Assembly: GCA_002698785.1 (NCBI GenBank)
Contig: PAAG01000053.1
Coordinates: 186,001-250,000 of the forward strand
Length of the DNA stretch: 64,000 nt
From: Verrucomicrobiales bacterium
GTDB lineage: Bacteria; Verrucomicrobiota; Verrucomicrobiia; Verrucomicrobiales; DEV007
Direction of reading: 5' to 3'
The notes below the pieces were generated by a model that was given only the letters and a program-made list of their open reading frames with translations, did not search any database and was not told the DNA's origin. A program made the position numbers and the translations under genes. Positions 1 through 64,000 of the stretch are shown here, one piece after another. Each line of letters opens with the position of its first letter. Position 1 is the stretch's first letter.

Positions 1-5
1 TTTGA

Positions 6-1172
6 ATGGAGTGTTTTTCCTCGTTCCGGTATTTCGTCTGGTTGGGAATTCTGTGCTGTCTTTCAGTGAAAGGTTTTGCAGTGGAAAAACCGAAAGAAGT
101 AGCCGGCAAAGCTGATGTGCTACGCCATGTCAAAAAGCAGTTCGGTTCGTTTGAAGGCATCGGCGAGAACGGAGAAGTGCGGTTGATGCTGGAAGGGAAT
201 CACGAAGTCACTTCGTGGCCTTTGCTGCCTGATGCGGAAATCCGGGTAGATGGATGGTGGGGACGAGTGGACCAGTTTGCTCAAAAGGATCGAGTCTGGG
301 TTTGGTTTGCGGTGAATCGAAAGAAAGATCCCACAGCGATTCTCTTGCTGGCAGACGAGATATCGGAACAGGATATTCATGGAAAACCCTACACCGTTGA
401 GAGCGTTGAAGGTGGCGTTGCGACATTTTACATTCCGGGGGAGAAAAAGGTAGCGCCGAGGAAGTTGGAAGTGAGAGGTCGCGACCTCAACCGGGATGAT
501 GTCGGATATCTCCAATCAGCAAACGGTGCAGTTCGCCGTTTTTTGACCGTTGTGGAGTTTGAGAAAGCGAAACAAGAGCAAAGGGACTTTCTGCGGCAAC
601 GGTGGCGCTCCGAAGGATTACCCGGGACTGTTTCTTTTCTTCATCCTCTGAGCGGAGAAATGGAGTTGTATCTGGACCATGAAGCGATGCGATGGGCGAG
701 ATATCTCCAAAAGGGAGATGAAGTTGTTTTTGGAAACAAGATCGACGGAAGTGCGCAGGTAAAGTTTGTCGAGCCTTGGCGTGAGCGAACTCGATTACGG
801 ATCGTTTCTAACAGCGGGATGGATCAGTTTGAGATGAAACTGGGACAAAGAGTTCTGCTCAAGGTGCGTGAGCCGCCCGTGGATGTGCAGCAGTCAGATT
901 TGCCAACAGATATCGGGCGTTTAGACGATGAGGAACAACGTATCGATTGGTTTCTATCGACTCTGTATTGTCCGTGTGGAATCGCCGGAGATAGATGCAC
1001 CGGAATGTATTACACGCTGGCCAGCTGCAATGTAAACACCTGCGGCGCTCCGAACGATATGAAGGCAATTCTCAAGAAGTACATGAGCGAGGGGATGGGA
1101 GACGTTGAGATCTTCGAGGAGCTGAGGGCGCAAAAGGGACGAGACGTCTGGCAACCGCATCTTTTACGGTAA
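6..1172 (+). CDS. Exported protein with C-terminal CcmH-like cysteine domain
   Basis: 388 aa. An in-frame TGA directly precedes the ATG, so the start cannot lie further upstream. Residues 1-25 look like a signal peptide (hydrophobic core, cleavage near GFA/V). The middle, about 26-310, matches no family I recognise and looks beta-rich. The last 70 residues carry a CPC motif (Cys322, Cys324) followed by Cys331, Cys341 and Cys346, then a helical KYMSEGMGD..IFEEL segment. That layout recalls CcmH/CycL proteins, where a Cys-x-x-Cys precedes a helix with a G-x-x-D-x-E-I motif, but here the spacing is C-x-C. A thiol redox or metal-binding role is inference. A glycosyltransferase gene follows 56 bp downstream on the same strand. 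Confidence 0.75.
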   Translation: MECFSSFRYFVWLGILCCLSVKGFAVEKPKEVAGKADVLRHVKKQFGSFEGIGENGEVRLMLEGNHEVTSWPLLPDAEIRVDGWWGRVDQFAQKDRVWVWFAVNRKKDPTAILLLADEISEQDIHGKPYTVESVEGGVATFYIPGEKKVAPRKLEVRGRDLNRDDVGYLQSANGAVRRFLTVVEFEKAKQEQRDFLRQRWRSEGLPGTVSFLHPLSGEMELYLDHEAMRWARYLQKGDEVVFGNKIDGSAQVKFVEPWRERTRLRIVSNSGMDQFEMKLGQRVLLKVREPPVDVQQSDLPTDIGRLDDEEQRIDWFLSTLYCPCGIAGDRCTGMYYTLASCNVNTCGAPNDMKAILKKYMSEGMGDVEIFEELRAQKGRDVWQPHLLR

Positions 1173-1228
1173 TGAAAATATTGAGAGGCATTTGCAATCG
1201 TTTGCGCGATGCCTGATAGGACGGAGAA

Positions 1229-1960
1229 ATGTTTCCCTCAAGACCCAAGCCGCTTCCTGAACTGGATGAAGGTTTCCTCCTTTCGGTGGTGATTCCCGTC
1301 TACAACGAGATTGGAACACTGGAAGAGATCTTCGAGCGCGTTCAGAATGTTGAGATTCCGAAAGAAATTGTCTTTGTAGACGATGGTTCAACGGACGGAT
1401 CACGAGAAGTCCTGGAAAAGTTTGAAGGAGAGGATAATGTCAGGGTAATTTTCCACGAGAAAAATAGAGGGAAAGGCGCAGCCCTACGGACGGGATTTGA
1501 AGCCTGTCAGGGGCAAGTTGTAGTGATTCAGGATGCGGACCTGGAATATGATCCGCGAGATTTCTGGAAGATCTTGCGCCCCTATTTCGAAGCGGATGCC
1601 GACGTCGTCTACGGTTCACGATTTCTTGTCGATGAATACGCGAGGGTCCATTTGTATTTCCATTACCTCGGTAATCGTTTCCTGACCAATTTAAGCAACA
1701 TCACAACCGGGCTCAATCTGACCGACATGGAAACGTGTTACAAATCGTTCCGTAGGGAGGTGCTGCAGGGTATCGAAATCGAGTCGCGGGGATTCACCGT
1801 CGAAGCCGAGCTGACCGCGAAAGTGGCGAAGAAGCAGGTGAAGGTTTTCGAGGTTCCAATCAATTACGCGGGCCGCAATTACAGCGAAGGGAAGAAGATC
1901 ACCTGGAAGGATGGTGTCGCCACGCTATGGGCGATTCTTTACTTTCGGTTCAAGAGGTAA
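1229..1960 (+). CDS. Family 2 glycosyltransferase (DPM1/polyprenyl-phosphate mannosyltransferase-like)
   Basis: 243 aa GT-A fold enzyme. SVVIPVYNE sits at residues 19-27, the nucleotide-sugar binding VDDGS at 50-54, and the metal-binding DAD at 102-104. NRGKGAALRTGF is typical of the DPM1/ArnC-like branch, which transfers a hexose from a nucleotide sugar to a polyprenyl phosphate on the cytoplasmic membrane face. There is no C-terminal membrane segment, so it is the short soluble-type form. Donor and acceptor cannot be read from sequence. No flippase or GtrA-like partner is adjacent. Confidence 0.88.
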   Translation: MFPSRPKPLPELDEGFLLSVVIPVYNEIGTLEEIFERVQNVEIPKEIVFVDDGSTDGSREVLEKFEGEDNVRVIFHEKNRGKGAALRTGFEACQGQVVVIQDADLEYDPRDFWKILRPYFEADADVVYGSRFLVDEYARVHLYFHYLGNRFLTNLSNITTGLNLTDMETCYKSFRREVLQGIEIESRGFTVEAELTAKVAKKQVKVFEVPINYAGRNYSEGKKITWKDGVATLWAILYFRFKR

Positions 1961-2054
1961 AAGGGACAACAGTCCTGAGTTTCCTATTGGATGAAGGTGT
2001 CTCCTTACGCAGCCCTTGAGATTCACGCGATGTATCCGAAGTTTGTGCGAGGAT

Positions 2055-2483
2055 ATGATTCACGAACGATTTCAGATCGATACGGTTCCAGGTGTGTGTG
2101 TGAAATTCGTAGAGAGTTTCGAATCTGGAACAGTAGCGGAGCTGGATGAATTTGAAACCACTCGGGAATCGGCATGGACAGGGGATCGATTGTTTCTCGG
2201 TTATTTCTGGAAAACGGGAGAAGAAAAATTGGTCGTAGATTTTCGTTTCCAGTTTTTACCGGTAGAGAAGGTAATCTTCATTGGCTCAATTGAAGTTGAC
2301 CCTGATCTTCGCGGGCGAGGTCTGGCGACCTCGGTGGTGAATCACCTTGAAAAAGCAATCTCTCTTGAGGAGGGAGATTGGAAAATCCGGTTATTCGCTC
2401 AGAAAGGTGCCGCTGGATTTTGGGAAAGGCTAGGGTATGAGCGCGAGTCCGATGTGCGATTTTTGACCAAGGAGATCACTTGA
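2055..2483 (+). CDS. GNAT family N-acetyltransferase
   Basis: About 142 aa from the ATG at 2055; the frame is open back to a TTG at 2016, but ATG is preferred. The acetyl-CoA binding motif A is clear: EVDPDLRGRGLATSVV has the R-G-x-G-L/x-A pyrophosphate loop. The C-terminal FWERLGYE matches the usual GNAT end. The acyl acceptor is unknown. Its last 8 bases overlap the 3' end of the convergent SGNH hydrolase gene, so both stop codons sit inside the other gene. Confidence 0.8.
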   Translation: MIHERFQIDTVPGVCVKFVESFESGTVAELDEFETTRESAWTGDRLFLGYFWKTGEEKLVVDFRFQFLPVEKVIFIGSIEVDPDLRGRGLATSVVNHLEKAISLEEGDWKIRLFAQKGAAGFWERLGYERESDVRFLTKEIT

Positions 2484-3291
2484 GGTTTTCCACGATTGAT
2501 TCGGCCACCGTCTTCCCGAGAAACGTGTATCCGTCGCTATTGAAATGGACGTCGTCTTTGCTCTGGTATTCGGCGAGGTGAGGCAGCATTGCTGAATAGA
2601 GATCGTCTGTCGCCACCTCGTGTTTCTTCATGATCTCTGCTGCAGCCTCGTTTCTCTCGACGATTGATTCCGCTACGAATTTCTTTTCTTCGACGTCAGG
2701 GATCGGCGTTGTGCTGGCCCAGATCAACTTAGCTCCTGTCTCTTCCATTCTCTCGACGAGTGTTTCGAGGCGATTGGAATATTCCGAAAGCGGAGTGTTT
2801 CGGTCGTGGATGCCGAAGTTGAAATGGATGATGTCCCATTCACCATCGCCTAACCAGATGTCGAGTTTCTCGATTCCTGTCTTGGTCGGTCCGCAGTTGG
2901 CCGGTGCTCGATGGACGTTGGCTATTCCGGAAAGCTCTTCACGAATTGCTTTTGTGTAGCCGCGCGAGACCGAATCTCCGATTAAGAGGATGCGAGGCAA
3001 ACTGGGATCGTCGCGCACGAAGTCCCAGGCATTCGATTGCCCGTTTACTTTCTGCTTCTTGTGGATCGGCAGGTAAAAGTTTCCGAGATTCTCCTGCAGG
3101 ACTTTTTCCCAGGCTTGTTCTTTGGGCGAGAGTGTGGAGACAAGGCTCTGATATTTTGCATCGATAGCCGCTTCTTCTTCCGCCTTTGCTTTGGCAGCTT
3201 CGCTGGCATTCGTGGGTTCTCCCTTTGGGGGAGCGGCGTGTGCGGCAGTGGAAACTGCCAGAAGAAATATGAGAAGGCGAAATGTGTTCAT
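2476..3291 (-). CDS. Secreted SGNH/GDSL-type esterase
   Basis: 271 aa with a signal peptide (residues 1-19, ending AAHA/A) and a charged Ala/Glu-rich linker to about residue 45. The GDS block I (ILLIGDSVSRG, Ser107) and the block V D-x-x-H (DDVHFNSDGY, near residue 250) mark an SGNH hydrolase, which cleaves acyl esters such as O-acetyl groups on carbohydrates. Block III, NFGIHD, replaces the usual GxND. It is the last gene of a minus-strand operon and starts 3 bases after the phosphoesterase stop, so it is probably co-translated with that gene and the sulfatase upstream. Confidence 0.87.
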   Translation of the reverse strand: MNTFRLLIFLLAVSTAAHAAPPKGEPTNASEAAKAKAEEEAAIDAKYQSLVSTLSPKEQAWEKVLQENLGNFYLPIHKKQKVNGQSNAWDFVRDDPSLPRILLIGDSVSRGYTKAIREELSGIANVHRAPANCGPTKTGIEKLDIWLGDGEWDIIHFNFGIHDRNTPLSEYSNRLETLVERMEETGAKLIWASTTPIPDVEEKKFVAESIVERNEAAAEIMKKHEVATDDLYSAMLPHLAEYQSKDDVHFNSDGYTFLGKTVAESIVENLK

Positions 3292-3294
3292 CTA

Positions 3295-4848
3295 CTATTC
3301 GACGATGCGGATCAAGCGTTGGTCGTGATGAAGGCGCCCGTAGTTGTCGGTCGCTTCTACTTGGATAAGGTGGGATCCAGGTTTAGCGCCTTTTGGCAGT
3401 GCCGCTTTCCAGAGATGGTCGGATTGGATGGGGGGATTCAGCGGGCGGGGATTGTCCGGATTGCGTTCCAACTCGCGGTTTCTCACTTCGACGTAGTATG
3501 GATCCTCTTCGAGAACTTTTTCCAAGGCGATCCATTCTTTTGAATCTCCGAGTTTCATGTGAACCGTCGATTTTTTTGATCCGTTAAAAACGTTCACATA
3601 GACCATGGCGTCGTCCTGACGGGAAGCTGAAATTTCATCTGGAGCGTGAATGCTGAATTGATAGGACTCCGGTTGTCTGGCTGCTTTGAAATCAAGGGTG
3701 TGGGAGGTGCCATCAAAGGTGATGATCGAGTATCCATTTGGCGCGCCGTCGCGCATCGTTGCGTGGGGAATTCCGAGTTCGTCTTTCTCCCCTTTCCACC
3801 AGGTTCCGCAAACGGTGACGTTGACGATATGGTGATGGGGTTCAGTTCCTTTCCAGCCATCACTTTCGTCAATGAATTGGTGGGCTTGCCAGTGTGTGTG
3901 GCCCGAAATGGATAAGGTGTAGGGGCGCTTTTCGATAAGGCGGTAAAGCTCTGTTCGGTTTTCAACTCCTGTGAGAGGAATGTGCATCATCAACATCACG
4001 AGTTTCTCTTCCGGAACGAAAGCTAAATCGTTCTTCACGAAAGTAAGCTGTTGCTCGTCCAGTCCGCCGACGTAGGTCATTTTCCCGCTGGAACTTTGAC
4101 GTCCCCATTCGACATCGTCGAGAACGATGAAGTGCACCGGGCCGTAGTCGAAGCTGTAATAGTTCGGCCCGAAATGCCGGTGAAACGTTTCGTCGGAATC
4201 CACGTCATTCGGAGAGTCGAAGTTGAGATCGTGATTGCCGATAACATTGTACCAAGGAATTCCGATCAGGGCGACATTCGCATTTGAAGGGCGAAAGAGG
4301 TCCAACTGATTGTTCATGATGTCTCCCAGCGTCACGCCGAACTTGGCATCGGTTCCGACCAGTTCGGCAATTACGTCATGCGCGATATAATCAACCTCGT
4401 CGATATTGGATGGCTGGGGATCGCCGAAGAAGATGGCCTTGAACTTCTCCGGTTCTTCCTGCTTGGTCAGAGCGAAATCGATCGTGTCTGGAAGCGGGCC
4501 TGTGGGCTTTACCCCAGGGTATCGAAAGTTGGCAGGCGAGCCGTTCGGCTTATGGATATAGTAGAACTGCGGGATGTTGTATTCGTTAAGAGGCGTGGCC
4601 CAGCCGGATGGCTTGATAACGAAGAAGATAGTGTCGTCATCGTAGGGGAGCGTCCAATTTCCCTCCGAGTCAGTCGTAGTCACTTCGCGCTGGTTGGAGA
4701 CCTGGATGCCTTCGATGCCGGTTTCACCTTCGTCGCGAGTGCCGTTTCCATTTGCGTCGTGATAGACAACTCCAGAGGCGTTTTCGGCTATTACGGAGAT
4801 TGGGAATGCGAGCAGCGTCGCGAGGAGAAAAGGGGTGGGGATTTTCAT
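3295..4848 (-). CDS. Secreted calcineurin-like phosphoesterase (MetallophosN-Metallophos-MetallophosC layout)
   Basis: 517 aa from the ATG at 4848, which overlaps the sulfatase stop as ATGA; the frame is open to a TTG at 4872. Signal peptide at residues 1-21. Residues 24-80 form a Cna/SdrD-B-like beta domain (HDANGNGTRDEGE, then GIEGIQVS). The metal site begins at GDPQ (142-145), followed by GDIMNN, GNHD and SGHTHWQAH. A C-terminal domain with GTWWKGEKDE and APNGY follows. This three-part layout is known for exported Bacteroidetes and PVC phosphoesterases of unsettled substrate. Translational coupling to the sulfatase suggests a shared polysaccharide or phosphoester target; that is inference. 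Confidence 0.9.
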   Translation of the reverse strand: MKIPTPFLLATLLAFPISVIAENASGVVYHDANGNGTRDEGETGIEGIQVSNQREVTTTDSEGNWTLPYDDDTIFFVIKPSGWATPLNEYNIPQFYYIHKPNGSPANFRYPGVKPTGPLPDTIDFALTKQEEPEKFKAIFFGDPQPSNIDEVDYIAHDVIAELVGTDAKFGVTLGDIMNNQLDLFRPSNANVALIGIPWYNVIGNHDLNFDSPNDVDSDETFHRHFGPNYYSFDYGPVHFIVLDDVEWGRQSSSGKMTYVGGLDEQQLTFVKNDLAFVPEEKLVMLMMHIPLTGVENRTELYRLIEKRPYTLSISGHTHWQAHQFIDESDGWKGTEPHHHIVNVTVCGTWWKGEKDELGIPHATMRDGAPNGYSIITFDGTSHTLDFKAARQPESYQFSIHAPDEISASRQDDAMVYVNVFNGSKKSTVHMKLGDSKEWIALEKVLEEDPYYVEVRNRELERNPDNPRPLNPPIQSDHLWKAALPKGAKPGSHLIQVEATDNYGRLHHDQRLIRIVE

Positions 4849-6254
4849 TGTGATTTGTCTTGTTCCAACCAACCACCGGGTTGCTTGGTCGCTTGGGCGG
4901 TTACGTCAGTCCACCATGCGTCGAAATCTGCTTTCATCGAAGTGGCTCTGTCAGATTGTATCTCTGCGAGGTCTGTTTTTTCTGATGGGTCGTCTTTTAG
5001 ATTGTAGAGTTCAATCCTGGGGTTTTCGAAGGTTCCTGGCTTTGCCTTGGGGTGCTTCACAACAAGTTTCCAAGGGCCTTTCCGCATTGCCTCAGATCGA
5101 GATCCGCCATTACTCAGTGAGGCCCAATACAGAGGGCGTGGTTCAAGGGTGTCTCCATTCAGGAAAACATGTGAGAAATCGACTCCATCCAGTTTATGGG
5201 GCGTTTCAGTGGCGCCAGCAAGTGAGATCAGAGTCGGCATGACATCGATACTGATAAGTGGTTCATCGGATTCTGAGCCCGCTTCGATTTTTCCGGGCCA
5301 CCACGCTATGGCTGGTACCTTGTGTCCACCTTCGTAAACGTCACCTTTATGGCCGCGAAGGTTCGGATCTCCGCTCGGCAGGTCGCGCGACGGGCCGTTA
5401 TCGGAAAAGAAAAGGATGAACGTGTTTTTATCGATACCGAGTTCTTGCAGGGTTTTTCTCAGTTGGCCGACTCCTTCGTCAATGGGCATGACCATACCTT
5501 TGTATTTGGCGATGTGTTCTTCCTCCGATGCGTTCTTCCAATCCCAGCGTTCCCAGTTTTCCGTTGTCCGTCGGACAGGATCTCCAGGAACCTGGAGGGG
5601 ATTGTGAATTGCTTCGTGTGCGATGTAGAGGCAGAAGGGCTTGTCTTGTTTTCCGTGTCGACGAACGAAGTCATCAGCATACTGATTGATTAAATGGGTG
5701 GAGTAACCTTCTTCCGGCGTTTCTTTCTCCCCATGCCACCAGTCGTGTTCATAGTGGTCACCTACGTGGCTGATGAAATCGATGTTTCCACTGTGGTATC
5801 CAACAAATTCGTCAAAGCCGTGTCTTTGCGGATGAAAATCATCCGAGTTCTGAGGGTATCCTTGATGCCATTTTCCAACTAACCCGGTGGTGTAATCGAC
5901 ACTCTTGAGAGCTTCTGCGAATGTAAATTCGGAGAGAGCGAGTCCTTTCCTGTGTTCCGGGTGATCTGCAACTGGGTGGATGACTGCTTCGATTCCCGCT
6001 CTTTGTTGATACCGCCCCGTGAGGAGCCCGGTGCGGGTGGGAGAACAAACGGTTCCTGAGGAGTGAAAGTCGGTCAGCCGCATTCCCTCCGCGGCAAGCC
6101 GATCGATCTCGGGCGTTTTGAAATACGGATTTCCAAAACAACTGACCCCTGCATATCCCATGTCGTCGACCATGATGACGATGAGGTTTGGGCGTTCCGC
6201 CGCAGAGAGTGAAAGTGAAATTAGAAAGGATAGGGCGAATAACCTGAAGAACAT
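4845..6254 (-). CDS. Secreted type I (family S1) sulfatase
   Basis: 469 aa. Signal peptide at residues 1-19, then the metal-binding Asp pair in IMVDDMGYAG (Asp30, Asp31). The formylglycine signature CSPTRTGLLTG places the modifiable Cys at 70. FFSDNGPS and GHKGDVYEGGHKVP supply the second half of the active site. Such enzymes cut sulfate esters from carbohydrates after Cys is converted to formylglycine by a maturase that is not in this window. It is the first gene of the sulfatase-phosphoesterase-SGNH operon. The exact substrate needs S1 subfamily assignment. Confidence 0.95.
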   Translation of the reverse strand: MFFRLFALSFLISLSLSAAERPNLIVIMVDDMGYAGVSCFGNPYFKTPEIDRLAAEGMRLTDFHSSGTVCSPTRTGLLTGRYQQRAGIEAVIHPVADHPEHRKGLALSEFTFAEALKSVDYTTGLVGKWHQGYPQNSDDFHPQRHGFDEFVGYHSGNIDFISHVGDHYEHDWWHGEKETPEEGYSTHLINQYADDFVRRHGKQDKPFCLYIAHEAIHNPLQVPGDPVRRTTENWERWDWKNASEEEHIAKYKGMVMPIDEGVGQLRKTLQELGIDKNTFILFFSDNGPSRDLPSGDPNLRGHKGDVYEGGHKVPAIAWWPGKIEAGSESDEPLISIDVMPTLISLAGATETPHKLDGVDFSHVFLNGDTLEPRPLYWASLSNGGSRSEAMRKGPWKLVVKHPKAKPGTFENPRIELYNLKDDPSEKTDLAEIQSDRATSMKADFDAWWTDVTAQATKQPGGWLEQDKSQ

Positions 6255-6317
6255 CGAGGCGATTGTAGGGAAGTCTGGAAAATCGAAAAGGGACGTATAT
6301 CCAGTTCGTGCCTGCGA

Positions 6318-6878
6318 TCAGTCCTCTCTGGGAAGGAGCGTTCTCAGGTAGGATTCGCCTTTTTCCGCTTCTTCGATTTGGTCGTGGGGAACGGGAAGAA
6401 TCATCGTCTGTTTGCCCACATGTGCTCCCTGATTTCGTGGCCCGATGCGGGCATAGGTGAGAATCATCTTTCGCTCGACTCCATCGTCCCAATCAAGTCC
6501 AACCAGTTTGCACTTGGGAGACCAGTAGATGTAGTTGCCATCTACGTAGATTCCCTTTTCGCCAATGACGACAGGGACTTGGCTGGGTTTCTTCTCCTCA
6601 TCGTATTCTGTGTAGTGCCATGAAGCGATTTCTCCATCTCCCTGTAGTAGGCGATTCACTTCGCGCCCACGCCGGACGAGCGGAATTCCGGCAATCAGGC
6701 CGATAGCGGTTGAAGCAATACCTACCGCTGTCAGGGGAATCCAGGGATTGCTCTTGCCGGAAATCGCACCTATCGCAGCGAAGCAGAGAGTCAGGAAAAG
6801 CGCTGCTACTCCGACCCCGACACAGCCGCTGCCCGCCTGTAATGGCGTGTTTTTTGGCTTCTGTTCGGGTTCGTTCAT
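6318..6878 (-). CDS. Two-helix membrane protein with a cytoplasmic beta-rich domain
   Basis: 186 aa from the ATG at 6878. Two hydrophobic segments lie at about residues 19-42 and 46-68, separated by a short SGKSNPW turn. They are followed by about 115 soluble residues (VPVVIGEKGIYVDG, WDDGVERKMILTY) ending in a short helix. The alternating strand pattern recalls bacterial PH-like (YcxB-type) domains, but I cannot assign it. It lies downstream of the OsmC gene on the same strand, beyond a hairpin, so it may be a separate transcript. Confidence 0.65.
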   Translation of the reverse strand: MNEPEQKPKNTPLQAGSGCVGVGVAALFLTLCFAAIGAISGKSNPWIPLTAVGIASTAIGLIAGIPLVRRGREVNRLLQGDGEIASWHYTEYDEEKKPSQVPVVIGEKGIYVDGNYIYWSPKCKLVGLDWDDGVERKMILTYARIGPRNQGAHVGKQTMILPVPHDQIEEAEKGESYLRTLLPRED

Positions 6879-6910
6879 CAATCGTCGAAAGACAGACGGA
6901 TGTTCACGCT

Positions 6911-6930
6911 CTTTTGGCGAGCGCCAAAAA
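6911..6930 (-). terminator. Hairpin between osmC-like gene and downstream membrane-protein gene
   Basis: TTTTGGC (6912-6918) pairs with GCCAAAA (6923-6929) across a GAGC loop. It begins a few bases after the OsmC stop codon on the minus strand. The outer A/T pairs give a symmetrical stem, but no clean U-run follows, so termination is plausible rather than certain. Confidence 0.45.
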
Positions 6931-6932
6931 CG

Positions 6933-7382
6933 TCACGATTCCCAGGTGACTTCTGTTTTCACCGAGTTTGCGAGAAAGCACTCCTGATGTGCCTTGTGAT
7001 GGATTTTCTCGAGATCCTCTGGCGAAGGTTGCTTTTCTCCTGAGAAGGTAATCTGTGGATGCATGACAACCCGAGCGAGCCAAGGCTTTCCATTCTCTCC
7101 TTTTTCAAGATAGCCCACGGCTTCGTCTTCGTAGCTGTCCACCACGAAGCCGCTCATGGATGCGATTGCCAGAAAGGTGAGCATGTGGCAACTGGCCAGC
7201 GCTGCCGTGAAAGCTTCCTCAGGATCAGTGGCATCTGCATCACCTAGAAAGTCGGGGGCAGCAGATGCTTTGAGAGTCTGGTTACTGCGGGGAAAATTCC
7301 ACTGATGGCCTCTCGGGTATTCTTTATATCCGAAACCGCTGCCATTTCTTTTCCAGTTCAGGGAGGTTTTATGTTCGCTCAT
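6933..7382 (-). CDS. OsmC/Ohr family peroxide-detoxifying protein
   Basis: 149 aa, typical OsmC length. The two redox cysteines of the family are present: Cys65 in ALASCHMLTFL and Cys135 in HQECFLANSV. The SNQTLKASAAP stretch and ATDPEEAFTAAL match the OsmC fold, a homodimeric thiol peroxidase acting on organic hydroperoxides in the cytoplasm. No MarR-type (OhrR) regulator is adjacent. It is divergent from the alpha/beta hydrolase gene, with about 113 bp between. Confidence 0.9.
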   Translation of the reverse strand: MSEHKTSLNWKRNGSGFGYKEYPRGHQWNFPRSNQTLKASAAPDFLGDADATDPEEAFTAALASCHMLTFLAIASMSGFVVDSYEDEAVGYLEKGENGKPWLARVVMHPQITFSGEKQPSPEDLEKIHHKAHQECFLANSVKTEVTWES

Positions 7383-7495
7383 ACCTATCCAGTCGGGGAT
7401 GAATAACAGGGAATCAATCGGATTTCCGTGTCGTGATTAGAAGCTGTCGCGTCTTTTTTCGGTGGCGGAGGGTGGAGCGGGTGTTACGATCTTTC

Positions 7496-8224
7496 ATGCG
7501 AAAACCCTTGCTGGCCGTCTTTGGGGCGGTTGTTTGTCTACTTTTGTCCGTTTCTGCTCGGGCCGATCAGTCTGCCCAGTCGTTCAAGAAGCAAGTCAAT
7601 GAGACGATCGGATTGGATTACCTGCTCTATGTTCCCGCAGACTATTCCGAGGAATCTGAGAAAGAATGGCCTCTTGTGGTTTTTCTACACGGCGCTGGCG
7701 AGCGGGGTGCCGATTTGGAGAAAGTCGCCCTGCATGGTCCTCCAGCAAAAGTGAAGGCTGGGGAGTCATTTCCTTTCATACTCGCTTCACCACTATGTCC
7801 GGAAGGCGGATGGTGGACCGATGAGCCTGTGCTGGAGTTCATCGGCCACCTCGAGGAAACGCTGAAAGTCGATACTTCTCGAATCTATCTCACTGGATTA
7901 AGTATGGGAGGATATGGCACCTGGCACTTTGCCACCCGTGCTCCAGAAAGGTTTGCCGCCATTGCTCCTGTTTGCGGCGGGGGCATTCCCTACTTGATGC
8001 GTTGGATTAAGGAAATGCCAGTCTGGGCATTCCATGGTGGCAAGGATACGGTAGTTCCTCTGGATGAATCTGAGCGTCTGATAAAAAAACTGAAAGAATT
8101 TCAGAATGAAGACGCAAAGCTAACCGTCTACCCGGAAGCCGGACACAATTCGTGGACAGAAGCGTATGATACCGCAGCCCTCTATGAGTGGCTATTGTCC
8201 CATTCGTTGCCGGTAGACAACTGA
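7496..8224 (+). CDS. Secreted alpha/beta hydrolase (COG4099/dienelactone-hydrolase-like esterase)
   Basis: 242 aa from the ATG at 7496, preferred because the encoded protein then begins with a signal peptide (MRKPLLAVFGAVVCLLL, cleavage after SARA). The frame stays open to a GTG at 7433. The oxyanion region VVFLHGAGERG, the nucleophile elbow GLSMGGYGTW and the late PEAGHNSW supply the Ser-Asp-His triad (Asp probably in GGKDTVVP). Family members are exported esterases or predicted peptidases such as feruloyl or acetyl esterases. The next gene starts about 14 bases later. Confidence 0.85.
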   Translation: MRKPLLAVFGAVVCLLLSVSARADQSAQSFKKQVNETIGLDYLLYVPADYSEESEKEWPLVVFLHGAGERGADLEKVALHGPPAKVKAGESFPFILASPLCPEGGWWTDEPVLEFIGHLEETLKVDTSRIYLTGLSMGGYGTWHFATRAPERFAAIAPVCGGGIPYLMRWIKEMPVWAFHGGKDTVVPLDESERLIKKLKEFQNEDAKLTVYPEAGHNSWTEAYDTAALYEWLLSHSLPVDN

Positions 8225-8238
8225 ATTCCTCTGGAACC

Positions 8239-9048
8239 GTGTTGGAAGTCATTCATCTCAGTGACACTCATTTCGGGCCCGATCACTCTCACGATATACG
8301 GGGAGCGAACGCGTGTGATCGTGCATGTACTCTCGTGAAAGCGATCAATGAATTGCCTTTTGATCCCGATTTTATTGTTCACACAGGGGATGTTGTGAAT
8401 GATCCTGACGAGGGTGCCTATGCCCTGGCGCAGGAAATACTCTCAGAGCTAAAGGCTCCCGTGTATTATGTGACCGGAAATCACGACGATGTTCCGATGA
8501 TGCGAGCGGCACTCGATTTCGCAGATCATGAATTGCTCGTGCCGGAGTCTGACGATCAACTCTGCTATCGGATCAAGAGTGCTGCGGAAGATTTCGAGTT
8601 TTTCGTCATGGATGGAAAAGTCCCAGAGGAAGAAGGTCCCCATGGTTATTTGTCAGACAACCAGGTAGAGGCGGTGTTGAGCCAAATATCAGGCGAAAAA
8701 CCGATTGCGGTTTTCCTCCATTATCCACTGACTCCAATTGGTTCGAAATGGATCGATAAACATTTGTTAGTCAGCAATGGTGAGGCCTTTCATGATGCCT
8801 TGGCAGAAAAAGCAGGCTCGCAATTACGGGGCATTTTTACAGGGCACCTTCATCGTGGTTTGCAATTGTATAAGAATGGAGTCCTCCAATCTGGAGTCTC
8901 AAGTCCCGCCTGTGAGTTTTCGGCGGGTCCTCATGATGATTTCTGTGACTTTCTGCCAGGTGGTCCCATTCCTTTCAATCACATTAGTTTCACGGCAGAT
9001 TCGACCATGGTGAAATCGTATTCGCTGCCGTTTCCGGGAGATTCATGA
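8239..9048 (+). CDS. Metallophosphoesterase (CpdA/class III cyclic nucleotide phosphodiesterase-like)
   Basis: About 269 aa from GTG 8239 (TTG 8242 is also possible). An upstream ATG at 8188 would overlap the preceding gene and add residues before the core strand, so it is rejected. All metal ligands are visible: LSDTHFG, HTGDVVND, TGNHDD, FLHYP and GHLH. The order matches CpdA-type enzymes, which hydrolyse cyclic nucleotides or other phosphodiesters in the cytoplasm. No signal peptide. It ends in an ATGA overlap with the nucleotidyltransferase-HAD fusion, indicating coupled translation. Confidence 0.85.
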   Translation: MLEVIHLSDTHFGPDHSHDIRGANACDRACTLVKAINELPFDPDFIVHTGDVVNDPDEGAYALAQEILSELKAPVYYVTGNHDDVPMMRAALDFADHELLVPESDDQLCYRIKSAAEDFEFFVMDGKVPEEEGPHGYLSDNQVEAVLSQISGEKPIAVFLHYPLTPIGSKWIDKHLLVSNGEAFHDALAEKAGSQLRGIFTGHLHRGLQLYKNGVLQSGVSSPACEFSAGPHDDFCDFLPGGPIPFNHISFTADSTMVKSYSLPFPGDS

Positions 9049-10199
9049 AGCGAGCCATTCTCGTTTTTCTGAAATTTCCCGAACCGGGTAGAGTGAAGAC
9101 CCGGCTCGCTGCGAATCTCGGTCCGGAAGAGGCTGCGCTGGCTTACCGCAAGATGGTTTGCCGTGTTTTCGAGCAATGTCGCAAAGCTCGTCCCGATGCG
9201 ATAGGAATCGCTTTCGATCCTCCAGAGAATCTGGAAGGCATACAAGCCTGGCTGCGACCTTGGCTGGATGCTTATTTTGGAGAGGTCGCCTGGATTCCAC
9301 AGTCCCCGGGAGATCTGGGAGAACGCCTGGAGGGTGCGGTGGCAGATGCCTTTGATTGCTTCGGACCATCGAAACTCGCGGTGATTGGGACCGATTGCGT
9401 GAATCTCGAAATCGAGATTTTTGATACTGCCTGGAGGTCGCTTGAAAGGGAGAAAACCGTCGTATTCGGTCCTGCTGATGACGGGGGATATTATTTGGCA
9501 GGCGTCTCTGAACCCAGGCCGGAATTGTTCAAGGATATACCGTGGAGTTCCTCCTCTACGCTGGAGGCGAGTATTTCGGCTGCGAAAGAGGCAGGGCTCT
9601 CCGTTTCCCTCTTGGCTTCTCGAACGGATATTGACACGCTGGCTGAGTGGAAAAGTGAGGAAAAAGAGCTGACCGGACGCCGGTGCGTCTTTTTTGATCG
9701 TGATGGAGTGGTGAATCGATCTCCGGGGCCCGGATACGTCCTGTCCGAGGGTGCGTTTCACCTCAATCCGGGCATACCAGAAGCGCTCAATTGGCTAAAA
9801 GAGCGCGACTGGCTCTCGATTCTCGTTACCAGCCAGAGGGGAGTGGGAAAAGGCCTGATGACAGAGGACGATTTGGATCGAATTCATCAGAAAATGCAGA
9901 CCGAACTGGCCCAGTCCGGGGCTGGCTTCGACGGAATCTATGCCTACACGGGTAAAGAGAATTGTTTGCATCTACCTAAGCCTGACCCGGAAATGATCGT
10001 ATCAGCTTCGGAAAGTTTTTTTATCGACCTGCGTCGTAGTTATGTAGTGGGGGATGCGGATCGAGATATCGAAATGGGAAAAAATGCCGGATTAGCCGGA
10101 ACGATTCGTATCAAGGGTGAGAAACCCATTGGCATTGATGCCGATTGGACATTACAGGAAACCACGGAAATAATTGAATTATTCGGAGAAATTTTGTAA
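9045..10199 (+). CDS. Fusion: DUF2064 (TIGR04282-type) glycosyltransferase + HAD phosphatase (GmhB-like)
   Basis: 384 aa made of two enzymes. Residues 1-205 match the DUF2064 family: LKFPEPGRVKTRLA at the start and GPADDGGYYLAG in the middle, a GT-A/nucleotidyltransferase fold. From about 210 a HAD hydrolase of the histidinol-phosphatase/GmhB type follows: FFDRDGVVNR (DxD near 217-219), LVTSQRGVGKG, KPDPEM and VVGDADRDIEMGKNAG. GmhB normally has a Cys-rich zinc loop before KP; here only one Cys remains (NCLHLPKP). DUF2064 is usually a stand-alone gene. The pairing suggests transfer and dephosphorylation of one sugar or polyol phosphate; the substrate is unknown. Confidence 0.85.
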   Translation: MKRAILVFLKFPEPGRVKTRLAANLGPEEAALAYRKMVCRVFEQCRKARPDAIGIAFDPPENLEGIQAWLRPWLDAYFGEVAWIPQSPGDLGERLEGAVADAFDCFGPSKLAVIGTDCVNLEIEIFDTAWRSLEREKTVVFGPADDGGYYLAGVSEPRPELFKDIPWSSSSTLEASISAAKEAGLSVSLLASRTDIDTLAEWKSEEKELTGRRCVFFDRDGVVNRSPGPGYVLSEGAFHLNPGIPEALNWLKERDWLSILVTSQRGVGKGLMTEDDLDRIHQKMQTELAQSGAGFDGIYAYTGKENCLHLPKPDPEMIVSASESFFIDLRRSYVVGDADRDIEMGKNAGLAGTIRIKGEKPIGIDADWTLQETTEIIELFGEIL

Positions 10200-10214
10200 T
10201 TGTGAAAATTTAAA

Positions 10215-10243
10215 TTGTGACTCGCTTTTACTTGTTTCATACG
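10215..10243 (+). promoter_or_regulatory. Possible sigma-70 promoter for clpX
   Basis: TTGTGA (10215-10220), a 17-nt spacer and CATACG (10238-10243) lie about 50 nt before the clpX start, downstream of the previous gene's stop. The -10 match is only 3 of 6, so this is a weak call. Confidence 0.25.
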
Positions 10244-10294
10244 TAGAGTAAGTTTTCGGTCCACGAGACCGGGTCGATCACCAGAGAATTTGCC

Positions 10295-11599
10295 ATGGCT
10301 AGAGCTTCCAACCTGACAATGTGTTCCTTCTGCGGTAAGAGCCACGCAGAGGTAAAGAAACTGATCGCCGGCCCCGGCGTCTATATCTGTGACGGCTGCA
10401 TCAATGTGTGCCGCGGAATTCTTGAAAAAGAGCTCCACGAGGAAGAGGAAGAAGTTTCCGCAGACCTTTCCGTTCCCAAACCGAAAGAGCTTCTTGAGAA
10501 CCTCAACAATTACGTCATCGGCCAGGACCATGCGAAGAAGGTTCTCTCCGTTGCAGTTCACAATCACTACAAGCGACTTCAGCAGTTTTCTGCTCCCGCG
10601 AAAATTCGCGCTCACGGAAAATTTTCTCAGTTTGAAGACGTCGAAATCGAAAAGAGTAACATCCTTTTGATTGGGCCTACCGGTTCCGGTAAGACATTGC
10701 TGGCCAAGACTTTGGCAAAGCTGCTCAACGTTCCTTTCTGTATCGCTGACGCGACAACCTTGACCGAAGCAGGCTACGTTGGAGAAGATGTCGAGAACAT
10801 CATTCTCCGCCTCCTTCAGGCCGCTGATTACGACGTAAAGCGTGCCGAGATGGGGATCATCTACATCGACGAAATCGATAAGATTGGTCGCAAGACGGAA
10901 AATGTCAGCATCACTCGAGATGTGTCAGGTGAAGGTGTTCAGCAGGCCCTCTTGAAAATGCTCGAAGGCACCATTTGTAACGTCCCCCCTCAAGGTGGTC
11001 GGAAGCATCCCCAGCAGGAATACATCCAGGTAAATACCGAGCGTATCCTTTTCGTTTGCGGTGGTGCTTTCGTCGGACTGGAAGAGATCGTAGGGCGCCG
11101 TCTCGGCAAGAAAGTCCTCGGTTTTGGCGACGAAATTACCAAGGTAGCAAGCGAGAGCGAAATTGAGAAACAACTCCGTAATATCTCGCCCGAAGACCTT
11201 CATGGTTTCGGCCTGATTCCCGAATTTGTCGGACGTCTCCCCGTCGTTTCGACCCTCCGTCCGCTGAAGCGCGACGAACTGGTGCGTGTTCTTACTGAGC
11301 CAAAGAATTCGATGGTGAAGCAGTACAGCAAGCTCCTCGCTATGGACGGAGTCGATCTCGAAATCACCGAAGACGGTCTCGAAGCGATGTCGGAAGAAGC
11401 CATCGAAAGAGGGACTGGCGCTCGCGCACTTCGCTCAATCTTCGAGAAGCTTATGCTTGAAGTGATGTACGAGGCGCCAAGCCACGATGGGTTTACTCAC
11501 GTTGTCGTCGACCGCGAAGTCGTCGAAGGCGAGAAAGAAGCCAAAGTCACTGTCGACGAGAACCGGACTTCTCCGGACGACGAGAAAGAGGCTGCCTGA
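10295..11599 (+). CDS. clpX: ATP-dependent Clp protease ATP-binding subunit ClpX
   Basis: 434 aa, full length. The N-terminal zinc-binding domain has Cys10, Cys13, Cys32 and Cys35. The AAA+ core shows Walker A GPTGSGKT (about residue 128), pore loop GYVGEDVE, Walker B IIYIDEID and sensor/pore region [13 protein letters not shown]. The ClpP-docking loop appears as LGFGDE instead of the common IGF. ClpX is a hexameric unfoldase that feeds tagged proteins to ClpP. Neither clpP nor tig is adjacent, unlike the tig-clpP-clpX order of many bacteria, so clpX stands alone here. Confidence 0.97.
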
Positions 11600-11629
11600 G
11601 CGGCCCCTTTTTCCGAAAAATAGATTTGT

Positions 11630-11650
11630 GCTGCGGGGCTATCCCGCAGC
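11630..11650 (-). terminator. Hairpin at clpX/oxidoreductase convergent junction
   Basis: GCTGCGGG (11630-11637) and CCCGCAGC (11643-11650) form a perfect 8-bp GC-rich stem with a 5-nt loop. The loop contains the TAG stop of the minus-strand oxidoreductase (11641-11639). Reading the minus strand, a T-rich tract follows within about 10 nt, so it probably terminates that operon and may also serve clpX. Confidence 0.6.
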
Positions 11651-12637
11651 CTTGATCCCCTCTTCGAGAATCTTCTGAGCACCTAGCCCGTGCGCGGGAT
11701 CGCAAAGGGAATACACTGGGAGTTCGGGATCTTCTATCAGCGCGAGAAAGTGGCGGCTCGCATTTTCCATGTGAGCAGGCTGTTCAGGAACCTGAACTTC
11801 GACTCCTTCTGGATTCTCCGAAGTAGCGAGAAATATTTTTCCGTGGTAATCGGGCTCAATCAGCAGCGTTCCACCGCTCCCATACAGCGTCGTGCTGTAG
11901 GAAGTCATTTTTCCGATCTGTGTCCAACTGGCCTCCGTCGTGGCGAGGGCGTGTGGGTATGAAAGGACGAGAATCGCATTGTCTTCCAGAGACAGATCAG
12001 GCTTTAGCCCGGTGTTGATCTTGACTCCTGTAACAGAAGTGGGTTGGCCGAGCAGCACATCGGCTAGCAACGAGCCATAGCAGCAATAGTCCATGAGCGC
12101 TCCTGCTCCATTCAGTTCAGCATCGTACAGCCACTCGCAAAACTGACGGGAACAGCCGAGTTCAACCGGGCCCTGATGCGCGGCGCGATATTTCACCTGC
12201 CACAATTGCCCGAGTTCGCCCGCCTCAACCATGCAGATGCCATGGCGAAGTTGCTTCCACCAGGCAAAGGGCCAGTTGATCATCAGACGCACGCCGCTCT
12301 TTTCTGCAGCATCGAGCATTTTTTGAGCTCCGGCGAGTGTGGCTGCCATCGGCTTTTCGACAAGGCAGTGAAGTCCTTTCTCGCAGGCTGCCACCGTAAG
12401 ATCCTCGCTGAGCTTGTTGCTGCCAAAAATATAGACTGCTGTCAGATCTTCGTTTTCCAGGAGTGCTTCGTAGGAGTCGTAGGTCTTTCCGGGGAATTCC
12501 GCGCGATATTTCTCAAGTAGTTCGGGATCTGTATCTGCGGCGCCGACCAACTCGACTTGTCCGGTTGCGACGAGTTCCTGGACGTTGCTCCAGACGTGGT
12601 CGTGATGAAGACCTAAAACTCCAATGCGATGTTTCAT
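11639..12637 (-). CDS. Gfo/Idh/MocA family oxidoreductase
   Basis: 332 aa. N-terminal Rossmann domain (IGVLGLHHDHV, a variant of GxGxxG with His residues) and the family's catalytic-Lys motif VEKPMAAT. The C-terminal alpha/beta half begins after about residue 125. The family oxidises or reduces sugars and inositols with NAD(P). The unusual GLHHDH start is seen in some PVC members. It lies 21 bp downstream of a second family member, probably in one operon; such tandem pairs are common in Verrucomicrobia and Planctomycetes that use complex glycans. Confidence 0.87.
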   Translation of the reverse strand: MKHRIGVLGLHHDHVWSNVQELVATGQVELVGAADTDPELLEKYRAEFPGKTYDSYEALLENEDLTAVYIFGSNKLSEDLTVAACEKGLHCLVEKPMAATLAGAQKMLDAAEKSGVRLMINWPFAWWKQLRHGICMVEAGELGQLWQVKYRAAHQGPVELGCSRQFCEWLYDAELNGAGALMDYCCYGSLLADVLLGQPTSVTGVKINTGLKPDLSLEDNAILVLSYPHALATTEASWTQIGKMTSYSTTLYGSGGTLLIEPDYHGKIFLATSENPEGVEVQVPEQPAHMENASRHFLALIEDPELPVYSLCDPAHGLGAQKILEEGIKAAG

Positions 12638-12658
12638 GAAATGATCAGTAGTGGTTTG

Positions 12659-13906
12659 TCAGGCGAGTCCGAATTTGGAGTCGATCGGTTTCTGGTATTC
12701 GCGGAGAGAACCTGTCAGGACTTCCTCTACGTTAACCTCCCGGCCAGCAAGGCTGGATTCGACGACAGTGTAGGCGCAAGCCAGATCTCGTAGGCCTTCC
12801 CCGCCACTGCACTCCGGTTGGGTTCCGTTTTCGATAGATTGAAGCCAGTCGAGTTGGGAGAGGGCGAAGTCGTTTGTGATCCCTTTGGGGAACTGCGCTT
12901 CTTTGAGCGAGTCGGGAGCTTCGCTCTCATACCATTCTTTCAAAGAGCGAGGTTCGCAGCCATCGAGTTGGATCGAATCGCCGGTGACTCTTCCGTTCGC
13001 TCCGTAAAAGACGGGGCCTTCTCCTACGACTGTTTTGGTCCCGTGCCCGCCCCAGCTGCCAAACATTGATCCAGATGCACCAGACTGCATTTTGAAGTGG
13101 GCGTAGAAAGTGTCGTCTGCATCGCATTCGATGGGATTTACCTTCTTGTCGTCCCTGACAAGGTATCGAGTAGGCTCCACTACTTCCGTGCGAGCAGAGA
13201 TGGACTCCACTTCGCTGCCTCCGATATACCGGATCATGTCGAAGAAGTGAGGGCCTAGATCCAGAGCCATCCCGCCGCCTTCGGAGAGAACGTGCCGCCA
13301 TGGAGTCTCTGCCACAATCAGGTCGGGCGCCCACCAGGTTCCGATATTTCCCATCACCGCCATTTGCAGCGCACCTGCAGGGCCGCAATCGCTGAAAGCC
13401 CACTGCTGATGCCTCACGCCCTCTACGAACCGGAGGTTCTCAAACACGCCAAAGGTCACTCCTGCTGCTTCGGCCTGTTCACACATGCGTCGTGCGCCTT
13501 CCATTGAAACGGCGAGAGGCTTCTGGGAAAGAACGTGTTTCTTTTTCTCAAACGCCAGGGCCGCAATCTGGTGGTGTAGGCTGTGGATGGTGAAGTCGTT
13601 GATCGCATCGACTCGATCTGAAGCGATCAGGTCTCGGTAATCGGTGAATACTTCTACCTCCGTATCGGGCTGAAAGTCGGAGAGATACTGATCTCCCACG
13701 GCGAGTGGGTCTCCCGGAATGTCGGAGACAGGAGTGCGCTGTGGCGGACCTTCCCCGCGCTTCACATAGCTCTCCGCGTCTTCTCTTTTTCGGGAACACA
13801 GGGCGGTGATTTCAAAATTGTCGAAGCCTGCTTCGCGCAGAATCTTGTAGCCTTCCAGATGTGCCGCGAGGATGCGCCCGCAGCCGATAATGCCGATTCG
13901 AATCAT
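12659..13906 (-). CDS. Gfo/Idh/MocA family oxidoreductase
   Basis: 415 aa. NAD(P)-binding GIIGCGRILAAHLEGY at residues 4-19 and the catalytic-Lys region LSQKPLAVS, in which Gln replaces the usual Glu of EKP. GGGMALDLGPHFFDMIRYI is the conserved helix of the second domain. At 415 aa it is longer than the common 330-380 aa, with an insertion around residues 50-80. First gene of the pair with the next oxidoreductase. Substrate unknown; no sugar transporter or regulator flanks it. Confidence 0.88.
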   Translation of the reverse strand: MIRIGIIGCGRILAAHLEGYKILREAGFDNFEITALCSRKREDAESYVKRGEGPPQRTPVSDIPGDPLAVGDQYLSDFQPDTEVEVFTDYRDLIASDRVDAINDFTIHSLHHQIAALAFEKKKHVLSQKPLAVSMEGARRMCEQAEAAGVTFGVFENLRFVEGVRHQQWAFSDCGPAGALQMAVMGNIGTWWAPDLIVAETPWRHVLSEGGGMALDLGPHFFDMIRYIGGSEVESISARTEVVEPTRYLVRDDKKVNPIECDADDTFYAHFKMQSGASGSMFGSWGGHGTKTVVGEGPVFYGANGRVTGDSIQLDGCEPRSLKEWYESEAPDSLKEAQFPKGITNDFALSQLDWLQSIENGTQPECSGGEGLRDLACAYTVVESSLAGREVNVEEVLTGSLREYQKPIDSKFGLA

Positions 13907-13991
13907 GGGGTGAACCTTACCGGGACGAGGAAAATCGCAAAAGGAAAAGCATGGACCGCGATGATGCAGCGTCTAAACTGAGTTGCGCACT

Positions 13992-14672
13992 ATGGAATCG
14001 TCTGAAGATCCGCAGAATAAGCCGGAAGTAAAAGAGCAGTTTGCCCAGACTCGACGAAGTCTGATCGAGCGTCTTGCTGATTGGGAAGATCAGCGGACGT
14101 GGGAAGACTTTTATCAAACCTACTGGCGACTGATCTACAGCGTCTCCACCAAGTCAGGGCTGACCCACGACGAAGCCTTTGATGTCGTCCAGGAAACCGT
14201 CCTGTCCGTAGCGAAACAGTGGAAAAAGGGGCAGCAGTACGATCCCGACAAGGGCTCCTTCAAAACGTGGCTGATGAACATCACCCGCTGGCGGATTGCG
14301 GATCAGTTTCGAAAGAAACAGCGAAACCCTGCCGCCATGAACCAGGCCGGGGGCACTCCCGATGGAGATGGCGATTTTCGGGACACGGCTACAGTCGAGA
14401 GAATGGAAGGTGTCGATGGAGGTGATGTCCTCGACCGCATGTGGGAAAACGAGTGGAGAGCAAATCTCTCGCAGGTGGCCATTGAGCGAGTGAAAAAGCT
14501 GGTTTCACCCAAGCAATATCAGATTTTCCACGCCTATGTCATCAAGGAGTGGGATACCGCTCGCGTCAAAAAAGAACTCGGCGTCAGCCAGTCACAGGTG
14601 TACTTGGCCAAGCACCGAGTAGGTGGATTGATCAAAAAGGAGATCGAAACTCTCAAGAAAGAGTTTTCCTGA
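13992..14672 (+). CDS. RNA polymerase sigma factor (ECF-like, PVC type)
   Basis: About 226 aa from ATG 13992 (a TTG lies 9 bases upstream). Region 2 spans roughly residues 35-105, with TYWRLIYSV, DVVQETVLSV and FKTWLMNITRWRIADQFRK, the -10 recognition helix. A 45-residue Gly/Asp-rich linker leads to region 4, KKELGVSQSQVYLAKHRV, a helix-turn-helix for the -35 element. No anti-sigma gene adjoins it; the two convergent coding genes downstream are on the other strand. Regulation is therefore unclear. Confidence 0.85.
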   Translation: MESSEDPQNKPEVKEQFAQTRRSLIERLADWEDQRTWEDFYQTYWRLIYSVSTKSGLTHDEAFDVVQETVLSVAKQWKKGQQYDPDKGSFKTWLMNITRWRIADQFRKKQRNPAAMNQAGGTPDGDGDFRDTATVERMEGVDGGDVLDRMWENEWRANLSQVAIERVKKLVSPKQYQIFHAYVIKEWDTARVKKELGVSQSQVYLAKHRVGGLIKKEIETLKKEFS

Positions 14673-14678
14673 TCAAGA

Positions 14679-14951
14679 CTACTTACGGACGTTTTCCTTT
14701 TCCCGTTCGCAGTCTTCGCGAAGTGCTGCGATCTCGCGAGCCTTCTGGGTCTCGAGATCGGGAATCTCGTGAAAGCTTCCGTTCGCTGTCGCTTTGGCGA
14801 TCAGGTCATTGAGAAAGACTTCCCGTTCCGCGATCTTTGCCTTGAAACGCTCGTCGATCGCCGCGATTTCCGCTTTCTGCTCTTCAGTCAGCTTCTTTTG
14901 CGGCTCGGATTTCTCGAGCCGCTCCATGGCGAGTTCGTAGGCGCTTTTCAT
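14679..14951 (-). CDS. Small coiled-coil protein
   Basis: 90 aa, highly charged, almost entirely helical by composition (heptad-like KLTEEQKAEIAAIDERFKAK). It starts MKSAYELAMERLEK and has no signal or membrane segment. I recall short proteins with this opening as conserved in PVC genomes, function unknown. It begins 3 bases after the stop of the gene upstream on the minus strand, so the two are probably translated together. Confidence 0.7.
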   Translation of the reverse strand: MKSAYELAMERLEKSEPQKKLTEEQKAEIAAIDERFKAKIAEREVFLNDLIAKATANGSFHEIPDLETQKAREIAALREDCEREKENVRK

Positions 14952-14954
14952 CGA

Positions 14955-15509
14955 TTACTCCTCTTCTTCCGTTGCTGGTTCCTCAGCTTCGGGCTCGGGG
15001 GTCTCTTTTACTTCGCCTAATTGAAGTTCCGGCGTAGCCGCGATCAATTCAGTAATTTCCGGCCATCCTTCAGAACGCTGAAGCTGAAAAGTGTGGAGGT
15101 AGACTGCGACGACTTCAGGATCGTTGTCCTTCAGTAGTTTGGTGACCGTGGTCTTGAGTTTCTTCGCGTCGATGTCTTCTGGGAGGTCTTCAGCAGCACC
15201 CTCACCGTCGTGCTCGATACCAAGACCGTCGAGAAATGTGGTGAGCATGTCCTGGTGGGCTTTCATGAGCCAGAGCTGAAGAACATGTTCTGCAATTTCA
15301 TTCGAACCCTTCAGGCGGATGTTTTTCGCCATCCATTCGATCTGCGCAGGGGCGGGCTTTCGCTGTATGAAAACGGGGCGGAGTTTTCGGTTTGCGGCAA
15401 GGGATGCAAGAGAGGCAGAGTAGACCTCCCGTTGCTCGTCACGCAGGTATTGAAATACGGAAACGGCGGTCTCCGGTTTCATCTCCTGAAACATCTCGTA
15501 GGCTTTCAT
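14955..15509 (-). CDS. Uncharacterised acidic helical protein
   Basis: 184 aa from the ATG at 15509; the open frame extends to 15668 but the extra N-terminus is Arg/Pro-rich and overlaps the divergent HAD start, so it is rejected. It begins MKAYEMFQEMKPE and is helical, with an acidic Glu/Pro tail (residues ~165-184). No family recognised. Paired with the 90-aa coiled-coil gene 3 bases downstream. The tail suggests a cytoplasmic protein that contacts partners; this is a guess. Confidence 0.7.
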   Translation of the reverse strand: MKAYEMFQEMKPETAVSVFQYLRDEQREVYSASLASLAANRKLRPVFIQRKPAPAQIEWMAKNIRLKGSNEIAEHVLQLWLMKAHQDMLTTFLDGLGIEHDGEGAAEDLPEDIDAKKLKTTVTKLLKDNDPEVVAVYLHTFQLQRSEGWPEITELIAATPELQLGEVKETPEPEAEEPATEEEE

Positions 15510-15666
15510 CGTGAAAAGAGGGGTTTTCGATTGCTGATGCAATTTCAATAATCCCTGAAGATTGTTACAGAAAACCAGTCGACGCAACGGATATTGTGCC
15601 GCTCGGTTAGGATTCTCACATGGCAAGGGTGGCAGATGCGCCCTCCAAGAGGTATGTTCGCCCCTC

Positions 15667-16413
15667 ATGAGCGATGGCTACGCCCTTTTCGATCTGGATC
15701 ACACGCTACTGCCGTACGATACGCAGGCGTTGTTTTGTAATTTTGTGCTCAAGAAGGAAGGGTGGCGGAGGGTTTACCTTCTCTGGTACCTCCCATTGCT
15801 TCCTCTGGCAGGATTGAAGATCCTGTCTCTCCGTTTCACAAAACGACTCTTTTTCAGTTACCTGTTCGGTATGTCTCGGGATCGGCTGGATAAGTATGTG
15901 GCCGAATTCCTCAAAACAGACTTCGACTCCTCCCTGTATCCCGAGGTGGTAGCAGAACTGGAACGAAACAGGGCGGAAGGGCGAACTCTCATTCTAAACA
16001 GTGCCAGCCCGGAGTTCTATCTAGGACCCATCGCAAAAAAACTCGGCTTTGATTTCTACCTCGGGACCGATATGGGAATCGGGAAAACAGTCTCGTTCCT
16101 TCCTCCTATTTCGGGACCGAACAACAAGCAGGGAGCCAAGATCGATGCCATGCGCGAGCGAGACCTGATACCGCCCGATGTGGACATGCTCGCGAACTCG
16201 TGGGCGTATTCCGATAGTTCAGCCGATATCCCGCTACTTTCTGTTGCCGAGCATGGGGTGATGATTCATCCGGGCGAAAAACTGGCGAGTGTCGGGTTGG
16301 AAAAAGGTTGGCGCACACTAACGCCGTCCCGCCCCTACGAAGGCAAGTGGGGCGCACGGATGGCTTCGCTGGCACAGGCGTTCGGGTTCTACTCTTTACC
16401 GAAACCGGAATAA
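15667..16413 (+). CDS. HAD-IB family hydrolase (PSPase/lipid-phosphate-phosphatase-like)
   Basis: 248 aa from ATG 15667, chosen because the motif I strand starts soon after (ALFDLDHTLLP, DxD). Motif II is LILNSASP, then a conserved Lys region and motif III AYSDSSADIPLL. A helical cap lies between motifs I and II. Family HAD-IB hydrolases are often fused or linked to PlsC acyltransferases. Here the next two genes are an LplT-like transporter and a PlsC-AMP fusion, so a role in phospholipid turnover is likely. Start positions of the three genes suggest one transcript. Confidence 0.85.
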   Translation: MSDGYALFDLDHTLLPYDTQALFCNFVLKKEGWRRVYLLWYLPLLPLAGLKILSLRFTKRLFFSYLFGMSRDRLDKYVAEFLKTDFDSSLYPEVVAELERNRAEGRTLILNSASPEFYLGPIAKKLGFDFYLGTDMGIGKTVSFLPPISGPNNKQGAKIDAMRERDLIPPDVDMLANSWAYSDSSADIPLLSVAEHGVMIHPGEKLASVGLEKGWRTLTPSRPYEGKWGARMASLAQAFGFYSLPKPE

Positions 16414-16461
16414 CCCGACAAAGCATTCGCTGTGCTAAGAATTTTCGAGTAGAAAACCACT

Positions 16462-17766
16462 ATGTCAGACAGCCCTTCGAGTCCTCCTTTGGCCAAACGC
16501 TCCTGGTTATCGCTCGCAGCGGTGCTTTTTGTTCAAACTCAGAACGCCTTCAACGATAACTTCGTAAAATTCGTTCTGATGGGCCTTGCCATGGCTGTGG
16601 CTGCCGAGTCCGCGATTGGGAAAAATATCGAGTATATCCTCGCCGCGATGATTCCGCTTCCATTCATCCTTCTGGCTCCCGTGGCTGGCTATATGTCGGA
16701 CCGCTTCTCGAAGCGGGATGTGATCTTCCAGTGTCTCCTTCTTCAATTGGCTCTGTTCGTCCTCATCTGTTTGGCAATCGTCTTTCGCTCGGTTGAAGTG
16801 GCTGTGCTGGGGTTCTTTCTACTGGCCGTACAGTCGACATTCTTCTCACCAGCCAAGCAGGGCATTCTGAAAGAGATTGTTGGATCGGAACGGCTTGGCT
16901 TTGCGAATGGTTTGATGTCGATGCTAACCATGGTGGGTATTCTCGGCGGCATGTGGTTGGCTGGCTACTGGTTCGATATGCGCCTTGCCTCGAAGAATGA
17001 GTTACTTGGTATGCAGATGGAGAATGGATGGAGTGCCGCTCTCGTTCCTGTCATAGCGGCTTGCGGCGCTTGTCTGATTGCCATCGTGATTGGGCGCATG
17101 GTGGAAAAGACTCCTGCTCACGCGGGCGAGAAATTTTCTAGAACGGTCTGGATTCGTCACTTTATCCACCTGAAGGAGTTGTTCTCGCGGAGTATGCTCC
17201 GAAGCACTGCGCTCTTCATCACTGGGTATTGGTTAGTCGCCAATTTCCTCGGGCTCGGATTTGTCCAGTTTGCCAAGGAGATTTATCCCAATGCAAGCAA
17301 AGCCGGTCGAATGACGGAGACTGCGAAAATGCTTTCCTGGGTTGGTGCTGGATTGATTGTCGGTAGCGTCATTGTTTCTCTGTTGAGCCGGAAACGCATC
17401 CAGTATGCATTCTCTCCCTGGGGGGGCATCGGGATGGCTCTGGGACTCGGGGGCGTTGCCTTTTTTGGTCCCGGAACTCTCAGTTGGAATGTGAGCCTAC
17501 TCGTAGTCGGATTTGCCAGCGGTTTTTATGTGATCCCGCTGAATGCATGGCTTCAAGATATTGCGGAAGAAGATCATCGTGCCCGCGTGATTTCCGCTTT
17601 GAATCTGATGACGGCTTTCTCAGGAATTGTGGCCATCGGCACAGGTAAATTGTTGCAGCTTGCAGGACTGACCGCCTCGCAGCAGGTGATTCCTTTTGCT
17701 GTATTTCTCGTTGTAGTGAGTGCACTTCTCGGCAGTTTCCTTAAGCGAACAGCCGCACTTCGATGA
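16462..17766 (+). CDS. MFS transporter, LplT-like (lysophospholipid transporter)
   Basis: 434 aa, about 12 membrane segments. The N-terminus (LFVQTQNAFNDNFVKFVLMG) carries the QNAFNDN signature of the LplT/Aas-associated MFS branch. APVAGYMSDRFSKRDV is the loop 2-3 motif of the superfamily. LplT flips lysophospholipids inward so that Aas can re-acylate them. The 3' end overlaps the acyltransferase-AMP gene as ATGA, reproducing the lplT-aas gene pair. Substrate is inferred from this context. Confidence 0.87.
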   Translation: MSDSPSSPPLAKRSWLSLAAVLFVQTQNAFNDNFVKFVLMGLAMAVAAESAIGKNIEYILAAMIPLPFILLAPVAGYMSDRFSKRDVIFQCLLLQLALFVLICLAIVFRSVEVAVLGFFLLAVQSTFFSPAKQGILKEIVGSERLGFANGLMSMLTMVGILGGMWLAGYWFDMRLASKNELLGMQMENGWSAALVPVIAACGACLIAIVIGRMVEKTPAHAGEKFSRTVWIRHFIHLKELFSRSMLRSTALFITGYWLVANFLGLGFVQFAKEIYPNASKAGRMTETAKMLSWVGAGLIVGSVIVSLLSRKRIQYAFSPWGGIGMALGLGGVAFFGPGTLSWNVSLLVVGFASGFYVIPLNAWLQDIAEEDHRARVISALNLMTAFSGIVAIGTGKLLQLAGLTASQQVIPFAVFLVVVSALLGSFLKRTAALR

Positions 17767-19589
17767 AGTTCCTCGCACAACTATTTTTCAGAGCCCTGAT
17801 GTTGCCATTTGTGCAACTGCTCTACCGAGTACGCAAGATCGGTCGGGAAAGAGTGCCTGTGACAGGCGGTGTGCTTCTCTTGAGCAATCATGTCAGCTAC
17901 ATCGACTCCTTTGTCATCTATCTCTGTTCTCCTCGTCCTGTGCGGTTCGTAGTTTTGGAGGCCTATACAAAGGTGCCTGCGATAGGATGGTTTTTGAAGC
18001 TCTTCGGGGCGATTCCGATTCGCAAGACCTCGCCCAAAGATGCAATCGTAAAGACTGCGGAAGCTCTCCAACAGGGCGATGTTGTGTGCTTGTTTCCTGA
18101 GGGAGGGTTGACTCGGCTCGGCGTGACCGGGGAGTTTAAAAAAGGGTTTGAGCTGATTTTGCGAAAGTCCAAGTGCCCTGTCGTTCCTGTCTATATGGAC
18201 GGGCTCTGGAATTCGATCTTTTCTTTCGAGCGAGGCAGCTATTTTAAAAAGCGCCCGAATGGTTGGACATGTCCGTTGCAGGTAGCATTCGGAGAACCTA
18301 TTCCGGCTGAGGAAGCAACGGTGGAAACTGTTCGCCGAGCCGTGTGGGAACAGGGGGCTGAGGCATTTTCTCAGCGAAGGGAGTTTGACCGTCCCCTCGA
18401 AGTAAATCTGATTCGTTCATTGAAGCGAAAGCGCCGACGTTCCTTGTTCGTTGAATATGGGGCCGAGAAGAACCGAGACTGGTCCCGAGCCTATGTGACA
18501 GGCATGGCCATGGCAATGGCCCGGAGGTGGCTCAACAATCCTCCTGAGCCGGGTGACCGCATTGGGATTCTCCTTCCACCCGGACCGATGACGGCAGTCA
18601 TCAATATGGGCCTCTTTCTGGCAGGTAAGACCCCTGTCAATCTTCCCTTTACCATCGACCAGAGGGAAACGGAGGCAGTCGCCAAAGCGATTGCACCTCT
18701 CGGAATTCGAACGGTGATCACCTCTCGGGCGTTCATGCCGCATTTGATGGATTTCTGGCATGGTGATGAGGGGCTCTTTCTGGACTTGAAGGCGGTGGTT
18801 TCTTCACAGTCTTCACCCATTGGATTGTTCGAGCAGGTCCGTGCTACTTTAGAACCCTCGTGGCTAGCTTGTTGGAGGTTGAATTTAAAAGAGAGGGACC
18901 TGGACCGTGAAGCGGTGGGGATAGTTTCGGAACCGGGCGAGGAACCGCAGTTCCTTACTGCTCGTGAGGTGCTCGCAAACGCCCTCCAGGTGAAAGCGGC
19001 GGATTTTGTCACGGGAGACGATGTGATCTTCACTGAGGACTCCCTGTGTCGACCAGAAGGATTGACTTTGGGATGCTGGACCCCGGCGCTGGGGAGAGGG
19101 CAGGCTGTGGCCCGGGCATTTTCCCAGCGTGAGTCTCATGAGATGCTGGAAAAGGCGATTCTGAACCAGGGTGTGACGATTGTTGCCGGATCGAGTGACT
19201 TTTTCAAAGTCATCGAGCAACCGCTGGCGATTCAGTCGATCAAATTTGGTATTGTCTTTGGACCTGCTACCCGCTGGAACATGGAAGACTGGGAGTCGAC
19301 TCTCGATATACCTCTAGCCAGGGGGTGGTCGTTCCATGGTCGGGTAGTGACGCTGAGCAGGACCGATCCAAAAAACGATACGGCGGCTACCCATCAAGAG
19401 CAGAAGGGGAGGGATCCCAAATCAGTAGGGTTCCCCCTCCCGGGAATTGCCCTCAAGGAGGAGGAGGGGAAACTCGAAGTCCTTTTTTCTCCAGTGAGCA
19501 TTCCCTACCAATGGATTCCGGGTCCCAGAGAAGTGGAGATCGGTCCCGAGGGATTTCTCTTCCTCCGCGGGGAAGGAATCGAGGAGTAG
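17763..19589 (+). CDS. Aas-like fusion: PlsC acyltransferase + degenerate AMP-binding domain
   Basis: 608 aa. Residues 1-200 are a PlsC acyltransferase: LSNHVSYIDSF (NHx4D near 43-48) and FPEGGLTR. From about 225 an acyl-CoA-synthetase-like (ANL) fold begins (ILLPPGPMTAVINMG near 267, GKTPVNLPF). The ATP-binding loop, normally S/T-S-G-T/S-x-G-x-P-K-G, reads FTEDSLCRPEGLT near 421, with Ser-Gly and Lys lost. The protein also ends without a full C-terminal lid (E. coli Aas has about 719 aa). It probably acylates using ready acyl donors and cannot itself adenylate fatty acids. This is inference from missing residues. Confidence 0.85.
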   Translation: MKFLAQLFFRALMLPFVQLLYRVRKIGRERVPVTGGVLLLSNHVSYIDSFVIYLCSPRPVRFVVLEAYTKVPAIGWFLKLFGAIPIRKTSPKDAIVKTAEALQQGDVVCLFPEGGLTRLGVTGEFKKGFELILRKSKCPVVPVYMDGLWNSIFSFERGSYFKKRPNGWTCPLQVAFGEPIPAEEATVETVRRAVWEQGAEAFSQRREFDRPLEVNLIRSLKRKRRRSLFVEYGAEKNRDWSRAYVTGMAMAMARRWLNNPPEPGDRIGILLPPGPMTAVINMGLFLAGKTPVNLPFTIDQRETEAVAKAIAPLGIRTVITSRAFMPHLMDFWHGDEGLFLDLKAVVSSQSSPIGLFEQVRATLEPSWLACWRLNLKERDLDREAVGIVSEPGEEPQFLTAREVLANALQVKAADFVTGDDVIFTEDSLCRPEGLTLGCWTPALGRGQAVARAFSQRESHEMLEKAILNQGVTIVAGSSDFFKVIEQPLAIQSIKFGIVFGPATRWNMEDWESTLDIPLARGWSFHGRVVTLSRTDPKNDTAATHQEQKGRDPKSVGFPLPGIALKEEEGKLEVLFSPVSIPYQWIPGPREVEIGPEGFLFLRGEGIEE

Positions 19590-19637
19590 CTCAATCTCAT
19601 CGGGTTTCCGTGGTTTTTTGCCCACTTTGCAAGGTTT

Positions 19638-19667
19638 TTAAAAAATCACTTGCCGATTGGCCATACT
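19638..19667 (+). promoter_or_regulatory. Possible promoter for rplU-rpmA
   Basis: TTAAAA (19638-19643) and CATACT (19662-19667), 18 nt apart, each match 4 of 6 consensus bases and lie about 40 nt before the rplU start. Weak evidence only. Confidence 0.3.
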
Positions 19668-19705
19668 AGTGGCAGTTTCCCCGCCCTCAAAAAAGGCAGA
19701 GAACG

Positions 19706-20014
19706 ATGGCATACGCAATTTTCAAAACGGGTGGCAAACAGTACCGTGTGGAAGCTGGCGACAAGATCGATGTTGAAAAACTCGACGTCGAAGTCGGCGA
19801 TACCGTTACGTTTGAGGAAGTGCTCGCTTCCGGCAGCGGAGAAGGAATCTCCGTGGGTGCACCGTTTGTGGACGGAGCAACAGTCACCGCGAAAGTGGTC
19901 GACCAGTTCCGCGCCAAAAAGGTGATTGCATTCAAGTTCAAGCGCCGTAAGGGGCACCACAAGACCAAGGGGCACCGTCGTCATATGACTCGCCTGGAGA
20001 TTGTCTCCGTCTAA
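19706..20014 (+). CDS. rplU: 50S ribosomal protein L21
   Basis: 102 aa, full length. The opening AYAIFKTGGKQYRVEAGDKI and the basic C-terminal tail FKRRKGHHKTKGHRRHMTRLEI are diagnostic of bL21, which binds 23S rRNA domain I/II of the large subunit. It is followed 25 bp later by rpmA, the usual order. The common third gene, obgE, is absent; a tRNA methyltransferase takes its place. Confidence 0.98.
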   Translation: MAYAIFKTGGKQYRVEAGDKIDVEKLDVEVGDTVTFEEVLASGSGEGISVGAPFVDGATVTAKVVDQFRAKKVIAFKFKRRKGHHKTKGHRRHMTRLEIVSV

Positions 20015-20039
20015 CTAAACTGATTACCTCGAGAAGACC

Positions 20040-20291
20040 ATGGCTCATAAGAAAGGACAGGGAAGTGTTAAGAACGGCCGCGACAGCAAGAGCAAGCGTC
20101 GTGGTGTGAAAAAGTTCGGTGGTGAAGACGTCATCCCGGGTAACATCATTGTTCGCCAGTGCGGAACAAAGTGGCAGCCCGGAAAGAACGTTGGCATGGG
20201 CCGTGATTACACCATCTACTCTCTCGTAGAAGGCAACGTTCGCTTCGATCGCAACGGACGTCGCGTCAACGTTGACTCGGTTGAGGCATAA
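20040..20291 (+). CDS. rpmA: 50S ribosomal protein L27
   Basis: 83 aa, beginning [16 protein letters not shown], the bL27 tail that reaches the peptidyl transferase centre. It has no Firmicutes-type cleaved extension. [24 protein letters not shown] is the conserved core, with Cys in place of the usual Arg/Lys in RQRGTK. It is transcribed with rplU. Its stop codon lies in the loop of a downstream hairpin. Confidence 0.97.
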
Positions 20292-20301
20292 TCTGCCTCA
20301 A
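20281..20301 (+). terminator. Hairpin enclosing the rpmA stop codon
   Basis: TTGAGGCA (20281-20288) and TGCCTCAA (20294-20301) pair perfectly over 8 bp with loop TAATC, which holds the TAA stop at 20289-20291. No T-run follows, so it may be a weak terminator or a processing/attenuation element before trmL, which starts at 20325. Confidence 0.5.
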
Positions 20302-20324
20302 GCCGGAAACAGGAAGCGCGTTCC

Positions 20325-20777
20325 ATGCTGAACGTGGTTCTCTATCAGCCTGAAATTCCCCCCAACACCGGGAACATAGGCAGGTTGTGCCATGGCAGCG
20401 GCACAAACCTTCATCTCATCGAGCCACTTGGTTTCTTGCTCGATGATCGCTCGTTGAAACGGGCCGGCCTCGATTACTGGGCTGAGTTGGAGCCAACGAT
20501 CTGGCCCTCTTTTGACGATTTTATAGGATCGGTAGAGGAGTCCGTTTCTGTCTACTATTTCACTACCAAAGCCAGACAAATCTATTGGGAAGCCGAGTAT
20601 AAAAAGGGTGATTATCTGGTTTTCGGACCCGAAACAAGAGGGCTCCCGGAAAGTATATTGAGACAAAAATTTGACAGTTGCCTGACCATACCACAAGTAC
20701 GTGGTAGGAGTCTAAACTTGGCTACTGCTGTAGGAATTGCCCTTTACGAAGGGATAAGGCAATTGTCTGTGCCGTGA
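20325..20777 (+). CDS. trmL: tRNA (cytidine/uridine-34 2'-O)-methyltransferase TrmL
   Basis: 150 aa SPOUT methyltransferase. PEIPPNTGNIGRLCHGSG is the TrmL N-terminal signature, and the SAM-binding knot is formed by FGPETRGLP and the C-terminal NLATAVGIALYEG. TrmL methylates the wobble ribose of tRNA-Leu isoacceptors. Length equals the family norm. It sits 33 bp after rpmA, so it may be read from the ribosomal-protein promoter through the rpmA hairpin. Confidence 0.93.
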   Translation: MLNVVLYQPEIPPNTGNIGRLCHGSGTNLHLIEPLGFLLDDRSLKRAGLDYWAELEPTIWPSFDDFIGSVEESVSVYYFTTKARQIYWEAEYKKGDYLVFGPETRGLPESILRQKFDSCLTIPQVRGRSLNLATAVGIALYEGIRQLSVP

Positions 20778-20873
20778 TTTTTCCAGCTTTTGCCTTGTCG
20801 TAATTTTAAAAAAACGTTAGACAAGAATTATCCGAGGATCGATTTACCGCTTCCTGACAACCCAACGTTTCCT

Positions 20874-21311
20874 ATGACGTCACCACGCCCCAATTATGGA
20901 ATTACCCGGATTGACCAGCCGGAGAAGAAAAATCACGGTTACTATGTGCGTATAACGCACCGCGGAAAGAGCCACCAGAAGTACTTCCCTGACAAAGCAC
21001 TTGGAGGAAAAACCAAGGCGCTGAAAGCAGCAAAAGCTCATCGCGATTCGTTGCTCGCGAAGATGCCGAAGTACAAGCAGGAGGCTGCATCCAAAAAGAA
21101 GCGCCGCATCAAACAGTCCGGCGTTACCGGTGTGACTCACGTAGTATCCAAGTCGCCCAAGGGTAAGACCTATGAGTACTGGCAGGCCGCTTGGATAAAT
21201 GAAGAAGGCAAGCGTCGCACTGCAAAGTTTTCGATCAGCCGTTATGGTAGTGAGAAGGCTCTCAAGCAGGCTGTAAAAGCCCGCAAAGATGGAGTGAAGG
21301 GAAAGCGATAA
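20874..21311 (+). CDS. Protein with two tandem AP2-like DNA-binding domains
   Basis: 145 aa from ATG 20874 (the frame is open to TTG 20790). Two units have the same plan, each beginning with a G-I/V-T motif and containing Y/W plus R/K-rich strands followed by an Ala/Lys-rich helix. Unit 1 has YGITRI...GYYVRITHRGKSHQKYF then ALKAAKAHRD; unit 2 has SGVTGVT...YWQAAWINEEGKRRTAKFS then ALKQAVKARK. This three-strand plus helix pattern fits AP2/ERF-like domains, known in bacteria and phages, often with HNH nucleases. Here no nuclease domain is attached. Very basic, hence probably nucleic-acid binding. Its stop lies in a hairpin loop. Confidence 0.75.
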   Translation: MTSPRPNYGITRIDQPEKKNHGYYVRITHRGKSHQKYFPDKALGGKTKALKAAKAHRDSLLAKMPKYKQEAASKKKRRIKQSGVTGVTHVVSKSPKGKTYEYWQAAWINEEGKRRTAKFSISRYGSEKALKQAVKARKDGVKGKR

Positions 21312-21322
21312 TCGCTTTCCCT
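21298..21322 (+). terminator. Strong hairpin enclosing the AP2-like gene's stop codon
   Basis: AGGGAAAGCGA (21298-21308) and TCGCTTTCCCT (21312-21322) form a perfect 11-bp stem. The 3-nt loop is exactly the TAA stop codon (21309-21311). No U-tract follows. Terminator or mRNA 3'-end stabiliser. Confidence 0.6.
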
Positions 21323-21396
21323 ACTCTCGGGTGAAGAAACCTTTATCTCGCGAAAAAGTTCTCGTCGTTCGATAGATATGCGGCGAGAGTTAGGTC

Positions 21397-22104
21397 GTGT
21401 CCAGTCTTCTATCTACCCCCCAGACTTCGCTCGCGGTCGAAGCCAAAGAAATTGTACGGACGTACAAGATTGGTGAAAATCGGATTGAGGTCCTCAAAGG
21501 AGTTTCTCTTGCCGTTTCGAGAGGGGAGCGATTGTTTCTCGTAGGTCCGTCCGGGGCTGGCAAGACCTCCCTCCTCTACACGTTGGCTGGCTTAGAGCGT
21601 CCGAACGGAGGTGATGTGCTGATCAATGATCGGTCTCTGTATCGATTGGGACGACTGGAACAGGCGCGTGTTCGGAACACAAGTATGGGATATGTATTCC
21701 AGAGTTTCTTTCTCCTTCCCGAATTGACTGCGTTGGAGAATGTCATGGTCCCGGCCATGATTCGCGGAAAAAAGGCAAAGGAGCGTGCCCATTCCCTGCT
21801 GGAGAGAGTGGGACTTGAGAAAAGGGCAGGGCATTTACCTACCGAGCTTTCCGGGGGCGAGCAGCAGCGAGTAGCAATTGCTCGTGCTCTGATGAACGAT
21901 CCAGAGATCATCTTCGCAGACGAGCCTACGGGCAACCTGGACACTTCGAATGGAGTTTCGGTGATGAATTTGCTGATGGACGTGGCAGAAGAGCAGCAGC
22001 GTACTTTGCTGGTCGTGACGCATGACAACGATCTCGCAGACCTCGGAGACCGAACAGTGACTTTGGTGGACGGGGAGATCGTCTCCTGGGGGATCTCGTG
22101 CTAG
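21397..22104 (+). CDS. ABC transporter ATP-binding protein, LolD/MacB type
   Basis: 235 aa with GTG start. Walker A GPSGAGKTS, Q-loop FQSFFLLPELT, signature LSGGEQQRVA, Walker B IIFADEPTGNLD and H-loop VTHD are all intact. The EPTGNLD and LLPELTALENV motifs place it in the LolD/FtsE/MacB branch, which powers lipoprotein release or mechanotransmission with FtsX-like permeases. No permease gene adjoins it; the next gene encodes a cytochrome. The partner permease must be elsewhere if it works as LolCDE. Confidence 0.9.
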   Translation: MSSLLSTPQTSLAVEAKEIVRTYKIGENRIEVLKGVSLAVSRGERLFLVGPSGAGKTSLLYTLAGLERPNGGDVLINDRSLYRLGRLEQARVRNTSMGYVFQSFFLLPELTALENVMVPAMIRGKKAKERAHSLLERVGLEKRAGHLPTELSGGEQQRVAIARALMNDPEIIFADEPTGNLDTSNGVSVMNLLMDVAEEQQRTLLVVTHDNDLADLGDRTVTLVDGEIVSWGISC

Positions 22105-22127
22105 AATTTTGGAGTCACGCACGCTGT

Positions 22128-23822
22128 ATGACTTCCACTCAAAAATTCACCAGCCTACTCGCTTTTTTCGCAGTGTTCTGGAACTGCGAATTGGAGGCCC
22201 ATCCGGCCCATGCCAAGCCAGTGAACTATCCGTACGTGGTTGGCTTCGAACGGTTCCACAGTAGCTTGGACGACGACGAGTATCTTGCTCGAGGAGGTCT
22301 AATCCTTCTAAACGAACTCAATTGTGTAGCCTGCCACGCACCTCCTGAGCCACTTGCGCCATACCTCAATGGAGTTGTTGCTACTGATTTAGAAGGGGTG
22401 GCATCACGCCTGAGCCCAGTGAATATCGAGATCATGATCCGCAATCCGCGTTTCATGAAAAAGGACACGGTGATGCCGAGTCTTTTTGCGGGGCCTGATC
22501 GGGACCTGGAGGAGGTGGAGGCATTGAAACATTTCCTTTCATCACTGAAAACGGACATCCCGTCGTACGAAGTGGGTGATATCGAAGCCGGGCGTGCCTT
22601 CTACCACCGAGTCGGTTGTGCGGCGTGCCACGCGCCAGAAGTCGGGTATCGACCGCCCGGTGTGCCGGAGAATGCCGAGATTGAGCTCGCAGGCCTCCCG
22701 AGCGTTCCGATGAACCTTGCAGACTTGTATCATATCGATGCGGTTGCGCATTTTCTCCTTCATCCTAACAAGCATAGACCGTCTGGTAGGATGCCCGACT
22801 TCAACCTGACGGAAAAAGAAGCCACAGACCTGGCAGCGTATTTGAAAGCGGGTCCCGACCTGGTGTTGCCCGAGAACCTCTCGGCAGCGCTTGGGGCATC
22901 GGAAGGGTTCGAGATAGATCCCGTGCTCGTTGAGAAAGGGAAAGCGCTCTTTTCTCAGAAAAGCTGTTCGGCTTGCCATGAAACTCCCGGTACTGACCAC
23001 TCGTTAGAGAAGGGAAAGGCTCTTGCCATGGCAGATCTCGATCCGGATTCCGAAGGAGGCTGTTTTTCCGAAAGGCCGTTGGGTGGGCCAGTTCCCTTTT
23101 ACGGATTGGACGTCGTCCAGAAACGGGCAATTGCCGAGGCGCTACGCCGAATCGATGTGACGAAGCCATTCGATACTGCCGGTGAGATCGATTGGAGAAT
23201 GAAACGACTGAATTGCTATGCCTGCCACGAACGAGATGGGATCGGAGGAGCCGAGACGGCGCGTGAGGTATATTTTGGATTCCAAACCGAGGAGGCGAAG
23301 AAAATGGGACTCTGGGGAAATCTCCCTCCCATGCTGGATAGGGTTGGCGCCAGGTTGACCGATTCCTGGCTTGAGAAAGTCATGACCGGGCACCCCGACA
23401 GAGGATCGGTCAGGAATTACATGATGGCTAGAATGCCCCTGTATTCCGCTGAGAAGGTTCAGCCTTTCCTCACGCAACTACCAGAGGTCGACCTCCCCAA
23501 AGACGTGGAGAAGGGAGGCCTGGGCCTATTTGGTGGCCGTAGTGCCGAACTGGGGCATCATTTGTTGGGGGCAGAAGGGAAACAATGTATCAGTTGCCAC
23601 GATATTGGTTCCGAGAAGGCGACTGAATGGCCCGGCATTGATCTGGCCATTGCTCCAGACCGTCTGCGCCGCAGCTACTTCGATCGGCTGCTCCTGAAAC
23701 CCCAGGAGACAATTCGGAGTATTCCCATGCCGGATCAGTTCGAAGACAACAAAGAGTCCAGAAAGGAACTCGATGCCATGTGGAGTTATCTCAAACAGAT
23801 CAATTCAAAAGAGGAGAACTGA
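22128..23822 (+). CDS. Exported pentahaem c-type cytochrome
   Basis: 564 aa from ATG 22128, chosen because a signal peptide follows (TSLLAFFAVFWN..., cleavage near AHA/K). Five CXXCH haem c sites are present: CVACH, CAACH, CSACH, CYACH and CISCH, each within a cytochrome-c-like module and with Met-containing segments downstream (VMPSL, RMPDF, ARMPLY, PMPDQF). It is a periplasmic electron carrier or sensor module. PVC genomes often attach such domains to PSCyt proteins, but no PSD1 domain is seen. The upstream ABC ATPase stop is 23 nt away. Confidence 0.85.
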   Translation: MTSTQKFTSLLAFFAVFWNCELEAHPAHAKPVNYPYVVGFERFHSSLDDDEYLARGGLILLNELNCVACHAPPEPLAPYLNGVVATDLEGVASRLSPVNIEIMIRNPRFMKKDTVMPSLFAGPDRDLEEVEALKHFLSSLKTDIPSYEVGDIEAGRAFYHRVGCAACHAPEVGYRPPGVPENAEIELAGLPSVPMNLADLYHIDAVAHFLLHPNKHRPSGRMPDFNLTEKEATDLAAYLKAGPDLVLPENLSAALGASEGFEIDPVLVEKGKALFSQKSCSACHETPGTDHSLEKGKALAMADLDPDSEGGCFSERPLGGPVPFYGLDVVQKRAIAEALRRIDVTKPFDTAGEIDWRMKRLNCYACHERDGIGGAETAREVYFGFQTEEAKKMGLWGNLPPMLDRVGARLTDSWLEKVMTGHPDRGSVRNYMMARMPLYSAEKVQPFLTQLPEVDLPKDVEKGGLGLFGGRSAELGHHLLGAEGKQCISCHDIGSEKATEWPGIDLAIAPDRLRRSYFDRLLLKPQETIRSIPMPDQFEDNKESRKELDAMWSYLKQINSKEEN

Positions 23823-23825
23823 ATC

Positions 23826-24296
23826 CTATCCTTCGAATCCTTTGTCTACCACCAGGCCACCTTTCAGGCCGTCGGCAGATTCGGTTGCTAACAGGTCACA
23901 ACGTTCGTTCATCTCATGGCCTGCATGGCCTTTCACCCAGTTCCATGTAATCTTGTGCCCCTCCGCTGCAGCTTCGAGGCGCTTCCATAAGTCGACATTT
24001 TTCACCGGGGATTTGTCTGCTTTTTTCCATCCGCGTTTTTTCCACCCTTCGACCCAGCCTTTGGTCTTGGCATCCACCAGGTATCGGGAGTCGGAGTAGA
24101 GAGTGACTTTGCAAGGTTCCTTGAGAACTTCGAGACCGGAGATAGCGGCGAGCAACTCCATCCGATTGTTAGTCGTTTTCTTGAACCCCTGACAAAGCTC
24201 CTTCTCATGTTTTCCGTACCGGACGACAGTGCCGAAGCCACCAGGGCCTGGGTTGCCGCGCGAAGAACCGTCTGTGTAGATAAAAACCTGCTTCAT
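23826..24296 (-). CDS. rnhA: Ribonuclease HI
   Basis: 156 aa. [14 protein letters not shown] holds the first catalytic Asp, [10 protein letters not shown] the Glu, YSDSRYLVD the second Asp and ERCDLLA the last Asp of the DEDD set; GHAGHEMNE gives the flexible His loop. It removes RNA from RNA-DNA hybrids in the cytoplasm. Its ATG overlaps the stop of the heptosyltransferase gene (ATGA), an unusual coupling. It converges with the cytochrome gene, 3 bp apart. Confidence 0.96.
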
Positions 24297-25321
24297 GTGG
24301 CGAACTGGGAGGAAATAAATTCCGAAATTTCCGCAATCTCCTCTTGGGGAAAAAGGCGGTCTTTGTTTTCAAAGTGCTTCTTCCTGTCTCGCCTTTCCGG
24401 AAATTTTCCAGCATCAAGATCACAAACTTGAGCGAGCTCACCGTCACGCCAAACCCACGCTTTTTGTTGCCATGGGCCGACCACATAGGGGTTGGACCAA
24501 GTGTGGAGCGAGAGCACTCGGTCAGTAAGAGCTGCGGCGAGATGCATGGGGCCACTGTCGATACTGACAGACCATGCACTGCTGCGGATCAGTTGGATCA
24601 ATTGACGGAGGTTGGTCTGCCCCAGGAGATCTGTCACGTTTTCCGGCCAGGTGATGTCCAGAGGGCGGGCAGGCATTCCCACGAGAAGAACAGGGGTCGG
24701 TGCTACATGGGCGCAGAACTCGATGACCTCTTTCGTGGAAAGCGACTTTCCTTTTCCGCGGGAAAAGGGGTGGAGAAGGATTCCTCCCGTATTGGACTCG
24801 TCGATTCCTAACACATCCTCTCCCGGAGGAAGCGTGAATTCCGGTGAGGAAATGTCCGACCCAATTTCTTCGGCTAATCGGAGGTTCCTGTCGATGGCGT
24901 GCATCCCGTGCCAGTCCGGTAGATCGACCCGTTCCGAATACATCAGCGGGGCAGATTCTCGAGCCTGCTGGAACCCTGCGATATTTTTGCACCCTGTTTT
25001 GCGAGAAAGCCATGCACTCCGGAAGAGCCCCTGAAAATCGACGACAAGGTCATACTTCTTTTGGGACAGCGTAAGGTCTGCCCATTTCTGTGCTTTTCGG
25101 AAACCTGTGATTCCGCGAAACTCCCTCCGGGGAAAAGTAATCACCTGATTCAAGAAGGGGATTCCCTCTAGCAGTTGGGCCCATTCCGAATTTACAAGCC
25201 AATCCAGTTTTGCTTCCGGGGCGGCACGATGAATAGCTTCAGCAGCAGGCAGGGTATGGACGACATCTCCGAGAGAACTCGGTTTGACGATCAGAATACG
25301 TTCGCACGAGGAGACATTCAC
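24293..25321 (-). CDS. Glycosyltransferase family 9 (LPS heptosyltransferase-like)
   Basis: 342 aa from the GTG at 25321, which lies 1 base after the preceding gene's stop; a longer frame to 25351 would overlap that gene. [18 protein letters not shown] is the GT9 opening and [13 protein letters not shown] the donor-binding motif near residue 265. GT9 enzymes such as WaaC/WaaF add heptose to the lipid A-Kdo core on the inner face of the membrane. That implies a Gram-negative envelope with LPS core. No other waa genes are adjacent. Confidence 0.9.
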
Positions 25322-25322
25322 G

Positions 25323-26045
25323 TTACTTCCCGAGCGAGAGACGGTGAGCAAGCATTTCCGGAAGTCCGGCTTCTACGATCTTATCCTGAGCTTTCTGAAT
25401 ATCGTATTCGATTCGGCGAACGGTGACCTCCTGGTTCTCGACATCATAAATAGCATAGGATGCGCGCCAGTCTCCATCACGGGGTTGGCCCGCGCTGCCG
25501 ACGTTGATAAAATACTTTCGCCCCATCTCCAGCCGTACGGAAAGATCGTCAGACGGCTCGACGCTGTCGCCTTTCACATAAATTCTTGGAGTGTGAGTGT
25601 GGCCGTAGAAGCAAAGTTGGGTGAATTGATAGCTGAAACTGGCCATCGCATCGAATTTGTTCGTCACGTAGGTCCAGCCTCCGGGGGTATCGAGAGTCGC
25701 GTGAACGATAGTGAAGTCCTTAACCTGACGAACCAATTTCAAGTTCCCGAGGTATTCTTTCTCTTCCGGCTCCAGGCGAAATCTCGTCCATTCCATTGCC
25801 TGCCGGGCGAGAGGATTCAGTCCCTCGAGTGAGGTATCCAGGATAGCCTCTTCATCGTGATTCCCTTTTACTACCGGGCATTCTAATTCGCGAACAATCC
25901 GCAGGCATTCGTTTGGATCTGCGGCATATCCCACGATATCTCCCACACAAACATGTTCGGTGCAGCCTGCGTTCTCAGCATCTTCCAGAACGGCCTGGAA
26001 GGCTTCGAGATTTGCATGAATGTCTCCGAAAACTGCGTATTTCAT
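25323..26045 (-). CDS. YfcE/Ap4A-hydrolase-like metallophosphoesterase
   Basis: 240 aa from ATG 26045. Metal ligands: FGDIHAN, VGDIVGY, KGNHDE, VHATLD and YGHTHTP, then the late NVGSAGQPRDGD typical of the COG0639/YfcE-like group, which hydrolyses phosphodiesters or diadenosine polyphosphates. It is cytoplasmic with no signal peptide. The next gene (GT9) begins 1 base after its stop, so the three genes phosphoesterase-GT9-rnhA form one operon. Confidence 0.9.
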   Translation of the reverse strand: MKYAVFGDIHANLEAFQAVLEDAENAGCTEHVCVGDIVGYAADPNECLRIVRELECPVVKGNHDEEAILDTSLEGLNPLARQAMEWTRFRLEPEEKEYLGNLKLVRQVKDFTIVHATLDTPGGWTYVTNKFDAMASFSYQFTQLCFYGHTHTPRIYVKGDSVEPSDDLSVRLEMGRKYFINVGSAGQPRDGDWRASYAIYDVENQEVTVRRIEYDIQKAQDKIVEAGLPEMLAHRLSLGK

Positions 26046-26188
26046 CAACTACCCGGTACGGGGATTTGCCGTGGCGAGCCCCGAACTAAACATAGATAAG
26101 CGTTTTCGCAACGCGGGGGAAGCAAAAGAACCGAATTACGCCTTTTCGGTATGTCGAAATCTCAGCTCCGCTTTGCTGGGCGGGCAGG

Positions 26189-27031
26189 CTACTGTGGCAA
26201 AGAGAGCCCACCAGGCAGGGATTCCGGGCGGTTTCTCCTCTTCATGGATTCCACATCTGGGTCCGGATCGGAAATCCTCAGTGACCAGGGAATATCGAGC
26301 TTTTTTTCCAGATTCTTGATTTCTTTGATCAGGGTAGCCTTGTGCTGATGCCGCCCCTCACGATAGAGCCCTATCAGGTGATCATACGCCTCCTGCTCGC
26401 TACCGGGGCAATTCGCGAGGAAATATCCGTAGAAACGCCGCAGATATCCCGGTGCACCAGGGAGGTCCATGGCGTTCTTGTAGACTCTCGCAGTGGCACA
26501 GTTGTCCTCGAGCTTTTCTCGATAAATTTCTGCCATCTGGACAGGAATTGCATAAGACTCGGGAAGTTGCTCCATGCCTCGCTCCGCAAACTCAATTCCC
26601 TGGAAGGCGTATTCTTTGAAACGGCGATCCCGTTCGAATTTGGGCAGCTTTTCATCCAGTTCCATGTTTGCCGTCGCATTGATTCCCAGATGCCACGTAG
26701 CGGACACCCAGTGCGATTCGTCGTATGGCTCCAGGGCGACGACGACATTGTAAGTGTTCCTCAATTCCTCCCAGTCTTTGTTGCTGAAATGTTCGTATGC
26801 TTCCAACACCAGATACGTCGCAACCAGAGAGCGTAGGCCGCCCAAAGTTCCCATCAAAGCAGACTGGCTTAGCTGGTCCATTGCCGAGAGTCCCGGGGGA
26901 GGCAAAAGCATACCGGAATCGACCAGGCCTTTCCTCGCATTGTCTTCGAATGGAGTTCGAATCAAACCGAACAGGATCAGTCCGATCAAAACCAGGATGG
27001 TTCGGGGAACCTTCTGTAAAACGATGCTCAC
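26189..27031 (-). CDS. Membrane-anchored TPR-like protein linked to an ABC-2 transporter
   Basis: 280 aa from the GTG at 27031, preceded by AAGGAG at a good spacing; the frame extends to a TTG inside the upstream gene. One N-terminal membrane helix (RTILVLIGLILFGLI), then helical repeats with YNVVVALEPYDESHW, YAFQGIEFAERGMEQLPESY and RVYKNAMDLPG, which look like TPR pairs. It follows the ABC permease with 4 bp between and is very likely an accessory subunit. Role unknown. Confidence 0.75.
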   Translation of the reverse strand: MSIVLQKVPRTILVLIGLILFGLIRTPFEDNARKGLVDSGMLLPPPGLSAMDQLSQSALMGTLGGLRSLVATYLVLEAYEHFSNKDWEELRNTYNVVVALEPYDESHWVSATWHLGINATANMELDEKLPKFERDRRFKEYAFQGIEFAERGMEQLPESYAIPVQMAEIYREKLEDNCATARVYKNAMDLPGAPGYLRRFYGYFLANCPGSEQEAYDHLIGLYREGRHQHKATLIKEIKNLEKKLDIPWSLRISDPDPDVESMKRRNRPESLPGGLSLPQ

Positions 27032-27035
27032 GACC

Positions 27036-27962
27036 TTAAAACTCCTTATCGACAAACACGAGCAGGGATAGCAGCACGTAGACTATGAGGTAGCCTCCTG
27101 TCAGTCCCACCATCTGCCATAGCACAGCAGCTATAATCGGGGCGCCTTGCACAATTCCTTCGCTGAAGGAAAACAGCTGAAAGTTCGGGATGATGACTTT
27201 GATCACCTTCACCGCTTGGATGACAAAGATATTATCGGTTTGGGTGGTCCAGTAGTTCGAAAGCAGGCTATGGGCGTGTCCGATCAGGAAGACAAGAATG
27301 CTGATGATGATCGTGAACAGCGAACTCGAGGCAAAAGTCGAAATGAATATCGTCACCGCCGCGACCACCGAAGCTTTCAGAAAAGAAGCGAGCACTGCCA
27401 CGGTCAGTTCGGGGCGCAGGCCCTGCTGGCGTATCAGCTCGACCTGTGCCTGCATCTCCTCCGGCGTGTACTGCGCATTCGCTTCCATGGCCTGAATCTC
27501 CGCCGACACATAGAGAGTTTCCCGGGAATAAATCATGATGGCGCAGATCACGAACATCGCGACGAGCGAAGTCGCCACCACTGCGAGGACGCCAAAGAGT
27601 TTTCCGAACAGGTATTCGATCCTTCGCACTGGCTTGGAGAGAATCGTGTAGAGAGTCCGGTCTTCCTGATCTCGGGGAATTAGCAATGCCGTCGAGATAA
27701 TCGCGAACAGCCAGGCGAAAAGATCCATCGTTCCGAAGGCCACTTTCTTGATCATCGAAAGTTCCTTTGCGGGAGTGGCCGGGATATTGAAGTTCCCGAT
27801 TCCCACGATGATCAGCGCAAAAGCGAGGAGGAAGTAAAACGTCTTCATCCTCACAAGCTGAGTGACTGTGCTGGAAGCGATCGTCCAAACCCTGGCAAAG
27901 GAGAACAGAGGCACCGCCTTTGCCGGTGCGCGAAGTGATTTTTCCGAAGACTCCTCACTCAT
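27036..27962 (-). CDS. ABC-2 type transporter permease
   Basis: 308 aa with six predicted membrane segments after a 35-residue cytoplasmic N-terminus. DRTLYTILSKPVRRIEYLFGK is the amphipathic motif of ABC-2/NosY-GldF-type permeases. A large extracytoplasmic loop with YTPEEMQAQVELIRQQG lies between helices 3 and 4. It overlaps the ATPase gene upstream as ATGA. Probable exporter, substrate unknown. Confidence 0.88.
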   Translation of the reverse strand: MSEESSEKSLRAPAKAVPLFSFARVWTIASSTVTQLVRMKTFYFLLAFALIIVGIGNFNIPATPAKELSMIKKVAFGTMDLFAWLFAIISTALLIPRDQEDRTLYTILSKPVRRIEYLFGKLFGVLAVVATSLVAMFVICAIMIYSRETLYVSAEIQAMEANAQYTPEEMQAQVELIRQQGLRPELTVAVLASFLKASVVAAVTIFISTFASSSLFTIIISILVFLIGHAHSLLSNYWTTQTDNIFVIQAVKVIKVIIPNFQLFSFSEGIVQGAPIIAAVLWQMVGLTGGYLIVYVLLSLLVFVDKEF

Positions 27963-28825
27963 GATTTTTCTCCCTTCTCTTTGTCTCCGGCAATACTGAT
28001 GAAAAGGCGTTCCAGCGTCGTTCGAGGATGTCCGGATTCGATGAGTTTGGCTCCTTTTTCTTCTTCCACCAGCGCATGTATTTTCTCGATCAGTTCGGGG
28101 GAGGCACCCTCCAGGGTCATGGCGTGCTGGTCTTCAACGGAAATCAGTTCGTCCAGTTGGCCCTCGCGTCTCATGCGTCCTTTGAAAATGATACCGACGC
28201 GATCGCACACCTCCTGGACCTGCTCGAGCAAATGCGAACAGAGAAAAACTGTGAATCCATCCTCCCGCAATCTCAGGATCAAATCCCGAATCTGGCGTGA
28301 GCCGACGGGGTCGACTCCTGCGGTAGGCTCGTCGAGAATCACCAGGCGAGGATTTTGAATCAAGGTCTGTGCCAGGCCGATCCGCTGCAGCATACCTTTG
28401 GAATATCCTCCAAGACGGCGATCTGCGGCTTCCTCAAGGCCAACCAGGTCGAGCAAATAGCCGATCCGGTCTTTTAATTCTGAGCCCTTCAGGCCGCAAA
28501 GTTTGCCGTAAAATTTCAAAGTCTCTGCCCCTGAGAGATGTTTGTAAAAATAGGGATTCTCTGGGAGAAAGCCGATTTCATTTCTGGCCCGAATATCTCC
28601 ACTGTCTAAACCGAAGACCTTTGCGCTGCCTTTGCTGGGCGCCATCAGTCCAAGAACGACTTTCATCGTCGTGGATTTTCCCGAGCCATTAGGGCCGATC
28701 AATCCATAGACTTCCCCGGCCTTTACATCGAAAGACAGATTATCGACAGCCACTACATACTGCTTCAGCAGGCCAGTAGCGAAGACCTTGGTCAGATTTT
28801 TTACCTCTACTGCGAGCTCGCTCAT
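27959..28825 (-). CDS. ABC transporter ATP-binding protein (ABC-2 exporter type)
   Basis: 288 aa. Walker A GPNGSGKSTTMK, signature YSKGMLQRIG (the family's variant of LSGGQ), Walker B LVILDEPTAGVDP and H-loop CSHLLEQVQ. A C-terminal regulatory segment after residue 220 is typical of CcmA/NatA-like ATPases. It is the first gene of the operon ATPase-permease-TPR protein. Substrate not predictable; similar sets occur in gliding and antibiotic-export systems. Confidence 0.92.
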   Translation of the reverse strand: MSELAVEVKNLTKVFATGLLKQYVVAVDNLSFDVKAGEVYGLIGPNGSGKSTTMKVVLGLMAPSKGSAKVFGLDSGDIRARNEIGFLPENPYFYKHLSGAETLKFYGKLCGLKGSELKDRIGYLLDLVGLEEAADRRLGGYSKGMLQRIGLAQTLIQNPRLVILDEPTAGVDPVGSRQIRDLILRLREDGFTVFLCSHLLEQVQEVCDRVGIIFKGRMRREGQLDELISVEDQHAMTLEGASPELIEKIHALVEEEKGAKLIESGHPRTTLERLFISIAGDKEKGEKS

Positions 28826-28828
28826 TTC

Positions 28829-29101
28829 CTATTCGCGGATCGTAAACCCGGTTACGCCCTCTAAAAGCGGCACTGTGCGCTCTTCCTGTTCCAGAATGTG
28901 GTGTCCCAAGGGGCTGTCATGCAGATCCTGGATAAAATCGTCCAACTCTTCTTCGTCTCCCATGAGTTGGAGTTCGACCCGGCCATCCGGCAGATTTCGC
29001 ACCCAGCCGGTGACGTCAAACCCCTTTGCGAGCTGTTTTGTCGAGAATCGAAAGCCCACCCCCTGGACTCTTCCTGAAAAATAATACTGTCTCGCTGTCA
29101 T
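28829..29101 (-). CDS. acyP: Acylphosphatase
   Basis: 90 aa, standard size. The phosphate-binding GRVQGVGFRFST loop with the catalytic Arg and GWVRNLPDGRVEL with the catalytic Asn are present. It hydrolyses acyl phosphates in the cytoplasm. Its stop lies 3 bases before the start of the downstream ABC ATPase gene on the same strand, so it may lead that operon. Confidence 0.95.
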   Translation of the reverse strand: MTARQYYFSGRVQGVGFRFSTKQLAKGFDVTGWVRNLPDGRVELQLMGDEEELDDFIQDLHDSPLGHHILEQEERTVPLLEGVTGFTIRE

Positions 29102-29199
29102 GACTAAGTATATACAAGAGATGCTGGGCTAGGCCAGTAAAATCAGGAATCGGTTGCTGTTGCTTCGTGGAGTAGAAGGATGTAGAACCTCGATAGAAT

Positions 29200-29787
29200 A
29201 TGGCAAATAAATTCCAGGCACTCTGTATTTTTTGCGGAGCGCACGACGGATCGAACCCCGCCTACCTGGCTGCTGCGCGGGAAATCGGGACCTACCTGGC
29301 GGACAACGGCATACGACTGATTTACGGCGGTGGAAGCTTGGGAATGATGGGGGCCGTCGCCGATGCTTGCCTTGAACGAGGTGGAGAAGTCGTGGGAGTG
29401 ATCACTCGCTATCTCGAAAGCCGGGAACTCGCTCACCCAGGTGCCACCGAGATGCGTGTGGTCGAAAATATGCTCGAGAGAAAGCAGATGATGGGGCTTC
29501 TCTCCGATGCCTTTATTTCCCTTCCTGGAGGAATCGGAACATTGGACGAACTGTTCGAAATGCTCACGTGGAGCCGCCTTCAGGAACACGACAAGCCGAG
29601 CGGCCTTCTCAACGTGGAGGGCTACTATGACGAACTAATATCATTTTGTTTAAAGACTCAGGTAGAAGCCGGGTTTATCACGACCGAAGATGCGGCAAAC
29701 CTCATCCACGCAGAGACAATCCCGGAACTCATAACAAAACTTGAAGAAGCAGCCGATCTGGGCCCATCTTCCCTCTACCGGAAATGA
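29200..29787 (+). CDS. LOG family protein (TIGR00730, nucleotide 5'-monophosphate nucleosidase)
   Basis: 195 aa. The LOG motif [12 protein letters not shown] is intact and preceded by [21 protein letters not shown], the Rossmann-like phosphate site. The family cleaves nucleoside monophosphates, releasing base and ribose 5-phosphate (in plants, cytokinin activation). Its stop overlaps thyA by ATGA, so it is first in the LOG-thyA-folA operon and may act in nucleotide salvage beside dTMP synthesis; that role is inference. Confidence 0.9.
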
Positions 29788-30587
29788 AGGCATACTTAGA
29801 CCTCCTCGACCTAGTTCTTACTGAAGGAAAGCCCCGCGAAGATCGTACGGGAACGGGCACTATTGGCGTATTCGGCGCACAGGCTCGTTTTGACCTGCGG
29901 GAGACCTTTCCCTGCCTGACGACCAAGAAGCTCCACCTGCGCTCCATCATTCACGAGCTCCTCTGGTTTCTCAGTGGCGATACGAATATTAAGTATCTCA
30001 AGGACAATGGCGTCTCCATCTGGGATGAGTGGGCAGACGAAGACGGAAACCTGGGCCCGGTTTACGGCAAGCAGTGGCGTTCCTGGGAGATCGATGGGGG
30101 AAAAGAGTCCATCGATCAGATTGCGCGAGTCGTAGATTCCATCCGGACTAATCCTACCAGCCGCCGCCACATTGTCAGTGCATGGAATCCGAATGATGTC
30201 GAAGAGATGGCGCTTCCGCCATGTCACACGATGTTTCAGTTCTACGTCAACACGACGGACAATGAACTGAGCTGCCAGCTCTATCAGCGTAGCGCCGACC
30301 TTTTCCTCGGCGTCCCTTTTAATATCGCATCCTACGCTTTGCTCACCATGATGATGGCACAGGTCTGCGATCTGAAGCCCGGAGATTTCGTCCACACATT
30401 TGGAGACCTCCACCTCTATCAAAACCACCTCGATCAGGCGAAGAAGCAACTGGGCCGCGTGCCGCGCCCTCTGCCGGTAATGAAGATCAATCCTGATGTG
30501 AAAGAGATCGACGGATTCAAATACGAGGACTTCGAACTCATCGGATACGATCCTCATCCGACAATTAAGGCTCCTATCGCAGTATGA
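29784..30587 (+). CDS. thyA: Thymidylate synthase ThyA
   Basis: 267 aa. The catalytic Cys lies in [12 protein letters not shown], the Arg triad in [16 protein letters not shown], and the opening [17 protein letters not shown] binds dUMP phosphate. It converts dUMP to dTMP with methylene-tetrahydrofolate, yielding dihydrofolate, which the next gene's product recycles. Coupled by 4-base overlaps to both neighbours. Classical ThyA, so ThyX is not needed. Confidence 0.98.
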
Positions 30588-31057
30588 GTCGGCCGGTTCT
30601 CAAAGCGGTCGTGGCCATGGCGTCGAACCGCGTCATCGGGAAAGACGGAGATCTTCCGTGGCGCCTCCCTGAAGACATGAAGTGGTTTCGCAAGCTCACC
30701 ATGGGCAATCCCATTGTGATGGGGCGCCGAACGATGGATTCATTAAAAGGGCCTCTTCCAAAACGTCGCAATGTAGTGATCTCACGCACGGCAAAAGAAG
30801 TTCCGGAAGGTTTTGAGCTCGTTTCCAGCTGCGATGCAGCGGTCGAGCTTCTCACCGAAGAAGAAACGATCTGCATTATCGGTGGTGGGCAGATCTATGC
30901 CGAGATGATTCCCAAGTGCGACGAAGTGCTGATGAGCTACGTCTATCACCCCTACGAAGGGGACACCACTTTGCCCGAATTTGAATCGGATTTTGAGCTC
31001 AAGGAAGTCCTCTACAAAGACGAAGACTTTGAGCTGCGGCGATACTGCCGACCGTAG
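30584..31057 (+). CDS. folA: Dihydrofolate reductase
   Basis: 157 aa. [25 protein letters not shown] carries the Met20 loop and the folate-contacting Trp and Asp/Glu. GRRTMDSL and [11 protein letters not shown] bind NADPH. It regenerates tetrahydrofolate from the dihydrofolate made by ThyA, and its ATG overlaps the thyA stop. Converges with the HDAC-like gene, only 4 bp apart. Confidence 0.97.
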
Positions 31058-31061
31058 TGAG

Positions 31062-32006
31062 TTAGCTTCCCTGAAGCGCTTTCACGTGGCTGGCCACAGC
31101 CTTCGCGAGTCCTTCCTGATTGTATCCGCCTTCGAGGACCGAGACGAGACGACCGTTGGCGAACTCACCAGCCATTTCCATCAGGATCGTAGTGAGTTGG
31201 GAAAAGTCTTTGTCAGTTAGCTCGAAGCGGCCGAGTGGATCATCGACACGGCTATCGAAACCGGCAGAGATGATGACCAGATCCGGTTTGAAGTCTTTCA
31301 TCTTCTCCGTAAACGGTCCTCGAAAGGCAGCTCCGATTTCCTCCATTCCACAGCCTGCCGGTAGCGGAACGTTTAGCGTTGTGCCGAGGCCCTGGCCTTC
31401 GCCTGTTTCGTCTTTTGAACCTGTTCCGGGATACCAGGGGGATTGGTGAGTGGAGAAATAGAACGTGCTACTATCACCGTAGAAAATGTCCTGCGTTCCA
31501 TTTCCGTGATGAACGTCCCAATCAATGATTGCGACTCTTTCTAGGCCATGTGCCTTTTGTGCATATCGAGCGGCAACCGCTGCGTTGTTGAAAATGCAGA
31601 AGCCCATTCCCCGATCAGGCGTGGCATGGTGCCCGGGCGGGCGGACGGCGCAGAAAGCATTATCAAAGGTACCAGCAACAACGCCATCGACTGCATTCAG
31701 TAATCCACCAGCAGCGTGCCGGGCCACCTCGAGGGAGTGGATACCAAAGTGAGTATCACCCGTGCTCAGTTGGTTGGACATATGTCCATCGATCTCAGTG
31801 ATGACCTTCTCAAGGTATCCCTTCGTATGAGCGAGGATGATTTCCTCGTCATTAGCCTTTCGCATTTCGATCTGCGTGCACGATTCCGAAAGGCCGCTCG
31901 AAGTTAGTTTATCGTGGATCGCCGAAATGCGACCGGGTGCCTCGGGGTGGTAATCTCCGGTGTCGTGTTCGCAGAATTCAAGATCGAGGAGGAGGCCGGT
32001 GTTCAT
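31062..32006 (-). CDS. Histone-deacetylase-family deacylase
   Basis: 314 aa. Zinc/His active-site motifs: RPPGHHATPDRGMGFCIFNN, IIDWDVHHGNGTQ (Asp-x-His metal ligands), SAGFDSRVDDPLG and LEGGYN. This is the class II-like bacterial group, which deacetylates polyamines, acetoin-related or unknown amides. The start is 2 bases after the DUF3592 gene's stop on the minus strand, so the two are co-transcribed. Substrate unknown. Confidence 0.93.
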   Translation of the reverse strand: MNTGLLLDLEFCEHDTGDYHPEAPGRISAIHDKLTSSGLSESCTQIEMRKANDEEIILAHTKGYLEKVITEIDGHMSNQLSTGDTHFGIHSLEVARHAAGGLLNAVDGVVAGTFDNAFCAVRPPGHHATPDRGMGFCIFNNAAVAARYAQKAHGLERVAIIDWDVHHGNGTQDIFYGDSSTFYFSTHQSPWYPGTGSKDETGEGQGLGTTLNVPLPAGCGMEEIGAAFRGPFTEKMKDFKPDLVIISAGFDSRVDDPLGRFELTDKDFSQLTTILMEMAGEFANGRLVSVLEGGYNQEGLAKAVASHVKALQGS

Positions 32007-32008
32007 TT

Positions 32009-32521
32009 CTATTTCCGAAAAAGAGCGGTGAGTACCATACCTGCCCCGCCAACAATGAACAAGCAGGGGAACCAGATGGAATACAGAGCCGCTTTGGTAT
32101 CTTTCTTCAATACAGCAGAATTCGGTTCATCCGGGTTCACCCAGCACACGGATTCAGTTCCCTCAGGCCACGATTTTTGCTTTTTCTGAACTTTTTTCAG
32201 ATCGCTCGCTTCGGTGGGCAGGCGTTTGATTTGGTCCCCTGTGAATTTCTTTCCCTCGTATTCGTACTGGTAGGTTACCTCCAGCGAATACTTGGGGAAG
32301 CCCTTCTGGTTCAACTGGGTATCGTCGATTTCGGAAGAAATGATCTGGCAAGGGGTCTGGACCCAGGAATCCATCAGAGAGGCACGTTGGTAAGAGTTCC
32401 AGAGGTATTGAGTAAGAATCCATCCGGCTCCCATCAGGCAAAGTCCCAGAAAAACGATCCAGATTCTGCCGGCAATATTTCGTGAAGGTTTTTTGGTGGA
32501 TTCAGGTGTCTCGTTTTTCAC
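32009..32521 (-). CDS. DUF3592 membrane protein
   Basis: 170 aa with two membrane helices (residues ~18-36 and ~145-163) flanking a beta-rich exposed domain: WVQTPCQIISSEID, SLEVTYQYEYEGKKFTGDQI and VCWVNPDEPNSAVL, the DUF3592 hallmark. Function unknown. It precedes the deacylase gene by 2 bases, and is divergent from yqeY with 34 bp between. Confidence 0.82.
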   Translation of the reverse strand: MKNETPESTKKPSRNIAGRIWIVFLGLCLMGAGWILTQYLWNSYQRASLMDSWVQTPCQIISSEIDDTQLNQKGFPKYSLEVTYQYEYEGKKFTGDQIKRLPTEASDLKKVQKKQKSWPEGTESVCWVNPDEPNSAVLKKDTKAALYSIWFPCLFIVGGAGMVLTALFRK

Positions 32522-32555
32522 GTCGCGAAATGGTTGATCGTGCGTAGCTTAGCGC

Positions 32556-33011
32556 ATGAGCGAATTATCCCAACAGATTACGGAAGATATGAAAACGGCG
32601 ATGCGTGAGAAAAACACCGTTGCCTTGAATACGATCCGAATGCTGAAATCGTCGATCAAGAATGCGGCAATCGAAAAAGGTGGTGCCGATGCCGAATTGA
32701 CGGATCCGGAGATCATTGCGGTCATTCGCAAAGAAGTGAAAAAGCGTCAGGACTCCATCGAGCAGTATGAAGCGGCAGGCCGCCAGGAACTGGCAGATCA
32801 GGAGAAGACCGAAATTGAGGTCCTGAATGCATACCTTCCCAAGCCACTTTCTGATGAAGAAATCACAAAGATTGTAGACGAGGCTATCGCTGAAGTGGGA
32901 GCGACCTCCAAGAAAGAGATGGGCCAGGTCATGAAGCTCGTGCAAGAGCGCACAGGTGGTCGTGCCGATGGCAAGACTCTTTCTAAGGCGGTGATGTCCA
33001 AGCTCTCCTGA
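32556..33011 (+). CDS. GatB/YqeY domain protein
   Basis: 151 aa, typical for YqeY. Helical N-terminus (QQITEDMKTAMREKNTVALNTIRML) and the C-terminal QVMKLVQERTGGRADGKTLSKAV are the family's two conserved blocks. The tail is homologous to the GatB tRNA-binding tail; function unsettled. It leads ispD by 43 bp, on the same strand. Confidence 0.93.
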   Translation: MSELSQQITEDMKTAMREKNTVALNTIRMLKSSIKNAAIEKGGADAELTDPEIIAVIRKEVKKRQDSIEQYEAAGRQELADQEKTEIEVLNAYLPKPLSDEEITKIVDEAIAEVGATSKKEMGQVMKLVQERTGGRADGKTLSKAVMSKLS

Positions 33012-33054
33012 TAACCGGTAGCGGAAGTAGCCATACTTTCGACTCTGAACAGGA

Positions 33055-33735
33055 ATGAAGATATCCGCCATCATAGTCGCTGCCGGGAGCAGTCGCCGCA
33101 TGGGCTTCGACAAACTCGAAGCCGATCTTTGTGGCGAAAGCGTCCTCGCGCGTTCCATCATGGCATTTCAGTATTGCGATGATGTGGTTGAGATTCGTGT
33201 CGTTACCTCACCGGAAAAGATCCTGCCGGTGGCGGAAACGGCGAGTCGGCTAAATCTCACAAAGTTTGTCGAGGCCATCGAAGGGGGCGCTGAGCGACAC
33301 CTCTCCGTTAGTTCGGGGCTCCAGAAAGTATCCAACGAGTTTGATCTCGTTGCAGTTCATGATGGTGCCCGTCCGCTTGTGACTCCCACTGCAATTTCGC
33401 TGTGCGCCAGTATGGCGGCAGGGAATGGGGCCGCCAGTCTTGCTCATCGAGTGGCTGATACGTTGAAGCGAGGAAATGAAAAGGCAGAGGTCTGTGGGGC
33501 GGTCTCTCGGGAGAATCTATGGGCGATGGAAACTCCTCAGATTTTCCACACCGAATTGCTCAAAGAAGCATACGCAGCCGTGATCGAGAAAGGAGATCTG
33601 GTCACAGATGAGGTCTCTGCCATCGAAGCTCTGGGTAAAACGGTTCGGCTAGTTGAAAATCCAGAGCCGAATTTGAAGATCACTGTCCCCGGCGACCTGG
33701 TCGTCGCCGAGGCAATCATGCGGGAGCGATCCTGA
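33055..33735 (+). CDS. ispD: 2-C-methyl-D-erythritol 4-phosphate cytidylyltransferase
   Basis: 226 aa. IIVAAGSSRRMGFDK is the CTP-binding loop with catalytic Arg/Lys, VHDGARPLVTP the metal and substrate site, and TDEVSAIEALGKTVRLVE the C-terminal motif. It catalyses the third step of the MEP isoprenoid pathway. ispF, often adjacent, is not next to it here. The 3' end faces the HerA-like gene with 4 bp between. Confidence 0.95.
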   Translation: MKISAIIVAAGSSRRMGFDKLEADLCGESVLARSIMAFQYCDDVVEIRVVTSPEKILPVAETASRLNLTKFVEAIEGGAERHLSVSSGLQKVSNEFDLVAVHDGARPLVTPTAISLCASMAAGNGAASLAHRVADTLKRGNEKAEVCGAVSRENLWAMETPQIFHTELLKEAYAAVIEKGDLVTDEVSAIEALGKTVRLVENPEPNLKITVPGDLVVAEAIMRERS

Positions 33736-33739
33736 CGCT

Positions 33740-36175
33740 TTACCAGGCGGCTCCCAACGTGGGTTGAGGATTGACCCGGTAGGGCATCCACACGACGCCA
33801 ACGGCTTTTGCCGAGCAATTCTTCTTCAATGGTGTGAGGCTGATGGTCTCCAATTTCTCGTTCATTGGATCCATCTCTTCTTTCAGTTTCTCGATCTCCT
33901 CTGCACACTCCCTTTCGAGTTCATCGAGGTCCTCCTGGTAGTCTTCCACTTTGTCTTGAGCGCGAGCCACGTCACGGCTCTCTTTCCAGGCCTTCGAAGC
34001 TCCTGACATCGCACTTCGACTCTTGGTGGTAATGCTTCTGCCTAACACGGCACTCAAGATTGTCCCGCCGATCCGAATGGCCGTATCCATTTTTGCGCTG
34101 CTCGCTTGAGCCTTTTGCTCTTCGACGACATCCATCGCTCGGGCAATTCGATCTTCGATCGTCTCAATTTTCTTCTCATACTTCTCACGAAGTTCCTCAA
34201 CCTTTTCGTCTCTGATTTCGTGGGCGGCATGCATCAGTCTCGCGCGAAAATCACCCTCGGTTTCACCCAGGTTGGAATACATCCCGGTCAGGGGGCTTTC
34301 GAAAATCGTGATGTTATGATTTCCATACAGCCAATCGACGAGTTCCTTTTCCAACTCAGACCACATTTTCGATTCGAGCAAGGTCTGCGGTAAATTTGCA
34401 AAAGCTGCGCCGGGCAGGGGATCTCGACCGAGCTGGTTGACCTGCAACCCATTGGGAAGCTCCATCGTTTTCGACCATTCGATGTCTCCAGACGGTGCTT
34501 CGATCTTGTTGATCATGGCGACCGCTTCTACGCCGGAGATACCCTTCTTGCTGTCACTATAGCGAACCTCACCCACGCGAATGACGGCGGGCACATAATT
34601 GATCTCTTCGGCAGGCACGTCCGGTCCTGCGGGAATGAAGAAATCTTCTGCTCCTCTTGGTAAGCGGGGGCGCAAATCCTGAGGCTCGGGCGGTTTGGGA
34701 GCTTCGGCAGGGGGAGTTGGCTTGGCCGCTTCGATTGCTTCCACTTCAGCCCGCTTTGGATCCATCAATTCTTTGATCTGACGCCGGGCGAGAGGACCTG
34801 TCAGGTAGCTCATCACCCATCTCACGTGGAACACGACAGGGGCATCCTCATGCACATTGTTCATCAGGAAAACACGACTTCCCAGGCCAGCGAGAAGCTG
34901 CTCCATTTTTGAACGGTCAAAGCCACCGTCGTTGCTGGCTGCCGCTCCCTCCAGTCCGTCGAGAACGCGCGCTTTGTCCCTTTCGGTCTGAAGCCGACCG
35001 AGGAACCACGTCCCGATGTTCGAGAGGGCCTTGTAGTCGAGGTCGACCGGATTCTGCGTTGCTAACAAAACCCCTAATCCAAATGCGCGCGCCTGCTTCA
35101 ACATGGTCATCATCGGCTTTTTGGAAGGTGGCATCGCCGATGGGGGAAGGTATCCGTAGATCTCATCCATGTAGAGGATCGCTCGCAGGCTTGTGGTGCC
35201 GGACTGTGCTCGCATCCATCCCAACATCTGGTTCAGAAGAAGTGAGACGAAGAACATGCGCTCGGAATCACTGAGGTGCGCGATCGAGAAAATCGAGATG
35301 CGAGGCTTTCCTTCCGGCGTGTGCATCATGCGCTTGATATCAAGCGGCTCGCCTTGCAGCCATGTCGAGAATCCCGGAGAAGCGAGAAGATTGTTCATTT
35401 TCATCGCGAGTTCGCGACGATCCTTTTCCGGGCAAACTGTCTCAAGATCCATCACCCCGATCTTGTCAAAAGGAGGCACCTGGATATGGCGGATCAGGCT
35501 TTCCAAGGTAACACCCTGACCCGCGTGCCACGAGTAGCTGAAAATATTCGACAGCAAAATGTGCTCGGGATCCTGAATCGGGTCAGCTTCATTCCCAACA
35601 AGAGAAAGCAAACTGGAGACAGTCGATTCGATGCGTTCCGCGAAAGCTTCCGCATCGTCCATGACCTCAAATTCAGGAACACCCAGCGAGCTCAGAATCG
35701 ATACCGGGAGTCCCGCGTTCGATCCCGGCGTATAAACCGCCATATCAACTTTGTCTCGAAATGCTTTGATTCGCTCAGGCCCTTCTCCCCAGCTCGCCAA
35801 CCCGTTGCGCCAAAGGTCTGCAGTCTTTGCGGCGTGTTCGTCGGGAGTGATGCCTTTTTTCTTGGCATCGTCTTCGTTGATCCAGGGGCGAAAGTCTTCA
35901 GGAGCCAGGTCCGGAAAGGTGAGGAGCAAATTCGCGATATCCCCCTTGGGATCGATCACGATAGCCGGGATGTTGTCCATTGCCGCTTCTTCGAGAAGCG
36001 CAACGCAAAGGCCCGTCTTACCCGAGCCCGTCATTCCGAGGACGACTCCGTGGGTTACGAGGTCTTTGGAATCATACAGCACCAACTCATCTTCGAGTTC
36101 TTTCGCACCAAGATCGTATTCGCGACCGATGTAAAATTTACCCAGCTTTTCGTAGTCTTCAGTTTTGATGTCCAT
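33740..36175 (-). CDS. HerA-like hexameric ATPase (DUF87-type) with C-terminal coiled coil
   Basis: 811 aa. The N-terminal HerA barrel is short. Walker A GMTGSGKTG spans 47-55 with Lys53, followed by AIVIDPKGD and the later LYMDEIYGYLPP Walker B and LLATQNPVDLDYK sensor. From about residue 650 a long charged coiled coil (ELREKYEKKIETIEDRIAR) ends the protein. HerA proteins translocate DNA, but this long family lacks a NurA partner here, and similar proteins of unknown role occur in many phyla. It may process DNA or move another substrate; undetermined. Confidence 0.85.
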   Translation of the reverse strand: MDIKTEDYEKLGKFYIGREYDLGAKELEDELVLYDSKDLVTHGVVLGMTGSGKTGLCVALLEEAAMDNIPAIVIDPKGDIANLLLTFPDLAPEDFRPWINEDDAKKKGITPDEHAAKTADLWRNGLASWGEGPERIKAFRDKVDMAVYTPGSNAGLPVSILSSLGVPEFEVMDDAEAFAERIESTVSSLLSLVGNEADPIQDPEHILLSNIFSYSWHAGQGVTLESLIRHIQVPPFDKIGVMDLETVCPEKDRRELAMKMNNLLASPGFSTWLQGEPLDIKRMMHTPEGKPRISIFSIAHLSDSERMFFVSLLLNQMLGWMRAQSGTTSLRAILYMDEIYGYLPPSAMPPSKKPMMTMLKQARAFGLGVLLATQNPVDLDYKALSNIGTWFLGRLQTERDKARVLDGLEGAAASNDGGFDRSKMEQLLAGLGSRVFLMNNVHEDAPVVFHVRWVMSYLTGPLARRQIKELMDPKRAEVEAIEAAKPTPPAEAPKPPEPQDLRPRLPRGAEDFFIPAGPDVPAEEINYVPAVIRVGEVRYSDSKKGISGVEAVAMINKIEAPSGDIEWSKTMELPNGLQVNQLGRDPLPGAAFANLPQTLLESKMWSELEKELVDWLYGNHNITIFESPLTGMYSNLGETEGDFRARLMHAAHEIRDEKVEELREKYEKKIETIEDRIARAMDVVEEQKAQASSAKMDTAIRIGGTILSAVLGRSITTKSRSAMSGASKAWKESRDVARAQDKVEDYQEDLDELERECAEEIEKLKEEMDPMNEKLETISLTPLKKNCSAKAVGVVWMPYRVNPQPTLGAAW

Positions 36176-36187
36176 GGGGAGAAAAAT

Positions 36188-36619
36188 TCAGGGGAGTAAA
36201 GTGTATCCAATCGATTCGCCGTGGACGCTTTGATAAGCAGGTTGCCCCTGCCATGCCCACAATTTGAACTTCTTTTTACCGGAAGGTAATTCTCTCAAAT
36301 CAATCGTAAAAGTCCCGCGCCCTCCCCTTGCTCCGGCGGGTATTACCTTCACCACTTTCAATCCTGAGCGGATCTCAATGCGGGAGACAAATCCGCGTTT
36401 CACAGAGTATTCGTAGGTGAGTTTGCCGGAGGACAGTTTACGCGAATTGGAAAAGCGAACGACCTTTACGGAAGGTCGATACAACTGGCGTCGCTGAATT
36501 CGTCTTTGCTGATCGAAGATGCCCGAGGGGCGAATCCCGATTCCTTGTCCGGAAACATCAGAGGTAGGGAGAATGAAAACACTGACAACAAGACCGAGGA
36601 GGAGTAGGGGAGCTTTCAT
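36188..36619 (-). CDS. Small secreted basic protein
   Basis: 143 aa from the ATG at 36619 (the frame is open to 36697). Signal peptide of about 25 residues (LLLLGLVVSVFILP..., cleavage near SGQG). The mature part is Arg/Lys-rich and beta-like (KVVKVIPAGARGGRGTFTIDL, KFKLWAWQGQPAYQ), possibly an Ig/FlgD-like fold. No family recognised. 12 bp upstream of the HerA-like gene on the same strand. Confidence 0.65.
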   Translation of the reverse strand: MKAPLLLLGLVVSVFILPTSDVSGQGIGIRPSGIFDQQRRIQRRQLYRPSVKVVRFSNSRKLSSGKLTYEYSVKRGFVSRIEIRSGLKVVKVIPAGARGGRGTFTIDLRELPSGKKKFKLWAWQGQPAYQSVHGESIGYTLLP

Positions 36620-36705
36620 ATCAGTCGAAAGAATGGAGGGATTGCGCCCTCGCGCAAAAAGAAAGGGTATGGTAAGAACCCAATCTCTGATTTCCAACCT
36701 TTCTT

Positions 36706-38175
36706 ATGAACAAAATCGCCCTTTGTCTCCTGTTGGTCGCCGTGTGCGTCGCTCACGCTTTTTCCGAAGAACGCCCCCCAAACGTCGTCATCATCTTCAC
36801 AGATGATCAGGGATACTCGGATGTCGGTAAATTCGGAGCTGAGGGCTTCGAGACTCCCAATCTCGACCGAATGGCGGAAGAGGGCCGCATGTTCACCCAG
36901 TGGTACGCGGCTCAGCCAGTCTGCTCGGCCTCTAGAACCGGTCTTCTGACAGGTTGCTATCCGAACCGCATCGGGATTCACGGTGCCCTCGGGCCGGGAA
37001 GTCGCCATGGTATCAATCCAGAAGAGACGACCCTCGCAGAGGTCTGCAAATCAAAGGGATACGCCACAGCGATTTTCGGGAAGTGGCACCTTGGTGACGC
37101 CGAGAAGTTCCTCCCGCCCAATCACGGGTTCGATGAGTATTTCGGCATTCCCTACTCGAATGACATGTGGCCCAACCACCCCACGGCAAAGCACTTTCCG
37201 CCGCTTCCACTCATCTCAGGAACGGAAATCCTGCGCGAAGCGGACGAGCATGATCAGCGCATGATGACGACATGGCTCACTTCCAAAGCGGTCGATTTCA
37301 TCAATCGAAATCGCGAAAATCCGTTCTTTCTCTACGTGCCTCATCCGCAACCTCACGTTCCTCTTTACGTCAGTGATCGATTCGCAGGGACAACCGAGCG
37401 AGGCCTATACGGTGACGTGATCGCTGAAATCGACTGGTCGGTTGGAGAGATCCTCAATGCCATCGATACCAACGGCCTCGGTGAGGATACGCTCGTCATG
37501 TTCACCAGCGACAACGGCCCCTGGCTTTCCTACGGCACCCATTCGGGAAAAGCAGACCCGCTCCGTGAAGGCAAAGGCACCGTCTGGGAAGGCGGAGTTC
37601 GTGAGCCCTGCATCATGCGCTGGACTGGGAAAATCCCCGCCGGAACCGTCAGTGTGACGCCAGCCATGAACATCGATATCCTCCCCACCATTGCGAATCT
37701 CATTGGTGCCGAAATGCCTGAGCGCAAGATCGACGGCCTCGACATCTGGCCAATCCTCGCAGGCGAGGAAGGCGCAGAGAATCCACACGACGCCTACTGG
37801 TTTTACTACAAGCAAAACGAGCTGCAAGCCGTGCAAAGCGGAGAATGGAAACTCATCCTACCCCACAGATATCGCACCCTAAGTGGCCGCGAAGGGGGAG
37901 ATGGCGGCACCCCGGTGAGATACGACAACATCATGGCGGAACTCGAGCTGTACCGACTCACGGAAGATATCTCCGAGCAGACTAATCTCGCTGCCGACTA
38001 CCCGGAGGAAGTCGAGAAGCTTCTCAAGTATGTTGAAGCCGCCCGCGCCGAGCTGGGTGATAGACTTACGAAAAGAGAGGGTGCTGGTTCCCGCGAACCA
38101 GGCCGGTTGACGGAGGAAGAAGGCGCTGCCCTCGACAAGCTCCATTGGCCCAATGGAAAACCCGCGAAAAAATAA
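36706..38175 (+). CDS. Secreted type I (family S1) sulfatase
   Basis: 489 aa. Signal peptide (residues 1-19), FTDDQGYSDVG with the metal Asp pair (33-34) and the formylglycine motif CSASRTG with Cys73. CSASR is a C-x-A-x-R variant of the usual C-x-P-x-R; it still fits the formylglycine consensus and is common in arylsulfatase-A-like enzymes. TSDNGPW and GGVREPC complete the site. It is the second sulfatase in the window, of a different subtype from the one at 4.8-6.3 kb. Not in an operon with it. Confidence 0.93.
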   Translation: MNKIALCLLLVAVCVAHAFSEERPPNVVIIFTDDQGYSDVGKFGAEGFETPNLDRMAEEGRMFTQWYAAQPVCSASRTGLLTGCYPNRIGIHGALGPGSRHGINPEETTLAEVCKSKGYATAIFGKWHLGDAEKFLPPNHGFDEYFGIPYSNDMWPNHPTAKHFPPLPLISGTEILREADEHDQRMMTTWLTSKAVDFINRNRENPFFLYVPHPQPHVPLYVSDRFAGTTERGLYGDVIAEIDWSVGEILNAIDTNGLGEDTLVMFTSDNGPWLSYGTHSGKADPLREGKGTVWEGGVREPCIMRWTGKIPAGTVSVTPAMNIDILPTIANLIGAEMPERKIDGLDIWPILAGEEGAENPHDAYWFYYKQNELQAVQSGEWKLILPHRYRTLSGREGGDGGTPVRYDNIMAELELYRLTEDISEQTNLAADYPEEVEKLLKYVEAARAELGDRLTKREGAGSREPGRLTEEEGAALDKLHWPNGKPAKK

Positions 38176-38226
38176 TACATCTGGATTTTCTCCGAAAGAT
38201 CTGTAACTGGGGGCCGTAGCGTCCCC

Positions 38227-38514
38227 ATGGCAACTTACCAAGACCGATTTCCAAACAACAGTCCCGGAGCCTATTACGTCGATGACCAATGCATCGACTG
38301 CGAACTCTGCCAGGAGCGTGCTCCCGAGGTTTTTCATCGGGACCACGAGATGGCCCATTCTTTTGTCTTCAGGCAACCGGAAACCGACGAAGAGCGGGAA
38401 GCCTGCGAAGATGCGCTGGATAGCTGCCCGGTCGATGCGATCGGAGATGACGGTCCGCATGGAGATATGACGCGGAAAAATCCCTGCCAGTTGCCCGGAA
38501 TCGTGCAACAATAG
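38227..38514 (+). CDS. [4Fe-4S] ferredoxin
   Basis: 95 aa. Ligand motif CIDCELCQERAPEVF (C-x2-C-x2-C) and DALDSCPVDAIGDDG (the fourth Cys before Pro) bind one [4Fe-4S] cluster. Single-cluster, monomeric type with a 45-residue spacer between motifs. Its stop is 7 bases before the metF start, so it is probably co-transcribed with metF. Whether it donates electrons to MetF is untested inference. Confidence 0.88.
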   Translation: MATYQDRFPNNSPGAYYVDDQCIDCELCQERAPEVFHRDHEMAHSFVFRQPETDEEREACEDALDSCPVDAIGDDGPHGDMTRKNPCQLPGIVQQ

Positions 38515-38521
38515 GCGCCAC

Positions 38522-39439
38522 ATGCATATTCAGGACATACTTGCCGAGAGGAAGCCCACATTTTCCTTCGAGTTTTTCCCTCCGAAAACAGCGGAGACGT
38601 CTGAGGCATTGTACTCGACAATTTCTGAGCTGGAGTCATACGAGCCAGCATTTGTCAGCGTCACCTATGGTGCGGGAGGTTCCACGCGGGAACTGACGAA
38701 CGATCTCGTTGTTCGGATAAAGAACAGCACTTCGCTGGACCCCATTCCTCACCTCACCTGCGTTTGCCACCAGGAGAGCGACATTGAGTCCATTCTGCAA
38801 CGCTATGCAGAAGAGGGGGTTAGCAATATCCTCGCTCTTGGCGGTGATCCTCCGAGGAATCTTGAGAACTACAATCGCGCCGACGACGCATTCCAGCACG
38901 CCGCTGACTTGGTGCGCTACATCAAGAAATTCAGCGAAAAAGGGAACCATCCTGACAGTCGTGGCTTCGGTATCGGCGTAGCTGGATTCCCCGAGGGACA
39001 TCCTGCTACTCCAAACCGCCTTAAGGAAATGGACTACCTCAAGGCCAAGGTCGACGAGGGAGCGGATTACATCGTGACTCAGTTGTTCTTCAGCAACGAT
39101 GACTTCCACGATTTCCGCGACCGTTGCGAACTTGCAGGGATTAACGTCCCGATTATCGCCGGAATCATGCCTGTTGTTTCCACCAAGGGCATGGAACGGA
39201 TGGCAGATCTTGCAGCCGGTGCGCGCTTCCCAGCTAAGCTATTGCGAGCGTTGAACCGTGCCGGAGACGATTCTGAGGCAGTGGAAAAAGTGGGCATCCA
39301 CTATGCGACGCAGCAGTGCTCCGACCTTCTCGAAAACGAAGTGAGCGGAATCCACTTTTACACGCTCAACAAGTCACATGCGACCCGTGAGATTTACGCC
39401 AGCCTGGGGCTGAAGACCTCCGCGTCGCTGGTGGCGTAA
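38522..39439 (+). CDS. metF: 5,10-methylenetetrahydrofolate reductase
   Basis: 305 aa. FSFEFFPPKT with the catalytic Glu, SVTYGAGGS, and the FAD-binding LALGGDPP. VTQLFFSNDDFHDF and GIHFYTLN are also typical. It makes 5-methyl-THF for methionine synthesis. Ferredoxin is 7 bases upstream and a peptidyl-prolyl isomerase 15 bases downstream. MetF of E. coli takes electrons from NADH; this one keeps the same core, so ordinary NAD(P)H use is the default reading. Confidence 0.95.
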   Translation: MHIQDILAERKPTFSFEFFPPKTAETSEALYSTISELESYEPAFVSVTYGAGGSTRELTNDLVVRIKNSTSLDPIPHLTCVCHQESDIESILQRYAEEGVSNILALGGDPPRNLENYNRADDAFQHAADLVRYIKKFSEKGNHPDSRGFGIGVAGFPEGHPATPNRLKEMDYLKAKVDEGADYIVTQLFFSNDDFHDFRDRCELAGINVPIIAGIMPVVSTKGMERMADLAAGARFPAKLLRALNRAGDDSEAVEKVGIHYATQQCSDLLENEVSGIHFYTLNKSHATREIYASLGLKTSASLVA

Positions 39440-39454
39440 AGCCCGTCTCGAACG

Positions 39455-40489
39455 ATGAAGCGGTTTCCATGGCGCTTTCTGGTATACGCCGTGGTGCTGC
39501 TGTATCTGGTCCTCGACCTCAAGACCTGCAAGGGACCGCTGCATCGCGCGCTTCTGAATCGACGCGATGTCACCTTGGAAGAGGCTCAGAAAAACCGTTG
39601 GGTTGCCATCGTGAATCGAGAGCCCATCACCTCCGAGCAACTCGACCTCGCCGTCTACAGGCACCTCTACCAGCGTGGAAAAGCACCGGAGGAAATTCCG
39701 GACAAGAACTACCTCATGATCAGGCGGGCGACCCTGCAATCGCTGATCGACGATACCCTCGTTCGCCAGTATTCAGACGGCGACCAGTTCCGAGCTCCTC
39801 GGGAAGAGATCGATCAGTTCATCGAATCGTGGGAATCCCAATTCTCTGGCGAAGAGGAAATAGAGGAGCGATCCGAATATCAGGACATTTCCGCAGAAGA
39901 GCGACGAGAAGAACTCGCCCGTATTTGGTCGCAGAAAAAGTGGATCGAAATGCGAATCGAACCAGGTGTCGATGTGACGGAAGAGGAAGTTCGTGCATGG
40001 TTCGATGCCAACAAAGAAGAAGGTAAGGGCTTCGTGGAGCCAGAGAAAATCCACGCCCGGCACATCTTCCTCAGCACCGTAGAAATCGATGACGAAACGC
40101 GGGAGCAACTCATCAACGAAATCCATACCAAGCTGACTTCGGGAGAGGCAAAGTTTGAAGAGCTGGCAAAGCAGTATTCGGAAGATGAGCGATCAAAAAA
40201 ATGGGGCGGAGACCTCAATTGGTTCGCCCGCGACCGTCTCGCCGAAGACTTTACAGAAAAGGTCTTCTCAATGAAGGCCGGCGAAGTCAGTGAGCCATTT
40301 CGAACCACAATCGGTTGGCACATCGTGGAGGTTCTGGACCGGCAGCCCGAGCGTCCGGTGAAATTCGACGAAGTAAAAGCCGAGATTCGAGCTCACCTCG
40401 AAAACACTCGCAGCCAGGAGATCATCAAAGTCCTCCTCAATAAGCTTCGTAAAGTGGCAAACATCCGCCTCTTTCCCGAGAACATCTAA
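39455..40489 (+). CDS. Membrane-anchored PpiC-type peptidyl-prolyl isomerase (SurA/PrsA-like)
   Basis: 344 aa. One N-terminal anchor helix (LVYAVVLLYLVLDL), a helical chaperone region of about 150 residues containing the family's SurA_N-like helices, then a parvulin domain: IHARHIFLST, FEELAKQYSED, KWGGDLNWFARDRL, and GWHIVEVLDRQ. It isomerises Xaa-Pro bonds in exported proteins and aids outer membrane protein folding in the periplasm. It is 15 bp after metF. Confidence 0.9.
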   Translation: MKRFPWRFLVYAVVLLYLVLDLKTCKGPLHRALLNRRDVTLEEAQKNRWVAIVNREPITSEQLDLAVYRHLYQRGKAPEEIPDKNYLMIRRATLQSLIDDTLVRQYSDGDQFRAPREEIDQFIESWESQFSGEEEIEERSEYQDISAEERREELARIWSQKKWIEMRIEPGVDVTEEEVRAWFDANKEEGKGFVEPEKIHARHIFLSTVEIDDETREQLINEIHTKLTSGEAKFEELAKQYSEDERSKKWGGDLNWFARDRLAEDFTEKVFSMKAGEVSEPFRTTIGWHIVEVLDRQPERPVKFDEVKAEIRAHLENTRSQEIIKVLLNKLRKVANIRLFPENI

Positions 40490-40494
40490 GTATG

Positions 40495-40520
40495 GAGTCC
40501 CGCCTTTAGGCGGAATTCGA
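40495..40520. repeat. Short REP-like inverted repeat
   Basis: CCGCCT (40500-40505) and AGGCGG (40508-40513) form a 6-bp stem around TT, inside GGAGTCCCGCC...GGCGGAATTC. It lies 10-25 nt after the stop of the isomerase gene and just before the convergent HNH gene. Similar GC-rich inverted motifs are scattered between genes in PVC genomes; only one copy is in this window as far as I can see. Confidence 0.4.
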
Positions 40521-40535
40521 AGCCTATCCGTTCGG

Positions 40536-40838
40536 TCACTCCTTCGGCGCTCGATTCTTCGACCGAAACTCCGGCGGCCTCTTGCTCACCCACTTCACAA
40601 ATCGAACGATCTCCTCATTCGCTCGCAGTGCTTCAATCGTGTTGTAAACACGAGCCAGTTCCGTCTCCGAAAACAGGCTGTGGATCTTGCTGTGACAAAT
40701 CGTGTGAAGCACCGCGATCGGACCATGCTTCCCTCCCCGCAATTTCGGAATCAAATGGTGTCGGCTCTCCAACTCCGGAGGGATCGGCCGATCACAGAGC
40801 GGACAGACTTTCCATTCACTGGGATCAGAGGCGGCCAT
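40536..40838 (-). CDS. HNH endonuclease-like protein
   Basis: 100 aa. The zinc-finger nuclease motif is complete: VCPLCDRPIPPELESRHHLIPKLRGGK, then LHTICHSKIHSLF, giving Cys-x2-Cys plus HH...H/N...CH-x3-H. This is a stand-alone HNH protein with no fused recognition domain. Its start overlaps the aldehyde dehydrogenase stop as TAATG, although the two activities have no known link. No phage genes are nearby. It could act in restriction or DNA repair, or be a remnant of mobile DNA. Confidence 0.85.
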   Translation of the reverse strand: MAASDPSEWKVCPLCDRPIPPELESRHHLIPKLRGGKHGPIAVLHTICHSKIHSLFSETELARVYNTIEALRANEEIVRFVKWVSKRPPEFRSKNRAPKE

Positions 40839-42304
40839 TAGAGCGAAACATACGGCAGCAATCCGTGCAGTCCACCTTCCCTGCCAAACCCACTTTCCTT
40901 GTAGCCGCCGAATGGACTGGCCGGATCGAATTTATTATACGTATTCGCCCAGACAACTCCGGCTTTCAGTTGGTCTGCCATCGCGAGAATCTTGCTTCCC
41001 TTATCTGTCCAGATTCCAGCGCTCAATCCATAGCAGGTATTGTTCGCGCGTTGAACGGCTTCGGCGGGAGTGCGAAATGTCATCACACTCAAAACCGGCC
41101 CAAAGATCTCCTCCTTTGCAACGCTGTGGCTAGCGCTAACATTGGTAAAAAGAGAAGGGCGAAACCAGAAGCCGTTTTCGGGCAATGGACACTTCGGTTC
41201 GTAGAACTCGGCTCCCTCAGCGATGCCCGAGTCCACCAGTTTCTGAACTCGCTTCAACTGTGCCTTCGAATTGATGGCGCCGATGTCGGTATTCTTATCG
41301 AGAGGATCGCCCACGATTAGTGTATCGATCCGTCGTTTCAATCGAGCGACAAACTCATCGTGTATCGACTCCTGCACTAGCAGGCGACTTCCTGCGCAGC
41401 AGACATGTCCCTGATTGAAAAAGATCCCGTTGATCACGCCTTCGACCGCTTCCTCGATGGGGGCATCGTCGAATACGATATTCGCCGCTTTTCCACCAAG
41501 TTCGAGGGTCAGCTTCTTCCTGGTTCCCGCGACTGACTCCGCGATCTTTTTCCCAACCGAGGTCGAACCAGTGAACGCAATCTTATCGATACCTTCGTGC
41601 TCGATGAGGGCCGCGCCAGTATCGCCTGCGCCCGTCACAATGTTCACAACCCCTGGTGGAAGGCCTGCCTCCTGAAAGATCTCCGCCAGATGCATTGCTG
41701 TAATGGATGTCGTCTCGGCCGGCTTCAGGACGACGGTGTTTCCACAGGCAAGCGCCGGGGCAATCTTCCATGCCGCCATCAAAAGTGGAAAGTTCCAGGG
41801 GATTACCTGACCCGCAACACCAACTGATTTTGGGTTTTTTCCTGGGAACGCATACGAGAGTTTGTCCGCCCAGCCCGCATAATGGAAGAAATGAGCGGCT
41901 ACCAGCGGAAGATCAAAATCTCGACTCTCCCGGATTGGTTTTCCTCCGTCCATCGATTCGAGTATCGCCAGCTCTCGCGACTTTTCCTGAATCAAGCGGG
42001 CGATGCGAAAGAGGTATTTCCCCCGTTCCAGAGAAGGCATCGGTTGCCATCCATTCTCGTAGGCTTCTCGTGCTGCCTTCACTGCTGCATCGACATCGGC
42101 GTCTTCCGCCTTTGCGATTCTGGCCAGGGGCTTGCCCGTGGCAGGGTTCACGGAACGAAAATAAGAGCCGCCTGACGGAGCCACAAAATCGCCATCGATG
42201 AAAAGGTCATACTGCTTACGCAGAGGAACGGGAGTCGACTCCGGTGCTGGAGCAAAGTCCAATGTCACAGGGGATTTCGATTTCTTCTTTTTCGACTTCG
42301 CCAT
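40838..42304 (-). CDS. Aldehyde dehydrogenase (ALDH superfamily)
   Basis: 488 aa. Catalytic Cys in the NQGHVCCAGSRL region and Glu in TLELGGKAANIVF. IPWNFPLLMAAWKIAPAL binds NAD, and the end FGGYKESGFGREGG is the family signature. It oxidises an aldehyde to the acid with NAD(P). Located 1 base after deoC, it likely oxidises the acetaldehyde released from deoxyribose 5-phosphate cleavage. The Lys-rich N-terminus (MAKSKKKKSKS) is unusual and probably disordered. Confidence 0.93.
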   Translation of the reverse strand: MAKSKKKKSKSPVTLDFAPAPESTPVPLRKQYDLFIDGDFVAPSGGSYFRSVNPATGKPLARIAKAEDADVDAAVKAAREAYENGWQPMPSLERGKYLFRIARLIQEKSRELAILESMDGGKPIRESRDFDLPLVAAHFFHYAGWADKLSYAFPGKNPKSVGVAGQVIPWNFPLLMAAWKIAPALACGNTVVLKPAETTSITAMHLAEIFQEAGLPPGVVNIVTGAGDTGAALIEHEGIDKIAFTGSTSVGKKIAESVAGTRKKLTLELGGKAANIVFDDAPIEEAVEGVINGIFFNQGHVCCAGSRLLVQESIHDEFVARLKRRIDTLIVGDPLDKNTDIGAINSKAQLKRVQKLVDSGIAEGAEFYEPKCPLPENGFWFRPSLFTNVSASHSVAKEEIFGPVLSVMTFRTPAEAVQRANNTCYGLSAGIWTDKGSKILAMADQLKAGVVWANTYNKFDPASPFGGYKESGFGREGGLHGLLPYVSL

Positions 42305-42305
42305 A

Positions 42306-43205
42306 TCAACCTAACGAGAAGTAGTCTGCACATTGGTAGTTGCCGTCCGCAATCTTGCCCAGTTGTAGTTCGATGTCGCTGAGCAGGGAGCTTGCGCCAA
42401 AACGAAACAGTTCGGGCGACAGCCATTCCTCCCCAAGTGTTTCCTTCACCATCACCAGGTATTGCAGCGCCTGCTTTGCGGTCTTGATTCCTCCTGCGGG
42501 TTTTACTCCAATTTTCTTTCCTGTGGAGAAAAAGTGATCTCGTACCGTCTCTAGAAGTATCAGCGTGACTGGTATGGTTGCAGCAGGGGAAACCTTTCCG
42601 GTCGATGTTTTGATGAAGTCCGCTCCCGCTTCGATAGCCAGTTGACTTACGAGCCTGACATTATCATATGTTTGCAACTCACCGGTCTCGAAAATCACTT
42701 TGAGGTGAGCGTTTTCGCAAGCCTCTTTCACCTGGGAAATCTCGTCGCTCACCCGAGCCAGGTCTCCCTCGAGAAAAGCACCGCGGCTGATCACCATGTC
42801 GATTTCAGCGGCTCCCGCAGCGACAGCGGCTTTCACATCGTCAAGGCGGATGTCCAAAGGATACTGTCCGCTTGGAAATCCTGTCGCTACCGACGCTACT
42901 GGAATGCCGCTACCCTCCAGCTCTTTTACGGCATGCTCCACGAGATTGGGATACACGCACACCGCAGCGCATGGTGGGCAATCGTATCGCTCCGGCATGG
43001 GCATGCGTGCCTTTTGGCACAGATGGGAGACTTTGCCCTTCGTGTCTGCACCCTCCAGTGTCGTCAGGTCGATCATGGAGACAGCGAGCTTCAATCCGGA
43101 GATTTTGCTCTCACCTTTGAGCGACCGTTTGGTAAATCGGGATGCGCGTTCTTCCAACCCGACGGGATCGATCGAGGGAACGGGACTCTTCAGCGAGAAA
43201 GGCAT
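42306..43205 (-). CDS. deoC: Deoxyribose-phosphate aldolase, eukaryote-like (DERA) type
   Basis: 299 aa, longer than E. coli DeoC (259). SMIDLTTLEGADTKG opens the barrel, DFIKTSTGKVS holds the Schiff-base Lys, VKPAGGIKTAKQAL and ELFRFGASSLLSDIE follow. The order of IDLTTL, AVCVYPNLVEHAVKEL and FIKTSTGK matches the animal DERA branch more than the bacterial one, as far as I can recall. It cleaves 2-deoxyribose 5-phosphate into glyceraldehyde 3-phosphate and acetaldehyde. An aldehyde dehydrogenase starts 1 base later, giving a deoxynucleoside salvage operon. Confidence 0.93.
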   Translation of the reverse strand: MPFSLKSPVPSIDPVGLEERASRFTKRSLKGESKISGLKLAVSMIDLTTLEGADTKGKVSHLCQKARMPMPERYDCPPCAAVCVYPNLVEHAVKELEGSGIPVASVATGFPSGQYPLDIRLDDVKAAVAAGAAEIDMVISRGAFLEGDLARVSDEISQVKEACENAHLKVIFETGELQTYDNVRLVSQLAIEAGADFIKTSTGKVSPAATIPVTLILLETVRDHFFSTGKKIGVKPAGGIKTAKQALQYLVMVKETLGEEWLSPELFRFGASSLLSDIELQLGKIADGNYQCADYFSLG

Positions 43206-43238
43206 GGGGAAGGTTTCAGCAAGGGTGCAAACATACTG

Positions 43239-44057
43239 TTAGCACATCTTCACCATATCTTTCACCAACTGAAAGTAGAGATAAAAAAGACCTCGCCAGG
43301 AATAGCGAAACGTTCCCGCTTTCTCCGCGATTCGAATCAATCCTGCCTCGAGGTTGTGTTTGATCTGTCGTCCTGTCTCCTGCTCGATCAACACGGTTAG
43401 CTCTTCAGGCTCTTCCTCGACAATATCGTCTGCAGGGAGGCCGAGTTTCGTGATCCAGGAGCGGTGTTCCTTCAGGAGTTTGGGGAAACTGTCCGCGTAA
43501 GGTTGCTGATTGATCTGCACTCCGGGAGCATTCTTCATCGGGCTACTGAAAGGAACGTCCGTTGTACGGTAGATGGCTCCTTCGGCGTCTCGTGACGTCA
43601 AAGTCGTGCAGGCCCAGGAAACACCCTCCTGCTCGGTCAAGCAGATCGCAGCCTGCTCTCGTGAATCCGGATTGTAAAAGAGTCGGTAAAATTGGTTCAT
43701 ACCGTCCCAGTCCCATCCGGAGTCGACCGCGTGTTCGAATCCCTCGTCCTCGACTTTGCGGGTCATGTCACGTAGTGCGGGAAATCGATCGTGTCCGGGA
43801 GGCGTTTGCCTTTCGAGTGTTTTGTCGACGGGCAATCGAAGGCGACGGATCCGGGTCAGCAGTTCCACCCAAGGCAGTAGAAACCAAGTCAGTAAGCCTC
43901 CAACTCCTGCAGCAATACTTCCGGTCGGAAAATAGAAAACGAGAAAGGTGGCAACAAGGATACCCAGGGCACCCACCTTGCGAAGGACGCGATTGGAGAA
44001 GCTGCGTAGGGCGAAAGAGAGAAAAACCACCCCGAGTATGATGAACAATTCCGTCAT
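43239..44057 (-). CDS. Membrane protein of unknown function
   Basis: 272 aa with two or three N-terminal hydrophobic segments (residues 3-15, 27-60) and a cytoplasmic domain of about 180 residues. Recognisable words, DSGWDWDGMNQFYRLFYNPDSREQAAI and QIKHNLEAGLI, match no family I know. 54 bp separate its start from the methyltransferase stop on the same strand. Confidence 0.6.
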   Translation of the reverse strand: MTELFIILGVVFLSFALRSFSNRVLRKVGALGILVATFLVFYFPTGSIAAGVGGLLTWFLLPWVELLTRIRRLRLPVDKTLERQTPPGHDRFPALRDMTRKVEDEGFEHAVDSGWDWDGMNQFYRLFYNPDSREQAAICLTEQEGVSWACTTLTSRDAEGAIYRTTDVPFSSPMKNAPGVQINQQPYADSFPKLLKEHRSWITKLGLPADDIVEEEPEELTVLIEQETGRQIKHNLEAGLIRIAEKAGTFRYSWRGLFYLYFQLVKDMVKMC

Positions 44058-44111
44058 AAAAGGCTTATCAAACGTTACGACTGACTGCGCCGTGTCGAAA
44101 GGGAAAAGTAA

Positions 44112-44759
44112 TCAACCCTTCTTACGTTTAAATATCGCGACGTGGCGATCTACTGACTTCCCGTCCGTTATTAGCTTCCGAGTTTCTGCGTTGAACTCAG
44201 TTCGAATCAGTTCTCCGCCGAGACGTTGGATCGCCTCCAGCGCTAGCTCGTGTTCTTTGTCAAAATAGCTGGTGATGATCAGGCGCCCATCATCTCCGAC
44301 TTTCCCGAGGGCCTGATCAAAAATCTCTTCCCAGGTCTTGGCGCCGTTCCAATAGTTCTGGTGGCGCATGAAGACGAGATCGAACTCTTCGCCCAGCTCC
44401 CCATGGCCATCGAGCTTGCTGGCGTCGCCGGTCATGAACTCACATTCCCTGGAGCCAGGGCGAACCATTTGTTCACGTTTTCCACCGAAGCGGCGTTGGG
44501 CATTTTCAATTTCACGCGCCCGGACGTCGATCCCGGTCAACTTCACATTGCCTGGAGCATCACCTTTTAAGTCGGCAAGAAAGTCGGTCAGGACTTCTGC
44601 TTCGTTGCACTCACCGCAGGCGATGTCGAGGACGCGAGCTTCGTCCTGCTTCGCAAGACGACGGCGCACTTCCTCGACGTCATCTCCCGCCACTTTGCGC
44701 AGCATGCGGCGTAGGCGGGAGAGATCTTCTTCAAGGTCTGACTTGAACTTATTCGGCAT
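44112..44759 (-). CDS. SAM-dependent class I methyltransferase
   Basis: 215 aa from the ATG at 44759 (TTG at 44762). The SAM-binding motif reads RVLDIACGECNEAEVLTDFL (residues ~45-64), a variant of DxGxGxG in which Cys replaces Gly. FDLVFMRHQNYW forms motif IV. A helical N-terminal segment of 40 residues precedes the core. Acceptor unknown. It sits 9 bases after the DUF3500 gene and could share its transcript. Confidence 0.82.
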   Translation of the reverse strand: MPNKFKSDLEEDLSRLRRMLRKVAGDDVEEVRRRLAKQDEARVLDIACGECNEAEVLTDFLADLKGDAPGNVKLTGIDVRAREIENAQRRFGGKREQMVRPGSRECEFMTGDASKLDGHGELGEEFDLVFMRHQNYWNGAKTWEEIFDQALGKVGDDGRLIITSYFDKEHELALEAIQRLGGELIRTEFNAETRKLITDGKSVDRHVAIFKRKKG

Positions 44760-44768
44760 CAATCGGGC

Positions 44769-45800
44769 TTACTCTGCCTTATGATACGCCTGATAGTGCT
44801 CTTTGAGAAGGTCGCGTCCGAAATCTCCCTCAAAGTCGCGCCACACAGCATGAACGTGATTCGCGTTGTTCTGGGTGTTGGCATACTCAAGCAAAAAGGT
44901 CGGACCCTGAACGCGATAGTAATGCGGCTCTCCCTTTTCCAGTCCACCGGCCCAGGCAAAAACGATGTTTTCCATGCCTGCTTCCTTGATCGCTTTCAGG
45001 TCATCTTTTGCAACCTCAGGACGAAGTCGGTGAACGTAAACATTAATCAGTGCTCGCAGTCCTTTCTTCTGTTCCTTATCCAATTCCTTCCAAGTCACAC
45101 CTGCATCACCGAGAGACTCCACCTTTGTCTCAGCACTGGTCAGGATATCTCGGGGCGCTTCGTCTTCTACGATGGCCTTGGTTTGCTGCTCTTCCGAGAA
45201 CGATTTGATGAGGTCCCGGGCGACGTCTTCTTCGTGTGCGAGGACTCGCAACCCTTTACGAGGCCCCTCCAGAACTTCACCAGGATTCGAAGCAAAGAAG
45301 TTGGGAGTACCCGAAACTACTTTTCCGCCTGCAATGGTAAAGTTCAGCGAGAGGTGATGTCCCTCCACTCGCCATCCCCAGTTTTCTGAGCCTGGTTCAC
45401 CGAAAATACTCACGTAATACATCAAGGTATTCCGCTTTGGATCGTTCTCCAGCTCCCAGAGTACCTGCTCCAGGCTCATGATTTCCAATGCTGTGGTGAG
45501 ACCGTGAGTGCTCATTCCCGTGCTGAGCAAAGCATAAGCGAGGTGCCGTTGAGCAGGCTCCATATCCTTGAGGGTCAATCCGCCGCGCATACCTTCGCCT
45601 TCAAAGGGTTTGGGAATAAAATGCCAGTTTACACGCTCTTCGTCTGTCAGCTTGTAGGTGGCCTGTTCCTTTTGCTCATCGGTAAGGGTTGCCAGCCACG
45701 CATTGGCTGCATCAGCCATGGCGACTGCCGTTTCGTGAGCACGAAGTGACGCCGAACTTGCCAGCGTCAGGACCAGGATTATGGGGAGAAACCGTTTCAT
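44769..45800 (-). CDS. DUF3500 domain secreted protein
   Basis: 343 aa with a signal peptide (residues 1-21, ending LRA/H). DUF3500 landmarks: ATYKLTDEERVNWHFIP, QRHLAYALLSTGMSTHG, SENWGWRVEGHHLSLNFTI and HVHAVWRDFEGDFG. The domain is widespread in Planctomycetes and Verrucomicrobia and often co-located with esterases. Biochemical role unknown. First gene of the run ending with the methyltransferase. Confidence 0.9.
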   Translation of the reverse strand: MKRFLPIILVLTLASSASLRAHETAVAMADAANAWLATLTDEQKEQATYKLTDEERVNWHFIPKPFEGEGMRGGLTLKDMEPAQRHLAYALLSTGMSTHGLTTALEIMSLEQVLWELENDPKRNTLMYYVSIFGEPGSENWGWRVEGHHLSLNFTIAGGKVVSGTPNFFASNPGEVLEGPRKGLRVLAHEEDVARDLIKSFSEEQQTKAIVEDEAPRDILTSAETKVESLGDAGVTWKELDKEQKKGLRALINVYVHRLRPEVAKDDLKAIKEAGMENIVFAWAGGLEKGEPHYYRVQGPTFLLEYANTQNNANHVHAVWRDFEGDFGRDLLKEHYQAYHKAE

Positions 45801-45950
45801 ATCGGCCTATTAGCGCATAATTCTTAGAGAGGGCAAGGGCGCAATCGCTTAGTAAAGGAGGCCCAATGTAACCAGATTAGGGCTTTTCCCGTCTTTCTCG
45901 GTAGGCGAAGATCACACGGGAAGATCCTTGGTGAGCAATCGTTGCTGAAC

Positions 45951-46550
45951 ATGTTTTTTTTCGATACAACCCGGACATTCTGTCAGGTGGATACCGAGAT
46001 TCCAGAGTCCGAAATGGTGGCTCGCGCCAAGAGAGGCGACGAGGATGCCTTTGTGCGTCTCGCTATCATCTACCGGCCCAAAGTCTGGAAGACAGCATCT
46101 CGATTCGCTCGTTCCCGTGCTGAGTTGGAAGATCTGACTCAGGAGCTTTTCATCAAGATCTGGAAAGGGCTTCCCTCCTACCGTGCCGACGCTCCTTTCG
46201 AGAACTGGTTGATGAAGGTATCGGTCCGAGGCTGCTACGATTTTCTGCGAAAAAACCGAAACCGTCGGGAAGCAGAGCACCTGGTCGATCCTCAGGAATC
46301 ACGCGAGGCCGAAGATCGCCACCCTGTCCGCCAACGGAATCAGCGGGAAGCATGGGAAACAGTGCAAATCTTACTCCAGCGCATGGAGGCAAAAGATCGC
46401 ACCGTCATTACCCTCCTCGATCTGGAAGACAAAAGCGTGAAAGAGACCGCAGAGCTTACCGGCTGGAGCGAATCGAATGTAAAAGTCCGCGCCCACAGGG
46501 CTCGGAAGAAAATGCGCGAAATCTTTGAAGAACTCGGATTGGAAAAATGA
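45951..46550 (+). CDS. ECF RNA polymerase sigma factor (CnrH-like position)
   Basis: 199 aa from ATG 45951 (TTG at 45942, and later starts such as GTG 45990, are possible). Region 2 holds SEMVARAKRGDEDAFVRL and RSRAELEDLTQELFIKIWKG. The -10 recognition helix is FENWLMKVSVRGCYDFLRKNR, and region 4 is LEDKSVKETAELTGWSESNVKVRAHRARKK, cut here to its core words. It overlaps the next gene by ATGA. Followed by a short single-TM protein and a Spy-like protein, it matches the size order of CnrH/CnrY/CnrX. Activation would need an extracytoplasmic signal; inferred. Confidence 0.87.
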   Translation: MFFFDTTRTFCQVDTEIPESEMVARAKRGDEDAFVRLAIIYRPKVWKTASRFARSRAELEDLTQELFIKIWKGLPSYRADAPFENWLMKVSVRGCYDFLRKNRNRREAEHLVDPQESREAEDRHPVRQRNQREAWETVQILLQRMEAKDRTVITLLDLEDKSVKETAELTGWSESNVKVRAHRARKKMREIFEELGLEK

Positions 46551-46840
46551 ACACGAACGATCCCATCGAACACATTGTGAATGAGGCAAAGTCTTACTCT
46601 CCTTTCGGGGAACCGGGCGACTTTGGCTTCGAAACGCGTCTTCGGGCAGGTTTGGCATCTCTTGAGCCTGGCGTCATGGATTCGATTGCATCGCTTTCCT
46701 GGCGGTTTTCCCTCACCTTTCTCCCTGTGTTGGTTGCTGCGGTCGTTTTTCTGACGATGCAGCAGCAGTCGGACTTCTTCTCCTCGGGAGTGGGGGAATT
46801 TGTTACCCATTGGGCGGGCTATCTGCCCCTCGATATCTGA
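46547..46840 (+). CDS. Short single-pass membrane protein, candidate anti-sigma factor
   Basis: 97 aa. Residues 1-50 are cytoplasmic and partly helical (PIEHIVNEAKSYS, FETRLRAGLASLE), one membrane helix covers ~53-71, and about 25 residues are periplasmic. It has no zinc-binding anti-sigma (ZAS) motif, as in CnrY, which is similar in length (about 95 aa) and topology. Its ATG overlaps the sigma stop, and the Spy-like gene starts 3 bases after its own stop. It probably holds the sigma factor at the membrane; no sequence motif proves it. Confidence 0.7.
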   Translation: MNTNDPIEHIVNEAKSYSPFGEPGDFGFETRLRAGLASLEPGVMDSIASLSWRFSLTFLPVLVAAVVFLTMQQQSDFFSSGVGEFVTHWAGYLPLDI

Positions 46841-46843
46841 TCC

Positions 46844-47275
46844 ATGGCTGGAAAAACAAAACTAAAAGCTGGCTGCGGCCTGACTCTCGTATTCGCAGCG
46901 GGCTTCCTTTGCGGTGCCATCGCCCTGTTTGTCCTGATCGCAAGGATTGTCCCCCTGAGCGAGGGCTGGAGGGACGAGGAGTCGAAAGAGTTCGTCATGA
47001 ACCATCTCGCGAGCCAGTTGAAGCTGACCGAAGAGCAGATTCCCGAGATCGAGCCTATCGTCCGAAAGGCTCTTGAAGAGCGATATTCTCGGCGAAAAAC
47101 GTACGTGCTCGCCGATATAGAACTCACCCGAGCTGCCAAAGAGGCAATGAAACCTTACTTGGACGAGAAGCAGAAAAAGAAGATCGATCGAATGTTCACG
47201 AACTGGCAGAAAGGGAAAAAACGCTTCGTTTTGCCCGCGGAAGGGGCTTCGCCTGAGGAGCTGGATAAGGAATAG
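46844..47275 (+). CDS. Membrane-anchored Spy/CpxP/CnrX-like periplasmic protein
   Basis: 143 aa. One N-terminal membrane helix (residues ~8-33), then an all-helical periplasmic domain. LASQLKLTEEQIPEIEPIV contains the LTxxQ motif of the Spy/CpxP/CnrX group, and MKPYLDEKQKKKIDRMF occupies the place of the second repeat. CnrX is a metal sensor with the same topology and length (about 148 aa). Only one His (NHL, near residue 50) and few Met are visible, so the ligand may not be a metal. The C-terminus is Lys/Glu-rich. Confidence 0.75.
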   Translation: MAGKTKLKAGCGLTLVFAAGFLCGAIALFVLIARIVPLSEGWRDEESKEFVMNHLASQLKLTEEQIPEIEPIVRKALEERYSRRKTYVLADIELTRAAKEAMKPYLDEKQKKKIDRMFTNWQKGKKRFVLPAEGASPEELDKE

Positions 47276-47405
47276 AAGATCGACTGGGTTTCGCCAGATT
47301 TTCAAATTTACACTTGCGATTCCGTCAATCCGGCCCGTTAAGTGCCGCGATTCGCAGGCTGCGAACGGGTGATTCGCCCCCGGTCTTTCTTTCGCGGCCG
47401 CCTTC

Positions 47406-47421
47406 TCCGGAGATCTCCGGA
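47406..47421 (+). promoter_or_regulatory. Perfect 16-nt palindrome before sulP
   Basis: TCCGGAGATCTCCGGA is its own reverse complement and ends 7 nt before the preferred GTG start of sulP. It could be an operator for a dimeric regulator or an RNA hairpin that hides the ribosome-binding region. If translation starts further upstream, it lies in coding sequence and its role is doubtful. Confidence 0.4.
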
Positions 47422-47428
47422 ACTCCTT

Positions 47429-49093
47429 GTGAACCTTGAACCTACCTCACGTACCGTGATTCAGCTCATCTATCGAAAATTCGGCAATCGCATCCAGGCT
47501 AAGGACGATTTGCTCTCCGGGTTGACTGTTGCTCTGGCTCTCGTGCCAGAAGCCGTCGCTTTCGCCATCATCGCTGGGGTTCCTCCATTGGTAGGTCTCT
47601 ACGCCGCATTCATGATCTGCCTCATCACGGCGATCGCTGGAGGTAGACCGGGTATGATCTCCGGGGCAACCGGTGCTCTCGCTGTCATCATGGTCGGGTT
47701 GGTGAAACTTGGGAATGAAAAGGGCGAAGCTCTGGGGCTGGGAGATAACGCCGGTCTCCAATATCTTTTTCTCGCCGTCATCTTGATGGGGATCATTCAA
47801 ATATTGTGTGGTGCATTGCGTCTGGGCAGATTTGTTCGCCTCATTCCGCAGCCGGTTATGTTCGGCTTTGTGAATGGCCTGGCGATTGTGATCTTCCAGG
47901 CGCAGTTTCCTATGTTTACCGAGAGTCCGACCACTCCTGGGGCAGAATGGCTGTCCGGCGGTTCGATGGCTCTCATGCTTGGGCTCGTGCTTCTGACAAT
48001 GTTGATCAGTTTCTTCCTTCCGAAGCTGACGACTCAGGTGCCAGCTTCGTTGGTGGGTATCATCGTCGTGAGCCTGATCGTGATCGGCTTTAGCCTCGAT
48101 ACGCTCGTAGTGGGAGACATGTCGAAAATCGGTGGAGGATTGCCAAGCCTTGTCTCCTTTTCGGTTCCGCTGAATTGGGAAACGCTTTCCTTCATTGCGC
48201 CGTTCTCGTTCATCCTCGCCGCTGTTGGATTGATCGAATCTCTCATGACGCTCACGCTCATTGACGAGCTCACCGAAACTCGCGGACGCGCCAATCGTGA
48301 GTGCGTGGGGCAGGGGATCGCCAACATCGTTACCGGCTTTTTCGGTGGTATGGGCGGCTGTGCTATGATCGGGCAAAGTATGATCAACATCCGCTCGGGC
48401 GGTCGAGGCCGTTTGTCTGGGATCTCTGCCGGACTTTTCCTCCTCTGCTTCATCCTTTTTGCCAGCCCGCTGATTGAGCGGATTCCGCTCGGAGCCCTCA
48501 CCGGAGTGATGTTCATGGTCGTGATCGGGACATTTGAGTGGTCCAGCATCCGCATCTTGCGGAAGATTCCCGTGTCTGATGCTTTTGTGATCATTCTCGT
48601 CTCCGTGATCACTGTGGTAACACACAACCTCGCTCTGGCGGTTATCACGGGGGTTGTGGTGTCTGCTCTCGTCTTCGCATGGAAATCTGCCCATCACATC
48701 CACCGTGAGTCCGAGATCCGTGAAGACGGAGCAAAGGTCTACTATCTCCACGGCCCGCTTTTCTTTGGCTCAGTCTCGGATTTTGCTACGGAATTTTCTC
48801 CTTCGCAGGACCCTGAAGTTGTCATCGTCGACCTCATGGATTCTCGCGTCTGGGACCACTCGGGCCTCGAAGCCATTCAGAAGCTCGCAGAGCGTTACCG
48901 TGCAGAGGGTAAAACCCTCAAACTCCAGCATATCAGCGCCAACTGCCGCCAGCTGTTGGAAAAAGCCGGTAGTCTCGTCGATGTCATCGTGCTTGAGGAC
49001 GACCCCACATACATCGTCGCGAACCTGAAGAAATCGGATCGCACCCCTTCCGCTCGCACCGCGAAAGAGGACGAGCCACTGCTCGGTTCCTGA
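47429..49093 (+). CDS. SulP (SLC26) family anion transporter
   Basis: 554 aa from GTG 47429 (the frame is open to GTG 47342, so the start is uncertain). LTVALALVPEAVAFAI and RPGMISGATGALAVI are SulP signatures; about 12-14 membrane segments form the core. A C-terminal STAS domain starts near residue 435 (VYYLHGPLFFGSVSDFA, VDLMDSRVWDHSGLEAI). SulP proteins carry sulfate, bicarbonate or other anions. Since the window has two sulfatases, sulfate handling is one guess, but BicA-like bicarbonate uptake is also possible. Confidence 0.9.
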   Translation: MNLEPTSRTVIQLIYRKFGNRIQAKDDLLSGLTVALALVPEAVAFAIIAGVPPLVGLYAAFMICLITAIAGGRPGMISGATGALAVIMVGLVKLGNEKGEALGLGDNAGLQYLFLAVILMGIIQILCGALRLGRFVRLIPQPVMFGFVNGLAIVIFQAQFPMFTESPTTPGAEWLSGGSMALMLGLVLLTMLISFFLPKLTTQVPASLVGIIVVSLIVIGFSLDTLVVGDMSKIGGGLPSLVSFSVPLNWETLSFIAPFSFILAAVGLIESLMTLTLIDELTETRGRANRECVGQGIANIVTGFFGGMGGCAMIGQSMINIRSGGRGRLSGISAGLFLLCFILFASPLIERIPLGALTGVMFMVVIGTFEWSSIRILRKIPVSDAFVIILVSVITVVTHNLALAVITGVVVSALVFAWKSAHHIHRESEIREDGAKVYYLHGPLFFGSVSDFATEFSPSQDPEVVIVDLMDSRVWDHSGLEAIQKLAERYRAEGKTLKLQHISANCRQLLEKAGSLVDVIVLEDDPTYIVANLKKSDRTPSARTAKEDEPLLGS

Positions 49094-49137
49094 CCGCTTT
49101 CGCGGGAAAATCTCCTCTTGTCTGGCTTTTCGGATTT

Positions 49138-49168
49138 TCACAGACTTCTCACCAAAATGAGTCTGTGA
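49138..49168 (+). terminator. Hairpin downstream of sulP
   Basis: TCACAGACT (49138-49146) and AGTCTGTGA (49160-49168) form a perfect 9-bp stem with a 13-nt loop, 45 nt after the sulP stop. No U-run follows; TTCC comes next. Probable transcription end or RNA-processing site before the esterase gene at 49231. Confidence 0.5.
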
Positions 49169-49230
49169 TTCCTCCGAAATGTATTGTGTTTTATTAACAT
49201 TTTCGCAGACACCCTGATTGAATCGATTTT

Positions 49231-50100
49231 ATGAAGCTGGTCACCTATTTGCTACTTTTTGTGGTTTCTCTCTCAGCCCAGGCACAGGAGAAAAAGAAAC
49301 AACGAGCCAACACTCCTCCGCCAGTCAAGCCCCCGCTCGTCGCGGCGGACATCTCCACGCTGCCCGAGGGAACCGACCGTCTCGACCTTTACCTCCTCAT
49401 CGGCCAGTCCAACATGAAGGGGCGCGGCCACATGCCGGAGGAGCCCAGGAACGATCCGCGCATTGTCATGATGCACCTTCGCACCGACGAATGGTTTAAT
49501 GCTCGGCATCCACTCCACCTCGTGGGAGATCCAGAGACGTTCAAAGGTCATGACAATGCTGGAGTTGGCCCAGGACTTGCCTTTGCTGATGCCGTAGCGG
49601 AGGCGCACCCTGGCGCGAGAATTGGCCTTATCCCATGCGCGAAAGGGGGCACTTCCATCACACTCTGGAAAGATGGTGCAAAGCTCTACACCGAAGCCAT
49701 CCGCCGAACCAAACTCGCCCTCCAGGAAGGGCCGGAAGGAAAGACAAAGCTCAAAGGTGTCCTCTGGCTCCAGGGGGAGGCTGACTCTCCGCCGCAGCGG
49801 ATGAAGAACTACGCCGCTGCTCTCAACGATTTGGTCGATCGTCTTCGAAAAGACCTCGACGATCCGGAACTTCCCTTCCTCGCTGCAACTATAGGTGAAA
49901 TACGCCCTGACACCGCCGAGAGCATGAGGAGTGAGATCAACAAGATCCTGATCGATGTGCCGAATCACCGCGAAAACACCGCTACCGTCGACGCCCGTGA
50001 TCTCAAGGGTCACATCGGCGATAACGTTCACTACGACACCGCAAGCCAGGAAGAAATTGGCCGCCGCTTCGCCAAGCTCTACCTGGAGATGGAAAAGTAA
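49231..50100 (+). CDS. Secreted carbohydrate esterase, SASA/CE6-like (SGNH fold)
   Basis: 289 aa. Signal peptide (residues 1-18, ending SAQA/Q), a Lys/Pro-rich linker, then DLYLLIGQSNMKGRGHMPE, the SGNH block I of the sialate-O-acetylesterase/CE6 group. GVLWLQGEADSP is the Gly-Asn/Glu oxyanion block and HYDTASQEEIGRRFA ends with the catalytic His. It removes O-acetyl groups from polysaccharides or sialic acids. A second esterase gene begins 48 bp later. Confidence 0.88.
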   Translation: MKLVTYLLLFVVSLSAQAQEKKKQRANTPPPVKPPLVAADISTLPEGTDRLDLYLLIGQSNMKGRGHMPEEPRNDPRIVMMHLRTDEWFNARHPLHLVGDPETFKGHDNAGVGPGLAFADAVAEAHPGARIGLIPCAKGGTSITLWKDGAKLYTEAIRRTKLALQEGPEGKTKLKGVLWLQGEADSPPQRMKNYAAALNDLVDRLRKDLDDPELPFLAATIGEIRPDTAESMRSEINKILIDVPNHRENTATVDARDLKGHIGDNVHYDTASQEEIGRRFAKLYLEMEK

Positions 50101-50148
50101 GAACTAAGTTTGATCAAACCTACCAACCCAGTGATAGATTTCCCTGAG

Positions 50149-51408
50149 ATGAAACCCCTCCCCATTCTTTGTTCGTTAGTCCTCTGTGCTTTTGCCGCAC
50201 AGGCAGAATCGTATTCCGGAAAGCCCGGAACCTGGCCCGTCGAGAGACTCAAGAGAGAAGTGCCTGGATACCGATTGGTGGAAGATTCAGGTCCGATCAA
50301 ATCACTTATCTACGAAGGAGAAGAAATCGAAGGGAAAACCACCGAGGTCTTCGCCTTTTACGCTTCGCCGAAAACGCTGGGTACCTTGAAAGACGGAGAG
50401 AAAGTTCCCGGCATCGTCCTTATCCACGGGGGAGGTGGAACCGCTTTTTCGGATTGGGTGCTGATGTGGGCGGAGCGCGGTTACGCTGCAATCGCAATGG
50501 ATTTGTCAGGGCGGCGTCCTCCTGCACCGAAATATGACGACAAGGGAAAGAAGGTCGTCGACCACAACCTCAAGCGTGAAGAGCGGGTGAAACTGGAGAA
50601 GGGTGGTCTCGATCACACTCACGTAGAGAAGTTCATGAACATCGGCGGTACGATCGAAGATGACTGGCCGTTCCAGACAGTAGCCAGCGTGATGCGGGCC
50701 CATACCCTCTTGAGAAGTTTTCCCGAAGTCGACGCCGAGCGCACCGCCGTTACAGGCATCAGTTGGGGAGGGTATTCGACATGCCTTACCGCTTCCATCG
50801 ATGATCGGTTCAAAGCTGCCGTTCCTGTTTATGGTTGTGGTTTTCTCCACGAAGGCGAGTCCGTGCAGAAGCCCAGTATCGACAGCCTAGGTGATCGGCG
50901 CGAAGCGTGGGTAAAGGCATACGATCCCGGAAGCCATCTGGGCAAGTGCACCGTTCCCACATTTTGGGTCAACGGAACGCACGACAAGCACTACGTTCTC
51001 GATAGCTACGCCAAGTCCTACTCGAAGGTGAAGGGACCGCGCACCATCCGTATCGAGCCTCGCATGGGCCACAGCCATCCCGCTGGCTGGGAGCCAAAGG
51101 AAATTCAGATCTTCATCGATTCGATCCTGAAAGACGGAAAGCCACTTCCAAAGGTAGGCGAAATGGAAGTGGCTGAGGACGGAACGGTCTCAGTTCCCTT
51201 CGAGGCGGAAATTCCCGTCGTGAAAGCAGAGCTGCACTACACCACCGATGAAGGTCTTCGGACTGAGCGTAAATGGGAGAAAATCACTGCTTCATTGGAA
51301 GACGGAAAAGCAGTCGCAACGGGTTTGCCGAAAGAAGCAAACACTTGGCTAATGACGTTGACTGACGAGCGTGACGCCATGGTCAGCAGTGAGGTAGGTT
51401 TTCGTTAG
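50149..51408 (+). CDS. Secreted alpha/beta hydrolase, acetyl-xylan-esterase-like
   Basis: 419 aa from the ATG at 50149, which gives a signal peptide ending AQA/E; the frame extends upstream to 50110. Oxyanion region VPGIVLIHGGGGTAF, nucleophile elbow GISWGGYSTC and WVNGTHDKHY before the catalytic His (GHSHPAGW). A C-terminal beta-sandwich (~residue 335 on: VVKAELHYTTDEG) is appended, as in many PVC hydrolases of this class. Substrate possibly acetylated glycans. It follows the SASA-type gene, so both may de-esterify the same polymer. Confidence 0.87.
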   Translation: MKPLPILCSLVLCAFAAQAESYSGKPGTWPVERLKREVPGYRLVEDSGPIKSLIYEGEEIEGKTTEVFAFYASPKTLGTLKDGEKVPGIVLIHGGGGTAFSDWVLMWAERGYAAIAMDLSGRRPPAPKYDDKGKKVVDHNLKREERVKLEKGGLDHTHVEKFMNIGGTIEDDWPFQTVASVMRAHTLLRSFPEVDAERTAVTGISWGGYSTCLTASIDDRFKAAVPVYGCGFLHEGESVQKPSIDSLGDRREAWVKAYDPGSHLGKCTVPTFWVNGTHDKHYVLDSYAKSYSKVKGPRTIRIEPRMGHSHPAGWEPKEIQIFIDSILKDGKPLPKVGEMEVAEDGTVSVPFEAEIPVVKAELHYTTDEGLRTERKWEKITASLEDGKAVATGLPKEANTWLMTLTDERDAMVSSEVGFR

Positions 51409-51415
51409 GAAGTAA

Positions 51416-52714
51416 ATGGCGAGATCAACCGACGAGCTGCGGCGCCTCGACAAGGCGCACCTTTGGCATCCGTTCACGCAGATGCAGGACTGGTGTGCAT
51501 CGGAAGAAGATCCACTGATCATCGAATCCGGTGAAGGTGCCTACCTTTTCGACACGGACGGAAATCGATACCTGGATGGGAACAGTTCCATTTGGACGAA
51601 TATTCACGGGCATAGACACCCTGTCATTGATGCCAAAGTACGAGAGCAGCTGGATAAGATCGCTCATTGTTCGGCTCTCGGTTTTTCTAATGAGCCTGCG
51701 ATAGAACTTGCCGCGAAACTGGTGGAGTTGTTTCCGTCGGGAGAATTGTCTCGGGTGTTTTATTCCGACGATGGATCGACTGCGATCGAGTGCGCCTGCA
51801 AGATGTCGGTTCAATACCGGCAACTGGTCGGGGAAGAAAATCGGACGGCCTTTGTTTCCTTCAGCGGTGCCTATCACGGCGATACTGTGGGCGCTGCATC
51901 GCTCGGCGGGATCGGCACATTTCATGACCGCTTTGCCTCAATCGGTTATCCGGTAACCCGTGTGGGTTCGGTCGAGGAACTGTTCGATCTTCCCTCGGAT
52001 GAAATAAATGCCGTAATCATCGAGCCTCTCATACAGGGTGCAGCAGGCATGAGAAACTGGCCGTCGGGCATGCTGAAGCGGATTCGGGAATGGTGTGATG
52101 CAAACGGGGTATTTCTGATTCTCGATGAGGTAATGACAGGGTTCGGGCGAACCGGTCGCATGTTTGCCTGTCAGCACGAGAATGTGATTCCTGATTTCCT
52201 CTGCCTCGCCAAAGGACTCACCGGTGGCTACATGCCTTTGGCGGCAACCCTGACTACGGAGAAAGTCTTCGAAGCGTTTCTCGGGAAATACGAAGAGCTG
52301 AAGACCTTTTTCTACGGTCATAGCTATTGCGCCAATCCGCTGGGATGTGCCGCAGCCTTGGGAAGTCTGAAAGTCTTTGAGGAAGAGGGCGTGCTCGATT
52401 CTCTTCCTGCGAAAATCAGCACCTTAAAGAATGCTTTGGCAAAGGAGACGACCCGTGTGCCGCACTGGGGCGAGATTCGCCAAGTCGGACTGATTGCTGG
52501 TATCGATCTTATTGATGAGAAAGACGGTTCAGAATTGGATTGGCGGCTGGAAACGGGAGCGCGAGTGTGCCGTCTGGCCCGTCGGTATGGGCTGCTTACT
52601 CGACCAGTGAGAGATACCCTGACATTGATGCCACCTTTGTGCTGTAGCGAAGAGCAAATCCAGGAGATGGTCTTCGCATTGGCTGAGGCGACTAACGGCC
52701 TACTGAGCGAATAA
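51416..52714 (+). CDS. bioA: Adenosylmethionine-8-amino-7-oxononanoate aminotransferase
   Basis: 432 aa. LWHPFTQM is the BioA-specific opening and NSSIWTNIHGHRHP, VFYSDDGSTAIECACKM and FVSFSGAYHGDTVGAASLG bind PLP. The Schiff-base Lys is in CLAKGLTGGYMPL, and ILDEVMTGFGRTG supplies the ring-stacking Asp. It makes 7,8-diaminopelargonate in biotin synthesis using SAM as amino donor. bioF, bioD and bioB are not adjacent. AGGA of the ribosome site overlaps the previous stop. Confidence 0.96.
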   Translation: MARSTDELRRLDKAHLWHPFTQMQDWCASEEDPLIIESGEGAYLFDTDGNRYLDGNSSIWTNIHGHRHPVIDAKVREQLDKIAHCSALGFSNEPAIELAAKLVELFPSGELSRVFYSDDGSTAIECACKMSVQYRQLVGEENRTAFVSFSGAYHGDTVGAASLGGIGTFHDRFASIGYPVTRVGSVEELFDLPSDEINAVIIEPLIQGAAGMRNWPSGMLKRIREWCDANGVFLILDEVMTGFGRTGRMFACQHENVIPDFLCLAKGLTGGYMPLAATLTTEKVFEAFLGKYEELKTFFYGHSYCANPLGCAAALGSLKVFEEEGVLDSLPAKISTLKNALAKETTRVPHWGEIRQVGLIAGIDLIDEKDGSELDWRLETGARVCRLARRYGLLTRPVRDTLTLMPPLCCSEEQIQEMVFALAEATNGLLSE

Positions 52715-52765
52715 TTGCATTTCTGTATCGAAGTCGCGATTCGGAATGAGCTACGATCCTAGATT

Positions 52766-53545
52766 GTGAAGATCTACCTTTTTGCTGTCGTCCTGATTAT
52801 GCCCATATCTCTTGGTGCTGACGATCGAGAGAATACATTTCATCTCAGCGGTGCGGGTGAGGAAGCAAATCTCGATACGGCGGTATACACAGATAATGCC
52901 GCGTGGAATCCCGAGCTGATACCGTATCTGTCGAAGGAGACCAGGATCCTGACAAACTGGCAGGAGAAGATTCGACTGCCGGACCCTCCCGCAAACTCAT
53001 CCGAACGCACGCGGGCGGAGCTCGACTATCTGAAGAACCTTGAGTCGGTCAGGAGCGACGATCAGAAGAACGCCATTCTTCGCGAACTAAAGGTGATCGG
53101 AATGAAAATCGGGGCGCACGAAATGGGGCCGATGTTTGAGAAAGAAACATCGCTTCCTGAAACCCGGAAGTTGTTACTGGCTGGGATGCACGACATGGAG
53201 ATCATTATCTTCAAGACGAAGAACCACTTCAATCGCGTGCGCCCGACTCATCTCGACCCTGACATTCACCCTTCTATCGAAGTGCCAGGTCACCCGGCCT
53301 ACCCGAGCGGACATGCCACCCAGGCCCATGTGCTGGCTTACCTATTCTGCGAACTCGACCCGGAAAACTCGGATGACTACCTTCGCTCGGCTTCGCAAAT
53401 CGCCCGTAACCGAGAGATCGCGGGCGTGCACTATCCTAGCGACAGCGCAGCAGGGCAGCTACTGGCAAGGCAGATTGTAGATCGGCTCCTCGAACACGAG
53501 GGGTTCCGGAGTTTGTTGGAAAAAGCTCGGAGAGAGTGGGAATAA
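52766..53545 (+). CDS. Secreted class A acid phosphatase (PAP2 family)
   Basis: 259 aa with GTG start and signal peptide (KIYLFAVVLIMPISLG, cleavage near GA/D). PAP2 motifs: K-x6-RP as KNHFNRVRP, PSGHA as YPSGHATQAH, and SRx5Hx3D as ARNREIAGVHYPSDS, where Asn-Arg replaces the common Ser-Arg. It releases phosphate from small esters in the periplasm. Not fused to membrane helices, so it belongs to the soluble class A type. Confidence 0.9.
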   Translation: MKIYLFAVVLIMPISLGADDRENTFHLSGAGEEANLDTAVYTDNAAWNPELIPYLSKETRILTNWQEKIRLPDPPANSSERTRAELDYLKNLESVRSDDQKNAILRELKVIGMKIGAHEMGPMFEKETSLPETRKLLLAGMHDMEIIIFKTKNHFNRVRPTHLDPDIHPSIEVPGHPAYPSGHATQAHVLAYLFCELDPENSDDYLRSASQIARNREIAGVHYPSDSAAGQLLARQIVDRLLEHEGFRSLLEKARREWE

Positions 53546-53546
53546 A

Positions 53547-53568
53547 CGACAGCCTCAGGGCTTAGTCG
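53547..53568. terminator. Imperfect hairpin between convergent phosphatase and YlbF genes
   Basis: CGACAGCC and GGCTTAGTCG pair with a small bulge around TCAG. It includes the YlbF stop codon. Weak, possible shared transcription end. Confidence 0.3.
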
Positions 53569-53972
53569 CATCCACATCCACCGCCGCAGCAGCCACCGGA
53601 ATCGAGATCTTCAGGCTCAGGAAGTCGACCCAGCTCAAGAGTTTTCCCAACATGCTTGGAGATCTGCTGAACCATCCCATTGAGAGATTCTTCCGCAGCC
53701 ATGAACTCAGCGGCGACTGGATTCGATTTCAGCTCAGCGAGCTTCTCTTCGTATCCGTTGATGTCCTCTTGGGTCAGAGAGCCGTCATGCTGCTTCTGGT
53801 GAAGAGCTTCACCAAGTTTAGCGAATTCACGATAGGAGGCCTGTGCTTCCTCATTGGCGAAGAAGGCTTCGATTTTCCCCACATTTTCGGTGTATTCACC
53901 GGACTGAAGGATGAGCGAGCAGAGTTCGCGTGTCTTTTCGAGAATTGCTGAGTTGGGGGAAAGAACTTCCAT
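53562..53972 (-). CDS. YlbF/YmcA family protein with cysteine-rich tail
   Basis: 136 aa. The YlbF core is helical: ILEKTRELCSLILQS, then FANEEAQASYREFAKLGEALHQKQ and PVAAEFMAAEESLNGMVQQI. It ends with a Gly/Cys tail (GGCCGGGCGCD, Cys128, 129, 133 and 135) that the Bacillus proteins lack as I recall. In Bacillus, YlbF-YmcA-YaaT forms an iron-sulfur complex that affects RNase Y. The tail could bind a metal or cluster. YaaT and YmcA are not nearby. Confidence 0.85.
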   Translation of the reverse strand: MEVLSPNSAILEKTRELCSLILQSGEYTENVGKIEAFFANEEAQASYREFAKLGEALHQKQHDGSLTQEDINGYEEKLAELKSNPVAAEFMAAEESLNGMVQQISKHVGKTLELGRLPEPEDLDSGGCCGGGCGCD

Positions 53973-54015
53973 ACTTCACAGATACGCCACAATCGCCGAC
54001 CGAACAAGGAGTGAA

Positions 54016-56532
54016 TCAAAGGGCTGAATACGAGATTCCGTGCCGAGGAGTTTTCTGTAATACCGAGGCCGGGAGGTCGGGAAGGGATAGCAGCGGGCTG
54101 CGCCTGTCGCGTCGGGCGAGCACGACAGTTGCTTGTTCCTTCAGTTCCAACCACCGGGGGAAATCGAGATCAGGAGCAAATCGAATATGCCGGAGCAGGC
54201 TGAGCCACTCGACGTAAGCTCTTTCGACATCCCCCGACCCAAAACTGATCTCCGATGTCTCGGCAAAAAGGTGGTGGAGTTTGCCGTCGAGCATCATTGC
54301 GATCAACTCCGCGGCGTTTTCCCCATACTGGACGGGCAATCCCAGATGAAGGTATCCTTCGTAGTCGACAGGGCCATATGCCTGGCGGCAGGCGGCGGCG
54401 AGACGCTCGCTACCGACCGAGTCGACGAGAGCCTCTGCTCGGGGGACGGAATCCAGATCGAAACGGTTTCCGGCGCGGAGGTTCGCGAGGTGCACAACGG
54501 CTTCTTCGATGGGGTAGTGCGGATCTTCCAGTGAGGCAGCAACAGCGAGCCCTTCGCCTCCTTGAAAAAGGCTCATCAACTTCCCTCGAAGGGTTGGCGA
54601 ACCTTCCTCATTAATCAGGTGAAGCTTCCTCCATGCATGTGCTGGAGTTCCTGGTGATGGCTGAAACGATTCTCCAGTTTCTTCTGCGTTGTAATGGGTT
54701 TCTGCCTCGATCTCAACTGTTCGGAGTTCTGGAGCGTGGAGACTTTTTCCGACCGAATCCTGATAGGAGAGTAATTTGACCGTTCGGAAATGTCCCGTGA
54801 GATACAGCGTTTTGCCTCGCTGAACAAAACCTTCAAACTCAGCAGGAGCGATCGAAGACTCAAGTAGCTCCGGAAGTGTCGCCTCGATGATATCCCGGGA
54901 GATGGACGCTCTGCTGTCTTTGCTGATTTTTCGAATCGCCTTGGTCAAAATGAATTCGCCGTTCTGATCTTCCGTCGCTACCGCGATTTCCATTCCGTAG
55001 CGGCGGGGGCCTCCCTTCCGGTTATCGAGGCGACAGAGGCGTCCTCGGTTAGGAAGGAGGGACTCGATCAACGCGCTGTTTCCCTCGGCATTGCGATATC
55101 GGCCATGCGCGAAACTGAGCGTATCTGCCAATGGCGTATCATTCTCATGATCTGGCTGAATGGGTTCCCATTCACCTTTCGAATTGAGGACTTCCTTTTT
55201 GATCGGCTTTAAATTGAAGAGAGGAGCGGCCTCTTCATTGGCAGGGGTTTTTCGGGACTGAAAACCGAGGGGGATGTCTTGGCGCGAGAAAAGGCGGTTC
55301 CTGAGTTCGCGGGCCGCAGCGATGGGGGATTCATCTCTTTCGATGGCATGAGACATCCTTCTCAGGAGCGTCGGCCAATCGAGTTCGTTGGCGCGTTGGA
55401 GATCGACGGGGCGGGCTTCCGAGAGGTGAGGGGTTTTACGTCCCGTGATCAGATAGCCTTTGTCGTCCAGCCCTCGTCGTCCCGCTCGACCGAACATCTG
55501 CAGCAGTTCATCCGGGTTCACATTCCGCTGAAAGGGACCATCCTGATAGCTGGTCTCCGAGACGAAGACGGAGCGAACGGAGAAATTGATTCCTGCGGCG
55601 AGTCCCATGGTGGCGACGATCACGCGGAGTTGCCCTGCTTTGGCGAGAGGCTCAACAATGGCGGAACGCTCGCCAAAGCTCAATCCACTGTGATGATAGG
55701 CTACCCTTTTCTGGAGCAGTCGTTTCAGGTCGTTGGAGCAAAGTTGTTCGAGGCGAGGCTCACCCAGTTGAATGGGGGAATCATTTGGAAGCGCTTCGGC
55801 AATCTTCCAGGCGATCTTCTCTGCTGCCTTGCGATGCGGTGCGAAGATCAGCAGTGGCCCGTATTGAGAGAGCAAGACGCCGAGGCCGAGGCGTTGCCAG
55901 TAGTTCTTGTATTTGGGAGGAGCAGTTCTTGGTAGTGCTTCCAAAGGCATTTCGTCCAGTGGAACCGGGCGCTGATCGGTCCTCACCAATTCGACCTTTC
56001 TTCCCAGGGACTGCATCCACTCAACGACCTTTCGTGGATTGGCTACGCTGCCGCTTAGGAGTAGCAGGCGGGTATGTGAAGGAGCAAGTGCAATGGCGAG
56101 TTCGTAGTTCAGGCCTCGGCGCCTGTCGCCGATCATCTGGTATTCATCGATGACGAGGAGGTCGGGGCCTTCACCAGCAAGAAACCGCTCACGCTGTGTT
56201 TCCAGGGTTGCCACGAGAATGGGTGCATCGATATTTTCGGCCACGTCACCCGTGGCGATACCCACTTTCCAACCTTTGCTTCGCCACTCGCGCCATTTCT
56301 CGTTGGCCAGCGCGCGAGTGGGAACAGTATAAACCGCCTGTTTCCCGGTGGAATGGAACTGCTTCTCTCCGACGAGGTTTTCGAAGATGTATGTCTTCCC
56401 AGCTCCCGTGGGAGCGGATACGACGACATCACTCCCGTTGCGGAGTGCGCGAATCGCATCCTGCTGCCAGAGATCCGGGATCAGCAGATGCGCCTGGAGG
56501 CCTTCAAAGGCCTTTTCCAATCCGCCGTTCAT
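54016..56532 (-). CDS. Ski2-like superfamily 2 DEAD/DEAH-box helicase
   Basis: 838 aa. Motif I SAPTGAGKTYIF (Lys46), motif Ia TVPTRALANEKW, motif II VIDEYQMIGD (DEYQ instead of DEAH/DEVH), motif III LLSGSVANP, motifs IV-VI with VIVATMGLAAGINF and QMFGRAGRRG. The MIGDRRRG stretch after motif II and the FGRAGRRGLDDKG arrangement are typical of the Ski2/Mtr4/SUV3 branch. Long C-terminal region of about 400 residues is unlike Lhr. Role probably RNA or DNA unwinding; not in an obvious operon (45 bp from the protease stop). Confidence 0.9.
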   Translation of the reverse strand: MNGGLEKAFEGLQAHLLIPDLWQQDAIRALRNGSDVVVSAPTGAGKTYIFENLVGEKQFHSTGKQAVYTVPTRALANEKWREWRSKGWKVGIATGDVAENIDAPILVATLETQRERFLAGEGPDLLVIDEYQMIGDRRRGLNYELAIALAPSHTRLLLLSGSVANPRKVVEWMQSLGRKVELVRTDQRPVPLDEMPLEALPRTAPPKYKNYWQRLGLGVLLSQYGPLLIFAPHRKAAEKIAWKIAEALPNDSPIQLGEPRLEQLCSNDLKRLLQKRVAYHHSGLSFGERSAIVEPLAKAGQLRVIVATMGLAAGINFSVRSVFVSETSYQDGPFQRNVNPDELLQMFGRAGRRGLDDKGYLITGRKTPHLSEARPVDLQRANELDWPTLLRRMSHAIERDESPIAAARELRNRLFSRQDIPLGFQSRKTPANEEAAPLFNLKPIKKEVLNSKGEWEPIQPDHENDTPLADTLSFAHGRYRNAEGNSALIESLLPNRGRLCRLDNRKGGPRRYGMEIAVATEDQNGEFILTKAIRKISKDSRASISRDIIEATLPELLESSIAPAEFEGFVQRGKTLYLTGHFRTVKLLSYQDSVGKSLHAPELRTVEIEAETHYNAEETGESFQPSPGTPAHAWRKLHLINEEGSPTLRGKLMSLFQGGEGLAVAASLEDPHYPIEEAVVHLANLRAGNRFDLDSVPRAEALVDSVGSERLAAACRQAYGPVDYEGYLHLGLPVQYGENAAELIAMMLDGKLHHLFAETSEISFGSGDVERAYVEWLSLLRHIRFAPDLDFPRWLELKEQATVVLARRDRRSPLLSLPDLPASVLQKTPRHGISYSAL

Positions 56533-56577
56533 GACGGAAAGAAGATAGCTTGGGAGGAAAGGAGGATCCTTTGTCTA

Positions 56578-58923
56578 TCAGTTAGGCTGATCAACTTTCG
56601 TTTCGACTGGAACGGTCTTGTCTCGAGGCTGAGGCTTTGCTTCCGAAATGCTTACCGGCTTTCCAGTGGAATCGATAGCGATCAGATCCTGAAGAACTCG
56701 AAGTGTCTCTCTTTCGTAAGGATCGAGCTTGTGGGGATACTCGAGAGCCTTGGACTCTTCGTCGTCTTCCTCTTCTTCGGAGCCGCGCGTCATGCCACTC
56801 AGCTCTTCTTGGGAAAGTTCGTCACGAAGAGTGAGCCCTTCATTCAAAACATTGTCCTGGGTCAGTTTGTAGATGGTGAAAAGCCCTTCCTCTTCCTTAC
56901 GGATCTCTTCAAAACGCTTAATTCGTTCTTCCTTTCTCGCTTCTCTACGTTTGTCTGCATCTGTCGATTCTTGCCTACGCTGTTCGAGGTTCAGGGAGAG
57001 GGTATTCTCATCAATCCTCTTCTTTTCGCGAGTGATGTCATCAATGATGTAGGAGAATGCAGGATCGGATGCGACTCTGGCAACAGAGGCTTGTTCGAGC
57101 TCCTGCAGCGGAAGCGGGGTCTCAAAAAATGGATCGTATCTGCTCGGCTGAATCGGATCTACAACCAGAGCATTCGGAAGGGAGGATTCGCCGATGTCTG
57201 CGACATCCAGAACAGACGGCAGTTGAATGTCGGGAACGACTCCATGGCGTTGCGTGGAGTGACCGTTGATTCGATAGAAGGTCTGGATGGTCAGCTTGAG
57301 AGCGCCTTCCTGGCTGGGGTTGCGATTGAACGGAAGGATCAACCGGTTGGTGAAAACCTGCTTCAACTGCTGAACCGTTCCTTTACCGAAAGTCGATTCG
57401 TCACCGACGATAACCGCGCGACCGTAGTCTTGGAGCGCTGCTGCGAAAATTTCAGAGGCGGACGCACTGGCCGTGTTGGTCAATACGATCAGTGGACCGC
57501 CATAGACGGCTTCCGCATTTCTGGAGAATTTCTGATCACGACCACCTCGCCAGTCGAGGGACTGCACAACAGGACCTCGGCGAATGAAGAGGCCTGTCAT
57601 ATTGATCGCCTCTTCCAGCGAACCGCCACCATCGTCGCGAAGGTCGATGATAAGTCCGTCGATACCTTCTATGGAAAGACGAACGAGAAGGCGTCTCACG
57701 TCTGTCGTAGTACTGGTCTGCCCGCCATCCATGTCGGCGTAGAATGAAGGTAGAGTGATCCAGCCCAGCTTCTGCTCGTTGCCCTCGGGATCTTTTGTGA
57801 TGATCAGATCGGCTGTCGCAAGGCTTTCCTTGAGGTCGATCTTGTCGCGGATGATGTCGATCAGTTTAATTTCATCGGGAGCACTCGCGGAAACCACTTT
57901 CAGGCGAACGGTCGTGCCGATTTCGCCGCGGATGAGATCAACGATGTCGGAAAGGGTCTTTTCAACGACATCAGTAAACTCACCTTCAGGGCCTTGAGCT
58001 ACACCGATCACGCGGTCTTTCACTTCGAGCTTTCCACCTTTGAAAGCAGGTCCACCAACGACAAGGCCTTCAATGGTCGCTCCACCTTGTTCTTCATCTT
58101 TCTGAAGCATAGCGCCGATTCCGGTCAGCGATTTATTCATCCCAATACGGAAGTTATCGTACTGCGACTGGGAGAAATACTCGGAGTGCGGATCGTAAGC
58201 GCGAGCGATGGCTTTAATGAAGAAAGTTGCTACGTCTTCGGTTTCGTTCTCATTGACTCGCTTCTGAATGCGGTCGTATCGGTCGGAGACTTTTTCGTAG
58301 ATACTCTTCTTTTCTTCTTCGGAAGGCTCTTTCGGTTCTTCACCGGCCTCTTTCTTCTTCTCTGCCTCTTCCGCGTTCTTCTTGGCTACGGCGTCGGCAA
58401 TGATTTTCTCGCGGATCAGATCGCCTTCGATCAGGTTGCGCCAGAGCTGGTCATGCGCTTCTCCGGCGGGTGCCCATTCGGCTTCCTTGCGAGAAATCTT
58501 GATCGATCTGTCCGAGTCGTAGGTGAAAGTGTTCGGCTTGGCGAGTGATTTGGCGAACTCAACTCGGTCGCGGACACGTTCCTCGTAGATTGAGTAGATG
58601 TCATACGCTGCGGGAATGCCGGAGTTGCGAACGTGATCGTCGATCAGTAGTTCGTGAAGTTTACGGAATCGCTCGATGTCCTCCTTCGTGAAGTAAATCC
58701 GACTGTAATCGAGCATTTCGAGGTAAGCTTCCAGCACTCGCTTCGACATCTTGTCGTTGAAGGGCTGGCGGCTGAAATGTTCTTCTTCCAGCATTGTCAC
58801 GACACGCAGGGCCAAGTCGCCATATTTGGACTCGGCGCGCAGGTGCGACGCAGAAAGAAACACAAGGGTGAGGAGCGTTATGGATGCGACCCTCTTGAAC
58901 GTTGAAAATGTAGCTTGAAGCAT
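56578..58923 (-). CDS. Carboxy-terminal processing protease (Prc/Tsp-like, S41)
   Basis: 781 aa from the ATG at 58923, which begins a signal peptide; the frame stays open to 59040 but that start gives an unlikely N-terminus. Tsp-like N-terminal domain (HFSRQPFNDKMSKRVLEAYLEMLD), a charged Lys/Glu insertion at about 195-230, a PDZ domain (LTGIGAML..GLVVGGPAFKGG) and the S41 core: VLTNTASASASEIFAAAL with the nucleophile Ser and STFGKGTVQQL with the Lys. A long acidic/basic C-terminal tail follows. It degrades misfolded periplasmic proteins. Confidence 0.93.
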   Translation of the reverse strand: MLQATFSTFKRVASITLLTLVFLSASHLRAESKYGDLALRVVTMLEEEHFSRQPFNDKMSKRVLEAYLEMLDYSRIYFTKEDIERFRKLHELLIDDHVRNSGIPAAYDIYSIYEERVRDRVEFAKSLAKPNTFTYDSDRSIKISRKEAEWAPAGEAHDQLWRNLIEGDLIREKIIADAVAKKNAEEAEKKKEAGEEPKEPSEEEKKSIYEKVSDRYDRIQKRVNENETEDVATFFIKAIARAYDPHSEYFSQSQYDNFRIGMNKSLTGIGAMLQKDEEQGGATIEGLVVGGPAFKGGKLEVKDRVIGVAQGPEGEFTDVVEKTLSDIVDLIRGEIGTTVRLKVVSASAPDEIKLIDIIRDKIDLKESLATADLIITKDPEGNEQKLGWITLPSFYADMDGGQTSTTTDVRRLLVRLSIEGIDGLIIDLRDDGGGSLEEAINMTGLFIRRGPVVQSLDWRGGRDQKFSRNAEAVYGGPLIVLTNTASASASEIFAAALQDYGRAVIVGDESTFGKGTVQQLKQVFTNRLILPFNRNPSQEGALKLTIQTFYRINGHSTQRHGVVPDIQLPSVLDVADIGESSLPNALVVDPIQPSRYDPFFETPLPLQELEQASVARVASDPAFSYIIDDITREKKRIDENTLSLNLEQRRQESTDADKRREARKEERIKRFEEIRKEEEGLFTIYKLTQDNVLNEGLTLRDELSQEELSGMTRGSEEEEDDEESKALEYPHKLDPYERETLRVLQDLIAIDSTGKPVSISEAKPQPRDKTVPVETKVDQPN

Positions 58924-59166
58924 GGGAATATTCGAGTCTGCAGGTGTATTCCGGGTCTGGTGTACAGAATTGGCCGCACACCTTACACGCAAAGGAAACA
59001 CGGTAAAAGCGTTTTGTAAGACGTAGATCGGACGGTTCACCTTCCAATTTTGTTAGTAATTCATTGCAATTTGCCGCCAAGTGTTTGTTGAAACTCTGGG
59101 GAAGACAGCAGACTGCATAGTTCTGTGGCGTTGCATCGCCCGCAGTTTCATCGTATCAGGCAGGCA

Positions 59167-60159
59167 ATGGCAACGAATTCGTTTTTCGGTTCGACTATTT
59201 TCAAGATCCTCGTGTTCATTTTTGGTACGATGATTCTTGGGGCACTTATCGCTCCGCCTTTGTACGTTGGAGGAAAGCATGTCGTGGAGCAGGGGTGGCT
59301 AGAGGGCTCTTTCCTTGATGGGCTGAATGGGTCCCTCGACCGGGCAAAGTTCCCCCGCTATTTCAACCGGGCCATTCTCATATCGGCTCTTTTGCTGCTC
59401 TGGCCGATTCTCAAGTGGATAAACGTCGGCAAAAGCAAGCAGTCGGAGGGAAAACGTCCCCTTGGGGAATCCTTGCTTTTGCAGCCCAATCCCTCTTGGT
59501 GGAAGCACATTCTAATTGGTTTTCTGGTTGCTGGGGGAAGCCTGCTTCTCCTGGGGTGGTTCTATGTCAACCAGGGATGGTATGAAGCTCGTGAAACAGA
59601 GAAAGCAATCTCTGGCGTTCTCTTTGGTGCATTAGGAACCGGCTTTGCTGTCGGATTTCTTGAGGAATTCGTCTTTCGGGGCGCGCTGTATGCCCTTTTG
59701 AACCGGCTTTTGAAGCCACGAATGCTCTACTTTACTATCGCGTTTTTCTTCGCCATCATCCATTTCTTTCATGCTCCGAGAAAGATGGATATCGATCCGG
59801 TGACCTGGTTATCAGGGTTCACGATGATCGGGCAGATCTTCGCCTACTTCTTCAGCCAGTTTGGAAATCCATCTTTTCTGGCGGCAGAGTTTGCGGTTCT
59901 CTTTTCCATTGGTCTGGTCCTCGGATATTGCAGGGAGAAGACAAACTCTCTCTGGCTGCCCATCGGATTGCATGCCGGCTGGGTATTCGGGGTGAAAACA
60001 CTCAGTCCACTCGCTCAACGGAACTTTGAACCGGATGAGATGATGCCCTGGCTTGGAGACACCCTGCGGGTGGGGGCAATCTCCTGTCTGGTAGTTTGCG
60101 TGACATGGCTGGGGCTATGGATCTGGCTGCGAGGCAGGTCTGCGAGTAAAATCGATTGA
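59167..60159 (+). CDS. CPBP family intramembrane metalloprotease (CAAX-like)
   Basis: 330 aa from ATG 59167 (the frame is open to TTG 59125). About 8 membrane segments. The Abi/CPBP motifs are EEFVFRGALYALL (EExxxR), FFAIIHFFHA and PIGLHAGWVFG, with three conserved His/Glu ligands for the metal. Bacterial family members act in bacteriocin immunity, signalling or protein maturation. The 3' end overlaps comF by ATGA. Divergent from the Prc gene over a 243-bp region in which I could not identify a clear promoter. Confidence 0.88.
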   Translation: MATNSFFGSTIFKILVFIFGTMILGALIAPPLYVGGKHVVEQGWLEGSFLDGLNGSLDRAKFPRYFNRAILISALLLLWPILKWINVGKSKQSEGKRPLGESLLLQPNPSWWKHILIGFLVAGGSLLLLGWFYVNQGWYEARETEKAISGVLFGALGTGFAVGFLEEFVFRGALYALLNRLLKPRMLYFTIAFFFAIIHFFHAPRKMDIDPVTWLSGFTMIGQIFAYFFSQFGNPSFLAAEFAVLFSIGLVLGYCREKTNSLWLPIGLHAGWVFGVKTLSPLAQRNFEPDEMMPWLGDTLRVGAISCLVVCVTWLGLWIWLRGRSASKID

Positions 60160-60917
60160 TGACGCGAATTTCCTATTTCAGGCAGTCAGTTCTCGGTTGG
60201 ATGTACCCTCCCGTGTGCGCTTCCTGCGAGGATGTTTTGTCAGCTCAGCAGCAATTGGAAATGCCATTTCTCTGTGAGGCATGCGAAGGGTCATTAGAAC
60301 GCATCGGAAAATCCTACTGCCCCGTTTGCGGTCAAACTTACGAGGCCCCTACTCCAGGAAATATGCGATGCGGAAACTGTGGCGACAGGGAGTTGGCGAT
60401 CGATTTCGCAGTCAGTGCCTACCGCTCTTCGGGGAAAGCGAGGCAGATCATGCATCAGTTCAAATACGGGAAACAGCAACATCTTGCCCGTTTGATGGGA
60501 GGGTTGATTCAGCGGGTCTGGGAAGATTCCCGTCTCCACAAAGAGGCATGGTGGGTAGTTCCCGTCCCTCTTCACCCTCGCAGGATGCGCTCGCGTGGAT
60601 TTAACCAGTCGGAGGAGATCGCCCGTCAATTGGTTCGTTTGGCTCCCTCAGGAGTTCAGTTGCAGACACTTTTGGGACTGAAACGAGCTCGAAATACAGT
60701 TCGCCAGGCGCAGTTGGACCGGCGGGATCGCCTTCGGAACCTGATTCAGGCATTTGAACCAGCCAGGGTTCTCCAAAAAGTGAGAAAAGGACCCTCGCGA
60801 GTAATCCTTGTCGATGATGTAATTACGACTGGAACGACCGTTTCTGAGTGCGCTGCAGTCCTCCGTTTGGAGGGGGATGTAGAGGAAATTGCGGCTGTCT
60901 CGGTATTGCGAGGGTGA
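60156..60917 (+). CDS. ComF family phosphoribosyltransferase-like protein
   Basis: 253 aa. The N-terminal zinc-ribbon has CASCEDVL, CEACEGSL, CPVCGQTY and CGNCGDREL pairs. The PRTase core ends with VILVDDVITTGTTVSECAAVLR, the PRPP-binding motif. ComF aids DNA uptake and links to PriA-type functions in transformation. No other competence genes are next to it. Translation is coupled to the CPBP gene. Confidence 0.92.
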   Translation: MMTRISYFRQSVLGWMYPPVCASCEDVLSAQQQLEMPFLCEACEGSLERIGKSYCPVCGQTYEAPTPGNMRCGNCGDRELAIDFAVSAYRSSGKARQIMHQFKYGKQQHLARLMGGLIQRVWEDSRLHKEAWWVVPVPLHPRRMRSRGFNQSEEIARQLVRLAPSGVQLQTLLGLKRARNTVRQAQLDRRDRLRNLIQAFEPARVLQKVRKGPSRVILVDDVITTGTTVSECAAVLRLEGDVEEIAAVSVLRG

Positions 60918-61073
60918 CGAATTTGTTTGTGATTGGCTTGTTTTTCGTTATTTTTAGGCTCTCCTTTGGCCCCCTTCCGGTTTTGCATTCCTCTGAGAAT
61001 GCTGGTGCTGGATTGGGGACACACACGTAACACACACCAGAACTACACGCTGTAACCTCACTTTTGAGAGATC

Positions 61074-61919
61074 ATGGGCATCTTTAAGAAACCTTCGATC
61101 AAGTCGCTCGGTAAGAAAAAGTCCGATATGCCGGAAGGCCTTTGGAACAAATGTCCTTCCTGCGGAGCGATCATTGATGAAATCACGCTGAAGCAGCGCA
61201 ATCGCGTGTGCACAAAGTGCGACCACCATTTTACGCTTACTTCTCAAGAGCGGGTCGAGCTGTTGCTCGATGCAGGCACGTTTGAAGAGCTTGATGCCAA
61301 TCTTGAGTCGATCGACGCCTTGGGATTCAAGGGTTACACCGACAAAATCAAAGCCTACCAGAAGAAGACCGGACTCAAAGAAGCTGTCTTGACTGGAAAA
61401 GGCGCAATCCACGGAAGTCCTGTTACACTGGGCGTGATGGATTTTCGCTTCCTCGGAGCCAGCATGGGCTCAGCGGTTGGTGAAAAGCTTACCCGTGCGA
61501 TTGAAACTGCCACCGAAGAAGAGCGCGGATGCATTATCGTCTGTGCTTCTGGCGGTGCTCGGATGCACGAAGGGATTCTCAGCCTGATGCAGATGGCAAA
61601 GACAAGCGGCGCTCTGGCTCGTCATCATGAGGCTGGTCTTCCATACATCGTTGTTCTCACTCATCCAACCACAGGTGGTGTGACTGCGAGTTTCGCAACA
61701 TTGGGTGATGTCATTATGGCTGAGCCTGGTTGTATGATCGGTTTTGCCGGTCCTCGAGTCATTAAGGAAACGACTCACCAGGACCTCCCGGCGGGATTTC
61801 AGACAGCGGAATTCCTTCTCGAGCACGGATTGGTCGACATGATCGTCCCTCGTTCCCAGATGCGTGAGCGTCTTGGAAACTTGCTCGGATTTATGCTGCC
61901 AGAAAAGCAGTCCGCCTGA
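61074..61919 (+). CDS. accD: Acetyl-CoA carboxylase carboxyltransferase subunit beta
   Basis: 281 aa. The zinc ribbon CPSCGAIIDE...RVCTKCDHHF spans residues 24-50; GVMDFRFLGASMGSAVGEKL and IVCASGGARMHEG form the oxyanion sites of the carboxyltransferase. It transfers CO2 from biotin to acetyl-CoA with AccA. The window lacks accA, accB and accC. It ends in GCC TGA, directly abutting pyrD. Confidence 0.97.
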   Translation: MGIFKKPSIKSLGKKKSDMPEGLWNKCPSCGAIIDEITLKQRNRVCTKCDHHFTLTSQERVELLLDAGTFEELDANLESIDALGFKGYTDKIKAYQKKTGLKEAVLTGKGAIHGSPVTLGVMDFRFLGASMGSAVGEKLTRAIETATEEERGCIIVCASGGARMHEGILSLMQMAKTSGALARHHEAGLPYIVVLTHPTTGGVTASFATLGDVIMAEPGCMIGFAGPRVIKETTHQDLPAGFQTAEFLLEHGLVDMIVPRSQMRERLGNLLGFMLPEKQSA

Positions 61920-61926
61920 TCAGGCG
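61913..61926. terminator. Perfect palindrome spanning the accD/pyrD stop codons
   Basis: CGCCTGATCAGGCG is a perfect 14-nt dyad made from the abutting TGA of accD and the reverse TGA of pyrD, with zero intergenic bases. It could terminate or pair both convergent transcripts, though it has no loop or U-run. Confidence 0.4.
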
Positions 61927-62960
61927 AGATTCGCGATTTCTTTCACCAGGGCGGGGCCACGATAGATGAGCCCCGTGTAAACCTGCACAAGCGCAGCCCC
62001 GGCGTCGAATTTTGCCTTTGCATCGGCGGCGGACATGACTCCGCCCGATCCGATAACAGGGATGGCGGGGTCCATTTCCTTTCGCAGCAAGGCCAGTATC
62101 TCGGTCGATTTTTCCGTCAGGGGGGCTCCACTCAGTCCGCCGGCTTCTTTCGAGAGAGGGTTTTCTTTTACGGCCTCACGATCAATCGTTGTGTTGGTAG
62201 TGATGACCCCGTCGATTTTGGTTTCGCTGAAAACTGAGGCGAGGGCTTTTACGGCATCATCAGCCAGATCCGGTGCGATCTTGATCACAATAGGCACATT
62301 CTTTCCGCCATGAGATTCGCACAGTTCTTTGCGTTTTTCTTGAAGCTGGCTGATGAGGTTGCGAGTTGTCGCATCGTTCTGGAGATCGCGAAGGCCCTTG
62401 GTGTTCGGAGAGGAGAGGTTGGCCGTTACGTAGTCCGCTTCACCGTAGACTCCTTCAAAGCACTTCAGATAGTCGTCGATGGCGTTTTCATTCGGGGTAT
62501 CGAAGTTCTTTCCGATATTGATTCCCAGAACCCCGGAAAAGCGATTTCTTGAAACACGAACGTTTGCGAGAAGTCCATCGACACCGGGGTTGTTGAATCC
62601 CATCCGGTTGATGACGGCGTGGTTTTCCTTCAGGCGAAAGAGGCGCGGCTTTTCATTCCCGGGTTGGGGGCGGGGGGTGACTGTGCCTACTTCCACGTGT
62701 CCAAAGCCAATGCGACCAAAAGCACTGATGGCCGCACCCGTTTTATCGAGACCAGCAGCAAGTCCTACTTTGTTGGGAAATTTGAGCCCCATCAATTCGA
62801 CTGAATTCGGACCGTCTGCGTCGGGGGCACGAGTCCCGGATAACAGCCCCAGAAGACCGAGTGACTCGGCGATATTCATCATCGAGAGCGTTACATGGTG
62901 AGCCTTTTCTGCGTCGAGTGAGAAAAGGATCTGGCGTGCAAGCGGATAGAGGTCGGCCAT
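61920..62960 (-). CDS. pyrD: Dihydroorotate dehydrogenase (class 2)
   Basis: 346 aa, membrane-associated class 2 form. The N-terminal helical segment (LYPLARQILFSLDAEKAHHVTL) and NKVGLAAGLDKTGAAI are FMN/quinone-side features. NLSSPNTKGLRDLQ carries the catalytic Ser. VITTNTTIDRE and VIGSGGVMSAADAK bind FMN. It oxidises dihydroorotate to orotate with quinone in pyrimidine synthesis. Convergent with accD, no bases between. Confidence 0.96.
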   Translation of the reverse strand: MADLYPLARQILFSLDAEKAHHVTLSMMNIAESLGLLGLLSGTRAPDADGPNSVELMGLKFPNKVGLAAGLDKTGAAISAFGRIGFGHVEVGTVTPRPQPGNEKPRLFRLKENHAVINRMGFNNPGVDGLLANVRVSRNRFSGVLGINIGKNFDTPNENAIDDYLKCFEGVYGEADYVTANLSSPNTKGLRDLQNDATTRNLISQLQEKRKELCESHGGKNVPIVIKIAPDLADDAVKALASVFSETKIDGVITTNTTIDREAVKENPLSKEAGGLSGAPLTEKSTEILALLRKEMDPAIPVIGSGGVMSAADAKAKFDAGAALVQVYTGLIYRGPALVKEIANLA

Positions 62961-63071
62961 GGTCTATCGGTAGACCGGGTCGTGCGGTCGGGCAAGTGCG
63001 ACGGTAAAGGGAAAAACTGGCCGTTGCCGCAATCGGCTTTGTGAGGGAAATTACCATTTCAGGAACCCTCT

Positions 63072-64000
63072 ATGAACCGAATCGTAACCGGTGCAGCAGC
63101 TTTGAATCAGATCCCGCTCGATTGGGATGGAAACCGTCGTCGTGCCGTTGCGGCAGTCAAAGAAGCGAAAGAAAGCGGGGTGGGTTACCTTTGCCTGCCA
63201 GAACTCGCTTTGAGCGGATATGGCTGCGAAGATATGTTTCTCGCTCCGGAAGTTGGAGAGCGAGCGCTGGATTCCCTGGTGAAATTTGCCGCCGAATGTG
63301 AGGATATCGTTGTCGCCGTGGGTGTTCCCTTGTGGTTCGAGAGTTCTGTTTACAATGCGGTGGCCCTGATCGCCGACGGACAGATCGTCGGCGTAGTGGC
63401 CAAGCAGAATCTCGCGGGAGATGGGTTGCATTATGAACCGCGGTGGTTCAAACCTTGGACCGAAGGACAGGTCGAGTCGGTCAAGATAGCAGGGAAGAAA
63501 GTTCCCCTCGGCGATCTGGTTTTTGATATCGGTGGTGTCCGTCTCGGCTTCGAGATTTGTGAGGATGCATGGGTGGCAAATCGACCCGGAACTCGTCTCG
63601 CTCGGAGGGGAGTGGATTTGATCTTTAATCCCAGTGCCAGCCATTTTGCCTTTGGCAAACAGATAGTGAGGGAGCGATTTGTGCTTGAGGGTTCTCGTGC
63701 GTTTGCCTGCGGCTATGTGTATGCGAATTTGTTAGGGAACGAGGCGGGAAGAATCATCTACGACGGTGGAACGGTGATCGCCTGTGGCGGAGAGTATGTA
63801 GCGGAAGGGAGACGTTTTTCTTTTCACGACCATGTGCTCACTGCAGCGACGATTGACCTCAACCTCACGAGGCTTCATCAGGCGCGCCAGGTTAGCCATC
63901 GGCCGTTGCTTGGTGAGTCGGACGCCCTGACAGTGTCGTTGGATTTCGTGCCGGGATGGAAAGGGCCATTTACGACATCCGGGGCAGTGGCCGATCATGC
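63072..64000 (+). CDS. nadE: NAD+ synthase, glutamine-dependent (N-terminal part, runs off the window)
   Basis: About 309 codons from ATG 63072, still open at the right edge. The nitrilase/glutaminase domain shows Glu of LCLPELALSGYG (about residue 44-47), Lys of VVAKQNLAGDG and Cys of LGFEICEDAW. The glutamine amidotransferase domain releases ammonia for the synthase part, which lies beyond the window. Divergent from pyrD with about 110 bp between. NadE makes NAD+ from nicotinate adenine dinucleotide. The stretch NPSASHFAFGK supports the NadE type rather than a free nitrilase. Confidence 0.93.
   Translation, partial: MNRIVTGAAALNQIPLDWDGNRRRAVAAVKEAKESGVGYLCLPELALSGYGCEDMFLAPEVGERALDSLVKFAAECEDIVVAVGVPLWFESSVYNAVALIADGQIVGVVAKQNLAGDGLHYEPRWFKPWTEGQVESVKIAGKKVPLGDLVFDIGGVRLGFEICEDAWVANRPGTRLARRGVDLIFNPSASHFAFGKQIVRERFVLEGSRAFACGYVYANLLGNEAGRIIYDGGTVIACGGEYVAEGRRFSFHDHVLTAATIDLNLTRLHQARQVSHRPLLGESDALTVSLDFVPGWKGPFTTSGAVADH

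Follow-up and report, generated by a model that had tools for sequence, protein, structure and literature searches.

CnrYXH, from pMOL28 of Cupriavidus metallidurans, is a transition-metal sensing system in which an ECF sigma factor (CnrH), an anti-sigma factor of about 95 residues (CnrY) and a periplasmic sensor of 148 residues (CnrX) are encoded in one cluster, in the order cnrY-cnrX-cnrH. The metal-ligand set of CnrX consists of His, Met and Glu residues. The LTXXQ proteins Spy and CpxP are envelope chaperones. The cytoplasmic part of CnrY forms two helices that embrace CnrH (PMC4598750), holding its sigma2 and sigma4 domains (PMC4598750, PMC7406223), and the binding of metal by CnrX is believed to be passed on to CnrY (PMC4598750). 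In Azospirillum brasilense, the operon AMK58_24940-24950 is described as encoding RpoE8, a hypothetical protein and a periplasmic heavy metal sensor, and as being up-regulated on over-expression of RpoE6 (PMC12826043). In Rhodopirellula baltica, the ECF sigma factor RB10049 has been proposed as the regulator of RB10051, a PSD1/PSC2 (DUF1553/DUF1549) protein (PMC2754498, citing Studholme et al.).

The locus analysed here belongs to an uncultured member of the Verrucomicrobiales (G000; 7.0 Mb, 60 contigs), as its named relatives indicate, and lies within a stretch of 64,000 nucleotides, the window. It encodes an ECF sigma factor, a single-pass protein of 97 residues (p97) and a membrane-anchored candidate sensor, and we conclude that this trio probably works like CnrYXH and is not a member of it. 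The two systems have in common an ECF sigma factor, a small anti-sigma factor (a candidate here) and a periplasmic sensor (likewise a candidate here) of similar sizes, and their encoding in one cluster. They differ in gene order (sigma-p97-sensor here), in the clade to which their sigma factors belong, in their neighbouring genes (DUF3500, SulP or BioA, and none that is cnrCBA-like) and in their targets, which are predicted here to be PSCyt2/PSD1, haem/copper-monooxygenase-like and membrane proteins and not an RND pump. The trio sensor also differs from CnrX in having no comparable ligand set as far as His, Met and Cys are concerned. The preliminary description of the locus had stressed that its sigma-first order departs from that of cnrYXH; this holds, but the order is not unique, as the Azospirillum operon also begins with its sigma gene (PMC12826043). 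Compared by description only, that operon resembles the trio further in its unnamed middle protein and its last gene of the heavy-metal-sensor type, and differs in its alphaproteobacterial host. With Spy, CpxP and ZraP the trio sensor shares two L-T-x-x-Q-type motifs at helix starts and, at the level of its family, matches to PF07813 and PF13801; unlike them it is membrane-anchored and tied to an ECF sigma factor, and the window protein scores under the Pfam cut-off. The Rhodopirellula pair, likewise compared by description only, links an ECF sigma factor to a PSCyt2/PSD1 protein, but comes from a planctomycete, and the excerpts of PMC2754498 mention no LTXXQ sensor or promoter motif. Excerpts of the literature that was searched contained no description of the trio or of its promoter; the ECF group may already have a number.

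Layout and conservation of the trio

All three genes lie on the forward strand. The sigma factor (199 aa; 45951..46550) was assigned from its sigma-70 domains and clade, p97 (46547..46840), a candidate class II-like anti-sigma factor, from alignment, AlphaFold prediction and the ATGA overlap, and the candidate sensor of the LTXXQ type (143 aa; 46844..47275) from alignments, AlphaFold prediction and Pfam family matches. The ATGA shared by the sigma and p97 genes occupies 46547-46550, and three bases separate the p97 stop (46840) from the sensor ATG (46844), so that the frames, the overlap and the gap are all as the preliminary description had placed them. The same description was right in recognising an ECF sigma gene, but its TTG start at 45942 is less likely than ATG 45951. 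The latter is most likely the true start, because a beginning of the type MFFFD/MLILD is common to the orthologues and the upstream TTG is not always present among them.

The sigma factor matches Sigma70_r2 (PF04542, E=1.9e-16) and Sigma70_r4_2 (PF08281, E=6e-15), both over 202 aa, as well as NCBIfam sigma-70 domains, and it contains regions 2 and 4 only, as an ECF sigma factor does. In a tree that included 25 of the 42 other sigma factors of G000 (L117 was left out), 19 trio sigmas formed one clade (support 99/94), separate from these 25 and excluding CnrH, which sat on a long branch beside another G000 sigma factor, L126 (94/95); the identity of the window sigma to CnrH is 26%. By eye, the start of the gene after L126 (G000:C20:48685) resembles a TonB-dependent receptor. 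G000 has 43 Sigma70_r2 matches, 42 of them above cut-off, and a scan of these 43 loci found a small protein with the p97-type motif only after the window sigma; that scan gives no verdict on L131 (contig end, no downstream sequence) or on L146 (read in a wrong frame). At another of these loci, L121 (G000:C12:36507), an RpoD-like sigma frame of 620 aa is followed after 69 bp by a 128-aa single-TM protein of p97-like layout, '...LLKQAKSVEPSPFFARNVVREAR...'. In genome G024 (contig C201; L263 / L319), a second sigma factor, 46% identical to that of the window, adjoins an A-family gene (see below).

Sigma, p97 and sensor are all present in the same 22 of 33 genomes of the genus, and 10/33 have no trio gene at the thresholds used. 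Taken singly, sigma and p97 were each detected in 22/33 genomes and the sensor in 23/33, the additional genome (G002, 75% complete) holding a sensor fragment only. The genes are adjacent and in the same order in 21/22 genomes, including that of the window; in the other, G005, the trio is split between the ends of two contigs, with sigma and p97 on one and the sensor on the other. Across the order, sensor matches occur in 47/239 genomes, 24 of them outside the genus, and 16 of the 18 distant loci inspected (of 24 distant matches) show the succession of sigma, small single-TM protein and sensor, with sensors in distant families only 19-23% identical. The other two (L111, L113) were rejected as weak chance matches inside long frames with no trio, and were excluded from the promoter and tree counts. 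Conservation in relatives, which the preliminary description had proposed as a check on its reading, was thus found both within and beyond the genus, and sequence comparison indicates that the trio is conserved as a single unit. In G000 the sensor is single-copy (next match E=0.18). Plasmid sequences searched by tblastn with a distant sensor (L112) gave no match at E<=1, and with the sigma factor gave 107 records, all below 60% identity; the 25 of these listed carried a generic sigma annotation or none.

Neither neighbour was retained as a member of the unit. The SulP gene (47342-49093) lies downstream in only 2/11 relatives compared (L029, L031), and the DUF3500 gene (44769-45800), which is divergent from the trio, lies upstream in 6/11, with a BioA-like gene in its place in 4/11; the contig of L029 is cut upstream.

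The candidate anti-sigma factor and the candidate sensor

In p97, helices at about residues 6-15 and 25-37, the latter containing GFETRLRAGL, are predicted to be cytosolic and are followed by a transmembrane segment (about 55-76) and a short periplasmic tail; four Lys/Arg residues precede the membrane segment and none follows it. The AlphaFold model (helices 6-15, 25-37 and 41-74, the last containing the membrane segment) is of low confidence (mean pLDDT 62.4). Conservation is highest in GFETR, which is predicted to face the cytosol, where a segment that binds sigma would be expected. The segment is found in 11/12 rows of the genus alignment, Cys replacing Arg in L032, and in the form [GA][FL]x[TL]R[LVI] in the small protein of 15/16 distant trio loci, L106 being without it. 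At the genus loci and at all 16 distant trio loci, the gene after sigma encodes a small single-TM protein, and the four-base ATGA overlap was seen in 9/11 loci measured. In one genus genome (G014; L024), p97 carries a tandem (APS)n expansion in the linker between GFETR and the membrane segment, which is absent from the close relative G031.

The preliminary description had likened p97 to CnrY, a non-ZAS anti-sigma factor, and this is borne out in so far as p97 is single-pass and HxxxCxxC is absent from both the 12-row and the 19-row p97 alignments. No Pfam anti-sigma family is matched by any of the 19 members of the p97 family, a search that could miss divergent or zinc-less class I (RseA/ZAS, ASDI) domains. 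Two short cytosolic helices, a membrane segment and no zinc motif give p97 a class II-like architecture on a low-confidence model, and on the same poor model it appears to fit the two-helix layout of CnrY without sequence similarity. Compared with CnrY from pMOL28 by hhalign, p97 gave a probability of 0.4% (from a shallow profile), and its profile gave no hits against PDB sequences.

The sensor has an N-in membrane anchor (about 11-37) and helices at 45-59, 66-105 and 108-126, in an AlphaFold model of modest confidence (mean pLDDT 75.8, pTM 0.51). It contains two LxxxQ motifs at helix starts, LTEEQ (61-65), which had been noted before, and LDEKQ (106-110), which had been missed. Two motifs of the L-T-x-x-Q type are present in 19/19 members of the sensor family, in whose 19-row alignment Q65, P71 and Q110 are invariant. 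The window protein matches Pfam LTXXQ at E=0.0029 and 18.7 bits, under the curated cut-off of 24.3; at E<=0.1, 11/19 family members match LTXXQ (PF07813; best 2.3e-6) and 9/19 match Metal_resist (PF13801; best 2.9e-7). A profile of the sensor against PDB sequences gave nothing relevant, and hhalign against CnrX from pMOL28 found nothing. Foldseek (best E 1.6) and VIA-align, run with the modest-confidence helical model, listed generic helical matches only, with neither CnrX nor Spy among them, a result that does not speak for a different fold. The kinship with CnrH, CnrY and CnrX that had been proposed is thus not sustained, as the sigma clade excludes CnrH and no similarity to CnrY or CnrX could be detected.

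The scarcity of His/Met ligands that the preliminary description had noticed is real: residues 41-143 contain one His, three Met and no Cys. In the periplasmic part, no column of the 19-row alignment reaches 50% His, Met or Cys, which makes a CnrX-like metal site unlikely; metal binding by Asp/Glu is possible. All 12 of the closest sensors have H54, which is not invariant across the wider family. The related suggestions, that this PVC bacterium has in the trio an envelope-signalling system whose periplasmic partner is of the LTXXQ type and that it senses something other than metal, agree with our results, the second in the sense that the family, with no His/Met/Cys position held throughout, probably does not sense metal in the way of CnrX.

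The predicted promoter and regulon

The genus loci have little in common ahead of the sigma start apart from TGTAACC-N16-CGTC, which in the window forms a predicted ECF promoter at 45867..45893 on the forward strand (-35-like element 45867-45873, -10-like element 45890-45893). In a search region independent of the assigned start and up to 330 bp long, YGTAACC-N15..17-CGTC was found upstream of sigma at 19/22 genus loci and 13/16 distant loci, where dinucleotide shuffles expect 0.005 and 0.000 matches, respectively. The 22 genus loci comprise the window, 19 further loci, L119 (G005) and L036 (UBA6138), with L005 and L012 left out as cut contigs. Near-matches occur among the misses (TGTAACT in L021/L022, TGTAACG in L102, GGTAACC in L108, an altered -10 half in L025), and L106 has a loose match only. 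No frame of at least 100 aa overlaps 45867..45893. The window holds five motif matches in all, four of them with one mismatch, where 2.03 are expected; a one-mismatch match at 19784-19810 (minus strand) was dropped, being antisense within a 102-aa frame. We take 45867..45893 as the putative autoregulatory promoter of the trio, which the recurrence of the motif in families with sensors 19-23% identical strongly supports; such a promoter is typical of an ECF sigma factor that regulates itself.

Counted over whole genomes, the motif shows no excess over a reversed control, with 9 against 17 matches in G000 for TGTAAC-N17-CGTC, 12 against 19 in G000 for YGTAACS-N16-CGTC and 61 against 60 across the genus for TGTAACC-N16-CGTC, and the question therefore became where the matches fall. 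Among the 61 strict matches of the genus, 16 are trio promoters; the 45 non-self matches comprise 24 before genes of four kinds, termed A, long A, B and C, and 21 that are scattered. B encodes a PSCyt2/PSD1 (DUF1549/DUF1553) protein, with a DUF1501 gene next to it in G000. The A protein has a CxxCH haem-type motif and weak likeness to cytochrome CBB3 (E=0.013) and to the copper-monooxygenase C-domain (E=0.053), whereas long A combines EF-hands, AhpC/TSA and Cu2_monoox_C (E=4.2e-5), and C is a DUF4013-like membrane protein, under the Pfam cut-off. From their hydrophobic N-termini, A and B would be exported.

Among target orthologues taken from a protein search, YGTAAC-N17-CGTC lies close upstream of B in 20/22, C in 17/24 and A in 15/24 cases, and before long A at 6/7 loci, equivalent to 5/6 genes, since one G004 gene accounts for two of the loci; the expectation from mononucleotide shuffles is at most 0.01 matches per set. 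The count for A omits L254 (30 bp upstream only) and 5/36 A-type places without a locus. Of the A genes lacking the motif, three are in the sigma-less genomes G012, G022 and G016, that of G005 has a spacer one base shorter, and five belong to a more distant kind (44-50% identical) that includes the short A gene of G000 (L264); in G000 itself the motif precedes B, C and long A. Outside the expected position, the target loci gave 7 matches to a looser pattern over 626 kb of strand-positions (the two strands of about 313 kb of DNA), of which six are starts of A, long-A or C genes and one is real background. The motif is absent before the targets present in the sigma-less genomes G029, G012, G016 and G022. 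It is found before targets in G030, G017, G009 (at B, not at C) and G023, in which neither sigma nor sensor was detected; these cases may reflect gaps in incomplete MAGs or another sigma factor. Strict promoters also precede an esterase-like gene (by Pfam; L217) and two genes for membrane-protein-like products (by eye; L184, L181), in one genus genome each, and these are possible minor regulon members.

A proposed model and its alternatives

Comparison of the sequences reveals one conserved unit, one promoter class and a recurrent set of predicted targets, with the same promoter type, YGTAAC(C/G)-N16-CGTC, before the operon and the A, B and C genes. From this conserved promoter at trio and targets, one would predict that the operon activates itself and that the regulon is small and concerned with the envelope, and we consider it probable that the trio forms, in the Verrucomicrobiales, a self-contained ECF module for envelope signalling, under positive autoregulation and with a small target set. 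We propose that p97 would hold sigma at the membrane, away from RNA polymerase, through its two N-terminal helices, including the GF[EA]TR helix, and that the anchored LTXXQ protein would keep p97 inhibitory until its periplasmic helices meet the signal. The freed sigma factor would then transcribe its own operon, giving feed-forward together with new inhibitor, and also its targets, most of whose products would probably be exported or sit in the membrane. A transition metal bound in the manner of CnrX is improbable as the signal; our best guess is an envelope condition connected with exported or haem proteins. A more specific reading, which we put forward tentatively as possible rather than probable, is that of a Verrucomicrobiales ECF pathway devoted to controlling part of the exported redox machinery of the planctomycete PSCyt/DUF1501 type, with a metal-free LTXXQ sensor and an anti-sigma family of its own (defined by the GF[EA]TR helix).

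Three other explanations have to be weighed. That the trio is a genuine but diverged transition-metal sensor of the CnrH/CnrY/CnrX type might be argued from the common three-part architecture, from the Metal_resist matches of 9/19 sensor family members and from the single invariant histidine (H54) of the 12 closest sensors, but we regard it as very improbable: CnrH falls outside the trio sigma clade, similarity to CnrX or CnrY was not found, the periplasmic part has no His/Met/Cys column at 50% in the 19-row family, and the annotated predicted targets include no metal efflux family. It is also unlikely that p97 is not an anti-sigma factor and the LTXXQ protein a Spy/CpxP-like chaperone and regulon member, with sigma controlled otherwise. 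The chaperone role of LTXXQ proteins such as Spy and CpxP would suit that explanation, as would the lack of a Pfam anti-sigma match in all 19 p97-family members; yet the small single-TM protein follows sigma at all 16 distant trio loci and the genus loci, the ATGA overlap recurs in 9/11 loci measured, and the GFETR segment of p97 is cytosolic, as for a sigma-binding segment.

The third explanation concerns the promoters of A, B and C, which could be read mainly by another ECF sigma factor of overlapping specificity, the trio sigma controlling little beyond its own operon. The motif kept at targets in G030, G017, G009 and G023, with no trio sigma detected, speaks for it, as does the second sigma of G024 (46% identical) that adjoins an A gene. 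These four exceptional genomes, however, are incomplete MAGs (63-93%), the sigma-less G029, G012, G016 and G022 have no motif before their targets, and operon and targets share consensus and spacing, and we give this explanation a small though real chance. The preferred reading remains that of a self-contained module, whose conserved promoter suggests that the switch formed by the trio turns on a few proteins, probably exported ones.

Some Verrucomicrobia carry many PSCyt-domain genes, whose functions were called unknown in a 2017 freshwater survey (PMC5615132). A sigma factor with a promoter consensus and a short target list makes possible a direct test of the target proteins and of the signal, and the trio offers a case, probably metal-free, in which an LTXXQ-type protein would control an ECF sigma factor. 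If the more specific reading is true, part of the exported PSCyt/DUF1501 proteins would have a dedicated signalling route. What emerges from these genomes looks like a self-activating, envelope-sensing switch common to many Verrucomicrobia.
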